Source: Candidatus Siliceabacter maunaloa (GTDB lineage: Bacteria > Actinomycetota > Thermoleophilia > Solirubrobacterales > Solirubrobacteraceae). Taken from it: a DNA stretch of 45,621 nt. The DNA lies in assembly GCA_024330185.1 (NCBI GenBank), contig JANDLV010000033.1, positions 1 to 45,621 of the forward strand, in the 5' to 3' direction. The translations under genes were made by a program, and so were the position numbers. Below are positions 1 through 45,621 of the stretch, piece after piece (the stretch's first letter is position 1; each line of letters starts with the position of its first letter). Under the pieces are notes generated by a model. It had not been told where the DNA came from. It ran no database searches and saw only the letters and a program-made list of their open reading frames with translations.

Positions 1-1193
1 GTAGCGAAACCCGTCTTCGGCAGCCAACCGCTCACGCAGGTGGGTGGCCGCCGCCCGTCTGTGCCATCGTCGCCGGTGTCGCCCTCGCCGGGGCCGGTGG
101 TGGGCTCGTCGTCGCTGGTGTCGCCCTCACCGGGGCCGGTGGTGGGGTCGTCGCCGGTGGGGTCGTCGTCGACGGGCACCTGGACGGCGACCGCGCACTC
201 GGACGCCGTGATGGTGTTGCTGTCCAGGGTGACCGCGCCGTTGCGTGCCAGCAGCCTGCCGTCCACCGTCGCGCCGGTGGTCGCCGTGATCGATGTCAGA
301 GCCAGGATGTTGCCCGCGAAGCTGGAGTTCGTCCCGAGGGTCGCGGAGCTGCCGATCTGCCAGAAGACGTTGCACGCCTGGGCGCCGTTGATGAGGACCA
401 CCCGACTGGCGGAAGCCGTGGTCAACGTCGATGCGGTCTGGAAGATGAAGACGGCATCGGGGTCTCCCTGGGCGTCGAGCGTGAGGGCTCCCGTTATCCC
501 GAAGGTGCCCGAGGCGGAGTCGTAGACGCCGGTCGTCAGGGTCTGCCCGCCGAGCTCCGTCGCCACCCGCTCGGTCGAGATCCGCCCAGCGGCGTCGTCG
601 TACGCCCTGGTCAGGTCGGCTTGGGCCTGCGCCGCGACAGCGTCGCATCTGTGGATCGTCTCGTTGATGACGGTTCCCGGCGGAAATCCGGTCACGTCGC
701 ATGCTGGATCGACCCCCGGAGCGACCCCCACGTCTCCACTGATCACGCTCGGGCCGGTGTTGGTGACAGTGGAGCCACCCAGGACCGCGAAGCTCTCGGC
801 CGTTTCGAGGAGCACCGGGGACTGCGCCGCCTGGGCGCCGATCGCGCGCGGGGCATCGGCGGCGTTGAGCTGCGTGGTACCGGTGTCCGTGGACCCGCTC
901 TCGCTGGGCGTGAGGTTACTGATGCTGGGTTCCGGGTCGGGGCTGGTGGGGTCCGGGTCGGGGCTGGGTTCCGGGTCGGTGGTGGTGGGCTCGGGCTCGG
1001 TGGTGGTGGGCTCGGGCTCGGTGGTGCCCGGCTCGGGCGGCTCGTCGCCGGGGTCGGAGCGACCCTCCTCAGCCTGCTGTGCAGGTGCAACCTCGGTCTG
1101 CTGTGCGGGCGCAGCGATAGGGTGCGAAACGACGACACCCAGTGCGAGCACGAAGGCGATGAGTGCCACCAGCCTCTTCGAGGTTGTGTGCAT
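1..1193 (-). CDS. LPXTG-anchored ice-binding-like (DUF3494) surface protein, C-terminus outside window
   Basis: 397 codons are visible, reading out through the left edge. Residues 1-30 form a signal peptide (basic start, hydrophobic core, ending near APAQQ). Residues 45-95 are a Pro/Glu/Thr linker with repeated TEPEPTT units. Residues 125-335 match the DUF3494 ice-binding-like fold: the opening ESFAVLGGSTVTNTG, then ISGDVGVAPG, DAVFIFQTAS and a closing TLDSNTITASEC are typical. A second acidic linker with two copies of DDxPTTGPGEGDT leads to LPKTG at residues 391-395, the sortase signal; the membrane segment and basic tail should lie outside the window. The family includes antifreeze proteins and adhesins, so ice binding is only one possibility. 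ATG 1193 is preceded by an in-frame stop; GTG two codons upstream is an alternative. No sortase gene is in the window. Confidence 0.88.
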   Translation of the reverse strand, partial: MHTTSKRLVALIAFVLALGVVVSHPIAAPAQQTEVAPAQQAEEGRSDPGDEPPEPGTTEPEPTTTEPEPTTTDPEPSPDPDPTSPDPEPSISNLTPSESGSTDTGTTQLNAADAPRAIGAQAAQSPVLLETAESFAVLGGSTVTNTGPSVISGDVGVAPGVDPACDVTGFPPGTVINETIHRCDAVAAQAQADLTRAYDDAAGRISTERVATELGGQTLTTGVYDSASGTFGITGALTLDAQGDPDAVFIFQTASTLTTASASRVVLINGAQACNVFWQIGSSATLGTNSSFAGNILALTSITATTGATVDGRLLARNGAVTLDSNTITASECAVAVQVPVDDDPTGDDPTTGPGEGDTSDDEPTTGPGEGDTGDDGTDGRRPPTCVSGWLPKTGFA

Positions 1194-1340
1194 GGTCACT
1201 GCGTGGGCCTGGGCCCCCGAACGCGCGCTTCACCGCTTGCCTTCTTTCTTGCCCTTGGCGGAGCCTGTCGGCTCGAGGGGCTGCTGTGACGGGATGAGGA
1301 GCGCGGACGGTCAGGCGTGTACGACCGGTTTGGCGCTAGA

Positions 1341-1350
1341 CGTTATATAT
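1341..1350 (-). promoter_or_regulatory. AT-rich promoter candidate for the surface protein
   Basis: On the minus strand this patch reads ATATATAACG, the only strongly AT-rich decamer between the LuxR-type gene and the DUF3494 gene. It could supply a TATAAC-like -10 element, implying a 5' leader of about 140 bases. No convincing -35 hexamer is visible, so this is inference from base composition. Confidence 0.3.
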
Positions 1351-1400
1351 CGGAACTCCGCCCGAGAAGCACAATCCCCCGAACGTGTGAGCTTCGCGTG

Positions 1401-1447
1401 TAGCCCTCGAAAGCCTCGAAAGGGCTATGTAGCCGTGGGCAAGCCCT
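1401..1447. promoter_or_regulatory. Three alternating AGGGCT elements (hairpin or operator)
   Basis: AGCCCT lies at 1402-1407, its reverse complement AGGGCT at 1421-1426, and AGCCCT again at 1442-1447, spaced about two helical turns apart. The first two extend to 7-bp arms (TAGCCCT/AGGGCTA) able to form a hairpin. The block sits immediately after the LuxR-type stop codon and before the DUF3494 gene. It could be a terminator of the regulator or binding sites controlling the surface protein; nothing in the sequence decides between these. Confidence 0.35.
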
Positions 1448-2131
1448 ACGTATCCCAGGTGATCTGCCCCGTCACCAACGCGATCGCCACGGCGTGCGCA
1501 CGCGTGTGCGAGCCGAGCTTGCCCATCGCATTGTGGACGTGAGACTTGATCGTCTCGGGAGACAGGAACAGGCGCTCGGCGATCTCGCCGCTCCGCAGGC
1601 CGGAGGCGACCAGCGTCATGACCTCGCGCTCGCGCTCGGTGAGCTGTGGTCGACCGCCGACCTTCGCCGCGACCGCCGTCCACGCCGCCTCCGGGCCAAG
1701 GCGCTTCCGGTGTGCTCGGTGGAGGCCGTGTCGGGCGGGATGAAGAGCGACAGGTGGCGTGCGGGCAGCACGTTGGCTGTCGCGCTGAACTCGACGGGCA
1801 CCGGTCCGCGGTCCGCGACGTACAACTCATACCAGCCCTCCGCCGCGCCACTGGTCAGGAATGCCTCCCATTGCTCCTCGAGCCTCTTTCGCTCGCTCGG
1901 AGGCGTGAAGTCGTCCATCGTGCGCCACGGAACCTCCTCTCGAGCGACTCCCAACAGGTCACAGGCAGGGGCATTCCCGGTCACCCAGCGCCGCTGGTCG
2001 TCGGCCAGCAACATGGGATGCCGTGATGCCTCGAACGCCGCTCGCAGACGCACCACCGCCTGCGGACCGAACCTGCTGTCGGCAAAGGCCTGCCCGTCCA
2101 CCGCGTCGTAGGGCTGGTCAGGAGAACCCAA
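1446..2131 (-). pseudogene. PAS-LuxR transcriptional regulator with a frameshift
   Basis: The 5' part encodes a PAS sensor domain (RLRAAFEASRHPMLLADDQ, then PACDLLGVAREEV) and the 3' part a LuxR-type helix-turn-helix (LTEREREV, SGEIAERLFLSPETIKSHV, then a stop at 1446). The two are in different frames. The shift lies near 1685-1705, between TEHTGSALA and GPEAAWTAVAAK, and one missing base would restore a single protein of about 228 residues. The start is set at TTG 2131, which has AAGGA eight bases upstream; a later GTG is possible. The order PAS then HTH is normal for one-component regulators. It may control the neighbouring LPXTG gene. Whether the frameshift is real or a base-calling error cannot be told here. 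Confidence 0.75.
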
Positions 2132-2458
2132 GACGGATTTCCTTGGCCCGGAGCACGAGGCGCTCGACGAGCAGGCTGCTGCGGCGCACCGTCTCGGCGT
2201 ACGGCGCCGCGGCGTCGCGTGGCGCACGGGCGTCGCAGCGCGGGCGGCGCAGGGAGGGCGTGCGTCTGTGGATCAGCTCGCGCACGCGATCCTGCTGCCC
2301 GAACCAGCTGCGGGCCATGCGCGCCACCTGCTCATCGTCGGTGGCCGACGCTCGGCCGGCCTCGATCCAGGCCCAGCGGAAGCACAGGCCGGCGCCCAGG
2401 TAGGCCACGCTGGCCGCGTGGTGCGCGCGGGGGCCAGGCGCCGGCGGACCAGGCGCAT
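2118..2458 (-). pseudogene. Small hypothetical protein, apparently frameshifted
   Basis: No recognised family. The convincing part, in the frame ending at 2118, contains VAYLGAGLCFRWAWIEAG, then DDEQVARMARSWFG, and a basic C-terminus. A plausible N-terminus (MRLVRRRLAPAR, ATG 2458) lies in another frame, and one missing base near 2420 would join them into about 113 residues. The 3' end overlaps the proposed TTG start of the PAS-LuxR gene by 14 bases, which suggests translational coupling. An alternative without a frameshift is a GTG start at VAYLG, but that has no ribosome binding site. It could be an independent gene or part of the regulator. Confidence 0.4.
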
Positions 2459-2590
2459 GGCCAGGCCGCCCGGGCGGCGGTAGCGGACCTTGGCCAGGCG
2501 CCCGGGCCGCGGGCGCCGCCGTCGGGCAGCCACCTGACGGCCGACTGCACCCGCGCGGCGCGGGTACCGTGGCCACATGGAGGATCTGCC

Positions 2591-2803
2591 GTGGACCCCG
2601 AGGAGTTCGAGCGGATCGCACACGAGCTCGAGCGGCTGACCTCCACCCGCGACGTCGGCGTGCTGCTGTATCGCCTCGCGGCGCTGGGCGGGGTCGCCGA
2701 GGCTCAGGTGGCGCGCGCGGCGCTGGGGCACCTGCCCGACGAGCTGGTGGCCGGTGAGCTGCAGCGCGAGATCGCGCGGCGCCTGCGCCGGGGGCTGGAG
2801 TGA
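2591..2803 (+). CDS. Hypothetical 70-residue protein coupled to MBL hydrolase
   Basis: A short, probably all-helical, charged protein with no recognised motif. The GTG start has a clean GGAGG seven bases upstream, which decides against longer in-frame extensions. Its TGA overlaps the next gene's GTG by four bases (GTGA), so the two are translationally coupled. The region from about 2459 to 2590 upstream holds no other gene I can support. Function unknown; co-expression with the hydrolase is the only clue. Confidence 0.72.
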   Translation: MDPEEFERIAHELERLTSTRDVGVLLYRLAALGGVAEAQVARAALGHLPDELVAGELQREIARRLRRGLE

Positions 2804-3597
2804 GCGACCCGCACACGGCCAGTGGCGCCCCCGGGGCCCGTGACGTGCTCGCGGCCTGCGAAGTCGCGGTGGTCCGGGCCGACAACCCCGGCCCGTTCAC
2901 GCTGACCGGGACCAACACCTGGGTCGTCGGTCGCGGCCCGTGCTGGGTGATCGACCCGGGGCCGGCGCTCGCCGGGCACCTCGACGCGGTCGTCGCGGAG
3001 GTGGGCCGTCGCGGTGGCGCGGGCGGCCTGGTGCTCACCCACGGCCACCACGACCACGCCGAGGGGGTCCCGGCGCTGGCGGGGCGTGTGGACGCGCCGA
3101 TCGTCGCGGTGGGCGACGGGGGGCGTGTGGGGCCGCTGGTCGCCGTGGCCACGCCCGGGCACACGCCCGACCACCTGGCCTACGTCCGCGGTGACGTGGT
3201 GTTCACGGGCGACAGCGTGCTGGGGGAGGGCAGCGCGTTCCTGGCTCCCGATCCGGGCGCCCTGCGCGGATACCTCGCGGCGCTGGAGCGCCTGCGCGCG
3301 CTGGAGCCGGCCCTGCTCTGCCCCGGCCACGGCCCGGTCGTGACCGACCCCGACGCCCACCTGGCCGGCTACCTGGCCCACCGCCACGCACGTGAGGGCG
3401 CGCTGGTAGCTGCCCTCGAGCGCGGCCTGCGCGGGATCGACGAGCTGCTGGACGCCGCCTGGGCAGAGGTCCCCGCTGTCCTGCGTCCCGTCGCCGCGAT
3501 CACGATGGCCGCACACCTGGACAAGCTCGAAGAGGACGGACGCCTGCCCCCGGGGGTCGAGCGCCCGCGCTGGCCGCCGCCGGGCGGTCCGGGGTAG
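2800..3597 (+). CDS. Metallo-beta-lactamase-fold hydrolase (LACTB2/glyoxalase-II-like)
   Basis: The signature HxHxDH is at residues 81-86 (THGHHDHAEG), with further metal-ligand regions at TPGHTPDH, FTGDSVLG and LCPGHGPVV. The N-terminal PFTLTGTNTWVVG is characteristic of the LACTB2-like branch, soluble binuclear zinc hydrolases that include endoribonucleases and thioesterase-like enzymes, so the substrate stays open. The C-terminal helical region (AAHLDKLEEDGRL) also fits that branch. 265 residues is a normal length. The GTG start overlaps the upstream 70-residue gene by four bases. It ends convergently, 21 bases from the dehydrogenase gene. Confidence 0.9.
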   Translation: MSDPHTASGAPGARDVLAACEVAVVRADNPGPFTLTGTNTWVVGRGPCWVIDPGPALAGHLDAVVAEVGRRGGAGGLVLTHGHHDHAEGVPALAGRVDAPIVAVGDGGRVGPLVAVATPGHTPDHLAYVRGDVVFTGDSVLGEGSAFLAPDPGALRGYLAALERLRALEPALLCPGHGPVVTDPDAHLAGYLAHRHAREGALVAALERGLRGIDELLDAAWAEVPAVLRPVAAITMAAHLDKLEEDGRLPPGVERPRWPPPGGPG

Positions 3598-3618
3598 GCG
3601 AATCAGCCGGCCGCTCGC

Positions 3619-4668
3619 TCATGACACGCGCAGGCGCTCGTGCGCGAGCGCCCGGGCCGCTGCCAGCGGCGTGGTGCCCGCGGCGTCGGCGTCGGCGAAG
3701 ACCCGGCGCAGGGTGTGGCCGATCGTCGCGAGCCGTTCGCGGGCGCGCGCCGGGTCGTAGGCGCCGTCGAGCTCGACGCTGATGTTGATGATGCCGCCGG
3801 CGTTGCAGACGAAGTCGGGCGCCCACAGGACCCCGCGGTCTGCGAGAACCTCGGCGACGCTCCCGTCGGCGAGCTGGTTGTTGGCCGCCCCGGCGATGAT
3901 CCGAGCGCCTGCGCGGGCGGCGGTCTCGTGGTCGAGCCCGCCGCCCAGGGCGCAGGGCGCGTAGACGTCCACCTCGGCCTCGAGTGCCTGGGCCGGGGTG
4001 ACCCACCGGGCGCCGAGCCCCTCCGCGGCCGCGCGGCGCGCCGGGTCGATGTCGGCGGCCAGCAGGTGGGCGCCCGCCTGCGCGCACCCGGCGGCCAGCG
4101 CGACGCCGACGCTGCCCAGGCCGGCGATGGCCACCGTGCGTCCGGCCAGGTCGCCGCTGCCCGTGGCGCGCTCGAGGCTGACCTCGATGGCCTCCTGCAC
4201 CCCCAGCGCCGTCCAGGGGCTCGGGTCGCCCGAGCCTCCGCGGCGCACGTCCAGGCCGCTGACGTGACGCGTGCGCCCGGCGATCGTCTGCATGTCCTCC
4301 TCAGCCGTGCCGACGTCCTCGGCGGTCACGTAGGCGCCCTCGAGGGCCTGCACCGTGTCGCCGAAGTCCTCGAGCGCCGCCGTACGCAGCGGCCCGGTGG
4401 GCGGGAGGCTTCCGGCCGGAAGCACGATCACCCCCTTGCCGCCGCCCATCGGCAGGTCTGCGGCCGCTGCCTTGAAGGTCATCGCGCCCGAGAGGCGCAG
4501 CACGTCGCGGACGGCGGCGCGCGTGTCGTCGTAGGGCCACATGCGACAGCCGCCCAGCGCCGGCCCGCGCACCGTCGAGTGCACCGCGACCAGCGTGAAG
4601 AGCCCCGACCGCGCACCCCGGCGGACCAGCAGCGTCTCGTGATCGAGGGAGGCCAGGTAACGCTCGAT
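3619..4668 (-). CDS. Leucine-dehydrogenase-like amino acid dehydrogenase, non-canonical ATC start
   Basis: NAD-dependent oxidative deamination of a branched-chain or related amino acid is likely. The catalytic-lysine region reads TFKAAAADLPMGGGKGV, and the Rossmann motif GLGSVGVALA follows about residue 175. GPALGGCRMWPYDD is typical of leucine and phenylalanine dehydrogenases. Homology clearly continues upstream of the first canonical start (GTG 4584) through SLDHETLLVRRGARSGLFTL, but an in-frame TAG stands at 4678-4680 and no ATG, GTG or TTG lies between. ATC 4668 places the N-terminus (ERYLASLDHE) where the family begins and lies six bases after TAGATC, resembling a leaderless promoter. 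It follows the sigma-factor gene. Confidence 0.82.
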   Translation of the reverse strand: MERYLASLDHETLLVRRGARSGLFTLVAVHSTVRGPALGGCRMWPYDDTRAAVRDVLRLSGAMTFKAAAADLPMGGGKGVIVLPAGSLPPTGPLRTAALEDFGDTVQALEGAYVTAEDVGTAEEDMQTIAGRTRHVSGLDVRRGGSGDPSPWTALGVQEAIEVSLERATGSGDLAGRTVAIAGLGSVGVALAAGCAQAGAHLLAADIDPARRAAAEGLGARWVTPAQALEAEVDVYAPCALGGGLDHETAARAGARIIAGAANNQLADGSVAEVLADRGVLWAPDFVCNAGGIINISVELDGAYDPARARERLATIGHTLRRVFADADAAGTTPLAAARALAHERLRVS

Positions 4669-4706
4669 GGCGGCGATCTACCCGCGGCCCGCTCGAGGAG
4701 CGCGTG

Positions 4707-6224
4707 CTACTTGGTGCCGCGGGGGCGGCGCTCGGGCTCGCCGTCGGGATCGTTGCCCGCGGCTTGGCCCTCGGCGCCCGAAGGCTCGTCGGCGGCCTGC
4801 TCGGCAGCGGCCGGGCCGTCGTCCGACTGCCTGGTCCTGGGCTCGGTGGTACGGCGTACGTTGTCGAGCAGGCCGTTCACGGCCCTCTCGGGTACGTCCA
4901 GCAGGCGCTCGCCGCGGCGTGTGGTCTCCCGCACGGCGCTCTCTGCGCTCCCCTCCTGGCTGCCGTCCGATGAGCCGCCTGAGGAGCCATCGCCGGAGCC
5001 GCCACCGTCGGGGGCCTGGGCGAGCTGCTGCTCAGGCGCCGTCGCGCCGTCGCCGGCGCCGTCGGGCTCCTTCTCGCGCTCGGGCTCCTTCCCCCGCACG
5101 GGCTCCTCCTCCACCACATCCTCGCGCTCGGCCTTCTCGCGCCCCTCGTCGGCCTCCGCCGCGCGCGCGACGGTGTCGGGGGTCGGCGCGCCGGCCACGG
5201 GCGCCACGACCGGGGGCGGGGCCGCGGCGCGCTGGGGGGTCGGGGCGGCCGGGGAGGCGATGCGCTCCTCGACCGCGATCGCGCCGCCGGTCGCCACCGC
5301 TGCCGCCCCCAGCACAGCGGCGACCTTCGTGGTGGTGGCACCGACGGCGAGCGCGCTCGAGCCGGTGGTCACCGCACCGCCGCCGGCGCCCGCGAACAGC
5401 GCGCCCGAGCCTGCCCCGCCGAGGCCCAGCGCCTGGGCCAGGCCGGCCAGCAGCCCGGGGGAGGCGGGGCCCAGCGCGGCGATGCCTGTTGAGGTGCCCT
5501 TCAGGGCCACGCGGTAGGCGCGGCAGCCGTTGCACTCGCGCAGGTGGCGCCGGGCGCGCCCGCTGGAGCGCACGCCACGATCGTGGCTGGAGGCCAGGTC
5601 GGCGCAGATCTCCTGGCAGTCGGCGTCGCGCGCCTCGCCCGTCTCGGCCAGGCCCATGCGCGCGCGCACCAGCAGAGACTTGACCGCTGGGATGGTGACG
5701 CCCAGAGCGGCGCCCAGCTCCGTGTAGGTCATGCCGTCCATCTCGCGCATGAGCAGCGCCGAGCGCTGCTGCTGGGGCAGGGCGCGGATGTCGGTGACCA
5801 GGCGGCGCAGATCCTCGCGCTGCTGGGCGGCCACCATGGGCTCGGGCGCGTCGGAGGGGGAGTCCTCGCTGGCCTCCACGGGTACAGGCGCCGGTCGGCG
5901 CATCTGGTCGATGCAGCGGTTGTGGGCCACCCGGTACAGCCAGGCGCGCAGGGTGATCGGGCGTGCATCGGCGCGTAGAGCGTTGTAGGCGCGCAGGAAG
6001 ACGTCCTGCAGGGCGTCCTCGGCGTCCTGCGGGCTTCCGCCCAGCATCTGGCGGGCGTAGGCGAACAGGCGGGCCTTGTAGCGGTCGTGGATGACCTGGA
6101 AGGCGGCCTCCTGCCCCTGGCGGAAGGCGGCGACGAGTTGCTCGTCCGAGCGCAGGCGCAGCAACGTGGCCGCGACCGTGATCCGGCTGGATCCTGCTGT
6201 GGCTGGTGCTGCCGAGGTCGACAC
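4707..6224 (-). CDS. ECF sigma factor with fused zinc-finger anti-sigma-like region and long acidic tail
   Basis: 505 residues, against roughly 180-200 for a simple ECF sigma factor. Residues 30-105 form region 2 (DAEDALQDVFLRAYNAL, AWLYRVAHNRCIDQM). Residues 135-190 form region 4 (LPQQQRSALLMREMDGMTYTELG, IPAVKSLLVRARMGL; given in parts). Residues 200-235 hold a zinc-binding HxxxCxxC (HLRECNGC) with an earlier DCQEIC, as in anti-sigma ZAS domains. A Gly/Ala-rich hydrophobic stretch at about 255-325 includes a possible membrane segment (VAAVLGAAAVATGGAIAV). The rest is a Glu/Pro/Ser-rich tail. Sigma and its regulator thus appear fused, as described for some actinobacterial ECF groups. The GTG start has GGAAAGGGAA upstream. 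Confidence 0.88.
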   Translation of the reverse strand: MSTSAAPATAGSSRITVAATLLRLRSDEQLVAAFRQGQEAAFQVIHDRYKARLFAYARQMLGGSPQDAEDALQDVFLRAYNALRADARPITLRAWLYRVAHNRCIDQMRRPAPVPVEASEDSPSDAPEPMVAAQQREDLRRLVTDIRALPQQQRSALLMREMDGMTYTELGAALGVTIPAVKSLLVRARMGLAETGEARDADCQEICADLASSHDRGVRSSGRARRHLRECNGCRAYRVALKGTSTGIAALGPASPGLLAGLAQALGLGGAGSGALFAGAGGGAVTTGSSALAVGATTTKVAAVLGAAAVATGGAIAVEERIASPAAPTPQRAAAPPPVVAPVAGAPTPDTVARAAEADEGREKAEREDVVEEEPVRGKEPEREKEPDGAGDGATAPEQQLAQAPDGGGSGDGSSGGSSDGSQEGSAESAVRETTRRGERLLDVPERAVNGLLDNVRRTTEPRTRQSDDGPAAAEQAADEPSGAEGQAAGNDPDGEPERRPRGTK

Positions 6225-6310
6225 GAACTTCCCTTTCCTATGACGCTGACTCTAACCTCGTCACGCGACAGAAGTTGCGAGGCGCCGTGCAGGGCCTACC
6301 CGGTGGGACG

Positions 6311-6316
6311 TATGCT
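6311..6316 (+). promoter_or_regulatory. Leaderless -10 element TATGCT
   Basis: TATGCT is followed by seven bases and then GTG 6324, with no Shine-Dalgarno sequence. The same geometry recurs before many genes in this window. Confidence 0.5.
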
Positions 6317-6323
6317 CACCGCC

Positions 6324-6731
6324 GTGAAGCTTCTCGTCCTCACTCCCGAGCCGCTGAGCGCCGAGCTACTGCGCCGCGAGTTGGGTGACGAGGTGCGCGA
6401 CGCCGAGGTGCGCGTGGTCGCCCCCGCGCTCAACAGCTCCCCGATTGCCTTCTGGATGTCGGACTCCGACGAGGCTATCGCCGAGGCCCATCACGCCGCG
6501 CAGGGCACGGGCGATGCGGCGCGCGAGGCCGGCGCCGACAGCGCGTCGACGACAACGGGGGAGAGCGAGCCGCTCGTCGCCCTCCAGGATGCGCTCGCCA
6601 CCTTCCCCGCCGACCGTGTCGCGATCTTCGTGCACCCCGACGACGACCAGCGCTACCGCGAGGACGATGTCTGCGCCTCGGCACAGGAGCGCTTCGGCGT
6701 GACGGTCACGCGGCACGCGCTGTCGGCCTGA
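6324..6731 (+). CDS. Hypothetical cytosolic protein
   Basis: 135 residues beginning [19 protein letters not shown], containing [18 protein letters not shown], then [19 protein letters not shown]. The alternating hydrophobic strands and the FVHPDDD end suggest a small alpha/beta domain resembling universal-stress or Rossmann-like folds. I recall similar uncharacterised proteins in Thermoleophilia but no function. The start is GTG 6324, chosen for the leaderless spacing; ATG 6312 would add four residues. Divergent from the sigma-factor gene. Confidence 0.72.
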
Positions 6732-6791
6732 CCCCGGGCCGGGAGGTCGAAGCGCACGATCTGACAGACCGGTATCCGCCACCGCGGCGGG

Positions 6792-6797
6792 TAGGGT
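6792..6797 (+). promoter_or_regulatory. Leaderless -10 element TAGGGT
   Basis: TAGGGT, seven bases, then ATG 6805 of the rubredoxin gene; no Shine-Dalgarno sequence. Confidence 0.55.
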
Positions 6798-6804
6798 CCC
6801 GTGC

Positions 6805-6990
6805 ATGAGCACCGAGATCGAGGCCGCACAGCGCTGGATCTGCGAGTCATGCGGATTCATCTACGACCCCGAGGAGGGCGACGAGGACGGCGGCATCCCG
6901 CCCGGCACGCCCTTCCAGGAGATCCCCGACACCTGGTTCTGTCCCGTGTGCGGCGCCCGCAAGCAGGACTTCGTGCCCTACGAGGACTGA
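6805..6990 (+). CDS. Rubredoxin
   Basis: A 61-residue one-iron electron-transfer protein. The two iron-binding knuckles are [10 protein letters not shown] at residues 14-23 and [11 protein letters not shown] at 47-57, giving four cysteine ligands. [18 protein letters not shown] between them is diagnostic for rubredoxins. Its redox partner is not evident; the neighbours are a hypothetical protein and a spermidine-synthase-like protein. The start follows from the leaderless spacing to TAGGGT. Confidence 0.95.
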
Positions 6991-7032
6991 GAGTGCGCTA
7001 GATCTGGCGCGCGGTGGGCGGGGCCCACTCCT

Positions 7033-7038
7033 TAGGCT
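7033..7038 (+). promoter_or_regulatory. Leaderless -10 element TAGGCT
   Basis: TAGGCT, seven bases, then GTG 7046. No ribosome binding site is visible. Confidence 0.55.
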
Positions 7039-7045
7039 CACCGGC

Positions 7046-8547
7046 GTGCGGCGCCTGCCCGAACCGAAGCTCGAGCTGACGGTCTTCGTGGTGGGCACGG
7101 GGTCGCTGGGTGCCGAGATCGCCGTGGCCCGCCTGATGGCTCCCTACTTCGGGGACTCGACGCTGATCTGGGCCAACATCATCGGTGTCGTGCTGCTCGC
7201 CCTGTCGCTGGGCTACTGGCTCGGAGGCCGTCTGGCCGACCGCAACCCCACCTCGCAGGGCATGTACACGCTGGTCCTGGTCGCGGCCGTCCTGCTGGCG
7301 GCGATCCCCTTCGTCGCCGACCCCATCCTCGGGGTTGCCGTCGGCGCGCTGGACTCGGTGGAGGCCGGGGCCTTCGTCGGCTCGCTACTCGGCGTGCTGG
7401 CCCTCATCGCGGTGCCCGTGATCCTGCTGGGTGCGATCGCGCCTTACGCCGTGCGCCTGGGCGTGGAGCGGGTGGAGGAGGCCGGCGGCGTGTCGGGGCG
7501 CCTGTACGCGCTGTCGACCATCGGCTCGCTGACGGGCAACTTCCTGTCCTCGCTGGTGCTCATCCCCTTCGTCGGCACCACCCGTGCCTTCCTCTTCTTC
7601 GCCTTCATCATCGCCCTGATCGGCGTGTGGGGGCTGGCCCGCGCGCGCTATGCGCTGGCTCCCGCCGCCTTCATCCTGCTGGCCGCCATCCCGGTGGGCA
7701 CGGTCAAGGCCGCCACGCCCGACGGCGCCGAGGTCATCTGGGAGTCACAGACGACCTACCAGTACGCGCGGGTGATCGAGTTCGACGGCCGGGAGCGCTG
7801 GCTGGAGCTCAACGAGGGCCAGGCCATCCACTCGATCTACGAGCCCGAGACGGTGCTCACCGACAACATCTGGGACGAGTACCTGGTGGCGCCCTTCGCG
7901 GTGCTCGAGCGCCCGCCCGCGAACATCGCCATCCTGGGCAACGGGGCGGGCACCACCTCGCGCGCCTACGAGAAGCTCTTCCCACAGACACGCATCGACG
8001 GGGTGGAGATCGACGGTGAGCTCAGCGAGGTGGGGCGCGAGCTGTTCGACATGACCAACCCGCGGCTGACCGTGCACACGGCCGATGCGCGGCCGTGGCT
8101 GGAGTCGACCCGGGAGCGCTACGACGCGATCCTCGTCGACGCCTACCGCCAGCCCTACATCCCCTTCTACATGACCACGGTGGAGTTCTTCGATCTGGTT
8201 CGGGAGAAGCTCAACCCGGGCGGCGTGGTCATGGTCAACGTCGGCCACCCCGAGGGCAACGACGACCTGGAGACCGTGCTGGGTCGCACCATGGCCGAGG
8301 TGTTCCCCACCGTCATGCGCGACCCCGCGCAGGACACCAACACGCTGCTCGTGGGCACGACCGACCGCGGCGCGGGCCCGGCGCGGCTGCGCGCGGCGAT
8401 CCCCTCGCTACCGCAGGAGATCCAGCCGCGCGCCCGCGAGGCTGCCGCGCGGCTGGCGCCGCGCCTGCCCGGGGGCGAGGTCTACACCGACGACCGCGCC
8501 CCCGTCGAGTGGCTCATCGACTCGAGCATCCTCGACGTCGCCACCGG

Positions 8548-8551
<4 letters not shown>
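7046..8551 (+). CDS. Membrane-anchored spermidine-synthase-like protein
   Basis: 501 residues. The first about 215 form 6-7 hydrophobic segments (such as [19 protein letters not shown] and [12 protein letters not shown]-type helices). The rest is a methyltransferase-like fold of the polyamine aminopropyltransferase family: [17 protein letters not shown] is the nucleotide-binding loop, DGVEIDGEL carries the acidic ligand and [15 protein letters not shown] lies at the active site. The usual GGGDG loop is changed to GNGAG, so spermidine synthesis is uncertain. Fused membrane/spermidine-synthase proteins are common in actinobacteria and mostly uncharacterised. Its TAG shares the palindrome CTAG with the stop of the convergent reductase gene. 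Confidence 0.88.
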
Positions 8552-9522
<971 letters not shown>

Positions 9523-9551
9523 GCCCCCGGGCTACCGCACACGGCGGTCGC

Positions 9552-9679
9552 TCAAGCGAGCTCGGTCAGCAGCGGCGCATGGATGGGGGGCTTGGGGCCC
9601 TTGCGGAGGTCCCGGTCGATCCCACATGAGCGCAGCCGGCCGGCGTCCGTGTCGAGTGTGCGGGCCGGCCCGGGACGTC
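9552..9679 (-). other. Orphan reading frame without a start codon, possible gene remnant
   Basis: Between the 9679 gene and the reductase, one minus-strand frame reads ARTLDTDAGRLRSCGIDRD then LRKGPKPPIHAPLLTELA and a stop. This looks protein-like, but no ATG, GTG or TTG opens the frame. It could be the C-terminal remnant of a lost gene, a frameshifted tail of the preceding small gene, or chance in GC-rich DNA. Confidence 0.25.
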
Positions 9680-9930
9680 TATCCCTCCAGCCCGTCGAGG
9701 CCGAGCTGGCCCTCGTGGACGTCGGGGTCGGGCGCGCCGCGCCGTCGGGCCGCCTTGCGCCAGTGGCGCGTGACCTCGCGCGCCGGGGCCGAGCGCCAGC
9801 TCACGCCCGGGCACAGCGGCTCGAAGCGCACGTCGCCGGTGCGCTCCACGCGCAGGACGACACCGAAGATCCTCCGCCCCTTCTTGTCGACCTCGATCAG
9901 GTCCCCGGGCTGGATGGGCGCGACGCGCAT
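9679..9930 (-). CDS. Small basic hypothetical protein
   Basis: 83 residues beginning MRVAPIQPGDLIEVDKKG, then FGVVLRVERTGDVRFEPL. The N-terminal half looks like a small SH3-like beta barrel and the rest is basic (TRHWRKAARRRG), so nucleic-acid binding is conceivable but unproven. TAGCGT lies ten bases before the ATG. No recognised family. Confidence 0.62.
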   Translation of the reverse strand: MRVAPIQPGDLIEVDKKGRRIFGVVLRVERTGDVRFEPLCPGVSWRSAPAREVTRHWRKAARRRGAPDPDVHEGQLGLDGLEG

Positions 9931-9993
9931 CGAGCGCCGAACGCTACCGCCGCGGTCGGGCGGGAGGGTGGGCTGACCGACCGCAGACGCAAC

Positions 9994-10017
9994 GAGGGGC
10001 GCCCTCAGGCGCCCCTC
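9994..10017 (-). terminator. Terminator-like hairpin after the secreted-protein gene
   Basis: A perfect 10-bp GC-rich stem (GAGGGGCGCC/GGCGCCCCTC) closes on a four-base loop 30 bases beyond the stop codon at 10048. The following minus-strand bases (GTTGCGTCT) are only weakly U-rich. It fits a terminator of the strongly translated upstream gene. Confidence 0.65.
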
Positions 10018-10047
10018 GAAGAGACTGCGTGCTGCGTGTCGGCTGTA

Positions 10048-11007
10048 CTAGCCGGCGGGCGCAGGTGCAGGCGCGGGGACGTTCCCCGTGACGACCGCGG
10101 TGAAGCGCTTGCGGTCGGCCGCACCCGTCGTGAACGTCCCGTCGCTGTTGCGCGGGCTGACCACGAGGTGGTTCGCGTTGTTGGTGCCCTCGGGCGCGCA
10201 CGCGACGATGCCCTCGATGCCGCAGCGCGAGGCGACGATCTCGCCGCTGAACTGCGGGTTGGCGTCCGCGCCAGCCTGGCGGCCCGGACCATCGCTGTTG
10301 TCCAGGCCCAGCGTCGCAACGATCCCGTTGTCCACGAGGGACTCACCGGCGTCGATGTAAACGTTGGCGCTGGCGCCGACCGGCTCGGCCTCGTAGCCGG
10401 AAGCGACCTCGAAGCCGCCGGACTGCGACTCGATATCGCCCGCGGCGTTGACCGTGACGAACCGGCTCTGCGCCTGGACGATCGCTGCCTGGATCTGCTC
10501 GAGGCTCGCGCCGTCGAGGAGGTCAGCGTTCAGGTTCGTGACCACGCCACGGCCGTTGGTCGCGAACGGGGGCTGATCAGATGCGGCAGCCGGGTTGGTG
10601 CCGACCTGGAACAGGGCGGGAAGACCGCTGGACTGGACCTCGAGGGCCGTACCGCTCGCGAGGTTGTTGGCGCGGAGGCAACCCTCGTTGCCGGCAGCGG
10701 TACCACCGGCCGGGGAACGACAGCCGTAGATGGCCGCGCCGCCGGCGTTGGCGCCGTCCTGGGTGTTGGACTGGCGGGTCACGTAGCCGCCGGTCTGCTC
10801 CGCGGACGCGGCGATGTCGCCGATGATCTCGGTCTCGACCGAGAACTGCTGCGTCTGGTTGGCTTCCGGGTTACGCTCGCCGCCGGTCAGCGGGTCGCCC
10901 TCGCCGACTGCAAAGGCACTGCCTGTGATGAACAGCGCAAGAACGCCGCCGCTGATCAGAAGGGCGCGGGTGTTCCCGCGACCGAACCAGCTCTTGGGAT
11001 TGGGCAT
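10048..11007 (-). CDS. Secreted or membrane-anchored hypothetical protein, strong ribosome binding site
   Basis: 319 residues. Residues 1-40 are a signal/anchor (NTRALLISGGVLALFITG). The mature part is acidic and rich in Asn, Gln and Gly. It carries the NLNADLLDGASLEQIQAAI motif, a ..NADLLDGK..-type segment also common in phage tail-fibre-like and surface proteins. The C-terminus is Pro/Ala-rich (PAPAPAPAG). The start is fixed by AAGGAGG eight bases before the ATG, one of the best Shine-Dalgarno sequences in the window. A hairpin in the leader and a strong terminator suggest an abundant, self-contained transcript. Function unknown; a surface or matrix role is inferred. Confidence 0.82.
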   Translation of the reverse strand: MPNPKSWFGRGNTRALLISGGVLALFITGSAFAVGEGDPLTGGERNPEANQTQQFSVETEIIGDIAASAEQTGGYVTRQSNTQDGANAGGAAIYGCRSPAGGTAAGNEGCLRANNLASGTALEVQSSGLPALFQVGTNPAAASDQPPFATNGRGVVTNLNADLLDGASLEQIQAAIVQAQSRFVTVNAAGDIESQSGGFEVASGYEAEPVGASANVYIDAGESLVDNGIVATLGLDNSDGPGRQAGADANPQFSGEIVASRCGIEGIVACAPEGTNNANHLVVSPRNSDGTFTTGAADRKRFTAVVTGNVPAPAPAPAG

Positions 11008-11042
11008 ACAGCCTTCCTCCTTGTGGGGATGGATGGGGTCAA

Positions 11043-11068
11043 CCGGTGCCATGCCCTTCCGGCACCGG
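11043..11068 (-). promoter_or_regulatory. Inverted repeat in the leader of the secreted-protein gene
   Basis: CCGGTGCC and GGCACCGG, perfect 8-bp arms separated by ten bases, end about 36 bases before the ATG. The element could be an operator or an mRNA 5' stem-loop that stabilises the transcript or controls access to the strong ribosome binding site. Confidence 0.45.
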
Positions 11069-11119
11069 CAACAACTGGAACGCATCCTCCATTCGTAAGT
11101 CGCGCTTTTGGCCGGCGCG

Positions 11120-11344
11120 CTACTCCAGCACGACGAGGGTGTCGCCCTCGTTGACCGCCTGGCCCTCCTGGCAGCGGACCTCCCTGACGGTGCCCTCGTC
11201 CTCGGCCTCGACGGGCATCTCCATCTTCATCGACTCGAGGACGACCACGGTGTCGCCCTCGTCGATGGCGTCGCCGACGGCGACCTCGATCTTCCACACC
11301 GTGCCCGTGATATGGGCCGTGATATGGGCCTCCACGTTGGCCAT
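11120..11344 (-). CDS. Biotin/lipoyl-attachment domain protein (biotin carboxyl carrier-like)
   Basis: A stand-alone 74-residue carrier domain. ESMKMEMPV contains the lysine that would be biotinylated, and the flanking DAIDEGDTVVVLE and GQAVNEGDTLVVLE are the paired half-repeats of the fold. Such single-domain proteins act as the swinging arm of acyl-CoA carboxylases; no carboxylase subunit is in the window. GGAGGG precedes the ATG by four bases. The N-terminus carries a duplicated AHIT, caused by a 12-bp tandem repeat. Confidence 0.9.
   Translation of the reverse strand: MANVEAHITAHITGTVWKIEVAVGDAIDEGDTVVVLESMKMEMPVEAEDEGTVREVRCQEGQAVNEGDTLVVLE
11307..11330. repeat. 12-bp tandem duplication inside the biotin-carrier gene
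   Basis: GTGATATGGGCC occurs twice head to tail (11307-11318 and 11319-11330). In the gene this duplicates the residues AHIT near the N-terminus and keeps the frame. Confidence 0.9.
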
Positions 11345-11387
11345 CGCGCCCTCCGTTCGCCTCCATCCTCCAGATCGGCGCGAACAA

Positions 11388-11393
11388 TACGCT
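11388..11393 (+). promoter_or_regulatory. Leaderless -10 element TACGCT
   Basis: TACGCT, eight bases, then ATG 11402 of glycerol kinase, with no Shine-Dalgarno sequence. Confidence 0.5.
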
Positions 11394-11401
11394 GCGCGGC
11401 G

Positions 11402-12886
11402 ATGATCCTCGCGATCGACCAGGGGACGACGGGCACCACCTGCCTCGTCTTCGACGCCCAGGGCCAGCCCGCCGGCCGTGCTGCGCGCGAGCTCACCCAG
11501 CACTTCCCCCGGCCGGGATGGGTCGAGCATGACCTGGCCGAGATCTGGGCGGTCACGCGTGGCGTCGCCATCGAGGCGCTCGCGGACGCCGGCGTGGCAG
11601 GGGGGGAGCTGGCCGCCATCGCCATCACCAACCAGCGCGAGACGGTGTGCACGTGGGACCCGTCCACCGGCGAGCCGCTGCACCGTGCCCTGGTGTGGCA
11701 GGACCGGCGCACCGCCGCGCGCTGCGACGCCCTGCGTGAGGCCGGCCACGAGGCGCTGATCCGCGAGCGCACCGGCCTCGTCCTCGACCCGTACTTCAGT
11801 GCAACGAAGCTCGAGTGGCTGCTGGACAACGTCGAGGGCCTGCGCGAGCGCGCACGCGACGGCCGCGCGGCCTTCGGCACGGTCGACAGCTGGGTGGCGT
11901 TCAACCTCACCGGCGAGCACGTCACCGATGTCTCCAACGCCTCGCGCACGCTGCTGTGCGACCTGCGCGCATGCGAGTGGGACGACGAGCTGCTGGCCCT
12001 CCTGGGGGATGTCCCGCGCCGCGCGCTACCCGAGATCCGCCCGTCGATCGGGGAGCTGGGGCGCACCCGCGCCGGCGTGCTGCCGGCCTTCGACGGCGTG
12101 CCCGTGGCCGGGGTCGCGGGGGATCAGCAGGCCGCGCTCTACGGCCAGGGCTGCCTCGACGAGGGACTGGGCAAGAACACCTACGGCACCGGCTCGTTCG
12201 TTCTGCTCAACGCAGGCAACCAACCCCCGCCCCCTGCGCAGGGCCTGCTCTCCACGGTGGCCTGGCGGATCGGGGGGCGCACCACCTACGCGCTGGAGGC
12301 GGCGATCTTCGTCACCGGCGCGGGGGTGCAGTGGCTGCGCGACGGCCTGGGGATCATCGAGGCCGCCGACGAGACCGAGGCGCTCGCGGCGTCGCTCGAA
12401 GCCAACGACGGCGTGTACTTCGTCCCCGCCCTCACCGGCCTGGGCTCACCGCACTGGGACCCCTACGCGCGCGGCACCATCGTCGGGCTCACCCGCGGCA
12501 CCTCGCGCGCGCACCTCGCGCGCGCGACCCTGGAGGCCATGGCCTACCAGACCGTCGACGCGGTCCGCGCCATGGAGGCCGCCGGCGTCGAGTCGTTGCG
12601 CGAGCTGCGCGCCGACGGTGGCGCCACCGTCAACGCGTGGCTCATGCAGTTCCAGGCCGACGTGCTCGGCGTGCCGGTCGTGCTTCCCGAGGTGGCCGAG
12701 ACCACGGCGCTGGGCGCAGCCTGCATGGCCGGGGTCGGCGTGGGCCTCTGGACGCAGGACCGCGTCGCATCGGGCCGGCGCGAGGGGCGCCGCTTCGAGC
12801 CGCGCATGGGCCTCGACGAGCGCGCCGGGCTGCTGGACGGATGGGCGCGCGCGCTCGAGCGCGCGCGAGGCTGGGCGGCTGGGTAG
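11402..12886 (+). CDS. glpK: Glycerol kinase
   Basis: A 494-residue ATP-dependent kinase making sn-glycerol 3-phosphate. The phosphate-1 loop is MILAIDQGTTGTTCLVFD; ITNQRETVCTWD, LVWQDRRT, YFSATKLEWLLDN and GVAGDQQAALYGQ are the FGGY-family signatures in order. The adenosine region GGATVNAWLMQFQADVL is near residue 400. All segments are intact and the length is typical. It is followed after 10 bases by an acyltransferase gene, so the pair could supply and acylate glycerol 3-phosphate for phospholipid synthesis. Confidence 0.97.
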   Translation: MILAIDQGTTGTTCLVFDAQGQPAGRAARELTQHFPRPGWVEHDLAEIWAVTRGVAIEALADAGVAGGELAAIAITNQRETVCTWDPSTGEPLHRALVWQDRRTAARCDALREAGHEALIRERTGLVLDPYFSATKLEWLLDNVEGLRERARDGRAAFGTVDSWVAFNLTGEHVTDVSNASRTLLCDLRACEWDDELLALLGDVPRRALPEIRPSIGELGRTRAGVLPAFDGVPVAGVAGDQQAALYGQGCLDEGLGKNTYGTGSFVLLNAGNQPPPPAQGLLSTVAWRIGGRTTYALEAAIFVTGAGVQWLRDGLGIIEAADETEALAASLEANDGVYFVPALTGLGSPHWDPYARGTIVGLTRGTSRAHLARATLEAMAYQTVDAVRAMEAAGVESLRELRADGGATVNAWLMQFQADVLGVPVVLPEVAETTALGAACMAGVGVGLWTQDRVASGRREGRRFEPRMGLDERAGLLDGWARALERARGWAAG

Positions 12887-12889
12887 CCT
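12884..12889 (+). promoter_or_regulatory. Leaderless -10 element TAGCCT overlapping the glpK stop
   Basis: The TAG stop of glpK is the first half of TAGCCT, which lies seven bases before ATG 12897. The acyltransferase could therefore have its own promoter at the very end of glpK. Confidence 0.45.
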
Positions 12890-12896
12890 TCCGGCA

Positions 12897-13691
12897 ATGC
12901 CACGGGAGGAGGAACTGGCCGCCATGAAGGAGCAGGTCTACCTGGACCCTCGGCCCGAGGAGTACTTCGACGCCTTCCACGAGCGCACGCGTACGCGCCA
13001 GCCCGACTGGGTCTATGAGTTCGTGCGCACGACCACCACCCTCTACGCGCTGACGTTCTTCCGCCTGCGCGGGATCTCGTCCGACAAGGTCCCCCAGAGC
13101 GGCCCGGTCATACTCGCGCCCAATCACTTCTCGTTCATGGACCACTTCTTCACCGGCGCTGCCATCCGGCGCAAGGTGCAGTTCATGGCCAAGTCCCAGC
13201 TCTTCGAGTCGCCGCTGCAGTGGATCTACACCCACGGCGGCGTGTTCCCCATCCGCCGTGGCGCGCGCGACGAGAAGGCCTTCGCGACCGCGCACACCGT
13301 CCTGGAGCGCGGCAACGCGCTCGTCATGTACTGCGAGGGCGGACGCTCGCGCACCGGCGACCTGAGCGAGAAGGCCAAGCCGGGCATCGGCCGCCTGGCC
13401 CTGGAGTCGGGCGCCCCGGTGGTCCCCGTGGCCATCCACGGTTCCTCGAAGGTGCGCAACTGGAAGCGCGGCCAGTTCCCCAAGGTCACCGTGCAGTACG
13501 GCGACCCGCTGCGCTACGAGCGCACGGAGAGCCCGACACGCGACCAGCAGCAGGCTGCGGCCGACGAGATCTTCACCGAGATCCGCGCCCTGTACTCGGG
13601 GCTGGCGCAGCATGGCCGCGAGGGCGTCCTCGCGCGCGTCCGCGCGGAGCGGCGGGCCGAGCGCTCGGCCAAGCGCGCCCAGCCCGCCTGA
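12897..13691 (+). CDS. 1-acyl-glycerol-3-phosphate acyltransferase family protein (PlsC-like)
   Basis: 264 residues. The HX4D acyl-transfer motif is NHFSFMD, and the glycerol-phosphate-binding motif is CEGGRSRTG. VVPVAIHGSSKV is the following conserved strand. It transfers an acyl chain to lysophosphatidate or a related acceptor at the membrane. The C-terminus is a basic Arg/Ala-rich tail (RVRAERRAERSAKRAQ). The placement after glycerol kinase supports a role in glycerolipid synthesis. Confidence 0.92.
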   Translation: MPREEELAAMKEQVYLDPRPEEYFDAFHERTRTRQPDWVYEFVRTTTTLYALTFFRLRGISSDKVPQSGPVILAPNHFSFMDHFFTGAAIRRKVQFMAKSQLFESPLQWIYTHGGVFPIRRGARDEKAFATAHTVLERGNALVMYCEGGRSRTGDLSEKAKPGIGRLALESGAPVVPVAIHGSSKVRNWKRGQFPKVTVQYGDPLRYERTESPTRDQQQAAADEIFTEIRALYSGLAQHGREGVLARVRAERRAERSAKRAQPA

Positions 13692-13706
13692 GGCGGCCTC
13701 GCCGCC
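13692..13706. terminator. Short GC hairpin between convergent genes
   Basis: GGCGGC, a three-base loop and GCCGCC lie just after the acyltransferase stop and before the 3' end of the RTX gene. No T-run follows, so termination is only a suggestion. Confidence 0.35.
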
Positions 13707-13751
13707 CTCGCCCTGGCCTCGCGCTCGCGAGGACGACCATGGCGCCTCGGG

Positions 13752-16052
13752 TCAGCGGCGCACTTCCTCGCAGTCGTCGTCGACGGTGTCCTCGGGGCCG
13801 GCGAACACCGTGTCCTCGCCGGGGCCGCACTCGACGCGATCGCGGCCGCTGCCGATGACGTTGATGCGGTCGTTGCCCTCGCCGCCGGAGACGGCGTCGT
13901 CGCCGGCGTTGCCGAAGATGGTGTCGTCGCCCGCGCCGCCGTTGATGACGTCGTCGCCGCGCGCGCCCTCGATGTAGTCGTTGCCCTCGTTGCCCAGCAG
14001 GAGGTCATCGCCCTGGCGGCCGTAGAGCTGGTCGTCGCCTGCGCCGCCGTGGAGGGTGTCGTTGCCGTCCTCGCCGTCGATGTAGTCGTCGCCGCCGTTG
14101 CCGTACAGGTCGTCGTTGCCGTCGTAGCCGAAGACCTCGTCGTCGGCCTCGGTGCCGAACAGCCTGTCGTCGCCGTCGGTGCCACGGACGAAGTTGAACT
14201 CCGGCGGCGCGTCGGTGGAGGGCTGTGGGGCGATGAGGCGCACCTCCTCGCAGCTCTCGGTGAGCTGGTCGCGCTGCGGCGCGGTGCTCTCGGTGTAGAC
14301 GATGTCGAAGCCGCTGTTGCAGCTCACCTCGTCGGTCTCGTCGTCGGCGACGTAGAAGATGTCGTCCCCGGGCCCGCCCACCACCTCGTCGGCGCCGGGC
14401 CCGCCCACGATCACGTCGTCGCCAAAGCCGCCGGACAGGTAGTCGTCGCCCGAGCCGCCGTCGATGGTGTCGTTGCCCTCGGCGCCCACGATGCTGTCCC
14501 GGCCGGCGTCGCCGCGAATCGCGTCGTCGCCCTCGCGGCCAAGGATGCGGTCGCCCGCCGGTCCGCCGTCGATCGTGTCGGTCCCCGTGCCGCCGTCGAT
14601 CAGTTCGCTGCCCGTCCGCCCCAGCAGCGTGTCGTTGCCCGGACCGCCGAAGATCTCGTCGCTACCGCGCCCGCCGTCGATGTAGTCGTTCCCCTCGCCG
14701 CCGTCGAGCAGCGAGTCGTTGCCCAGGCCAGACTCGATGATGCGGTCGTCGCCCGCACCGCCGCGCGCCACGTCGTCCCCGTCGCCGCCGTCGAGGTAGT
14801 CGGCTTCCTCGCCGCCGTCCAGCGTGTCGTTGCCCGTGCCGCCGAAGAGCTCGTCGTCGCCCAGCCCGCCCTGGAGCTGGTCGTCGCCGACCTGCCCGCT
14901 GAGGCGGTCGTTCCCTTCCCCGCCGTCCAGGACGTCGCTGCTCGACCCGCCGCCGAGACGGTCGTTGCCGGGGCCGCCGAGCAGGATGTCGGAGCCGCGG
15001 AACCCGCTGAGGGCGTCGTCGCCGCCCAGGCCCTCGATCTGGTCGGGCCCGCGGGTGCCGCTGATCTCGTCTGGCCCCTCGGTGCCGTTGATCACGGCCA
15101 GCCCGGGTTGGATGCGCAGGTCGCGCGGGACGTCGCCGTCGTCGAGGCCCTGGACGCGCAGGCGCTTGTAGGAAAAGCCGCTGTGGACCGAGACGGAGGC
15201 CGATTCCCGGTCGGCCACGAAGATCCGCGAACCGTCGCCGGAGTAGTCCGGAGAGCCCGCGCCGTCCCCGGTGTGTGCGCGGGTGACCAGCTCCTCCTCG
15301 ACGAGGTCGGCGATGGCCAGCGCGTCCTCGCCGCGATCGGGGCCGACGGCCGCGCGGTCGCCGTCGGGGTTGATGACCAGGCCGCCGCCCGTCCCGTCGC
15401 CCACGTCGATGCGCGCGTCCCGTGCGCCGCTGTCGCGGTCGAAGCCGAAGAGGGTCCCGCGGGTGGTCGCGACCCACACGGTGCCTCCCGAGGGCGGGAA
15501 GGCGATGGCGCCGATGCGGGTGAGGTCGACCTCGGCGAGCTGCTCGCCGGCCGCGAGGTCGTAGAGCACCAGGTCGCGCTCCAGGCCCAGCGCGGCGACG
15601 GTGCCGTCGTTGGAGACAGCGAAGGGCCCGTAGCGGTAGCCGTCGACCTCGACGGTGTCGATGCGCTCCAGGGTGGCGGCGTCGATGATGTCGATGGCGC
15701 CGCGGCGCGCGGCGAAGATGCGCCCCCCGTCACCGGAGGTGTCGAGGTGGACGACGTTGGACCCCAGGTCCACCGAGCGACCTGCGGCCTCGTTGGTGGT
15801 CAGGTCGATGCGCACAACGCGGCGATCGGCGGCGACGAAGGCGCGCGCGCCGTCCGGGGAGGCCGTGACCGCGCGGGTGGCGCCGCCGACGTCGGGGCGC
15901 GCTACGACCTCCGTGCCCCCGAAGGCGGTGATCGCGGGGCGATCGTCGCCGGTGGCCACGACGGCCACGCGGGCGTGCGCAGCGGGCGTGGCGACGGCGA
16001 TTGCGCCGGCGGCGCAGGCGAGGGTGGTGAGGAGCGTCAGGCGTTGGTGCAC
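13752..16052 (-). CDS. Secreted beta-propeller plus RTX calcium-binding repeat protein
   Basis: 766 residues. A signal peptide (1-27, ending AAHARVAVV) is followed by a propeller-like region (30-320) with repeats of the type AVTASPDGARAFVA and AVSNDGTVAALG. RTX nonapeptides (GGxGNDxL) then fill about 325-565, a cysteine-bearing spacer follows (VSCNSGFDIVYT to SCEEV), a second RTX block covers about 635-735, and the protein ends with VECGPGEDTVFAG then DCEEVRR. Each repeat block is thus capped by the same CGxGxDxV...CEEV module. RTX blocks bind calcium and fold after export; type I secretion is unlikely given the signal peptide. A scaffold, adhesin or matrix role is inferred. The start is GTG 16052. 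Confidence 0.9.
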   Translation of the reverse strand: MHQRLTLLTTLACAAGAIAVATPAAHARVAVVATGDDRPAITAFGGTEVVARPDVGGATRAVTASPDGARAFVAADRRVVRIDLTTNEAAGRSVDLGSNVVHLDTSGDGGRIFAARRGAIDIIDAATLERIDTVEVDGYRYGPFAVSNDGTVAALGLERDLVLYDLAAGEQLAEVDLTRIGAIAFPPSGGTVWVATTRGTLFGFDRDSGARDARIDVGDGTGGGLVINPDGDRAAVGPDRGEDALAIADLVEEELVTRAHTGDGAGSPDYSGDGSRIFVADRESASVSVHSGFSYKRLRVQGLDDGDVPRDLRIQPGLAVINGTEGPDEISGTRGPDQIEGLGGDDALSGFRGSDILLGGPGNDRLGGGSSSDVLDGGEGNDRLSGQVGDDQLQGGLGDDELFGGTGNDTLDGGEEADYLDGGDGDDVARGGAGDDRIIESGLGNDSLLDGGEGNDYIDGGRGSDEIFGGPGNDTLLGRTGSELIDGGTGTDTIDGGPAGDRILGREGDDAIRGDAGRDSIVGAEGNDTIDGGSGDDYLSGGFGDDVIVGGPGADEVVGGPGDDIFYVADDETDEVSCNSGFDIVYTESTAPQRDQLTESCEEVRLIAPQPSTDAPPEFNFVRGTDGDDRLFGTEADDEVFGYDGNDDLYGNGGDDYIDGEDGNDTLHGGAGDDQLYGRQGDDLLLGNEGNDYIEGARGDDVINGGAGDDTIFGNAGDDAVSGGEGNDRINVIGSGRDRVECGPGEDTVFAGPEDTVDDDCEEVRR

Positions 16053-16138
16053 GTCACTGCAACCGTCGCGGAGGCCGGAGGTTGCGCTGCCTCACGCGTA
16101 GACCGTTTCGTAATGGCGCGGGGGGCGAGCGGCTGCAC

Positions 16139-16156
16139 GCGGCCGTGCACGGCCGC
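16139..16156. repeat. Perfect 18-bp GC palindrome
   Basis: GCGGCCGTGCACGGCCGC reads the same on both strands and lies between the SDR stop and the RTX start, both on the minus strand. It could act as a terminator stem or an operator, but with no loop and no T-run it has no clear role. Confidence 0.4.
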
Positions 16157-16199
16157 GACCGGCGCCCTGGCGCGCCGATCGCGCCCAAACCGCTCGTGG

Positions 16200-17027
16200 C
16201 TAGGTCGTCATGCCGGTGAACTGGCCGCCGGTGACGTTGAGCACCTGGCCGTGGACGTAGTTGGACCACGGCGAGCAGAGGAAGAAGACGCCGCCGGCGG
16301 CCTCCTGGGGCGTGCCTGCGCGGCCGATGGGGATGAGCATGGCAGCCATGCCGCGCAGCTGGTCGGGGATCCCCAGCTGCACCGTCTCGCCGTCGACCTC
16401 CATGGTGTTGGAGCCCTCCTTGGAGGCGGTCAGGCGCGTCTCGATGAAGCCGAAGGCCGCAGCGTTGACGTTGACCTTGAACTGGCCCCATTCCTTGGCC
16501 AACGACTTGGTCAGGCCGACCACGGCCGACTTGCCCGCCGCGTAGTTGGCCTGGCCGGCGTTGCCCATGGTCCCCGAGACCGACGAGATGTTGACGATCT
16601 TGCGAAAGACCTCCTCGCCGCGCTCCCTCTCGGCCTTGGCCGGCTCGCGCAGGTGCGGGGCCGCCGCGCGGATGACCTTGAAGGGCACGGTGACGTGGAT
16701 CTCGAGCATCCGCTGGAACCAGTCGTCGCTCATCTTGTGGATCGGCGCGTCGAGCGTGTAGCCGGCGTTGTTGACGATGATGTCCAGGCGTCCCCAGGCG
16801 TCGACGGCCGTCTGCACGAGCTGGTCGGGCGCGTCGCCCTTGGTCAGGTCGCCGGAGTGGACGGCGGTCTCGCCCGTGATCTCGTCGGCCGTCTGCTGCG
16901 CGGCGTCGCCGTCGAGGTCGTTGATGACGACCCTGGCGCCCTGCTCGCTGAGCAGCTCCGCCGTGGCGCGCCCGATGCCGCGGGCCGAGCCGGTCACGAT
17001 GGCCACCTTCCCGTCGAGGACTCCCAT
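16200..17027 (-). CDS. Short-chain dehydrogenase/reductase (3-oxoacyl-ACP reductase-like)
   Basis: 275 residues. The Rossmann motif TGSARGIG is at 12-19, NNAG near 90, the catalytic Ser at IVNISSVSG, and Tyr/Lys in NYAAGKSAV. The C-terminus GGVFFLCSPWSNYVHGQVLNVTGGQFTG is typical of FabG-like enzymes (quoted as family evidence in part). An unusual insertion, REPAKAERERGEEVFRK, lies before the catalytic serine, as in actinobacterial homologues acting on fatty acyl or hydroxyacyl-CoA chains. AAGGAGATCGAAC before the ATG is a good ribosome binding site. Substrate unknown. Confidence 0.9.
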   Translation of the reverse strand: MGVLDGKVAIVTGSARGIGRATAELLSEQGARVVINDLDGDAAQQTADEITGETAVHSGDLTKGDAPDQLVQTAVDAWGRLDIIVNNAGYTLDAPIHKMSDDWFQRMLEIHVTVPFKVIRAAAPHLREPAKAERERGEEVFRKIVNISSVSGTMGNAGQANYAAGKSAVVGLTKSLAKEWGQFKVNVNAAAFGFIETRLTASKEGSNTMEVDGETVQLGIPDQLRGMAAMLIPIGRAGTPQEAAGGVFFLCSPWSNYVHGQVLNVTGGQFTGMTT

Positions 17028-17141
17028 GTTCGATCTCCTTCGGTTCGTAGGCGGCCGCGCATGCTAGTGACGTCGCCGTAGGTCCGAACTTGAGAGGACC
17101 GGAGGCGAAAGCCTCCTTCGCTGCCCGCACCGGGGCCTGAG

Positions 17142-18488
17142 CTACACGTAGTGGAAGATCGCCAGGTGCAGGAAACCGGCCACGAGGCCGAGCACCGCGC
17201 CGTGGAGGTACAGCAGCCACTCGTCCTCCCTCATGGCGGCGCGCAGCATCTCGCCGAAGTCCTCGGGCGCCATCTCGCGCATGCGCGAGCTGACGAGGGA
17301 GCTGATGCGGGTGCCCTGCTGGCGGTTGAACTCCGGGTCGTCCATCGGCGTCATGGTGTAGTCGACTGACTCCACAGCCACCGACTCGCGGATCGCGGCG
17401 TACTCGCGCGTGCCCATCGCCATGCGCACCAGCGAGCGCGCCGGGCCCACTGCGCGATCCACCGCGGGACGGATCGCGCTCTCGATCATGGCGCGCGTGC
17501 GGTCGGACGCCGGCCCATGGAGGAGCTGGTTGGCGATGTTGCTCAGCGTGATGACGTCGTCGGCGATGATCTGGGCGTAGATGTCGGCAGCCTCGGCCTG
17601 CCGGCGCATGAACAGCCCGTGGAGCTTGAGGCCCAGGAACCGTCGCGGCCGGGCCGGCTCGAAGATCATCCAGATGGCCACCAGGTTGGTCGTGTAGCCG
17701 ACGATCACCCCGCAGACGGGCAGCAGCCACCAGAAGTCGAAGACCACCTCGGTGAGGATCGCCACCGGCACGCCGAGGGCGAGGCCCATCCAGAAGCCGA
17801 AGTTGACGATGAAGCGCAGCTCCTTGCGTCCGATCTCCTGGAAGACGCGGTTGCACAGCTCCGGTTCGGCCTCGAGGCGCCGGACGACCATGAGCTTCAC
17901 GTCCAGGAGCTGGTCGAGGTTGTCGCCGATCTCCTCGGTGACCTTGTGCACGATGTCGGGAAGCTGTTGCTGGACGCGGTCGTGGACCGCCTCGCGGATG
18001 CGCGGCGGGGTGTCGTGCCAGAGCTGCCCGTGCTCGCGCTCCATGATCTGCTCGACGAGCGCGTGGATGTCGTCGCGTGCCGTGGTGAGGATGTGCTCGG
18101 CGATCTTCTCGGGCTCGAGCTGGGCGTAGAACTCGGCCGGGCTGCCGAGCTTGGCGATCCCCTTGTCGACGGCGATCGAGCCCATCTTGGCCGCGCGCGA
18201 GGGGATGATCCCCTGCCAGCCCATGCCGCCGGACATGATCCCCGGGATCTGCTGGATCTTGCGCGGAAGGAGGGCGACGACCGCCCGCAGCCCCGGGACC
18301 TTCCACCCGCGGAACTGGATCGGGTTGAAGAGCATCCACACGCCGCTCCAGTTGGTGATCCAGCCGATCACCGCCATGAACAGCGGGACGGTGAGCAGGC
18401 TGAACCAGTTGATCTCCACGGGAGGCGAGACTATGGGACGGGTCGAGGCACTGCCGGGGAGTGCGGCCGGCTCGGGCGCCGAGGACAT
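17142..18488 (-). CDS. DUF445 family membrane protein
   Basis: 448 residues. An N-terminal membrane segment (FSLLTVPLFMAVIGWITNW) is followed by the family motif GVWMLFNPIQFRGWKVPG. A long helical, charged middle (EKIAEHILTTARDDIHALV, DRVQQQLPDIVHKVTEE) precedes two more hydrophobic segments near 230-275 (GLALGVPVAILTEVVFDFWW, IVGYTTNLVAIWMIF) and a C-terminal helix (HGAVLGLVAGFLHLAIF). DUF445 proteins are YheB-like membrane proteins of unknown role. The ATG at 18488 gives the family's expected N-terminus. Divergent from the arylsulfotransferase gene, with 106 bases between. Confidence 0.9.
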   Translation of the reverse strand: MSSAPEPAALPGSASTRPIVSPPVEINWFSLLTVPLFMAVIGWITNWSGVWMLFNPIQFRGWKVPGLRAVVALLPRKIQQIPGIMSGGMGWQGIIPSRAAKMGSIAVDKGIAKLGSPAEFYAQLEPEKIAEHILTTARDDIHALVEQIMEREHGQLWHDTPPRIREAVHDRVQQQLPDIVHKVTEEIGDNLDQLLDVKLMVVRRLEAEPELCNRVFQEIGRKELRFIVNFGFWMGLALGVPVAILTEVVFDFWWLLPVCGVIVGYTTNLVAIWMIFEPARPRRFLGLKLHGLFMRRQAEAADIYAQIIADDVITLSNIANQLLHGPASDRTRAMIESAIRPAVDRAVGPARSLVRMAMGTREYAAIRESVAVESVDYTMTPMDDPEFNRQQGTRISSLVSSRMREMAPEDFGEMLRAAMREDEWLLYLHGAVLGLVAGFLHLAIFHYV

Positions 18489-18594
18489 GGGGTGGCCCAG
18501 TTCGGTCGGGCAGCTGCGGGCGGGGTGCGCCCCGACACGATCGCGTAGCCTCGCGCTCCTCGCGGCGGTCACCTCGCCGCGACCCTGCCGTGCG

Positions 18595-20418
18595 ATGAGA
18601 CGAATCGTCCTCCTGATCCTGTCCCTGCTGGTCTGCGCCGCCGTGGCGCTGGCCGTCCTCGGCGCGCCCTCGAGCGCAGACGATCGGGTAGGCGTCTTCC
18701 CGGCGCCCGGCACCCAGACCGCATCGCCGCGCACCGAGCTGTCCTTCCGCGGCGTGGACGCTGACGACCTGGACGCCGTCGAGGTGGTCGGCGAGCGCAG
18801 CGGGCCGCGTCGCGGGCAGGTGCGCGAGCACGCCGATGGCGATGGCGCCAGCCTTGTATTCGCCGAGCCCTTCGAGGGCCCCGAGGACGTGACCGTGCGC
18901 ACCGAGCTCGATCTCGCCGGTGCGCGCGAGGGCGACTTTCGCTTCGCCACGGTCCCTCGCCCCGAGGAGGGGCTGGGGAGCGGGTCGCCGCCGCCCGAGC
19001 GCCTGCTGCGTCAGTACACCGCCCAGGAAGGCGACCAGCCGCCGTCCGGCTCGGCGCCGACCTACCGCTCGCGGCCCGACCTGCGCCCACCGGAGGTGGA
19101 GATCTTCGAGCGCTCGCCCGGGAGCACGGCGCCGGGCCTGGTCTTCCAGGCGCCCAAGAAGGTCTTCGGCGCGCCCGAGCAGCCCGGGGTGCAGACGGGC
19201 CCGATGATCCTCGACTCCGACGGCGAGCCGGTGTGGTTCGCCGAGCTGGACGGCGGCAACGTCGCCGACTTCCGCGCGCAGGAGCTCGACGGGGAGCCCG
19301 TCCTGACCTGGTGGCAGGGCCGCACCGTACTGGGAAGCGGCGAGGGCGAGGTGGCGATCCTCGACGACTCCTACCGCCCGATCACCGAGGTGCGCGCGGG
19401 CAACGGCTACCGCTTCGACTTCCACGAGACGCTGATCACCGAGGACGACACGCTGCTGGGGCTGGTCTACAACCCGGTCGACCGGGACCTCTCGTCGGTC
19501 GGGGGCCCGCGGGACGGGCGCGCCATCGACTCGATCGTGCAGGAGGTCGACATCGAGACCGGGCGCGTGCTGTTCGAGTGGCACAGCCTGGGCAACGTGG
19601 CCCTGGAGGAGAGCTACACGGAGGTCCCCGAGGACCGCTCGAAGGCCTTCGACTACTTCCACGTCAACGCGATCGACGTCGACGACAACGGCAACCTGCT
19701 CATCTCGGGACGCGACACCTGGTCGGCGGTCAAGGTCGACCGGCAGACCGGGCGCACCATGTGGCGCCTGGGCGGCAAGCGCAGCGACTTCGCGATGGAG
19801 GGTGAGTCCCAGTTCGCCTGGCAGCACGACGTCCGGCGCACGCCCGACGGGGACATCCGCATCTTCGACAACGCCGCCGCCCCACCCGTGCGCGAGCGTT
19901 CGCGGGTGCTCGATCTCGAGCTCGACGAGGAGGCCATGACCGCGCGCGTGGGCCGTTCCATCGAGCACCCCGAGGACCTGTTGTCGGGCACCCAGGGCAA
20001 CGCCCAGCGCCTGCCGGACGGCAACGTCTTCGTCGGGTGGGGCTCGCAGGGCTACTTCTCGGAGTTCGCCCCCGACGGGCGCATGCTCTTCGACGGGCGG
20101 GTGGCGCGCGGCTTTGACAGCTACCGCGCCTACCGCATGCCGTGGGACGGCCGCCCCGTCGACGCCCCCGCGGTCGCCGCGCAGGGCGACGAGGAGGGCA
20201 CCACGGTGTGGGCGAGCTGGAACGGCGCCACCGAGCTGGCCGGCTGGGAGGTGCTGGCCGGCGAGACGCGGGACTCGCTGCGTCCCGTGGCCCGGGCCGA
20301 CCGCGACGGCTTCGAGACGCAGGTCGAGGCGCCGGGCCGGGCCCGCTGGGTCGCCGTACGCGCCCTGGACGCCCGGGGCGATGAGCTGGGCGCCTCGGAG
20401 CCGGTCGCCGTCGAGTAG
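18595..20418 (+). CDS. Arylsulfotransferase (ASST) family protein, exported
   Basis: 607 residues. Residues 1-25 form a signal peptide (RRIVLLILSLLVCAAVALAV). A beta-rich N-terminal domain precedes the propeller. Signature segments are YRFDFHETLITEDDTLLG, FDYFHVNAIDVDDNGNLLISG and QFAWQHDVRRTPDGDIRIFDN, where conserved histidines would take part in sulfuryl transfer. The C-terminus (TTVWASWNGATELAGWEVL) looks fibronectin-III-like. PAPS-independent aryl sulfotransferases move sulfate between phenolic esters outside the membrane; most actinobacterial members are untested. A sulfatase pseudogene lies convergently 45 bases away. Confidence 0.85.
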   Translation: MRRIVLLILSLLVCAAVALAVLGAPSSADDRVGVFPAPGTQTASPRTELSFRGVDADDLDAVEVVGERSGPRRGQVREHADGDGASLVFAEPFEGPEDVTVRTELDLAGAREGDFRFATVPRPEEGLGSGSPPPERLLRQYTAQEGDQPPSGSAPTYRSRPDLRPPEVEIFERSPGSTAPGLVFQAPKKVFGAPEQPGVQTGPMILDSDGEPVWFAELDGGNVADFRAQELDGEPVLTWWQGRTVLGSGEGEVAILDDSYRPITEVRAGNGYRFDFHETLITEDDTLLGLVYNPVDRDLSSVGGPRDGRAIDSIVQEVDIETGRVLFEWHSLGNVALEESYTEVPEDRSKAFDYFHVNAIDVDDNGNLLISGRDTWSAVKVDRQTGRTMWRLGGKRSDFAMEGESQFAWQHDVRRTPDGDIRIFDNAAAPPVRERSRVLDLELDEEAMTARVGRSIEHPEDLLSGTQGNAQRLPDGNVFVGWGSQGYFSEFAPDGRMLFDGRVARGFDSYRAYRMPWDGRPVDAPAVAAQGDEEGTTVWASWNGATELAGWEVLAGETRDSLRPVARADRDGFETQVEAPGRARWVAVRALDARGDELGASEPVAVE

Positions 20419-20463
20419 CTCAGCCGGCGCCGTGGGTCGGGCTGGGCGCGAGGACCGGGTCGA

Positions 20464-21496
20464 TCAGTAGCGCGGCGGAGGCTTGCCTCCGGCGTCGGCG
20501 ATCACCGCGTCCCACAGGCGGTCGACCTCGTCGGGACGCTCGTCGGCCAGGTTGCGCCGCTCGCCGGGATCCTCCTCGCGGTCGAACAGCTTGGGGTTGT
20601 ACTTGCGGTTGCTGGCGATGAGGGTCATCCGCTCGTCGCCGGCCCACACGTAGTCGTTGTAGCCGGCGGTCTGCACCGCGCGCTCCTGCGCGGCCTCGTC
20701 GCCCGCCAGCAGCGGCGTGAGGTCGATGCCCTCCATCTCCGCGGGGACCGCGACGCCGGTCGCGGCGAGGATCGTGGGCGCCAGGTCGTGCAGCGAGGCC
20801 AGGAAGTCGGTGGTGCGCCCGGCGCCGGCGCCCTCGGGGTGGCGCACGACCAGCGGCACGTCGACCATCTCCGCGTAGAGCTGTGAGGGGGACTTGCCCA
20901 CGACGCCGCGCTCGCCGAGGCTGTGGCCGTGGTCGGAGTAGAAGACCACCAGCGTGCTGTCGGCCAGGCCCAGCTCGTCCAGGCGCTGCAGGAAGCTTCC
21001 CATCCAGTGGTCGGCGAGCGTCAGCTCGCCGGCGTACAGGGCGCGGGTGCGCGTGAGGAGGCGCTCGTCGAGGTAGTCGTCGCCGCCGTAGAGAGGCTGG
21101 ATCGGCTCGATCCCGTCGTAGTCGGGGTCGTCGTAGCGGTCGACGTAGCTGCGCGGCGGATCCCACGGCTCGTGGGGGTCGTAGGCGTCGATGGTCGGCG
21201 TCTGGACGGCGCGGTCGGGGCGGATCGCGTCGGCGCGGTAGGCGCCGACGTGGTCGGCCCGCAGGGTGTCCAGGCCGATCAGCACGACGTTCATGCCCCG
21301 GTTGACCACGCTGGCCGGGCGGGGACGGTCACCCCTGGAGGTGAGGGCCAGCGCCCCGCCGCCCCCGAGCGCGGCGGCGCCCATCGCTCCTGCCGACGCG
21401 CGCAGCATCCGCCGTCGGGTGAGTCGGCGGTCCGTGCCGGTGGGGGGAGCCGCCCGCGACCCCCTCGGGGCCGCTATCGGCGTCGTCCGTCGACAT
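20464..21496 (-). pseudogene. Tat-exported sulfatase lacking its active-site segment and frameshifted at the N-terminus
   Basis: The 314-codon main frame has a Tat signal (TRRRMLRASAGAMGAAALGG) and the first metal site (VVLIGLDTLRADHVGAY). It then jumps from VQTPTIDA directly to YDPHEPWDPPRSYVD, FYSDHGHSLGERG and the normal sulfatase C-terminus. In full-length relatives these are separated by well over 100 residues carrying the [C/S]xPSR nucleophile that becomes formylglycine or acts as serine; that segment is absent. Upstream, a leaderless-type ATG (21496) begins STDDADSGPEGVAGGSP in another frame, and removing one G from the six-G run at 21442-21447 joins it to the Tat motif. As it stands, a hydrolase function is not expected. 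Confidence 0.85.
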
Positions 21497-21503
21497 CCGG
21501 GCT

Positions 21504-21509
21504 ACCCTA
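21504..21509 (-). promoter_or_regulatory. Leaderless -10 element TAGGGT of the sulfatase gene
   Basis: On the minus strand TAGGGT is followed by seven bases and ATG 21496. This supports 21496 as the ancestral start and hence the frameshift in the G-run. Confidence 0.5.
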
Positions 21510-21572
21510 TCTCCCGCCTGCGCGGCGGTCGTGCACGACCGCGGGGGCTCAGGCCGCACGCCGTGGCGGTCG

Positions 21573-23147
21573 ATGACCCTCTCGATGCGCGTGGCCAAGC
21601 CCTTACTCTCCTTCCTCCTCGCGGCCGTGCTGGGCGCGCTCGCCCTGGCCGCCCCCGGACCCGCCCGGGCCGCGGGCGCCCCGGTCCTGCCCGGGGAGTA
21701 CCCCGACCCCAGCGTGGTGGCCCACGATGGGCGCTACGTGGCCACGGCCACCAGCAACCGCTGGGCGCCCGTCTTCCCGGTATTGGTGTCCGACGACCTG
21801 GTCTCCTGGCGCCAGGCCGGATCCGTGTACGAGCGCGCACCGCGGTGGGCGACGGGCCGGCGCTTCTGGGCGCCGGAGCTGACCGTGGCGCGCGGGCGGC
21901 TGCTGGTGGTCTACGCCGCCCTGAAGCGCAACGGGCAGTGGTGCATCGGGGCCGCCACGGCTGCGCGTGCGGCCGGGCCGTGGCGCGACCGCGGACCGGT
22001 CCTGTGCCGCCCGGGAGGCGCCATCGATCCCGCGGTGGTCACCGGCGAGGACGGCGACTCGTACCTCGTCTACAAGGCCAAGGGCGTGGGAGGCGGGCTG
22101 TACGCCCGGCCGTTGGACCTGCGCACGCTGCGCACCCGCGGGCCCGCGACGCGCCTGCTCGAGCCCCAACGCGGCGATCGGGGCGTCACCGAGGCCCCGG
22201 CGCTGCTGCGCCGCGACGGCTGGTGGTACATGTTCTTCTCGTCGGGCAACTGCTGCGGCCCGCCGTGCACCTACACCGAGCGCGTGGCCCGCTCGCAGTC
22301 CCTGCTGGGACCGTACACGCGGCTGGAGGAGCCGGTGCTGCGCGACTCGGCGGACTGGCGCTGCCCGGGCCACGGGACGCCTGTGGAGCTGGACGACGGC
22401 CGCGTCGCCCTGTTGCACCACGGCTATCGCTTCGCCGACGAGGGCAACCGCCGCCGGGTCGGACTGCTCTCGCTGATGAGCTTCGGTACGGACGGGTGGC
22501 CGGCGGCGCAGGGTGGGCCCGTCGACGCGGCCGCTCCGGCCGCGCTGGGCGCCGAGCCGGCGCCTGCGCCGGATCGCCTGGCCGACGACTTCGCCGGACG
22601 CGAGCTGTCGGTGGCCTGGCAGTGGATGGCGCGCACCTCGGTCCCCCAGACCCGCGTGGCCGGCCGCCGGCTCGATCTGGGCTGCGGCCCGTACGCGACC
22701 ATCACGCGCCAGGTCGGCGCCGATCGCTTCGAGGCGGCCGTCACGGTGCGCCCCGCGCCCGGCCGCGACGGGATCGCGACGCTGGGCATCCACGAGCGCG
22801 GCGGGGTGCTGCGCGGCGTGGAGATCCGCGACGGCACCGCCCGCGCGGTGCGCCGCAACGGCGACTCGGTGAAGCTTGGCACGGCCGTCCGCGTCCCCCG
22901 CGACGACGCCGTGCGGGTGCGCGTGACCGCGCTGGAGGATGGAGCGTTGCGCGCCGAGGTCCGCCGCGGCGGGCGCTGGGTGCGTGTGGCCGGCGGCCTC
23001 GCCGCCCGGGGCGACGAGCCCACCCGCGTCGCGCTGGCCTGCCGGGGCAGCGGCCGGACCGCGCGCTTCACGGCCCTGCGCGTGGAGGGCGCCACGCCGG
23101 GGGTGGCGCTGGCGGTGCAGCCGGCGGCCGGCCCCAGCGCGCGCTGA
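21573..23147 (+). CDS. Secreted glycoside hydrolase family 43 protein
   Basis: 524 residues. A signal peptide (PLLSFLLAAVLGALALAAPG, cleaved near ARAAG) leads to a five-bladed propeller. The GH43 catalytic acids are in place: Asp45 (EYPDPSVV), Asp152 (GAIDPAVV) and Glu207 (GVTEAPALL). Cys pairs in SGNCCGPPC fit an exported protein. From about residue 340, a second beta-sandwich (DDFAGRELSVAWQWM, then FEAAVTVRP) resembles the GH43 C-terminal accessory domain. Arabinan or xylan side-chain hydrolysis is the usual role; the linkage cannot be set from sequence. ATG 21573 was chosen; ATG 21585 would also give a signal peptide. Confidence 0.9.
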   Translation: MTLSMRVAKPLLSFLLAAVLGALALAAPGPARAAGAPVLPGEYPDPSVVAHDGRYVATATSNRWAPVFPVLVSDDLVSWRQAGSVYERAPRWATGRRFWAPELTVARGRLLVVYAALKRNGQWCIGAATAARAAGPWRDRGPVLCRPGGAIDPAVVTGEDGDSYLVYKAKGVGGGLYARPLDLRTLRTRGPATRLLEPQRGDRGVTEAPALLRRDGWWYMFFSSGNCCGPPCTYTERVARSQSLLGPYTRLEEPVLRDSADWRCPGHGTPVELDDGRVALLHHGYRFADEGNRRRVGLLSLMSFGTDGWPAAQGGPVDAAAPAALGAEPAPAPDRLADDFAGRELSVAWQWMARTSVPQTRVAGRRLDLGCGPYATITRQVGADRFEAAVTVRPAPGRDGIATLGIHERGGVLRGVEIRDGTARAVRRNGDSVKLGTAVRVPRDDAVRVRVTALEDGALRAEVRRGGRWVRVAGGLAARGDEPTRVALACRGSGRTARFTALRVEGATPGVALAVQPAAGPSAR

Positions 23148-23184
23148 GCGTCTGGGTGACGCCAGGCCAAGCTCGTCGGCGCTG

Positions 23185-23433
23185 TCATGTCTCTTCGGGT
23201 ATCCGCAGCGTGTCGGTCCACAGGGACTCGAACTCGGTCCGCTTGGATCGATGCTCGTCATCGGTGATGCGATGGCCTTTGCTCATCCGGGCAAGCGCCG
23301 AGCGCACCTCGACGTAGGTGATATGCGCGGACCTCACCGATGCGGCGCCCTCGAACGCGGCGAACGTCTCCAGGGTGCCGGGCTCCTCGACGACCAGCTT
23401 GACGAACGCGCTGCTGTCCAGATATAGGCTCAG
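23185..23433 (-). pseudogene. C-terminally truncated PIN-domain toxin (VapC-like), CTG start
   Basis: 82 residues, against about 130 for a full VapC. SLYLDSSAFVKLVVEEPG carries the first PIN aspartate (Asp6), and THITYVEVRSAL-type sequence (ITYVEVRSALARM) carries Glu42. The protein stops after TDTLRIPEET, before the C-terminal acidic residues that complete the RNase site. No ATG, GTG or TTG is available; a CTG at 23433 overlaps the antitoxin TGA as CTGA, with GAAGG six bases upstream. Another frame just downstream reads ADELGLASPR, possibly residue of the lost C-terminus. Likely inactive. Confidence 0.68.
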
Positions 23434-23699
23434 TCGCGGCCTTCGCTCACGTAGTCGGAAGCGAGCGGACCCTCCCCGCGCAGGGGCGTGGGGTGAGAGG
23501 GAAGCCTCGGCTTGCGCCCGGTCCACGTGGCCCGGCCCTCTGCGAGCAGCCGCTCCAACCCCGGAGACAGTCCGGCGGGAATCACACGCGCGACCGGCTT
23601 GCCGTACCTGGTGACGGTCAACGTCTCGCCGTGCTCGACCGCCTCGATGAGCGAGCTCGCGTTGTCTCGCAGCTCACGGACGCCCACCTCACGACTCAT
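23430..23699 (-). CDS. Phd/YefM-family antitoxin
   Basis: 89 residues. VGVRELRDNASSLIEAVEHGE and LTVTRYGKPVARVIP (given separately) are the canonical DNA-binding Phd fold. The C-terminal part (LLAEGRATWTGRKPRLPS) should wrap the cognate toxin. It overlaps the truncated PIN toxin by four bases. Antitoxins of this family repress their own operon; no clear operator is visible upstream of 23699. Confidence 0.88.
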   Translation of the reverse strand: MSREVGVRELRDNASSLIEAVEHGETLTVTRYGKPVARVIPAGLSPGLERLLAEGRATWTGRKPRLPSHPTPLRGEGPLASDYVSEGRD

Positions 23700-23801
23700 G
23701 TGGCCACCTACGCTCGGCGTAGGCCCATTCCGATGAGGACGTCGTCGAGGTCGCCGCGTTCTTCGAGAAGCGGGAGCCGCAGTGGAAGGGTCGCTGACCG
23801 C

Positions 23802-24191
23802 TCAGCCGGCCGCGCGGAGCCTCACGGCGGGCAGACCGTCGAAGCCGGTGGCGTCTGCGGTGACCACGGCGCGATCGGTGTCCAGCGCCGTCGCGGCGAT
23901 GATCAGGTCATGGGCGCCGCGCGGGCGCCCCTGGCGCCGGACCGTCGCGAGCAGGCCCGCGTGCGCTCGCGCGGTGGACACCTCATAGGGCTCGATGCGC
24001 AGCTCGGCCAGCACCGCTTCCACGAACGCGGCGCGGCCGGCCCTATGGCGTGCGTCCGCGAGCTCGACGCCAACGAGCAGCTCGGCGGCCGTGACGGCTG
24101 CGACCGCGAGGTCGTCCTCGTCGTTCACGAGCGCAGCGAGCGGTGACCCGCCCCGCTGCGCGGCGACGAGCACGGTGGTGTCGAGGATCAA
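23802..24191 (-). CDS. PIN-domain toxin (VapC-like), complete
   Basis: 129 residues with all PIN acidic positions: Asp4 (ILDTTVLVAA), Glu37 (VTAAELLVGVELA), Asp in GAHDLIIAATAL and Asp in VVTADATGFD. The expected activity is a magnesium-dependent site-specific RNase. The TTG start at 24191 overlaps the antitoxin stop (TTGA); an earlier TTG would add two codons. The start also matches the family's usual N-terminus. Confidence 0.88.
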   Translation of the reverse strand: MILDTTVLVAAQRGGSPLAALVNDEDDLAVAAVTAAELLVGVELADARHRAGRAAFVEAVLAELRIEPYEVSTARAHAGLLATVRRQGRPRGAHDLIIAATALDTDRAVVTADATGFDGLPAVRLRAAG

Positions 24192-24439
24192 TCGCTCCAA
24201 CGGTCTGGCGCCTGCGTCAGGCCGCCGCGCAGCTCGCTCAGCTCCCCGGCCCAATCGTCGTCCGGCCGGTGCTCTGCGAGCAGATCCTTCAGCCGCCGCC
24301 CGCTCGTCGCGGCAGGCGGACCGATGCGCGCCACCTCGCGACCGTGGCGAACGACGGCGAAGCTCTGGCCGTCGCGCTCGACGGCATCCAGCACGTTCGC
24401 AAAGCCGCGTGCCGCCTCGGTGGCCGTGAGTCGCTTCAT
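24188..24439 (-). CDS. Phd/YefM-family antitoxin
   Basis: 83 residues. KRLTATEAARGFANVLDAVE followed by SFAVVRHGREVARIGP is the Phd-type DNA-binding N-terminus; the acidic end (DDDWAGELSELRGG) is the likely toxin-neutralising segment. It is coupled to the complete PIN toxin by a four-base overlap and lies in tandem with the damaged module downstream. A small AT-rich patch upstream (GATAATCTGATT on the minus strand) may hold its promoter. Confidence 0.88.
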   Translation of the reverse strand: MKRLTATEAARGFANVLDAVERDGQSFAVVRHGREVARIGPPAATSGRRLKDLLAEHRPDDDWAGELSELRGGLTQAPDRWSD

Positions 24440-24490
24440 GTAAATCAGATTATCAGAGTACGGCGATGGTGGCCTCGAGGGTGAGGCCGC

Positions 24491-25972
24491 TCAGGACGGC
24501 GCCGAGAGGCGTCGCTGCCAGATCGCGAGCCCGGCGGTCAGGACGTGCTCCAGCCACGCGTCGAAGCGCTCCTCGGCCACCGCAGGGTCCTCCCGCGAGT
24601 TGACCTGGAACAGCTCCTCGTCGAGGAGCCTGTCCTCGGTGCGCTGCCAGCTGCCGTCCTCCTGTGTGGCGTACTGCCAGAAGGCCGTGACCGCGATGAG
24701 GCCGCGGAAGGTGGTGCCGATGCCGTGGAAGGCGACGATCACCTCGTCCTGCTCGTCGTCGGCGGTCAGCTCGAGCCGGAACCAGGCCGCATAGGTGTCC
24801 CGATTCGCGAAGTATCCGAGGCGCCGAGCGTTTCCGACGACGGTCCGACCGTGCCACCTGGCTCGTTCGCTGCCCGCGGGCCAGGCATCGGTGTAGGCCT
24901 TCAGGCTGGGCGCGTAGTCGATGACCTCTCGCTGGAGCTGCTGCTTGAGAGCCTCGATTCGCGCGTGTCCGCGCTTGACGAGGCGGTCCGCGGTGGCCCG
25001 CGCGGCCGCAAGCTCCTGCGGGGCCCCCGTGGCCGCCGTCCCGAGCACCTTCTCCCGCACGGCGCGGATGACCTGGTCCACCCCCTCCTGCTCGCGCTTC
25101 GTCTGGTCGCCGATGCTCAGCGCCGTCACCAGCTCCTTACGCTGGAGGTGAGCGATCATCTCGCTGAGGTACTTGAGATTGCCCAGGTCGGCTGCTTCCA
25201 GCGTCTCGATGTAGTCGCCCTTGCGCTCCCGGTCGATGGTGAGCGGAAACCAGCCGGCGCGCAGCAGGACCAGGCTGGCCAGCACCCGCGCGACGCGACC
25301 GTTGCCGTCCTGGAACGGATGGATCTGCGTGAAGCGGTGATGCAGGAACGCTGCCTCCACCTCTGGCGGCACATCGGCGAGCTGATGGGCCGCGTGCAGC
25401 TCGAGCAGCCGGTCCATCTCGCTCGATACCTGCTCGGGAGGGCAGTAGACGTGCGTCGTCCCGTCGTCACGCGTCGGGTTGTTGGGCAGGCGCTTCCACT
25501 CGCCGTGCAGGAGCGCCACCTTGACCCGCCGCCCGAGCGAGTCGACGGCGTCGCTCGTCGTCTGGTGACGCGTGATCGCCGCGTGGAGCTCCTTGACGTA
25601 GCTCGTCGACAGTGCGCGCTCCCGCTTGATGAAGTCGAACAGACCGTCGATGGCGTCGTGCTGGTCGCGGATGATCTGGATGACGAGCCCCGGGTCCTGG
25701 TCGGTGGCCGACCGATCGATCAGGTTCTCGTGCAGGCCGCGCTCGATCAGCAGCTCGGTGGTTCCGCGATCGAGGTCGTACACATCCTCGATGACACCGG
25801 TTTCGATCGCCCACGTCCGGCTCAGCTTCTTACGGAAGTCACGCATGGCATCGAGCTCCTCCAGCTCTTGGCGCTTCTCCCGCCAGAGCGTGTCCAGCGC
25901 CCGCAGCTCGGACACCGCGAGGCCCTCGGCGGGGTGTTCCAGGTCGGCGATGGGATGCCAGCCATCCATCAT
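24491..25972 (-). CDS. Fic family protein with long C-terminal extension
   Basis: About 493 residues. The catalytic loop IHPFQDGNGRVAR matches HxFx(D/E)GNGRxxR, so AMPylation or a related transfer onto a target hydroxyl is possible. The N-terminal segment AIETGVIEDVY holds a [S/T]xxxE inhibitory-helix-like motif, with Asp where Gly or Asn is usual. The last about 200 residues (with LQREVIDYAPSLKAYTDAW and RLGYFANRDTYAAWFRLEL) are an unrecognised extension. ATG 25972 lies seven bases after TAGAGT; ATG 25975 is also possible. It is divergent from a second Fic gene across 111 bases. Confidence 0.9.
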   Translation of the reverse strand: MMDGWHPIADLEHPAEGLAVSELRALDTLWREKRQELEELDAMRDFRKKLSRTWAIETGVIEDVYDLDRGTTELLIERGLHENLIDRSATDQDPGLVIQIIRDQHDAIDGLFDFIKRERALSTSYVKELHAAITRHQTTSDAVDSLGRRVKVALLHGEWKRLPNNPTRDDGTTHVYCPPEQVSSEMDRLLELHAAHQLADVPPEVEAAFLHHRFTQIHPFQDGNGRVARVLASLVLLRAGWFPLTIDRERKGDYIETLEAADLGNLKYLSEMIAHLQRKELVTALSIGDQTKREQEGVDQVIRAVREKVLGTAATGAPQELAAARATADRLVKRGHARIEALKQQLQREVIDYAPSLKAYTDAWPAGSERARWHGRTVVGNARRLGYFANRDTYAAWFRLELTADDEQDEVIVAFHGIGTTFRGLIAVTAFWQYATQEDGSWQRTEDRLLDEELFQVNSREDPAVAEERFDAWLEHVLTAGLAIWQRRLSAPS

Positions 25973-26043
25973 CATTAGGACTCTACGGGTGCGTCCGGAC
26001 CTTGACCTGCTTGCCAGTCTTCGCCTCGCGATACCCACTCAAT

Positions 26044-26064
26044 AATTCGTCGATTAGGCGAATT
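26044..26064. promoter_or_regulatory. Operator-like inverted repeat between divergent Fic genes
   Basis: AATTCG and CGAATT are perfect 6-bp arms separated by nine bases, in the only AT-rich part of the intergenic region. It overlaps the expected -35 position of the rightward Fic gene. The rightward Fic protein ends in a helix-turn-helix-like domain and could bind here; that is inference. Confidence 0.5.
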
Positions 26065-26070
26065 CTCAGC

Positions 26071-26076
26071 TAGGCT
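26071..26076 (+). promoter_or_regulatory. Leaderless -10 element TAGGCT of the rightward Fic gene
   Basis: TAGGCT, seven bases, then GTG 26084, just downstream of the inverted repeat. Confidence 0.55.
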
Positions 26077-26083
26077 AGATGGC

Positions 26084-27184
26084 GTGCTCTTCGCTACGCC
26101 ATCGCCATCCAAGGCGCTCGCCACGCAGCTTCGCGAGCTCGATCGGCTGCGCGCGCAACTGGGTGACGCCACCGGCGTGGCCGGTCCCTGGCTCGGGCAA
26201 CTACGCCGCCGGGTACGTGCGAGCACCATGGAGGGCTCGGTCTCGATCGAGGGCTTTCACGTGCCGGCCGGCCAGGCGTCGGCGATCGTCGCAGGCACCG
26301 AGGTTCCCGACCCGGAGGATGCCGACCGCATGGCTCTCGCCTGCTACGCACGAGCGATGGATCACGCCGGGACGATGGCCATCGATCCGCACTTCCGCTG
26401 GCTTGACCGGGTGATCCTCGACCTGCACTTCGATGCCTGCGACTTCCAGGGCGACCGATCACCCGGACTGTGGCGCACCGGCCCGATCCACGTGACCAGC
26501 CCGTCCGGCGGCGAGCCCGCGTACACAGGACCGGACGGCGATGACGTGCCGGGGCTGATGTCCGAAGTCGTCGAGTGGCTCCAGAACGGGGACCTCGATG
26601 CCCACGTGGTGGTGCGAGCGGCGATGGCCCACCTCCATCTGGTGTCGGTACATCCGTTCGCCGACGGCAACGGTCGGATCTCACGCATCACCCAGTCGCT
26701 CGTTCTCGCGCGAGAAGGGCTCCTCGCTCCCGAGTTCAGCTCGATCGAGGAGTACCTCGGCCGCGAGGCCAGGGACTACTACCGCATCCTGCAACGGGTG
26801 CAGGGCGGTCGCTACCAGCCCGGGCGCGACGCCACACCCTGGGTGCGCTTCTGCATCACCGCCCACATCCAGCAGGCCCGCGAACGGCTCCAGCAGCTCG
26901 CCAGGGCCGCCGTCCGCTGGGCCGCGCTCGAGGAGCTCACCGAGCGCCGTGGATGGCCCGACCGCATGGTCATCGCCCTCGAGCAGAGCCTGTTCGACGG
27001 CATCGAACGCGCTGCCTACGCCAGCGAGGCCGACGTCTCGCCCGCAACCGCCACGACCGACTTGCGCCGACTCATGGACGCTGGACTCGTCGAGCAGCGC
27101 GGACGCACGCGCAGCACGCGCTACATGGCCTCCGACCAGTTGCGCCAGCACGTCGCCAACGCCGTCAAAGACAGTCGTCGGTGA
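26084..27184 (+). CDS. Fic family protein with C-terminal winged-helix-like domain
   Basis: 366 residues. The Fic loop is VHPFADGNGRISR. Upstream, EGSVSIEGFHV fits the autoinhibitory (S/T)xxxE(G/N) helix placed N-terminal to the Fic core (class II). The C-terminal part (EADVSPATATTDLRRLMDAG, then LVEQRGRTRSTRYM) looks like a DeoR/MarR-type winged helix. Proteins of this architecture probably modify a target and bind DNA. The start is set by the leaderless spacing. It ends 33 bases from the convergent CAP-domain gene. Confidence 0.92.
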   Translation: MLFATPSPSKALATQLRELDRLRAQLGDATGVAGPWLGQLRRRVRASTMEGSVSIEGFHVPAGQASAIVAGTEVPDPEDADRMALACYARAMDHAGTMAIDPHFRWLDRVILDLHFDACDFQGDRSPGLWRTGPIHVTSPSGGEPAYTGPDGDDVPGLMSEVVEWLQNGDLDAHVVVRAAMAHLHLVSVHPFADGNGRISRITQSLVLAREGLLAPEFSSIEEYLGREARDYYRILQRVQGGRYQPGRDATPWVRFCITAHIQQARERLQQLARAAVRWAALEELTERRGWPDRMVIALEQSLFDGIERAAYASEADVSPATATTDLRRLMDAGLVEQRGRTRSTRYMASDQLRQHVANAVKDSRR

Positions 27185-27217
27185 CATGGCACCGACGATC
27201 GCCCGACACGCGAGCCC

Positions 27218-28384
27218 CTACTCGAACGTCTGCCCGGCCAGCACCTGCTTGGCGATCTGCTCGCCGCGCATCCGCTCATCCAGGTAGCCGGTGAACTGGA
27301 TGCTCAGGTAGCCGCCGCCGGCCGCCTCGGCCGGCAGGGACTCCGTCGTGCTCCAGCGCCCGTCGGCGATGCTCGCGTTGCCCTCCCACGTGCCGGTGGA
27401 GCCGTCGGGGCGCTGGAAGCCGAGGGTGAGGCGCGCCACGCCTCGGGCCCGGGAGCTCACCGTGCCGTGGGCGCGCAGGACGCCGTCGGCCAGCGACAGG
27501 TGGCTGCGCCCCAGGCCGGCCCTGCCGTCGGCGGCGCGCAGGCGCACCGAGGTCGGGCGCACCTGCTCGTTGCCGGTGTAGGCGAGCTCGACGATCCCGC
27601 TGCTCGCGCCCCGCTGGCCGCGTGGGAGGGCCTCGCGGAAGCGCAGGCGCCCGTCGCGGACCTGCTCGGTGAAGGTGTGCCGCGCGCCGTTGGCGCGGAA
27701 GGTGACGTGTACCCAGTCGCCCTCCGAGCGCGTGGTGATCTCGGCCAGCACGTCGAGGCGCCCATCCGCCACGCCCGCGCGCAGGACCTGCAGCTTGGAC
27801 GGGTTGGAGGCGGGCGGCAGGGCCTCGGCGCCGGCCGTCCGGTAGGCGGACTCCAGGCCGGTCAGCGCGCCCCGCGGAGGATCCAGCAGGCCGAAGGTCT
27901 GGGCCCAGTAATCGCCCGCGATGCCCACCCCGATCGAGCGGTAGCGCTCGTCGAGGACGTTGGCGCGGTGGGTCGGGCTGTCCATCCACATCTGCACCGC
28001 CTGGCGGGCGCTGGTGACCCTGCGGGCGAGGTTCTCGCCCGCGTCCCCGCCGTAGCCCGCGGCCTTGGCGCGGTCGCCCGCGTCGGCGCCGACGCGGTTG
28101 ACGTGGGCGAAGTAGTCGAAGAGGTTCATGTCCTGGCTGTGGAAGGCCGCCGCGCCGGTAAGGGAGCGCTCGAGGCCCAGCACACGCAGGCCGCGCTGCT
28201 CGCGGATCTCGTTGACCAGGCAGACCGACGCCATCTCCACGCGCTCGCGGTTGCGGTCGTCGGGGCGCTCGTCGGCGTAGGCGCAGGAGCTGGCGGCGGC
28301 GGCCGGCGTTGCGCCGGCGAGCGCGAGCACCAGGCCGGCCCCGAGCGTGGCCACCGCGGTGCGCAGGGTGGGAAGGGAAGGCAT
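27218..28384 (-). CDS. Secreted CAP/SCP-domain protein
   Basis: 388 residues. A signal peptide (LGAGLVLALAGATPAAAASS) is followed at about 45-180 by a CAP domain: ASVCLVNEIREQRGLRVLG, AAAFHSQDMN, GENLARRV, MWMDSPTHRANVLDERYRSI and AGDYWAQTFG are the family blocks (His in HSQDM and HRANVL). A Cys pair (SSCAYADE, ASVCLVNE) probably forms a disulfide. The C-terminal 190 residues form an unrecognised beta-rich region. Bacterial CAP proteins are common in actinobacteria and mostly of unknown role. Confidence 0.9.
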   Translation of the reverse strand: MPSLPTLRTAVATLGAGLVLALAGATPAAAASSCAYADERPDDRNRERVEMASVCLVNEIREQRGLRVLGLERSLTGAAAFHSQDMNLFDYFAHVNRVGADAGDRAKAAGYGGDAGENLARRVTSARQAVQMWMDSPTHRANVLDERYRSIGVGIAGDYWAQTFGLLDPPRGALTGLESAYRTAGAEALPPASNPSKLQVLRAGVADGRLDVLAEITTRSEGDWVHVTFRANGARHTFTEQVRDGRLRFREALPRGQRGASSGIVELAYTGNEQVRPTSVRLRAADGRAGLGRSHLSLADGVLRAHGTVSSRARGVARLTLGFQRPDGSTGTWEGNASIADGRWSTTESLPAEAAGGGYLSIQFTGYLDERMRGEQIAKQVLAGQTFE

Positions 28385-28564
28385 GCCCCGTGCATCGGAG
28401 CGCGCCCGCGTGAGCGCTCATAACACGATGCAGCGCTGGACGATCAGACGACCTCTGCTCGGTCATCGCACGTGTGGCGCGCGGGTCCGGCCGGCTTGCG
28501 CCCGGTGCGACGGTCCGACAGAGTGGCAAGTGCTACGTCCCACCTCCCGCCGTGGAGGATGTGC

Positions 28565-28705
28565 TTGAGCCTCGAGGATCCCGTCGTCATCACCTGCTCC
28601 ATCTCGGGCGCGATCGCCGACCACGGCCATTACCCGGCCATCGCGTACACGCCGGAGGAGTACGGCGCCGAGGCGCGCCGCGCCACCCACCGCGAGAGCC
28701 GCTGA
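28565..28705 (+). pseudogene. N-terminal remnant of a beta-keto-acid-cleavage (DUF849/BKACE) gene
   Basis: 46 residues from a TTG with perfect GGAGG six bases upstream. SLEDPVVITCSISGAIADHG then YPAIAYTPEEYGAEARRA is the standard opening of BKACE proteins, which are normally about 270-310 residues. The zinc-binding HxH and the remaining barrel are absent, and the frame ends THRESR-stop. The stop still overlaps the next gene's ATG as TGATG, so the flanking junction looks original and the loss looks internal. Not expected to be functional. Confidence 0.72.
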
Positions 28706-29937
28706 TGGCCCTCCCGCTGGAGGGCGTGCGCGTCCTCGACCTGTCCCGCCTGCTGCCCGGTGGGTTCTGCTCGCTGCTTCTGGCCGACTTCGGCGCCGAC
28801 GTGGTCAAGGTCGAGGACACCGCCATGGGCGACTACATCCGCTGGGCGCCGCCCTACCACGAGGGCGCGGACGACAGCGCAAGGAGCGCCCTGTTCCTGT
28901 CGCTGAACCGCAACAAGCGCTCCATCCGCCTCGACCTCAAGAGCGAGGCCGGGCGTGACGTCCTCCTGCGCCTGGTGCGCGACGCCGACGTCCTGCTGGA
29001 GAGCTTTCGCCCCGGCGTGCTGGACCGCCTCGGCGTGGGCTGGGAGCGCCTGCGCCAGGAGAACCCCGGCCTGGTCTACTGCCCCATCACCGGCTACGGC
29101 CAGGACGGGCCGCTGCGCGACCGCGCCGGACACGACATCAACTACCTCGGGCTGGTCGGCCTGCTCGGCCTGACCGGCGAGGCCGACGGGCCGCCCGTGC
29201 AGGCGGCCGGCCAGATCGCCGACGTGGGCGGCGGCGCCCTCATGGCCGCCTTCGGCATCCTGGCCGCGCTGCGCCACCGCGACGTCACCGGCGGGGGCCA
29301 GATGGTCGACGTCTCGATGGCCGACGGCGCGCTGTCGTGGCTGGCCATGGTGGCCGCGCGCCACCTGGCCGACGGCATGACGCCGCGGCGCGGCGGGCTG
29401 GAGCTCGCCGGCTCGCTGGTCTGCTACCGCCCCTACGCGTGTGCCGACGGCCACGTGACCCTCGGCGCGCTGGAGCCGAAGTTTTGGGCGGCCTGGTGTC
29501 GCGGGGTCGGCCGGGAGGACCTGATCGACCGCGCGTTCGAGGGGCCGGGCAGCGACACGCACCGCGAGGTCGAGGCCATCTTCGCCGCGCGCACACGCCA
29601 CGAGTGGCAGGCCTTCGCCGGGCAGCACGACTGTTGCCTGGAGCCGGTGCTCGAGCTCGACGAGGTGCTGCGCTCCGAGCTCGTGCGGGCACGCGAGATG
29701 GTGGTGGAGATCGACCAGCCGGGCGCCGTCGAGCCCGTGCGCCTGCTGGGCGTGCCGGTGAAGCTGTCGGCCACGCCCGGTGACGCGGGGCAGCGCCCCG
29801 GCCCCGCGCTGGGCGAGCACACGCACGAGATCCTGGCTCAGGCCGGCCTGAGCGAGGAGGAGATCGCCGCACTGGAGCGGGCCGGCGCGGTCGGCGGCCC
29901 GGTCGGCGGCACGTCCCGCGGGTCGTTCATGGCGTGA
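28705..29937 (+). CDS. CaiB/BaiF-type (family III) CoA-transferase
   Basis: 410 residues. Family blocks are GVRVLDLSRLLPGGFCSLLLADFGADVVKVED (in part), the catalytic-aspartate region GHDINYLGLVGLLGL, and QIADVGGGALMAAFGILAAL. LSLNRNKRSIRLDLKS is also typical. It moves CoA between acyl groups. Position between the BKACE remnant and a MerR regulator suggests a former small acyl-CoA catabolic operon; for example, BKACE condensation products would need CoA handling. Confidence 0.92.
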   Translation: MALPLEGVRVLDLSRLLPGGFCSLLLADFGADVVKVEDTAMGDYIRWAPPYHEGADDSARSALFLSLNRNKRSIRLDLKSEAGRDVLLRLVRDADVLLESFRPGVLDRLGVGWERLRQENPGLVYCPITGYGQDGPLRDRAGHDINYLGLVGLLGLTGEADGPPVQAAGQIADVGGGALMAAFGILAALRHRDVTGGGQMVDVSMADGALSWLAMVAARHLADGMTPRRGGLELAGSLVCYRPYACADGHVTLGALEPKFWAAWCRGVGREDLIDRAFEGPGSDTHREVEAIFAARTRHEWQAFAGQHDCCLEPVLELDEVLRSELVRAREMVVEIDQPGAVEPVRLLGVPVKLSATPGDAGQRPGPALGEHTHEILAQAGLSEEEIAALERAGAVGGPVGGTSRGSFMA

Positions 29938-30626
29938 GGGACGGCCTGCTGAAGATGAGCGAGCTGGCGCAGCGCTCGGGCGTCTCGGCCGGCACGATCA
30001 AGCACTACCTGCGCGAGGGGCTGCTGGGCGGCTCGGACGAGATCGTGCGCACCTCGCGCAACATGGCCTACTTCCCGCTCGAGTACGTCGAGCGGATCCG
30101 GTTGATCAAGCGCCTGCAGGAGGTGCGCTTCATGCCCCTGGGTCACATCCGCCGGGTGCTGGCCGACGATCCGCAGCGCGCCCGCGCGCTGGTGGAGATC
30201 GAGGACCGCATCATCGAGCGCGCGACCCAGCGCGAGGGAGGGCGCATCAGCGCCGCGGAGGTCCGCCGCCGCTACGACCTGCCCCGCAACGTCCTGGACC
30301 GCCTGGCCGACATCGGCGTCCTCACGCCCAACACCCGCGGCTACGACCGCGACGACGTCGCGATCATCGAGGCGATGGTGCGCTTCCGCGCCGGCGGTTA
30401 CGACGAGGCGCTGGGCTTCACCGTCTACGAGACCCTGCGCTACCGCGACGCGCTGGAGCCCCTCGTGCGTGAGGAGGTGCGCATCCTACTCGAGCGCTTC
30501 CCCGGCGAGGTCAGCGCCGACCGCGCCGCCGAGATCGTCGCCGCCGGAACCGAGCCCCTGCGCGAGCTCGTCGGCGCGATGCACTCCAAGCTCCTGCTGG
30601 CCGAGCTGGCGCGCCAGCGGGGGTGA
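29934..30626 (+). CDS. MerR-family transcriptional regulator
   Basis: 230 residues. The N-terminal winged helix is MSELAQRSGVSAGTIKHYLR, then NMAYFPLEYVERIRLIKRLQ and FMPLGHIRRVL. The C-terminal part (about 100-230) contains a second HTH-like stretch (YDLPRNVLDRLADIGVL) and an unrecognised helical effector domain with no metal-binding cysteines. GTG 29934 overlaps the CoA-transferase stop by four bases; ATG 29955 (MSELAQ) is an alternative. It probably controls this operon. Confidence 0.88.
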   Translation: MRDGLLKMSELAQRSGVSAGTIKHYLREGLLGGSDEIVRTSRNMAYFPLEYVERIRLIKRLQEVRFMPLGHIRRVLADDPQRARALVEIEDRIIERATQREGGRISAAEVRRRYDLPRNVLDRLADIGVLTPNTRGYDRDDVAIIEAMVRFRAGGYDEALGFTVYETLRYRDALEPLVREEVRILLERFPGEVSADRAAEIVAAGTEPLRELVGAMHSKLLLAELARQRG

Positions 30627-30644
30627 CCGGACATCGCCGATCGC

Positions 30645-31049
30645 CTACGGCAGGCTGATCGTGAACTGCTGCGCACGCTCGTCGAAGCAGACGCCAAAGG
30701 TGGCGAAGAAGTCTGCGCGGCCCCACAGAGGGGTGGAGCCGCCTTCGATGAACGTGGGGCGGAGTTCGATCTCTGGGTGCGGCAGGCCGGCGACGACGGC
30801 TGTCGCGGGGGTCATCGCTTGCCAGAGGCTCAGGCTGCCGCCAACCCCTTGTCCCTGGTGAAGCTCAAGCTGGTCCGCTGCGTACCCAATGAGCGTCGCG
30901 TAGCCCATCGGCAGACAGGTCCGATCAGCGCCCGAGTCGACGAGTCCCACGATGGGGCCGCTGGCGCTGGGGCCGGTCACGTGGAGAGCGAGGTGGGGTC
31001 GGTAGCCGGTCGAGTAAGGGTTCGAGTAGGCCAGCGTGAGTGCGGGCAC
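30645..31049 (-). CDS. Retropepsin-like aspartic protease
   Basis: 134 residues. The catalytic motif is IVGLVDSGADRTCLP (DSGA). The second conserved block, LWGRADFFATFGVCFDERAQQFTI, resembles the LLGRxDFF strand of bacterial retropepsin-like domains. There is one catalytic aspartate per chain, so dimerisation is expected. No signal peptide, so cytosolic. GTG 31049 has AAGG upstream. It lies 22 bases after the DUF5678-like gene, in one likely operon. This protein/peptide pair recurs in actinobacteria as I recall, without known function. Confidence 0.78.
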   Translation of the reverse strand: MPALTLAYSNPYSTGYRPHLALHVTGPSASGPIVGLVDSGADRTCLPMGYATLIGYAADQLELHQGQGVGGSLSLWQAMTPATAVVAGLPHPEIELRPTFIEGGSTPLWGRADFFATFGVCFDERAQQFTISLP

Positions 31050-31071
31050 CGGCCTTGCCTGCGCCTCAGAG

Positions 31072-31281
31072 TCAGAGAATGTGGATGGTCTCGCCGCCGG
31101 CCGGCACGGGCAGCAGCGTGTCCCCGGGGCTGACCCTGGGATCGTCGCGCAGGGCCACCGCATCCATGCTGGTGGCGACCACGAAGCCGTCACGCAGGGC
31201 GACCCAGCGCCCGCCGTACGGGGTCAGATCTTCCTTCGGGAGCAACCTTTCCTGCTCGCGTGCGACATCCTCGACAGTCAT
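31072..31281 (-). CDS. DUF5678-like small protein
   Basis: 69 residues. The core PYGGRWVALRDGFVVATSMD resembles DUF5678 (pattern GRWVAL.DG.VVA), followed by SPGDTLLPVPAGGETIHIL. The N-terminal helix (TVEDVAREQERLLPKEDL) may mediate protein contacts. The start ATG 31281 lies seven bases after TAAGAT. It is paired with the retropepsin-like gene and divergent from the nuclease-like gene with 64 bases between, so a shared control region is likely. Confidence 0.7.
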   Translation of the reverse strand: MTVEDVAREQERLLPKEDLTPYGGRWVALRDGFVVATSMDAVALRDDPRVSPGDTLLPVPAGGETIHIL

Positions 31282-31288
31282 CGTGCCC

Positions 31289-31294
31289 ATCTTA
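31289..31294 (-). promoter_or_regulatory. Leaderless -10 element TAAGAT
   Basis: On the minus strand TAAGAT is followed by seven bases and ATG 31281. Confidence 0.5.
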
Positions 31295-31345
31295 CGAACC
31301 TCGTCCAGACGCCCGGCGATCAGGCTGGCCTGACAGACTCGTCGC

Positions 31346-32437
31346 ATGACCGTGAGCGAGCTGCCGGCGGGCGAGTCCGGGGTCTTGAAGGCTCTGCATC
31401 GCGACACCGACGAGCGTCAGTGGCAACGGATCCTCGCGTTCGCTCTCCGCGAGGATCTCGGCAACGCCCGAGCCTTCGCGGAGGCTGCCTTGCGCTCCGC
31501 CTCACAGGATCCCACTGGCCACCGGCGCGCCGAGGGCATGCTGGAACGGTTGCCGAACGCGATCCGGGTGTTCGACGAGCAGCATCTTCACAGCACCACC
31601 CGTCGCCGATCGCCGCTTGTCGGGATTGTCGACGTGGTGCTCCGCTCGGGCGGGCGGGACGACTGGGCCGTCGCGGTAGAGCTCAAGCTAACGGCCGGCT
31701 ACGGCACACAACAACTGGCGCGGTATCTCGAGTATGGTGCGCCCCTCCTTGCCATCGTTGGTGATCGCAGCGACTCCGCCGGGCAAGAGGTCTCCGCCCA
31801 TGACCGCTGGCTCGGCGAGGCCGTCTGGTGCGATCTCCGCCCGGCGCTTTGCAGCTTCACGTGGCCGCGAGGCGGAGGCGCGATGTGGCTGGCCCTGCTG
31901 GACAGGATGCAAGCCGTATGGGCTGACCCACCGAGCTATGCGAAGGAGCTTGACCGTGAGCGAGATCTGGTCACTCGGCTGAAGGGCCCGCTGTGGGACC
32001 GCACGCGAGCTCTCGTCGCTGAGCAGGTGTCGCCGGTCAGGGCAGAGCTGGTCGAGGTCAGCGAGATCGGGGAGGAGGAAGGGGTGGACGGCTTCGTGCT
32101 GGTCCTCACGAGCGGCTCGTGGGACGAGGCCACCGAGGCGCTGTTCGTATCGCCGCTGTTCGAGGGCTCTCACCTGCGCGCAGTCGACATTGAGTGGGTG
32201 GATCCGGCGGCGCGCACCAGCCGGTCTCGTTCGCTGGGGCAGTTGCACCGAAGCGGGCTTGAGATTCTTGGCGGGGACATCGCTCGCACCCGGATCACGA
32301 TCGCTCCCGGCGAGATCGAGGCGACCGACCCGGTTACGGCGACGCTGGATGCCGTCGAGCCGGTGCTCGAGCGGATCATCGCCCAGGCGTGGCGTCGTCG
32401 GAATGCACCGGTACGTCGCCGGCGGCGTCGTCGCTAG
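31346..32437 (+). CDS. PD-(D/E)XK nuclease-like protein
   Basis: 363 residues, no named family recognised. Residues 90-130 read VGIVDVVLRSG, a loop, then WAVAVELKLTAGYGTQQLARYLEYG (in part). An Asp followed by ExK on the next strand and a conserved Gln helix is the PD-(D/E)XK core seen in restriction-like and defence nucleases. The middle has a conserved-looking FTWPRGGGAMWLALLDRM. The end is a polybasic run (VRRRRRRR) suited to nucleic acid. Codon use is less GC-biased than in neighbouring housekeeping genes, hinting at transfer. Nuclease activity is inferred from the motif only. Confidence 0.62.
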   Translation: MTVSELPAGESGVLKALHRDTDERQWQRILAFALREDLGNARAFAEAALRSASQDPTGHRRAEGMLERLPNAIRVFDEQHLHSTTRRRSPLVGIVDVVLRSGGRDDWAVAVELKLTAGYGTQQLARYLEYGAPLLAIVGDRSDSAGQEVSAHDRWLGEAVWCDLRPALCSFTWPRGGGAMWLALLDRMQAVWADPPSYAKELDRERDLVTRLKGPLWDRTRALVAEQVSPVRAELVEVSEIGEEEGVDGFVLVLTSGSWDEATEALFVSPLFEGSHLRAVDIEWVDPAARTSRSRSLGQLHRSGLEILGGDIARTRITIAPGEIEATDPVTATLDAVEPVLERIIAQAWRRRNAPVRRRRRRR

Positions 32438-32864
32438 TGGTCGTCTCCTGAAGTACGTGCCAGGGCCGGTGGCCGCCGGCGCCGGCGCCGGCTGGAGCCG
32501 CACCGTGGCGGTCCTGCTCTCGCGTGGGTGCGGTAGCCAGCCGTCGCCGATTGCTGGTGATGGTGAGGAAGACACGTGAAAGAGCGGCGCCATGCCAGGC
32601 GCTGCCGCCTTGGGCGATGATCGGTCGCTTGGCACCGCATAGCGACGTAGATCGACCAATCGTCCGCTGGCCAGCCGTAACGGAAGGCAGGATGGCGGCG
32701 GCCCAGCTTCCTCGCTTCCGTCACCGATGCCGCTCGCCGGCGCAATCGCCTCCCCCGGACCGTGCTCCGTGGGCACCCAGCAGCGCGACCGCCCGTCCCG
32801 TGACGCCGCGCTCGCTGCGCTGACCACGCGTCCGTCACCCGCTCGATCAGCGACACTGCGGCGC
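32438..32864. other. Gene-free region
   Basis: No reading frame here has recognisable protein features, a credible start and family-like motifs. It contains a GC palindromic run of GCCGGC units near 32472-32493, possibly a terminator for the nuclease-like gene, and a stretch of lower GC around 32520-32700. A minus-strand frame over 32434-32856 is open but looks like chance. Confidence 0.5.
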
Positions 32865-33602
32865 GTGTACAGCGTCCACGGCACCCATGTCGTCCCCGGC
32901 ATGAGCCCGCAGGCGGAGGCCAAGGCGCACCGCTGGGAGATCCCGTCGCTGGTCGTCGCGCTGCTCATCCCGCCGGTACTGGTGCTGCGCGAGCTGGAGC
33001 TGCTGGCGCCGGCGCCCGAGCTGCTCTTCTATCCGATCACGGCGTTCCTGATCGTCGAGGCGCTGCGCATCGTCACGCTCTGCCCGGATCGCGGGGACTG
33101 GGCGCGGCGCAACCTGATCGACCTGGTGATCATCGCCGCGGCGGTGGCCTCGTTGCCCTTCACCGGCGATTCCAACGACTGGGTGTCGGTCCTGCTCCTC
33201 CTGCGGGTGCTCGACCTGCTGCCGCTCGTGCACCGCTACGTCGTGCGGGTCACGCCGGCCATCTTCGCGGTGAGCCTGCTGCTCATCGTGTGGCTCATGG
33301 GCGGCCTGTCCTTCGTGCAGGTCGAGACGCCCGAGGACGGCGGGGGCTACACGCTGCTCGAGGGCCTGTACTGGTCCATGACCACCATCACGACCGTCGG
33401 CTACGGCGACCTCTCGCCGTCCACGCCGATGGGGATGGTGCTCACCATGATCCTCCAGCCGGCCGGCCTGTTCGTAGGCGCGCTGATCGTCGCCGCCGCG
33501 GTCGGGTTCTTCAACCGCGAGTTCGCCATGGGGTTCCTGGGTCGCGTCGAGCAGAAGGTCGACGACCTCGTCGACGCCCCGCGCACCGAGGACCGCAAGT
33601 GA
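32865..33602 (+). CDS. Voltage-gated-type potassium channel family protein
   Basis: 245 residues. Six hydrophobic segments can be traced: SLVVALLIPPVLVL, LLFYPITAFLIVEAL, LIDLVIIAAAVASL, WVSVLLLLRVLDLL, IFAVSLLLIVWLMGG and MVLTMILQPAGLFVGALI. The pore helix and selectivity filter TTITTVGYGD lie between the last two. The segment LRVLDLLPLVHRYV has only one or two positive charges, so voltage sensing is doubtful. GTG 32865 is seven bases after GACACT; ATG 32901 is an alternative. Its end is five bases from the convergent gdh stop. Confidence 0.9.
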   Translation: MYSVHGTHVVPGMSPQAEAKAHRWEIPSLVVALLIPPVLVLRELELLAPAPELLFYPITAFLIVEALRIVTLCPDRGDWARRNLIDLVIIAAAVASLPFTGDSNDWVSVLLLLRVLDLLPLVHRYVVRVTPAIFAVSLLLIVWLMGGLSFVQVETPEDGGGYTLLEGLYWSMTTITTVGYGDLSPSTPMGMVLTMILQPAGLFVGALIVAAAVGFFNREFAMGFLGRVEQKVDDLVDAPRTEDRK

Positions 33603-33606
33603 GCCG

Positions 33607-34857
33607 TCAGGCGCGCGGCAGCAGCCCCCGCGCCCGCGCCGACCCGAGCACGCGCTCCAGCGCGATGGCGTAGGCGGCGCGGCGGGCCGTCGTGTCCTGC
33701 TCGTGCGCGCGCTCGAGAACGGCGTCGGTGGCCGTCTCGATGCGCTCGCGCAGGCGGTCGTTGACGGTGGCCTCGTCCCAGCGCTCGTGGCGGCGGTCCT
33801 GGAGCCACTCGAACGCGCTGACCACGACGCCGCCGACGTTGGCCAGGACGTCGGGCAGGACGAGCACGCCGCGCTCGCGCAGGGCCTCGTCGGCATCTGG
33901 GGTGAGCGGGCCGTTGGCGCCCTCGGCGACGATGCGCGCTCGGACGCGCCCCGCGCCATCGCCGTCGAGCATGCCCGCGCGGGCCGCGGGGACGAGGACG
34001 TCGCAGTCCACGCCCAGGAGGTCCTCGGGGTCGAGCTGGTCGGCGCCCTCGAGGCCGTCGAGCGAGCCCTCGTCGGCGAGCTGCCGCGCGAGGGCGTCGA
34101 GGTCCAGGTCGTCGGGCGCGTGAACGGCGCCGTCGGACTTGGCCATGGCCACCACGCGCAGCCCCTGCTGCGCGAAGAGCCGTGCTGCCCACAGCCCCAC
34201 GTTGCCGGTGCCCTGGATGGCCACGCGCCCGCCGTCGGCGAGGTCGATGCCCTCGCGGCGTGCGGCGTGCAGCGTGGAGAGGACGACGCCGCGGCCCGTG
34301 GCCGCCTCGCGCCCGTGGGAGCCGCCCAGCTCCAGCGGCTTGCCGGTGACCACGGCGGGCTCGAAATTCCCGTTGCCCGCCCACGCGTCGGCGATCCAGC
34401 CCATGGTCTGCTCGTCGACGTTCATGTCCGGCGCCATCACGTCGCGGTCGGGACCCAGGGCGCCGTGCAGGACGCGGGTGTAGCTGCGCGCGAGCTCCTC
34501 GCGCTGGGCCTCGTCGAGCTCCTTGGCCGGGCAGGCCACGCCGCCCTTGGCCCCGCCGAAGGGCAGGTCGGCCAGCGCGGTCTTGACCGTCATGAGCTGG
34601 GCGAGCGCGCGCGTCTCCTCCAACGTGACCGAGTCGTCGAGGCGCAGGCCTCCCTTGTAGGGGCCGCGGACGCTGCTGTGCTGCACGCGGTGGCCGGTGA
34701 ACACCCGCACGTCGCCGTCGGCGCCGGTGATGGAGACCTTGACGGTCAGCTCGCGCTCGGAGGCGCGCAGCCACTCGTGCACCCCGGCGGGCAGGCCCAG
34801 CTCCTCGCAGGCGTCGTCGAGGAAGCGGGCGGCGGTGGCGGCGAGGACGTCGGGCAC
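33607..34857 (-). CDS. Glutamate dehydrogenase (Glu/Leu/Phe/Val family)
   Basis: 416 residues. HRVQHSSVRGPYKGGLRL and MTVKTALADLPFGGAKGGV contain the substrate-binding and catalytic lysines; APDMNVDEQTMGWIAD and the GTGNVG dinucleotide loop follow. It interconverts glutamate with 2-oxoglutarate and ammonia. The family signature GSHGREAATGRGV is intact. Coenzyme choice cannot be read safely. GTG 34857 lies six bases after TAGGGG. This is the second enzyme of the superfamily in the window. Confidence 0.95.
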   Translation of the reverse strand: MPDVLAATAARFLDDACEELGLPAGVHEWLRASERELTVKVSITGADGDVRVFTGHRVQHSSVRGPYKGGLRLDDSVTLEETRALAQLMTVKTALADLPFGGAKGGVACPAKELDEAQREELARSYTRVLHGALGPDRDVMAPDMNVDEQTMGWIADAWAGNGNFEPAVVTGKPLELGGSHGREAATGRGVVLSTLHAARREGIDLADGGRVAIQGTGNVGLWAARLFAQQGLRVVAMAKSDGAVHAPDDLDLDALARQLADEGSLDGLEGADQLDPEDLLGVDCDVLVPAARAGMLDGDGAGRVRARIVAEGANGPLTPDADEALRERGVLVLPDVLANVGGVVVSAFEWLQDRRHERWDEATVNDRLRERIETATDAVLERAHEQDTTARRAAYAIALERVLGSARARGLLPRA

Positions 34858-34889
34858 GCGGGACCCCTACCCGCCGGGGGTGCCGACGA

Positions 34890-35402
34890 CTACGCGTGGG
34901 GATGCGCCAGCTCGTAGAAGCGCTGCTCGCGCCCGTAGGCCAGGCGGCTCCCGGCCGCGGCGAAGCCCAGCCGGCCCAGCACGGCCTGCGAGCGGTGGTT
35001 CTCGTGGCGCGTGACGGCGACGACGCGGTCCAGCCCGATCGGCCCGAAGGCCTCGGCCAGCGTGGCGCGGGCCGCCTCGGTGGCGTAGCCCCGGCCCCAC
35101 CACGCGCGGCCGAAGGTGTAGCCCAGCTCGATCTCGGGGCCGCGGCCCTCGAGGCTGAAGAGCCCGCACTCACCGGCCAGCAGGCCGGTCTCGCGGTCGA
35201 CGACCGCCCAGAAGGAGAAGCCGTGGCGGTCCTGGTGGTCGGCCAGGCGCTGCAGCTCACGGCCGACCCCCGCGTGGTCGAGCGGGCCGTCCAGCAGGGC
35301 CATGACCTCGGGGTCACCCCATAGGGTCTCGCGCATCTCGTCTGCGTCGTCGGGCACGAAGGGCCGCAGGGCGAGGCGCTCGGTGACCAACGGCAGCGGC
35401 AC
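34890..35402 (-). CDS. GNAT-family N-acetyltransferase (RimJ/RimL-like)
   Basis: 170 residues. LVTERLALRPFVPDDADEM is the typical RimJ/RimL opening. The acetyl-CoA-binding motif region is IELGYTFGRAWWGRGYATEA, followed by RVVAVTRHENHRSQAVLGRLGF. GTG 35402 stands eight bases after GATACT. It is divergent from the nitrilase gene. Substrate unknown; an N-terminal amino group of a protein or small molecule is usual. Confidence 0.92.
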   Translation of the reverse strand: MPLPLVTERLALRPFVPDDADEMRETLWGDPEVMALLDGPLDHAGVGRELQRLADHQDRHGFSFWAVVDRETGLLAGECGLFSLEGRGPEIELGYTFGRAWWGRGYATEAARATLAEAFGPIGLDRVVAVTRHENHRSQAVLGRLGFAAAGSRLAYGREQRFYELAHPHA

Positions 35403-35489
35403 GGGCGGGCAGTATCGCGCCGCACCGCCCGGCGTGCCCTGCGAGCCCGGGGCGGGAGCGGCACCGTGGTCTATCGTTGACGGCTGTAC

Positions 35490-35505
35490 GACTGACTGGT
35501 CAGTC
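35490..35505. promoter_or_regulatory. TetR-type palindromic operator
   Basis: GACTGACTGGTCAGTC is an inverted repeat with perfect 7-bp arms and a two-base centre, ending five bases before the nitrilase-type start. Its form matches sites bound by many TetR-family repressors, and a TetR gene is the second gene of this operon, so autoregulation is likely. Confidence 0.75.
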
Positions 35506-35510
35506 AACCC

Positions 35511-36338
35511 ATGCGCGCAGCGGCCGTCCAGCTCACCTCCACCGCAGACACCGCCCGCAACCTCGAGACGGCCGATCGCCTCGTGCGCGCGGCGGCCCGC
35601 GACGGCGCGTCGCTGGTCGTGCTGCCCGAGAAGTGGAGCGTGCTGGGCCCGCTGGAGGTGCTGCGGGCCGGCGCGCAGCGCCTCGACGGCCCGGCGCTCA
35701 CCTGGGCCCGCGACGTCGCCGGCGAGCTGGGCATCGACCTGGTGGCCGGCTCGATCTCCGAGCGCGTCGAGGGCCGCGAGATGCTGGCCAACACGTGCGT
35801 CCACGTCGGGCCCGACGGGCGCGACCGCGCCGTCTACCGCAAGGCGCACATGTTCGACGTGGAGGTCGACGGCACCGTCTTCCGCGAGTCGGCGGGGGAG
35901 GAGCCCGGCGACGAGCTGGTCGTGAGCACCGCCGCCGGCGGCGTCGAGGTGGGCCTGAGCGTGTGCTACGACCTGCGCTTTCCCGAGCTCTACCGCGCGC
36001 TGGCCGTCGCGGGCGCCCGGGTGCTCACGGTGCCCTCGGCGTTCACCTACGCGACCACCCGCGACCACTGGGAGGTGCTCCTGCGCGCACGCGCCATCGA
36101 GGACCAGTGCTTCGTGGTGGCGGCCAACCAGATCGGGGAGCACGCCCCGGGGCTGCGCACGGGCGGGCGCTCGATGATCGTCGACCCGTGGGGGGTGGTG
36201 CTGGCGGTGGCACCCGACACGGAGACCCACATCGTGGCCGACCTGGATCTGCACGCCCAACAGCGCATCCGCACTCAGCTTCCCTCGCTGACCCACCGGC
36301 GCCCCGAGGCCTACGCCAACGTGGTCGCGCCCGGCTGA
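35511..36338 (+). CDS. Carbon-nitrogen hydrolase (nitrilase/omega-amidase family)
   Basis: 275 residues with the catalytic triad Glu (VVLPEKWSV), Lys ([11 protein letters not shown]) and Cys ([14 protein letters not shown]). [23 protein letters not shown] is the C-terminal conserved block (in part). RKAHMFDV is closest to the NIT2/omega-amidase branch, which hydrolyses 2-oxo acid amides such as deaminated glutathione. It is coupled to a TetR gene by TGATG and preceded by a TetR-like operator. Confidence 0.93.
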
Positions 36339-36970
36339 TGGCCACGGCCCGCGCCACCGCCGCCGACCGTCGCCGGCAGATCCTCGACGCCGCGGTGGCC
36401 GTGTTCGCCCGCCAGGGCTTTCACGCCTGCCGGGTCTCGGACATCGCCGACGAGGCCCGCGTGGCCTACGGGCTCGTCTACCACTACTTCTCCTCCAAGG
36501 ACGAGATCCTCGACACCCTGTTCCTGGAGCGCTGGGAGCTGCTGCTGACGGCCATCCGCGAGACCGACGCCACCGACCTCCCGGCCCGCGAGAAGCTGGC
36601 GGCGATCGCCTCCTTCATCGCCGACTCCTACCGCCACGACCCCGACCTGATGAAGGTCATTATCGTGGAGGTCACGCGCGCGGCCAACTCCTTCGGGCGC
36701 ACCCACCTGGCCAAGATCGACGAGGCCTACGGGCTGATCGCCGACATCGTGGTCGTCGCCCAGGAGCGCGGGGAGTTCACCACGGCCGTGACGCCGCAGT
36801 TCGCCGCGCTGGTCTTCTACGGGGCGATCGAGCAGATGCTCACGGGGTGGATCTTCGGTCTGCTGCCCCAGGGCGACGAGGACGTCGAGGCGGCCAAGCG
36901 GTACGTGGTGGAGACCATCTGCGGGGGATTGCAGCGCACGGGCGGCGAGGGCGCCGTCGGAGGAATGTGA
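36338..36970 (+). CDS. TetR-family transcriptional regulator
   Basis: 210 residues. The HTH is RRRQILDAAVAVFARQGFHA, then RVSDIADEARVAYGLVYHYF. The C-terminal ligand domain (IASFIADSYRHDPDLMKVII, YGAIEQMLTGWIFGL) resembles FadR/YsiA-type regulators that sense acyl-CoA. ATG overlaps the nitrilase stop by one base. The palindrome before the operon is its probable site. Confidence 0.93.
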   Translation: MATARATAADRRRQILDAAVAVFARQGFHACRVSDIADEARVAYGLVYHYFSSKDEILDTLFLERWELLLTAIRETDATDLPAREKLAAIASFIADSYRHDPDLMKVIIVEVTRAANSFGRTHLAKIDEAYGLIADIVVVAQERGEFTTAVTPQFAALVFYGAIEQMLTGWIFGLLPQGDEDVEAAKRYVVETICGGLQRTGGEGAVGGM

Positions 36971-36985
36971 TTGCATGACCGGCGC

Positions 36986-37123
36986 ATGAACGACAGTGAT
37001 CTCGTCAAGCGCCTGGCATGGTCCGGCCTGCTGGCCGGCATCGGCGCGCTGGCCAGCTTGGCCACCACTCGCCTGGCCGCGATCGCCTTCCGCCGGATCT
37101 TCGCCGAGGATCCGCCCGAGTGA
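36986..37123 (+). CDS. 45-residue membrane protein
   Basis: One hydrophobic segment (WSGLLAGIGALASLATTRLA) between charged ends, ending FRRIFAEDPPE. It resembles the C-terminal half of DUF4235 proteins, though weakly. It starts a run of four overlapping genes; its TGA shares GTGA with the next start. Too short for confident family assignment, but its position and overlaps support it as real. Confidence 0.7.
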   Translation: MNDSDLVKRLAWSGLLAGIGALASLATTRLAAIAFRRIFAEDPPE

Positions 37124-37446
37124 GCACCGAGCCCGACCGCGACGACCGTTCATCCGAGGCACAGTCGACGGGCGGGTCGGACTCTCTCGAGGACCCCGCG
37201 GCGGTCGATCCGCCGGTCGCAGGCCCGAGCGCCGCTGATCCGATGGCGGCCGGAGTGTCGGCGCCCGAGCCGACGCCGGTCATCCCCGTCTCCGAGAGCT
37301 CGTTCCGCCAGCCGCCGGGGACCGCGCTGCCCGCCGGCCAACCGGCGGACGCCGGCTCCATCGCGTCGAGGCCCGAGGTCCTCGCCGGCGCCGCCTTCGC
37401 GGGCGGCCTGGCCGTCGCGATGCTCATCCGAAGGGCGCTGAACTGA
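37120..37446 (+). CDS. Disordered membrane-tethered hypothetical protein
   Basis: 108 residues. The first about 85 are Ser/Pro/Asp/Ala-rich and look unstructured (SSEAQSTGGSDSLEDPAAV). The end is a single membrane segment followed by basic residues (VLAGAAFAGGLAVAMLIRRAL). The GTG start overlaps the preceding stop and the stop overlaps the following ATG (TGATG). The same LAGAAFAGGL core appears in actinobacterial envelope-stress operons as I recall. Confidence 0.72.
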   Translation: MSTEPDRDDRSSEAQSTGGSDSLEDPAAVDPPVAGPSAADPMAAGVSAPEPTPVIPVSESSFRQPPGTALPAGQPADAGSIASRPEVLAGAAFAGGLAVAMLIRRALN

Positions 37447-37874
37447 TGGCCATCGAGCCCGCACAGCCGCCGCGTGACCCTGAGCGTGACCCCGGCATGG
37501 GCGAGGCCGTGCAGGACGTCGCCGACAAGGTCACCCTGCTCGTCCGCGAAGAGATCGAGCTGGCCAAGGCCGAGGTGACCGAGAAGGTGACGAGCCTGGT
37601 GAAGGGCATCGTCATCGGGCTGGCCGCGGCTGTCTTCGCCTTCTTCGGCCTCTTCGTGCTGCTGGAGGGCTTCGCCTGGTTCGCCTTCTGGGTCATCCCG
37701 GTGCCTCGCAGCCAGATCTTCTGGGGCTTCTTCCTGGTCGCGGGCCTGCTCTTCCTTCTCGGCGGGCTGGCCGGCTACCTCGCCGCCCGGGCGGTCAAGG
37801 CGGGCTCCCCGCCCAAGCCCGACATGGCCATCGAGGAGGCCAGGCGCATCCGCGAGACGGTGAGGGGCGACTGA
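37446..37874 (+). CDS. Phage-holin-like (DUF1469 type) membrane protein
   Basis: 142 residues. An amphipathic N-terminal helix (VTLLVREEIELAKAEVTEK) leads to two membrane segments (VIGLAAAVFAFFGLFVLLEG and FFLVAGLLFLLGGLAGYLA). This is the pattern of the putative actinobacteriophage holin/phage_holin_3_6 family, which in chromosomes probably acts in the envelope, not in lysis. It lies in the middle of the four-gene operon. Confidence 0.88.
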   Translation: MAIEPAQPPRDPERDPGMGEAVQDVADKVTLLVREEIELAKAEVTEKVTSLVKGIVIGLAAAVFAFFGLFVLLEGFAWFAFWVIPVPRSQIFWGFFLVAGLLFLLGGLAGYLAARAVKAGSPPKPDMAIEEARRIRETVRGD

Positions 37875-38104
37875 TGTCCACCACCCCCGCCCGCACCCCC
37901 GAGGAGATCCGGGCCTCGATCGAGGCCAACCGGGTCGAGCTGGGCCAGTCCATCGTGCGCCTGCGCGGCGAGGTGGCCGAGCTGACCGACTGGCGCGGCC
38001 ATATCGCCCGCCATCGCACCAAGGTGCTGATCGGCGCCGCCGTCGCAGGCTTCGTGCTCGGCGGCGGCCTGGCCGCCATCGGCGGCGCCTTCCGCCGACG
38101 CTAG
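37874..38104 (+). CDS. DUF3618 family protein
   Basis: 76 residues. RTPEEIRASIEANRVELGQS is the DUF3618 signature helix, followed by one C-terminal membrane segment (VLIGAAVAGFVLGGGLAAIG) and a basic end. DUF3618 genes usually follow holin-like genes, as here, with a TGATG overlap. Confidence 0.9.
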   Translation: MSTTPARTPEEIRASIEANRVELGQSIVRLRGEVAELTDWRGHIARHRTKVLIGAAVAGFVLGGGLAAIGGAFRRR

Positions 38105-38107
38105 GCT

Positions 38108-38120
38108 GGGGCGCCGCCCC
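38108..38120 (+). terminator. Short GC hairpin after the envelope operon
   Basis: GGGGC, three bases, GCCCC directly after the DUF3618 stop. No T-run; a weak terminator at best. Confidence 0.3.
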
Positions 38121-38155
38121 GGCTCGCGGACCCGCGAACCGTCCGCAGCCGCGCG

Positions 38156-38161
38156 TAGCGT
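38156..38161 (+). promoter_or_regulatory. Leaderless -10 element TAGCGT
   Basis: TAGCGT, eight bases, then ATG 38170 of the AI-2E-type gene. Confidence 0.5.
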
Positions 38162-38169
38162 TGCTTCCC

Positions 38170-39258
38170 ATGACGGTGTGGGAGCAGCTCAGCACGCGCC
38201 AGTTGGTGCGCATCCTCTCCGTCCTGCTGGCCTTCCTGGTCGGGCTGTACCTGCTCTACAGGGTCCGCGACGTGCTGTTGCTGGTGGGGATCGCGGTCTT
38301 CCTGTCGGTCGCCTTCGGCCCCGCGGTCGACGTGCTGGCCCGCGGGCGCGTGCCCCGCGCGGCGGCCATCCTCTTGGTCTACACCGCGCTGGTCGCGGTG
38401 ATCGTCGGCGTCGGGCTGCTCGTCGTCCCTCCGGTCGTCGAACAGCTCGACCAGCTCGCGGGCGACCTCCCGGGCTTTCTCAACGAACTGCGGGACAACG
38501 CGACCTTCCGCGAGTTCGACGCGCGCTACGGCATCGTCCAGACCCTGCAGGAGCAGGCCTCGTCGCTGCCCTCGCGCCTGGGTGATGCCGCCGGGACGCT
38601 GCAGTCGGTGACCGTCGGGGCCTTCAACGCGGTCTTCGAGCTGGTCACCGTGCTCACCATCGCGTTCTTCCTCCTGCTGGATCGCGAGCGCATCGTCGCC
38701 CTGAGCCTCGGGCTGGCGGGGGAGCGCCGGGCGCCGGAGCTGGGCCGGGTCGGCGGACGGATCTACCGCTCGACGGCCGGCTACGTGGCGGGGGCGCTGA
38801 CCATCGCGGCCATCAACGGCCTGGTGACGTTCGTGACGCTGACCATCCTGGGGGTCCCCTTCGCCGTGCCCCTGTCGGTGCTCATGTTCTTCTTCGGGCT
38901 GATCCCGCTGGTCGGCGCGACCATCGGTGGGGCAATCATCCTGCTGGTCACGCTGTTCACGGTCTCCCTGACGAGCACGATCATCTACCTCGTCGTGCTG
39001 CTGGTCTACCAGCAGGTGGAGAACAGCGTGCTGCAGCCCTTCGTCTACAAGCGCACCGTCGATGTGCCGCCGCTGGTGGTCATCGTGGCCATCCTGGTCG
39101 GCACCGCTCTGCTGGGCGTTCTGGGCGCGCTGGTGGCCATTCCGGTCGCCGCGGGGGTGCAGATCCTGCTGCGCGAGTACGGGCCCGAGCCGCTGCGGCT
39201 CAGGCCTCCGCCGCCGCCCGCCCCAGCAGACGAGCCGGAACCCCTCCCACACCAATGA
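38170..39258 (+). CDS. AI-2E family transporter (TqsA/PerM-like permease)
   Basis: 362 residues with about eight membrane segments: early ones LVRILSVLLAFLVGLYLLY and VLLLVGIAVFLSVAFGPAV, and the family blocks VPLSVLMFFFGLIPLVGATIG and YQQVENSVLQPFVYKRTVD near the end. Despite the name, most members have other or unknown roles, including antiporter activity. The Pro-rich tail (RPPPPPAPADEPEPLPHQ) overlaps the 3' end of the convergent DegV gene by 59 bases. Confidence 0.92.
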   Translation: MTVWEQLSTRQLVRILSVLLAFLVGLYLLYRVRDVLLLVGIAVFLSVAFGPAVDVLARGRVPRAAAILLVYTALVAVIVGVGLLVVPPVVEQLDQLAGDLPGFLNELRDNATFREFDARYGIVQTLQEQASSLPSRLGDAAGTLQSVTVGAFNAVFELVTVLTIAFFLLLDRERIVALSLGLAGERRAPELGRVGGRIYRSTAGYVAGALTIAAINGLVTFVTLTILGVPFAVPLSVLMFFFGLIPLVGATIGGAIILLVTLFTVSLTSTIIYLVVLLVYQQVENSVLQPFVYKRTVDVPPLVVIVAILVGTALLGVLGALVAIPVAAGVQILLREYGPEPLRLRPPPPPAPADEPEPLPHQ

Positions 39259-40075
39259 GCCCGGGCCCGGTGTGGGCACCGATCACGGGCCCCACCTCGG
39301 AGATGAACAGGGGCTCGCTGCCCATGAGCTCGCTGGCCCGGTCGGCCAGGCGACGAGCCTCGTCGGGCGCCTGGATGTGCTGTACGCACCACCCATCGCG
39401 TCCGTCGACGTGCAGCGTGGCGGCGTAGTCGACCATCCGCTCGAAGGCCCGCCCGGCGGTGCGCACGCGCTCGACCGGGGTGATCTCCGACTGCACCGAG
39501 AGGATGGGCTTGACCTTCAGCGCGCCGCCGAGCCAGGCCTGCGCGCGCCCCACGCGCCCGCCGCGCTGGAGGAACTCGAACGTGTCGATGCAGAACCACA
39601 TGGCCAGGTGCTCGCGCGCCTCCCTCGCGCGGGCGAGGACGTCGTCGAGGCCGTCGTCCCGGGCCGCCGCGTGCGCAGCGGCCATGGCCACCATCCCGAA
39701 GCCCCCGCAGGCCGTCGCGGAGTCGAGGACCTCGACCTGCCCGCGGCCGCGCTCGCCGAGCTGCCGGGCGGCCTGACGGGCCGAGTCGGTGGTGCCCGAC
39801 ATGGCCTGTGAGAGGTGGATCGAGAGCACCTCGTGGCCCGCGTCGACCAGCGGCTCGTAGACCGCCAGGAAGTCGCCCACCGAGGGCTGGGAGGTAGTTG
39901 GGAGGTCGTCGCTGCCGCGCAGGCGGTCGTAGAAGGCGTCGAGGTCCGCGATCTCGCTCTCGCGCTGCAGCTCGTCGCCCCAGCGCACGTAGAGGCTGAC
40001 CTCGTGCAGGCCGAGCCGGTCGACGATCTCGCGGGGCAGGTAGTGCGTCGTGTCGGTGACCACCGCAACCGCCAT
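39200..40075 (-). CDS. DegV family fatty-acid-binding protein
   Basis: 291 residues. VAVVTDTTHYLPREIVD is the DegV opening; TTSQPSVGDFLAVYE, SIHLSQAMSGTTDSA and GGRVGRAQAWLGGALKVKPIL are the other family blocks, the last two lining the lipid pocket. GPVIGAHTGPGLIGVG closes the second domain. Members act as FakB-type subunits presenting fatty acids to a kinase; no FakA is in the window. ATG 40075 follows TAGTGT by eight bases. Confidence 0.93.
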   Translation of the reverse strand: MAVAVVTDTTHYLPREIVDRLGLHEVSLYVRWGDELQRESEIADLDAFYDRLRGSDDLPTTSQPSVGDFLAVYEPLVDAGHEVLSIHLSQAMSGTTDSARQAARQLGERGRGQVEVLDSATACGGFGMVAMAAAHAAARDDGLDDVLARAREAREHLAMWFCIDTFEFLQRGGRVGRAQAWLGGALKVKPILSVQSEITPVERVRTAGRAFERMVDYAATLHVDGRDGWCVQHIQAPDEARRLADRASELMGSEPLFISEVGPVIGAHTGPGLIGVGGVPARLLGRAAAEA

Positions 40076-40083
40076 CGCGTCGC

Positions 40084-40089
40084 ACACTA
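40084..40089 (-). promoter_or_regulatory. Leaderless -10 element TAGTGT of degV
   Basis: On the minus strand TAGTGT, eight bases, then ATG 40075. Confidence 0.5.
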
Positions 40090-40148
40090 CCTGTGGGCTG
40101 TCCCCGGCGATCGTCGCCGGCCACACCACGACCCGCCACACTGTGCCG

Positions 40149-40400
40149 ATGGCGACCCTCTACCGGTGCTGGAGGCCCACGAACTGGCTGTGCGCCTGTG
40201 GACGTGTGGCGCGCGAGCTGCGCCGCTCACAGGTCGAGGTCGAGGCGCGTGATCGCCTCGGCGACGTCAGAGGCGATTCTCGGGCTGCAGAGTGGGGGCG
40301 GCGGAGGCCGCTGCGTCGGGCGCCTGCTCGGGGGCGTCCTGCGGCGCCTCGATCCCGAGGGTCTGGGCCAGCTCGCCGCTCTCGTACATCTCGACGATGA
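40149..40400 (+). pseudogene. Truncated glutathione-S-transferase N-terminal-like fragment
   Basis: The first 27 residues (MATLYRCWRPTNWLCACGRV, then ARELRRS) resemble the opening of a small thioredoxin-fold GST-N/glutaredoxin-like protein with a CxCG active-site region, and CACACT lies six bases before the ATG. After residue 27 the frame becomes Arg/Pro-rich and runs antisense through the glutaredoxin gene to 40400, so the rest of the domain seems lost. Chance similarity is possible. Confidence 0.35.
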
Positions 40401-40662
40401 TGTCGCAGCCGCCGACCAGCTCGCCCTTGACGAACAGCTGGGGGATGGTCGGCCAGCCCGACAGGCCCGACAGCTCCTGGCGGATGCGCGGGTCGGGCAT
40501 GATGTCCACTGCGGCGAACGGGGTCTGCATCTCCTGCAGGGCGGCCACGGTGCGCGCGGAGAAACCGCACATGGGCTGCTGCGGCGTGCCCTTCATGAAG
40601 ACGACGACATCGTTGTCGCGGATGGCCTCCTGGATGGCTTCACGGATCTGCGTATCGCTCAT
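40267..40662 (-). CDS. grxD: Monothiol glutaredoxin, Grx4 type
   Basis: 131 residues. The active site is PMCGFSARTVAAL, with the CGFS motif that binds a [2Fe-2S] cluster with glutathione or an analogue. SGWPTIPQLFVKGELVGGCD is the substrate-binding block. The C-terminal 30 residues (EAPQDAPEQAPDAAASAAP) are a disordered extension. Translation is coupled to bolA by ATGA with GGAGG before the ATG. CGFS glutaredoxin and BolA form a known Fe-S trafficking complex. A different frame after the stop reads VAEAITRLDLDL, a possible lost extension. Confidence 0.93.
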   Translation of the reverse strand: MSDTQIREAIQEAIRDNDVVVFMKGTPQQPMCGFSARTVAALQEMQTPFAAVDIMPDPRIRQELSGLSGWPTIPQLFVKGELVGGCDIIVEMYESGELAQTLGIEAPQDAPEQAPDAAASAAPTLQPENRL

Positions 40663-40880
40663 GGGACCTCCGTCCTGAGTTGCAGTGCGTGGATATCCCC
40701 GCCGAGTTGGCCGTCGAACACGTCGTAGACCATCCGGTGCTGCTGGACGCGGCTCTTGGCCACGAACTCGGGGGAGACGACGCGCGCGCTGAAGTGCACG
40801 TTGTCTGCGCTCTCCACGTCCGCGCTCGCGTTCGGGATGGCGGCCTCGATTCGCCGCTTCAGCTCCTGCGGGGTGGGCAT
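40659..40880 (-). CDS. bolA: BolA family protein
   Basis: 73 residues. LKRRIEAAIPNASADVESAD, then HFSARVVSPEFVAKSRVQQHR holding the RVxxHR region and MVYDVFDGQLGGDIHAL are the BolA blocks. BolA binds monothiol glutaredoxin through a bridging Fe-S cluster. It is the first gene of the pair; ATG 40880 is seven bases after TACCCT. Confidence 0.93.
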   Translation of the reverse strand: MPTPQELKRRIEAAIPNASADVESADNVHFSARVVSPEFVAKSRVQQHRMVYDVFDGQLGGDIHALQLRTEVP

Positions 40881-40887
40881 GCCCCAC

Positions 40888-40893
40888 AGGGTA
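40888..40893 (-). promoter_or_regulatory. Leaderless -10 element TACCCT of bolA
   Basis: On the minus strand TACCCT, seven bases, then ATG 40880. Confidence 0.55.
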
Positions 40894-40971
40894 GACGCCT
40901 CGGGAGAATGCCTGGGGCCCGGCTCACCGGTGAGGGGGTCGGCTCGCCACCCCAGGAGGCTGCCGACTCGC

Positions 40972-40977
40972 TACACT
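40972..40977 (+). promoter_or_regulatory. -10 element TACACT of the A-type carrier gene
   Basis: TACACT, nine bases, then ATG 40987. Confidence 0.5.
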
Positions 40978-40986
40978 TTCTGAAGC

Positions 40987-41340
40987 ATGATCACCATCAC
41001 TGACAAGGGTGCGGAGAAGATCCGCGAGTTCCTCGCCTCCCAGGGGACCGACAACTCCGACGCCGGCCTGCGTGTCGGCGTACGGGGCGGCGGCTGCTCT
41101 GGCTTCCAGTATGCGCTGGCCTTCGACCAGAAGCGCGACGGCGACGAGATCTTCGACTACGAGGGCCTGAAGGTTCTGGTCGACGGCCCCTCGCTGCCCT
41201 ACATCAAGGGCTCGATCATCGACTACGTCGATTCCTTGACGGGCGCTGGCTTCAAGGTCGAGAACCCCAACGTCGTCGCGGCCTGTGGCTGCGGCTCGTC
41301 ATTCCGGGTCGCCGACGAGGAAGAGGTCTCCGCGGTCTGA
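40987..41340 (+). CDS. A-type iron-sulfur carrier (IscA/ErpA/HesB family)
   Basis: 117 residues with the three cluster-ligand cysteines: GGGCSGFQYALAF and ACGCGSSF. LKVLVDGPSLPYIKGSIIDY is the family's central block. It delivers Fe-S clusters to apoproteins. It is divergent from bolA-glutaredoxin (106 bases), so three Fe-S trafficking genes sit together. IscA versus ErpA cannot be separated here. Confidence 0.94.
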   Translation: MITITDKGAEKIREFLASQGTDNSDAGLRVGVRGGGCSGFQYALAFDQKRDGDEIFDYEGLKVLVDGPSLPYIKGSIIDYVDSLTGAGFKVENPNVVAACGCGSSFRVADEEEVSAV

Positions 41341-41351
41341 CGCCGCGGGGC

Positions 41352-42590
41352 TTGGGGTGGTGGGCCGCAGGGCTCGCCGCCACGCTCAGCCTGCTCGCGC
41401 TGCTCGCCGGGTGCGGCGAGCAGGTACCGGACCGCAGCGCGCCGCCGCCCGACCGCGGTGCGCCGTCCGAGCTCATGCCCCCCGGGCTTGCCATCGGGCT
41501 GAACGAGGCCAACGCCCGGCTGCTCGCCCCGCCGCCGCCCGGCACGTCACAGCAGCCCGCCTTCGCGGCCTGGCGCGAGCGCGTCGCCGCCATCGCTCCC
41601 GCCTACGTTCGCCTCACCGTCGTGTGGGATCAGGTGCAGCCCTCGGAGCTGTCGCCGCCCGATTTCGCCACCCCCGACAGCGGGTGCCTGCGCGACGTGC
41701 AGCCGTGCTCGCCCTACGCGGGGCTGCGCGACCGCCTGGCCGCGGTGCGCGCGCTCGGCGCCGAGCCGGTGATAACCATCTACAGCACGCCGGAGTGGGC
41801 GGCCACGGACCCCGACGGCTGCGAGCCCGACGACGCCGGCCCCGCCGCGCGGACGCCCGAGCCCCGGTCCTACCGCGCGCTGGTGCGCGCGCTGGTGGAC
41901 TTCACGCGGGCCGAGGGGGTGCCCATCGCCGCGTGGGGCCCCTGGAACGAGCCCAACCATCCCTCCTTCCTCAACCCCCAGCGCGCGCAGTGCGACACCG
42001 CGTCAGCGCCGCTGTCGCCCGAGCGCTACGCGCAGCTCGTGCGCATCTTCCGCGAGGAGGCGGGGCCCGATGCGCGCCTGCTGCTCGGCGAGCTCGCCGG
42101 CTATGACGCCCCGCGCGAGACGGCGACCGGGGCGGCGGAGTTCGCCGCCGCGCTCCCTCGCGAGACCGCCTGCGCGGGCGACCTGTTCGCTGTGCACTCC
42201 TACGTCGGCTCCCCGCGGGACCGCGAGGGCGGTGCCCCCCTGGTCGGCGACCCGGCGCTTGCGGGCGACCTCGACATCGTGGACGACGTCGTCGCCGCGC
42301 TGGGCACCCACCGCTGCGAGCGGCCCCACCGCCTGTGGATCACCGAGACCGGCGTGACCGGCGAGCAGCGTCGGGCCGTCCGGGGCTGTCGCGAGATGCA
42401 CACCGCCCTGGGCGCATGGGATGCACATCCGCGCGTCGACGCCGCCTTCCAGTACACGGTCCGCGAGGATCCGCTCTTCCGCTCCGGCCTCGCACCCGCC
42501 CGCTTGGGCGAGGCCTACCCGGTCTACGCCGCGTGGGCGGCGTGGGGCGGGCGCGAGCCGCGCGAGCCAGCGCCCCCGGATCCGTGCTGA
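41352..42590 (+). CDS. Glycoside-hydrolase-like lipoprotein (TIM barrel)
   Basis: 412 residues. A lipoprotein signal ends LLALLAGCGE (lipobox LAGC, lipid on Cys about 21). The catalytic pair fits clan GH-A: acid/base Glu in WGPWNEPNH and nucleophile Glu in RLWITETGVTG. PVITIYSTPEWAATDP and AYVRLTVVWDQVQPSEL are barrel strands. It probably acts on an extracellular polysaccharide; I cannot name the GH family (39, 5 or 79-like). TTG 41352 is the only canonical start giving the signal, 11 bases after the Fe-S carrier stop. Confidence 0.85.
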   Translation: MGWWAAGLAATLSLLALLAGCGEQVPDRSAPPPDRGAPSELMPPGLAIGLNEANARLLAPPPPGTSQQPAFAAWRERVAAIAPAYVRLTVVWDQVQPSELSPPDFATPDSGCLRDVQPCSPYAGLRDRLAAVRALGAEPVITIYSTPEWAATDPDGCEPDDAGPAARTPEPRSYRALVRALVDFTRAEGVPIAAWGPWNEPNHPSFLNPQRAQCDTASAPLSPERYAQLVRIFREEAGPDARLLLGELAGYDAPRETATGAAEFAAALPRETACAGDLFAVHSYVGSPRDREGGAPLVGDPALAGDLDIVDDVVAALGTHRCERPHRLWITETGVTGEQRRAVRGCREMHTALGAWDAHPRVDAAFQYTVREDPLFRSGLAPARLGEAYPVYAAWAAWGGREPREPAPPDPC

Positions 42591-42627
42591 GCGGCCGCGA
42601 TCGTGGATGCTGGCGTGGGCGGGCCGC

Positions 42628-42658
42628 GGCGGGGACAGTGCGTCAGCACGGCCCCGCC
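42628..42658. terminator. Bidirectional GC hairpin between convergent genes
   Basis: GGCGGGG (42628-42634) pairs with CCCCGCC (42652-42658), and inside the loop GTGC-GTCA-GCAC forms a second stem. It lies between the convergent lipoprotein and small acidic-protein genes and may stop both. Confidence 0.5.
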
Positions 42659-42692
42659 CAGGACCGGCCGCGCCAGCGCCGCGAGCTGCCGC

Positions 42693-42863
42693 TCAGTCGC
42701 TGCCGGCGGCCTGCTCCAGCTTCTCCTCGCCGGCTCGCACGGCCGCCTCGTCGATCGTCCCGTTGCCGGGCGGATGGGTCGCCTCGCCGGTCGGGACGCC
42801 GGGACCGGTGATGTCGCGGTCGGGCTCGGTCTCCTGCTGCTGCTGCTGTGTGTCGCGGTCCAT
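42693..42863 (-). CDS. Small acidic hypothetical protein with a Gln run
   Basis: 56 residues: MDRDTQQQQQETEPDRD at the start, then a Pro/Gly-rich middle, then an amphipathic helix (TIDEAAVRAGEEKLEQAAG). AGGAGAG six bases before the ATG supports the start. The five Gln codons are all CAG. Likely disordered. No known function. Convergent with the lipoprotein gene. Confidence 0.7.
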   Translation of the reverse strand: MDRDTQQQQQETEPDRDITGPGVPTGEATHPPGNGTIDEAAVRAGEEKLEQAAGSD

Positions 42864-42929
42864 GCGATCTCTCCTCGCTCGGGGTCGTTACACGGGCTTC
42901 CCGATCGGGCCGCGGACGATGCGGGCGCA

Positions 42930-43571
42930 TCAGCCCGGTTCGTTGTCGAGTGACCGCCAGAGGTATCGGCAGGCCAGCGTGCGGTTGGGGCGCCACGGCT
43001 CGGCCAGGGCGCGCAGGTCGTCGGCCGAGGGCAGCTCGGGCAGGCCGTAGGCGCGCTGCGCCGCGCGGCGCACGCCCAGGTCGCCGACGGCCAGAACGTC
43101 CGGGCGCTCGAGCTGGAACATGAGGAACATGTGTGCGCTCCACTCGCCGATGCCCCGTACCGCGCACAGCTCGGCGACGATCTCCGCGTCGGCCAGCCGG
43201 GCCACGCGGTCGAGCTCCAACTCGCCCGCGACGACGTGCTCGGCCAGCGAGCGCAGGAACCCGACCTTGGCCCGCGACAGCCCGGCGGCGGCGCGCAGCT
43301 CCTCCTCGTCCTGGGCCAGGACCTCCCGGGGCGACGGCGGCCGGCCGTCGAAGCGCTCCAGCAGCCGCCCGTAGATGGCCTTGGCGGCGGCGACCGAGAG
43401 CTGCTGGCCCACGATGGAGCGCACCAGCGCGCCGTAGTGGTCGTCGGGGGACGGTCCGTCGGGGCGCCGGCGCGGGCGCGGCGGGCCGACGCGGTCGATC
43501 AGTTCGCGCAGCACCGGGTCGGCCGCCCGCAGGTGGGCGACGCCGGCCTCCCCGCTCGATCCGGCGCTCAG
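42930..43571 (-). CDS. DNA-3-methyladenine glycosylase (AlkA/HhH-GPD family), CTG start
   Basis: 213 residues. HhH-GPD features: YGALVRSIVGQQLSVAAAKA, the hairpin LCAVRGIGEWSAHMFLMF, and the catalytic-Asp loop DVLAVGDLGVRRAA. It excises alkylated purines. The N-terminal helix AHLRAADPVLRELIDRVG is conserved but no ATG, GTG or TTG precedes it in frame after the hemQ stop; CTG 43571 overlaps that stop as CTGA. A GTG inside the helix (PVLREL) would remove conserved residues. Coupled to hemQ. Confidence 0.88.
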   Translation of the reverse strand: MSAGSSGEAGVAHLRAADPVLRELIDRVGPPRPRRRPDGPSPDDHYGALVRSIVGQQLSVAAAKAIYGRLLERFDGRPPSPREVLAQDEEELRAAAGLSRAKVGFLRSLAEHVVAGELELDRVARLADAEIVAELCAVRGIGEWSAHMFLMFQLERPDVLAVGDLGVRRAAQRAYGLPELPSADDLRALAEPWRPNRTLACRYLWRSLDNEPG

Positions 43572-44281
43572 CTCGCCGCGGTGGGCTCGAGGGTGAGCGC
43601 CGTGCCGTCCAGCGCGTCGAGCGCCCGGCCCAGCGACGCCGCGATGCACGTGAACGACGGCGTGTCGCGCAGTGTGTAGGCCGACGCCTCGGTGGTGCGC
43701 AGGCGCTGCACCAGGTCCAGGAACGCGCCCACGTCGTCGGTGTCGAAGGCCACGACGAACTCCTGGTCGTCCAGGCCGAAGCAGTAGGTCGTGTGGTTGT
43801 CGACCTGCGGGTACTCGCGACCCACGCGGATGTGGCCCTGCATGATCCGCCAGCGCTCGTCGGCGGGCAGGGCGTACCAGGCGCGCGTCTTCACGAAGGG
43901 GTAGACGAACAGGTACCTCCCGGTGAACGGCCGGGGGACGAGCCGCTGCTCGTCGGAGTACTCCGAGCTCTTGCGCAGGCCCAGGAAGGAGTAGGGCTGG
44001 GTGGCCCACCGTGCCAGTCCGGCCTGGCCGAGGACGACGTGGAACTCGTGGATGCGGTCAAGGTTCTCGGCCTCCGCGACGAGCATCAGATCGGCATCGG
44101 CGCGGGTGCCCACCAAAGAGAAGGACTGCAGGAGATGGTCGGCGCCGAAGTCCTCGCAGGCGGCGAGGAACTCCCGCTTGTGGCGCGCCCGCTCGTCCTC
44201 GGGCAGTCGCCGCCACGCCGTGTCGGCCTTGAAGAACGAATACTTGACGAAGTGGCTGACGAAGTGGCGCGGGCCGGCCAT
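43568..44281 (-). CDS. hemQ: Coproheme decarboxylase HemQ (chlorite dismutase-like)
   Basis: 237 residues, normal for actinobacterial HemQ. Segments GRYLFVYPFVKTRAWYALP (catalytic Tyr region), RVGREYPQVDNHTTYCFGLD (heme-ligand His region) and QEFVVAFDTDDVGAFLDLV are in order. It decarboxylates coproheme III to heme b in the coproporphyrin pathway. No other heme gene is here; the gene is the first of a pair with an AlkA-type glycosylase. TATCCT lies nine bases before the ATG. Confidence 0.95.
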   Translation of the reverse strand: MAGPRHFVSHFVKYSFFKADTAWRRLPEDERARHKREFLAACEDFGADHLLQSFSLVGTRADADLMLVAEAENLDRIHEFHVVLGQAGLARWATQPYSFLGLRKSSEYSDEQRLVPRPFTGRYLFVYPFVKTRAWYALPADERWRIMQGHIRVGREYPQVDNHTTYCFGLDDQEFVVAFDTDDVGAFLDLVQRLRTTEASAYTLRDTPSFTCIAASLGRALDALDGTALTLEPTAAS

Positions 44282-44341
44282 GGCCCGCTAAGGATAGTTA
44301 GGAGGGGGCGCGCGGCCCGGGTGATCGGTCGCCTGCGCGGA

Positions 44342-44347
44342 TAGCCT
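44342..44347 (+). promoter_or_regulatory. Leaderless -10 element TAGCCT
   Basis: TAGCCT, six bases, then ATG 44354 of the glycosyltransferase. Confidence 0.5.
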
Positions 44348-44353
44348 GACCCG

Positions 44354-45621
44354 ATGCGCGTCGGGCTCGTCTCCCCGTACTCGTGGACGTATCCGGGTGG
44401 GGTCACCCGTCACGTGGAGGCGCTGGCAGCACAGCTGCGGTCGGCCGGCCACGAGGTGCTCGTCCTCGCGCCGTTCGATCCGGACGACGCCCTGTCCGCA
44501 CGCCTGCATCGCGGTGCGCGCCCCTCTACCCGCCCACTCCCGGACGATTTCGTGAGCCTGGGGCGCACTGTGGGGATCCCTGCCAACGGCGCGGTCTCCA
44601 ACCTCGCCGCCACCCCTTTCGCGATCAGCACCCTGCGCCGCGAGCTGGCCGCCTTCGCGCCCGACGTCGTGCACGTGCAGGAGCCCGTGGTGCCCGCGGT
44701 GGCCTGGGACGTCCTGTGCTCCACGCGCAGCCCTCTTGTCGGCACCTTCCACACCCACTCGACCAACCGTGTCGCCCAGGGCTACGTGGGCACCGTCCTG
44801 GGCGGGGCGCGACGAATGAACCGCCTGCGCGTGCGCATCGCCGTGAGCGAGGCGGCGGCGTGGACGGGCCGGCGCTTCTACGGCGGGCGCTACCGGGTAA
44901 TCCCCAACGGGGTGCACCTGCCCGGCGACGGCGATCCGCCGCGCGGCCCGCGTGTCGCGGGCGAGCCGCTGCACGTGGCCTTCGTCGGTCAGTCGGTGGA
45001 GCGCAAGGGGCTGCCCGTCCTGTTGCGCGCCTTCGAGGCGCTGCTTGCGCAGGTACCCGCCCGGCTGACCATCATCGGGGCGACCGACCGCGAGGTGGCG
45101 CCCGTGCTGCACGACGTGCGCGGGGTCACCGTGCTGGGCGGGGTCGACGATGTCGCCAAGCGTGCGGCGCTGCGCGAGGCCGACGTGCTCTGCGCGCCCT
45201 CGCTGGGCGGCGAGTCGTTCGGCATGGTGCTCACCGAGGCCTTCGCCGCCGGCACGCCCGTGGTGGCCTCGGCCATCGCGGGCTACGCGGACGTGGTGCG
45301 CGACGGCATCGACGGCCTCCTGGTGCCGCCCGGCGATGCGACGGCCCTGGCCCACGCGCTACGCGGGCTGGCCCTGGACGAGCCGCGCCGGGCCGCGCTG
45401 GCCCGCGAGGCGGCGAGCGCCGCGCAGCCCTTCGCCTGGCCGCGTGTCGCCGAGCAGGTCGCCCAGGCCTACGAGGACGCCCTGGCCATGCCCGAGCCCG
45501 CGGGCGCACTGCGCCGCGCCGGGGCGCGGATCGGCGCCCTGCCCGCCGACGGCGGGCCCCCGGCGCCGCCCCGCCGTCTACCGCCGCTCCTGCCCGGCCC
45601 GACGGAGCCGGTGGCCGGCGC
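44354..45621 (+). CDS. GT4 glycosyltransferase, PimA-like, C-terminus outside window
   Basis: At least 422 residues, running off the right edge. MRVGLVSPYSWTYPGGVTRH is the PimA-type opening, with the acceptor-site GGV loop. FHTHSTNRVAQGY, YRVIPNGVHLPG, VAFVGQSVERKGLPVLLRAF and the GDP-sugar motif ESFGMVLTEAFAAGTPVVAS follow. PimA adds the first mannose to phosphatidylinositol at the inner membrane face. The specific substrate is inferred. The visible end is a Pro/Arg-rich extension beyond the usual PimA length (about 380). Confidence 0.9.
   Translation, partial: MRVGLVSPYSWTYPGGVTRHVEALAAQLRSAGHEVLVLAPFDPDDALSARLHRGARPSTRPLPDDFVSLGRTVGIPANGAVSNLAATPFAISTLRRELAAFAPDVVHVQEPVVPAVAWDVLCSTRSPLVGTFHTHSTNRVAQGYVGTVLGGARRMNRLRVRIAVSEAAAWTGRRFYGGRYRVIPNGVHLPGDGDPPRGPRVAGEPLHVAFVGQSVERKGLPVLLRAFEALLAQVPARLTIIGATDREVAPVLHDVRGVTVLGGVDDVAKRAALREADVLCAPSLGGESFGMVLTEAFAAGTPVVASAIAGYADVVRDGIDGLLVPPGDATALAHALRGLALDEPRRAALAREAASAAQPFAWPRVAEQVAQAYEDALAMPEPAGALRRAGARIGALPADGGPPAPPRRLPPLLPGPTEPVAG

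What the first reader, a model, noticed from the sequence alone, without database searches (positions are those of the whole stretch)
1..1193. Ice-binding-like DUF3494 domain displayed by an LPKTG anchor
Combining a secreted DUF3494 domain, two low-complexity spacers and LPKTG places an ice-binding-like domain on the cell wall. Sortase-anchored DUF3494 proteins are known in some Gram-positives, but the role in this lineage (cold, adhesion, desiccation) is open.
Basis: partly seen in the sequence, partly recalled or inferred. Interest (0 to 1): 0.55.

Follow-up and report, generated by a model that had tools for sequence, protein, structure and literature searches.

The report
Two wall anchors for ice-binding-like proteins
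The window holds an ordinary-looking ice-binding-like surface protein with a sortase signal cut off by the contig end, but its relatives in the same bacterial order carry no sortase signal and instead end in a tiny conserved tail next to a gene for a different cell-wall enzyme, which looks like an undescribed way of fixing proteins to the cell wall.

Summary
The minus strand from 1193 encodes a secreted protein with a full DUF3494 (PF11999, E=7e-68) domain, two low-complexity spacers and LPKTG, 8 bases before the contig ends. The hydrophobic segment and basic tail lie beyond the edge. The genome has two sortases, and DUF3494 relatives in other Actinomycetota carry complete LPXTG/LAXTG signals, so sortase display is likely but unproven.

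The surprise lies in the window's own order. There, most DUF3494 homologues have no sortase signal. They end exactly in x-[F/L]-[T/A]-Gly-COOH and are followed by a gene for a secreted YkuD L,D-transpeptidase (47 of 62 ORFs; 8 untagged ORFs have none). The same enzyme clade also follows unrelated tagged exported proteins (DUF11, ferritin-like, CxxCH, choice-of-anchor A), inside the order (19 of 33) and elsewhere in the phylum (17 of 39; background about 1%). Ten genomes with the tag have no detectable sortase. Two LPFTG+TM proteins nest among tagged ones.

I infer an L,D-transpeptidase-based protein-sorting system that does the sortase's job. The pairing is shown; attachment and chemistry are inferred. 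The window protein itself appears to be of the sortase type.

The parts
1..1193 (-). DUF3494 surface-protein gene, start at 1193, cut by the contig end at 1
   Evidence: Open frame of 397 residues without stop
1098..1193 (-). export-signal-like N-terminus (codons 1-32)
   Evidence: By eye from the translation: basic start, hydrophobic core, Ala-rich end; no signal predictor was available
912..1064 (-). first low-complexity spacer, P/T/E/D-rich (about codons 44-94)
   Evidence: Translation
207..785 (-). DUF3494 / PF11999 ice-binding-like domain
   Evidence: E=6.8e-68 over the whole 208-position profile; 25 PDB sequences, best 6eio E=2.7e-55
57..173 (-). second low-complexity spacer, D/G/T-rich (about codons 341-379)
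   Evidence: Translation
9..23 (-). LPKTG motif (codons 391-395)
   Evidence: Sequence; chance expectation about 0.005 in this stretch; membrane segment and tail beyond the contig edge

Best explanation
The window gene encodes an exported ice-binding-like (DUF3494) adhesin held on stalk-like spacers. [quoted passage not shown] The motif, domain and sortase genes are shown; the missing tail and the linkage are inferred. In the same order the same domain usually ends, without any membrane tail, in x-Phe-Thr-Gly-COOH next to a dedicated secreted YkuD L,D-transpeptidase. I explain that as a second anchor. The enzyme is proposed to recognise the C-terminal aromatic/aliphatic-Thr-Gly, attack the Thr carbonyl, release Gly (a stand-in for the D-Ala of its normal donor bond), and pass the protein to a peptidoglycan amine, as sortase does at Thr-Gly of LPXTG. 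The pairing of tag and enzyme is shown; the attachment and its chemistry are inferred.
For: Window: PF11999, LPKTG, two sortases, complete sortase signals on 25 of 85 DUF3494 ORFs elsewhere. Tag and enzyme: 47 of 62 DUF3494 ORFs in the order have both, 8 have neither, 1 has the tag alone, 2 the enzyme without a terminal tag, 4 lie at contig edges (Fisher p=2e-7). Enzyme-selected loci without DUF3494: 19 of 33 tagged against 5 of 716 other ORFs in the order, 17 of 39 against 7 of 760 outside it; the tail class had been fixed. Last residue Gly 87 of 87, before it Thr 80 and Ala 7; no membrane-like stretch in the last 60 residues of any of the 87. Unrelated cargo families share the tail. Third-last residue class follows the enzyme tree, 83 of 87 nearest neighbours. 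Ten genomes with the tag have no sortase hit. Two LPFTG+TM proteins have tagged proteins as nearest relatives. Catalytic SHGC[IV]R motif in 81 of the 87 enzymes beside tags.
Against: No biochemical evidence. The window protein's anchor is cut, its genome shows no other clear LPXTG protein in the hits read, and its place in the domain tree is unresolved. Thirty-nine of 126 distinct enzymes away from contig edges have no tagged ORF upstream. L128 has the tag without the enzyme next door; so do three Sphaerisporangium proteins ending in VTG. L266 has a V tag although its nearest enzymes go with F tags.
Confidence: 0.6

Rival explanations
1. The L,D-transpeptidase attaches the tagged proteins in the known Braun-lipoprotein way: the peptidoglycan tetrapeptide is the donor, and a Lys or the N-terminus of the protein is the acceptor. 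The C-terminal FTG is only a docking signal.
For: All protein attachments by L,D-transpeptidases in the review passages read use Lys or an N-terminal amine.
Against: 40 of 87 tagged proteins have no Lys in the last 30 residues, so no C-terminal Lys acceptor is conserved. An acceptor role gives no reason for a strict Thr/Ala-Gly end. N-terminal acceptance is not excluded.
Confidence: 0.2
2. The enzyme is an ordinary wall cross-linker or remodeller that makes room for or accompanies large surface proteins. The tail is read by something else, such as a protease, a secretion factor or a chaperone.
For: Many L,D-transpeptidases only cross-link; 39 of 126 enzymes of this family away from edges sit beside untagged genes.
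Against: The enzyme adjoins unrelated tagged cargo in several classes, and the tail residue follows the enzyme tree.
Confidence: 0.2
3. LPKTG in the window is accidental or an effect of the contig end, and the real protein ends otherwise, for example in the order's usual FAG-type tail.
For: The contig ends 8 bases after the motif; the order's usual tail is xF[TA]G, and the window reads T-G-F-A at its very end.
Against: The codon after GFA begins with AC, so it cannot be Gly as sequenced. The order's motif always ends at the stop. Chance expectation about 0.005. Spacer plus LPXTG is a common design in relatives.
Confidence: 0.15
4. The DUF3494 domain serves surface or substrate adhesion rather than ice binding.
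For: A study calls DUF3494 proteins both ice-binding and substrate-binding and lists rock, subsurface and rhizosphere sources (PMC12337378, passages).
Against: The closest solved relatives carry antifreeze or ice-binding labels.
Confidence: 0.5

Closest known systems
Sortase-displayed (LPXTG/LAXTG) surface proteins, DUF3494 type, of Actinomycetota
   Same: Export start, DUF3494 domain, low-complexity spacer, LPXTG; sortases in the genome
   Different: Membrane segment and basic tail not seen because the contig ends
6eio, antifreeze protein of the PDB (recalled to be EfcIBP)
   Same: Domain-length match, E=2.7e-55
   Different: The match covers the domain only, not the spacers and LPKTG; ice activity untested here
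L,D-transpeptidase attachment of Lpp, OutB and outer-membrane proteins to peptidoglycan (Gram-negatives)
   Same: YkuD enzyme proposed to join an exported protein to the wall (relatives' tag system)
   Different: Known cases use an amine of the protein (Lys or N-terminus). Here the tail has no amine, and the hosts are Actinomycetota
Sortase / LPXTG reaction
   Same: Thr-Gly near the C-terminus, many exported cargo proteins, often a dedicated adjacent enzyme; cysteine transpeptidase
   Different: Unrelated enzyme fold; tag at the extreme C-terminus with no membrane segment; works in genomes without detectable sortase
PEP-CTERM, GlyGly-CTERM, MYXO-CTERM sorting systems (search listing)
   Same: Short C-terminal signal shared by unrelated exported proteins
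   Different: Those, from abstracts and recall, have a membrane helix after the motif and membrane proteases; here three residues and a soluble-type L,D-transpeptidase

Membership tests
DUF3494 (PF11999) proteins | Profile match over the whole domain | tested here: met
   228.9 bits against a cut-off of 28.7, profile positions 1-208
DUF3494 (PF11999) proteins | Ice binding | not testable with these tools
   No assay; homologues with ice-binding labels only
Sortase-anchored surface proteins | Export signal | tested here: inconclusive
   Signal-like N-terminus by eye; no predictor run
Sortase-anchored surface proteins | LPXTG motif near the C-terminus | tested here: met
   LPKTG at window 9-23
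Sortase-anchored surface proteins | Hydrophobic segment and basic tail after the motif | not testable with these tools
   Contig ends 8 bases after the motif; no other copy of the end in the genome
Sortase-anchored surface proteins | Sortase in the genome | tested here: met
   Two PF04203 genes over the cut-off
Sortase-anchored surface proteins | Other LPXTG proteins in the same genome | tested here: inconclusive
   14 TIGR01167 matches at E<=10, two over the cut-off; seven loci read, no LPXTG with membrane tail seen; the model also rings in all 14 controls
YkuD L,D-transpeptidases (relatives' partner enzyme) | YkuD domain with His/SHGC catalytic motif | tested here: met
   PF03734 E=1.6e-21 and 1.2e-16; SHGC[IV]R in 81 of 87 enzymes beside tags; PDB YkuD E=4.5e-19
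Lpp-type protein attachment by L,D-transpeptidase | C-terminal Lys acceptor | tested here: not met
   All 87 tags end in Gly; 40 of 87 have no Lys in the last 30 residues
Protein sorting by C-terminal tag and L,D-transpeptidase (proposed) | Tag on unrelated exported cargo beside the enzyme, above background | tested here: met
   19 of 33 and 17 of 39 against 5 of 716 and 7 of 760; cargo families
Protein sorting by C-terminal tag and L,D-transpeptidase (proposed) | Covalent protein-peptidoglycan bond through the tag's Thr | not testable with these tools
   Needs muropeptide mass spectrometry or an in vitro assay

The most novel reading that the evidence does not exclude
Actinomycetota have a second, sortase-free protein-sorting system. 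Exported proteins of unrelated families end in [F/V/I/L]-[T/A]-Gly-COOH, and a dedicated YkuD L,D-transpeptidase encoded next door uses this tail as acyl donor (cutting Thr-Gly) to bind them covalently to peptidoglycan. This would be the reverse of the protein-as-acceptor chemistry known for L,D-transpeptidases, and convergent on the sortase reaction. The window's LPKTG protein is the sortase version of a surface protein that its sister lineages mount with this device.
Probability: 0.45. Interest if true: 0.9.

Novelty: new variant of a known kind. Interest (0 to 1): 0.72.

Why it matters
Sortase is the textbook route for fixing surface proteins to Gram-positive-type walls, yet ten of the genomes examined here carry tagged exported proteins and no detectable sortase. 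A three-residue C-terminal tag paired with an L,D-transpeptidase would say how they do it, give a signal that annotation pipelines could look for, and give L,D-transpeptidases a new role outside Gram-negatives. The exchange of LPXTG and FTG tails on one ice-binding-like domain makes the idea directly testable.

Tried and rejected
Rejected: 'TGFA' at the window's end as the FAG tag (next codon begins AC). GF[TA]G-stop as a genome-wide signal in the window's own genome: one match, not a convincing gene, and one in the reversed control. GFTG-stop over 25 order genomes: 13 matches, 9 on DUF3494 genes; the four others fall on open frames of 18-48 residues and look like chance. The tag being confined to DUF3494 was my first reading; one search refuted it. 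Continuing the contig by finding the partner enzyme in the own genome: four YkuD genes, none of the tag-linked kind. TIGR01167 as a finder of own LPXTG proteins: also rings in all 14 control genomes at E<=10, so weak. The AlphaFold model of the enzyme gave a confident N-terminal beta domain but a poor catalytic half (block means 37-65 over most of residues 131-210), so nothing is built on it. A second structure job was not used. No structure of the window domain was made: homology settles the fold, and coordinates for judging a flat Thr-rich face are not given out.

Limits of the counts: ORFs are stop-to-stop, not gene calls. The upstream window was 650 nt or 900 nt. The tail class [FVILYWM][TAS]G was fixed, before the enzyme-selected loci were fetched. 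I fetched 40 of the places listed and 40 of those, mostly the best-scoring, not all. Enzyme hits with under 700 or 900 nt upstream were dropped before the counts, and three hits inside the order (L338-L340, one tagged) were kept out of the outside-order count. Trees are FastTree only. Papers: PMC12729407, PMC12274547 and PMC12337378 were seen as passages; all others only as search listings. That no paper describes the tag-enzyme pair rests on searches in the held open-access library only.

Full report
WHAT IS IN THE WINDOW. The window is contig C48 of a 3.79 Mb, 120-contig genome, from its first base. The minus strand from 1193 reads a protein whose frame stays open to the contig end: hydrophobic export-signal-like start, acidic P/T/E/D spacer, a complete DUF3494 domain at 207-785 (PF11999, E=6.8e-68), a second D/G/T spacer, and LPKTG at 9-23 followed by Phe-Ala and two bases. 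It is the only PF11999 match in the genome. The nearest solved chain is 6eio, labelled antifreeze protein, E=2.7e-55; 25 distinct PDB sequences match. LPxTG at random in the 64 residues after the domain has an expectation of about 0.005 from the protein's own composition.

IS IT A SORTASE SUBSTRATE? Two sortase genes are in the genome. Of 85 DUF3494 ORFs in 80 named loci from the GTDB species set, 14 end in LPX[TAS]G plus membrane segment plus basic tail, 11 in LAX[TAS]G plus the same, 17 in such a tail with another or no motif, 25 have no such tail, 7 run off a contig or gap, 10 end in the short tag described below (5 with and 5 without the enzyme in view), and 1 is fused to an L,D-transpeptidase. 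In the domain tree the window's nearest rows are a mixture (L203, L190 with LPNTG, L191, L049) and no well-supported set holds it. So a sortase reading is the natural one, with two weak points: the cut end, and the absence of any other recognisable LPXTG protein among the TIGR01167 hits I read.

THE UNEXPECTED PART. When I read the full-length homologues from the window's own order they mostly had no sortase signal. They ended, exactly at the stop codon, in GFTG, RFTG, SFTG, QFTG, GFAG, GLAG and the like. The next gene on the same strand, in nearly all of them, encodes a secreted-looking protein with a YkuD L,D-transpeptidase domain. In 62 DUF3494 ORFs from 60 fetched loci: 47 tag with enzyme; 1 tag without it (L128); 2 tagged near a contig edge (L055, L127); 2 enzyme without a terminal tag; 8 neither; 2 cut open. 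The two exceptions with an enzyme help rather than hurt. In L097 (named copy L211) the tail reads GFAG and runs on, without a stop, into the transpeptidase; in L111 the tag stands in a shifted frame just before the enzyme. Fisher p for the four-fold table is 2e-7.

INDEPENDENT TESTS. I then searched with the enzyme instead of the cargo. In the order, 78 of 201 genomes had a match at E<=1e-25. I fetched 40 places, left out those with DUF3494 or without room upstream, and found 19 of 33 preceded by an ORF with the same kind of tail, mostly GGVTG, GGITG or PVTG, against 5 of 716 other ORFs of at least 100 residues on the same loci. In the phylum, 67 of 396 genomes had a match at E<=1e-35. Of 40 places fetched, the 39 enzyme hits outside the order with room upstream gave 17 tagged (for example PTFTG, PNFTG, PRFTG, KFAG, GGVTG) against 7 of 760, p=1e-12; one of the 17 is a DUF3494 protein again (L326, GLTG). 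Among 87 distinct tagged ORFs beside 132 distinct enzymes in these sets the last residue is Gly in 87, the one before Thr in 80 and Ala in 7 (never Ser, although Ser was allowed), the one before that F 59, V 18, I 5, L 4, Y 1. None has a membrane-like stretch in its last 60 residues.

WHAT IS CARRIED. The tagged proteins belong to unrelated families: DUF3494; large DUF11-repeat adhesins; a PF20597 'ice-binding-like adhesive' (choice-of-anchor A) protein; a Ferritin_2 protein. By eye: a second ferritin-like protein (L353), two short CxxCH (haem-type) proteins (L341, L342) and several short Thr/Pro-rich proteins. A common tail on unrelated exported cargo, always at the very end, is what a sorting signal looks like.

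WHO READS THE TAG? The identity of the third-last residue (F/Y against V/I/L) follows the enzyme tree: the nearest tagged enzyme has the same class in 83 of 87. Two cases separate enzyme from cargo. L340 carries a DUF11-like protein but an F tag, with its enzyme in the F group; L258 carries a ferritin-like protein with an F tag, also in the F group. L266 goes the other way (V tag, nearest enzymes F, at long distance). L104 and L106, which carry LPFTG plus membrane segment plus basic tail and no transpeptidase, have tagged proteins as nearest relatives in the domain tree. Two anchors thus seem to replace each other on one domain.

MECHANISM. Shown: the parts and their pairing. Inferred: L,D-transpeptidases attack the carbonyl of an L-centre next to a D-residue and pass the acyl group to an amine (review passages). 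A terminal L-Thr-Gly could imitate that donor, Gly standing for D-Ala. The enzyme would release Gly and hand the protein to a stem-peptide amine. This is what sortase does at Thr-Gly of LPXTG, by another enzyme. The known protein attachments by this enzyme class, all Gram-negative in the passages read, use the protein as the amine. The absence of a conserved Lys here speaks against that but does not exclude the N-terminus.

AGAINST. Thirty-nine of 126 distinct enzymes away from edges have no tagged upstream ORF; some sit beside unrelated genes. So not every member of this enzyme family serves a tag, or the cargo lies elsewhere. Adjacent enzymes are missing for L128 and for three Sphaerisporangium proteins ending in VTG. 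ORFs were not gene-called. The structure model of the enzyme is too poor in its catalytic half to say anything about the tag.

NOVELTY. The window protein alone is a new member of a known kind. The tag-plus-L,D-transpeptidase pairing was not found in print in the held open-access library, nor did NCBIfam show a model for the tail in the eight proteins scanned. I class it as a new variant of L,D-transpeptidase protein attachment; if the donor chemistry holds it would be a new kind.

Noticed in passing
window about 1438-2227, minus strand: A PAS-like domain and a LuxR-type helix-turn-helix lie in two different frames: a broken regulator gene or a sequencing slip beside the DUF3494 gene.
   Followed up: partly
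window 4707-6224, minus strand: By eye, an ECF-type sigma factor continuous with a Cys-pair (zinc-finger-like) stretch, a hydrophobic segment and a long acidic tail in one ORF: possibly a fused sigma/anti-sigma protein.
   Followed up: no
L197, L201, L203 (Sphaerisporangium): DUF3494 proteins ending in IAVTG or AIVTG with no L,D-transpeptidase nearby: either chance likeness or a tag served by an enzyme elsewhere.
   Followed up: partly
L097 1784-3938 = L211: DUF3494 protein, GFAG and L,D-transpeptidase in one open frame: natural fusion, or an assembly error at the stop codon.
   Followed up: partly
L290 2031-3717: A second ice-binding-like adhesive family (PF20597, choice-of-anchor A) also carries the VTG tail beside the enzyme.
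   Followed up: partly
L341, L342: Short CxxCH (haem-type) proteins with Thr-rich stalks end in PRFTG or RPFTG beside the enzyme: perhaps wall-bound cytochromes.
   Followed up: no
L003 553-2193 (own genome, C28): One of the two own sortases lies next to, and convergent with, a secreted-looking protein ending in a hydrophobic segment and RRRHGTDR, a possible dedicated pair.
   Followed up: no

Follow-up and report, generated by a model that had tools for sequence, protein, structure and literature searches.

Arylsulfatases and phosphonate monoester hydrolases of the alkaline-phosphatase superfamily carry a Cys or Ser (formylglycine) at the nucleophile position. The fold and metal-site layout of this group, represented by PDB 9koq, 7oz8, 2vqr and 2qzu, match those of the intact family to which the gene described here is related. 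In a prokaryote, Haloquadratum, strain comparison has documented deletions at direct repeats 4-20 bp in length (PMC3119063). The window, i.e. the whole stretch of 45,621 nucleotides analysed here, contains on its minus strand a sulfatase-like open frame of 314 aa (20464..21408), in which an N-terminal metal-site strand is fused in frame to a C-terminal half. With a probability of roughly 0.7, we read it as a recently inactivated pseudogene of a Tat-exported sulfatase-like hydrolase (alkaline-phosphatase superfamily, PF00884; Thr/Ser-nucleophile family) located in a variable region. The disrupting lesions that a pseudogene should display are a core deletion of about 177 aa and an offset between the frames of the start codon and the Tat motif.

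Nucleophile of the intact family

Relatives were drawn from public genomes, mainly metagenome-assembled genomes of Rubrobacteraceae, together with same-family and same-order genomes, and the aligned family members are 39-50% identical to the window protein. The family position equivalent, in alignments, to the Ser of solved sulfatases is occupied by Thr in 52 of 59 relatives and by Ser in 7 of 59 (Cys, 0/59; L021-L080), and the surrounding motif is [T/S]xxxR (PTxPxRR) rather than the [C/S]xPSR anticipated by the original prediction. Because Thr is not convertible to formylglycine, the intact members are, for the most part, probably not formylglycine sulfatases, and sulfate esters, to judge from the mostly Thr nucleophile, would not count as an established substrate of the family. 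The Cys/Ser nucleophile of type I (formylglycine) sulfatases, which lies in C/S-x-P/A-x-R and is matured to formylglycine, is thus missing on both counts, the segment being absent from the window and the family having mostly Thr. A literature search for Thr-nucleophile sulfatase-like enzymes found none; the intact family, which is Tat-exported, has a Thr nucleophile and sometimes stands beside an arylsulfotransferase-like gene, merits study more than the window copy does.

Loss of the core segment

On the minus strand, the main frame reads straight from TPTIDA into YDPHEPWDPP with no frame change, and both the 314-aa frame and its partial PF00884 match bear out the in-frame jump noticed at the outset. 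The match to the Pfam Sulfatase profile exceeds the cut-off (77.3 vs 25 bits) and comprises residues 78-219 of the protein, which correspond to profile positions 174-301 of 301 only, so that a full-length domain is lacking; in an intact relative, positions 2-301 are covered. How much is gone was measured between motifs. The distance from the Asp of TPxxD to the Tyr of YDPHEPW is 164-183 residues in full-length relatives, with most at 177-179, vs 1 in the window; counted from the N-terminal strand as far as DPHEPW, the span is 194-213 residues in complete relatives, vs 37. About 177 residues (~530 bp) are therefore missing, in keeping with the expectation of well over 100. The few other low strand-to-DPHEPW values come from short open frames (244-412 aa) in which the N-terminal part is missing, and at least some are cut by the end of a contig or locus; the deletion was not found in any complete relative compared.

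What has been retained on either side of the gap? The N-terminal metal-site Asp47 (21268..21270), the C-terminal metal-site pair Asp159-His160 (20929..20934) and the active-site Lys172 (20893..20895), all on the minus strand, are retained and are invariant across the sulfatase-like family, and the window protein does possess the metal site and Lys of a type I sulfatase; the C-terminus is present as well, and in these respects the original description of the gene stands. GERG (mostly GEHG in the family) and AGDER were considered as lost active-site residues and rejected, both variants being present in other members.

In the structure model of the full-length relative L024, the lost residues, 60-242, hold the nucleophile and strands 66-72, 132-137 and 155-158, and most of 236-245. 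The window model has a mean pLDDT of 74.2, vs 89.9 for L024. Its confidence is low near the junction and the SDHG metal site, with values of 39-51 over residues 51-80, which lead up to and include the junction, and of about 50 at residues 161-180; the model is still sulfatase-like, with TM-scores, normalised to its own length, of about 0.42-0.56.

The junction lies at GACGCC (Asp74-Ala75; plus-strand positions 21184..21189, the gene being on the minus strand). That this hexamer stands at the join was correctly seen from the start, and the accompanying idea of a deletion between repeats finds some backing in relative L024, where TCGACGCC occurs at either end of the segment, which renders a repeat-mediated deletion plausible; the window has one copy at its junction, and both copies are known only from L024, a distant relative and not a sister strain. 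These comparisons support the view that the segment bearing the nucleophile was lost cleanly and in frame. Most probably ~530 bp were deleted, plausibly by strand slippage or end joining at the short repeat, between two Asp-Ala codon pairs sharing GACGCC, namely those of TPTIDA and of the VDA/IDA preceding YDPHEPW; such an event would have taken out four core strands along with the nucleophile and the intervening segment and left the frame open. Preservation of the frame, which would have a one-in-three chance if random, counts against the pseudogene reading.

Start codon and Tat motif

The Tat motif LTRRRM (21406..21423, minus strand), which corresponds to LTRRDFL in relatives, lies in the main frame and extends upstream of the first ATG of that frame. 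No ATG, GTG or TTG was found between the upstream in-frame stop and LTRRRM, so the motif does not follow a start in its own frame, and the earlier statement that the gene keeps a Tat signal is not confirmed. The probable original start, an ATG of the leaderless type at 21494..21496 (minus strand), reads in a frame other than the main one, with only 55 codons. A TANNNT element closely upstream of an ATG is the pattern of leaderless actinobacterial genes, and here a -10-like TAGGGT (21504..21509, minus strand) stands 7 nt upstream of ATG 21496; there are 9 TANNNT-N6-7-ATG sites on 91 kb (both strands), several of them heading long or recognised frames. GC content by codon position from ATG 21496 is of the coding type in the frame of that ATG (0.71/0.65/0.94), whereas the main frame is there out of phase (0.65/0.94/0.76). 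The interval 20464-21496, first taken as the gene, has 1033 bases, which leaves a remainder of 1 on division by three. The two frames part near a run of six C (21442..21447, minus strand), where a separate one-base offset would have put the start codon and the Tat motif out of register. Barring translation from an unusual start codon or a sequencing error in the C6 run, the offset counts as a second lesion.

Could the shortened gene nevertheless encode a fixed, functional protein, for instance one that binds a substrate without hydrolysing it? The open frame, the retained metal-site residues and the conservation of 24 of 24 near-invariant positions would agree with this, but the loss of four core strands and of the nucleophile, the frame difference between the Tat motif and the probable start, and the failure to find the same form in relatives make it very improbable. 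Equally little credence can be given to its more specific version, in which frameshifting at the C6 run, or an unusual start codon, yields a fixed, expressed short protein with a binding or decoy role. The sulfate-ester-binding, non-hydrolysing protein that the original prediction had envisaged is unsupported, because the core strands are lost, the model is poor at the junction and metal site, the start and Tat frames differ and the family has mostly Thr at the nucleophile position. In a pseudogene, by contrast, we would infer a loss of function.

Conservation of the remainder and the quality of the assembly

In what is left of the C-terminal part, all 24 positions conserved at >=95% are intact, as are 34 of 35 at 90%. 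Loss at near-invariant sites is thereby placed below about 12% (95% bound), vs about 50% divergence from the nearest relative, and it follows that the damage is young, that selection is ongoing, or that the damage is not real. The absence of any loss at near-invariant residues fits a young lesion and continued selection alike; full retention of the conserved residues would also follow from selection on the remaining protein.

The third of these options, in which the two lesions stem from errors of assembly or sequencing, would mean that the genome carries an intact gene from which the segment was lost, and near whose C6 run a base was gained or lost, by a misjoin, a chimeric read or a base error. 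The genome is indeed a draft assembly of 120 contigs, and the combination of two lesions with not a single conserved residue lost speaks for such errors. A shared repeat of 6-8 bp is, however, far below the overlaps or k-mers that assemblers require, and being too short to mislead a normal assembler it disfavours a simple collapse; moreover, the neighbouring short-chain dehydrogenase, Fic, GH43 and arylsulfotransferase-like genes read as intact, and the missing segment is on no other contig. An artefact is hence unlikely, albeit the strongest competitor of the pseudogene reading.

A broken gene may still have conserved residues in a frame that stays open, and automatic annotation pipelines would probably label this one a sulfatase.

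Genomic context

The gene lies in an interval (17030..24476) whose contents, apart from short edge matches, are unlike those of the sister genome G001. Its flanks (window 16204-17029 and 24477-25960) are collinear with G001 at 84-90% DNA identity, and between them the window has about 7.4 kb vs about 4.2 kb of different sequence in G001. The window interval carries a DUF445 gene, an arylsulfotransferase-like gene (PF14269; 18151..20418, plus strand) convergent with the sulfatase-like gene, the sulfatase-like gene itself, a divergent GH43 family gene with a full domain (21531..23147, plus strand) and two Phd/PIN pairs. The sister species G001 lacks the sulfatase-like gene altogether and therefore offers no undeleted allele. 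A variable interval suits a dispensable gene, and this one is probably accessory; the breakage of an accessory gene, as an ordinary kind of event, is the most likely explanation.

A search of the assembly for a second PF00884 match or for the lost segment found neither, although the same query was positive in three relatives. This bears on a variant of the pseudogene-by-deletion idea, in which two tandem sulfatase-like genes would have recombined at the short repeat, the first supplying the beginning and the second the end of the present gene, with the loss of anything in between. Each of nine fetched loci contains two family members, and the best relatives of the two parts differ slightly (L035 at 54% for the N part, L022 at 51% for the C part); but the N part, of only about 35 residues, is too short for placement and no further copy is left in the genome itself, which makes such a fusion of tandem paralogues improbable. 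The pseudogene reading, with a deletion inside a single gene, remains the preferred one.

Other features of the region may be recorded here. PF14269 genes occur near sulfatase-like genes in two Rubrobacterales loci as well (L022, from about 7165; L024, from about 826; 50-51% identity), which hints at a linked module. The short-chain dehydrogenase gene is intact in the window (16200-17027), and its sister copy (L092, about 2817-3683; G001:C18) has a one-base frame break near the C-terminus. The PIN-domain gene at 23185-23526, beside a Phd-type antitoxin, matches PIN profile positions 2-73 of 120 only and ends near the end of GH43; it looks truncated and is possibly a second broken gene of the variable interval. 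Another PIN toxin, accompanied by a Phd/YefM-like antitoxin (23802-24439), likewise has a TANNNT element (TAATCT) just upstream of the start at 24439, and a Fic/DOC family gene of 515 aa (24491-26038) is kept in the sister genome.

Comparison with known systems

Set against the solved arylsulfatases and phosphonate monoester hydrolases (9koq, 7oz8, 2vqr, 2qzu), which have Ser at the nucleophile position in the alignments, the family of the window gene differs in having mostly Thr. The deletions mapped in Haloquadratum differ from the present one in that both alleles were observed there, whereas the undeleted allele of the window is deduced from distant relatives; like the window, they leave one copy of the short repeat at the junction (PMC3119063). 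The closest likeness is with PF00884 genes of Rubrobacteraceae and of the same order (L022, L024, L035). These relatives, mostly about 480-510 aa long, possess the nucleophile segment, whereas the window gene is without about 177 aa and has its start out of frame; at 39-50% identity, they have in common with it the Tat motif, the DSLRxDH strand, YDPHEPWDPP, SDHG..GE[HR]G..GK and the C-terminal DAGG.LP.
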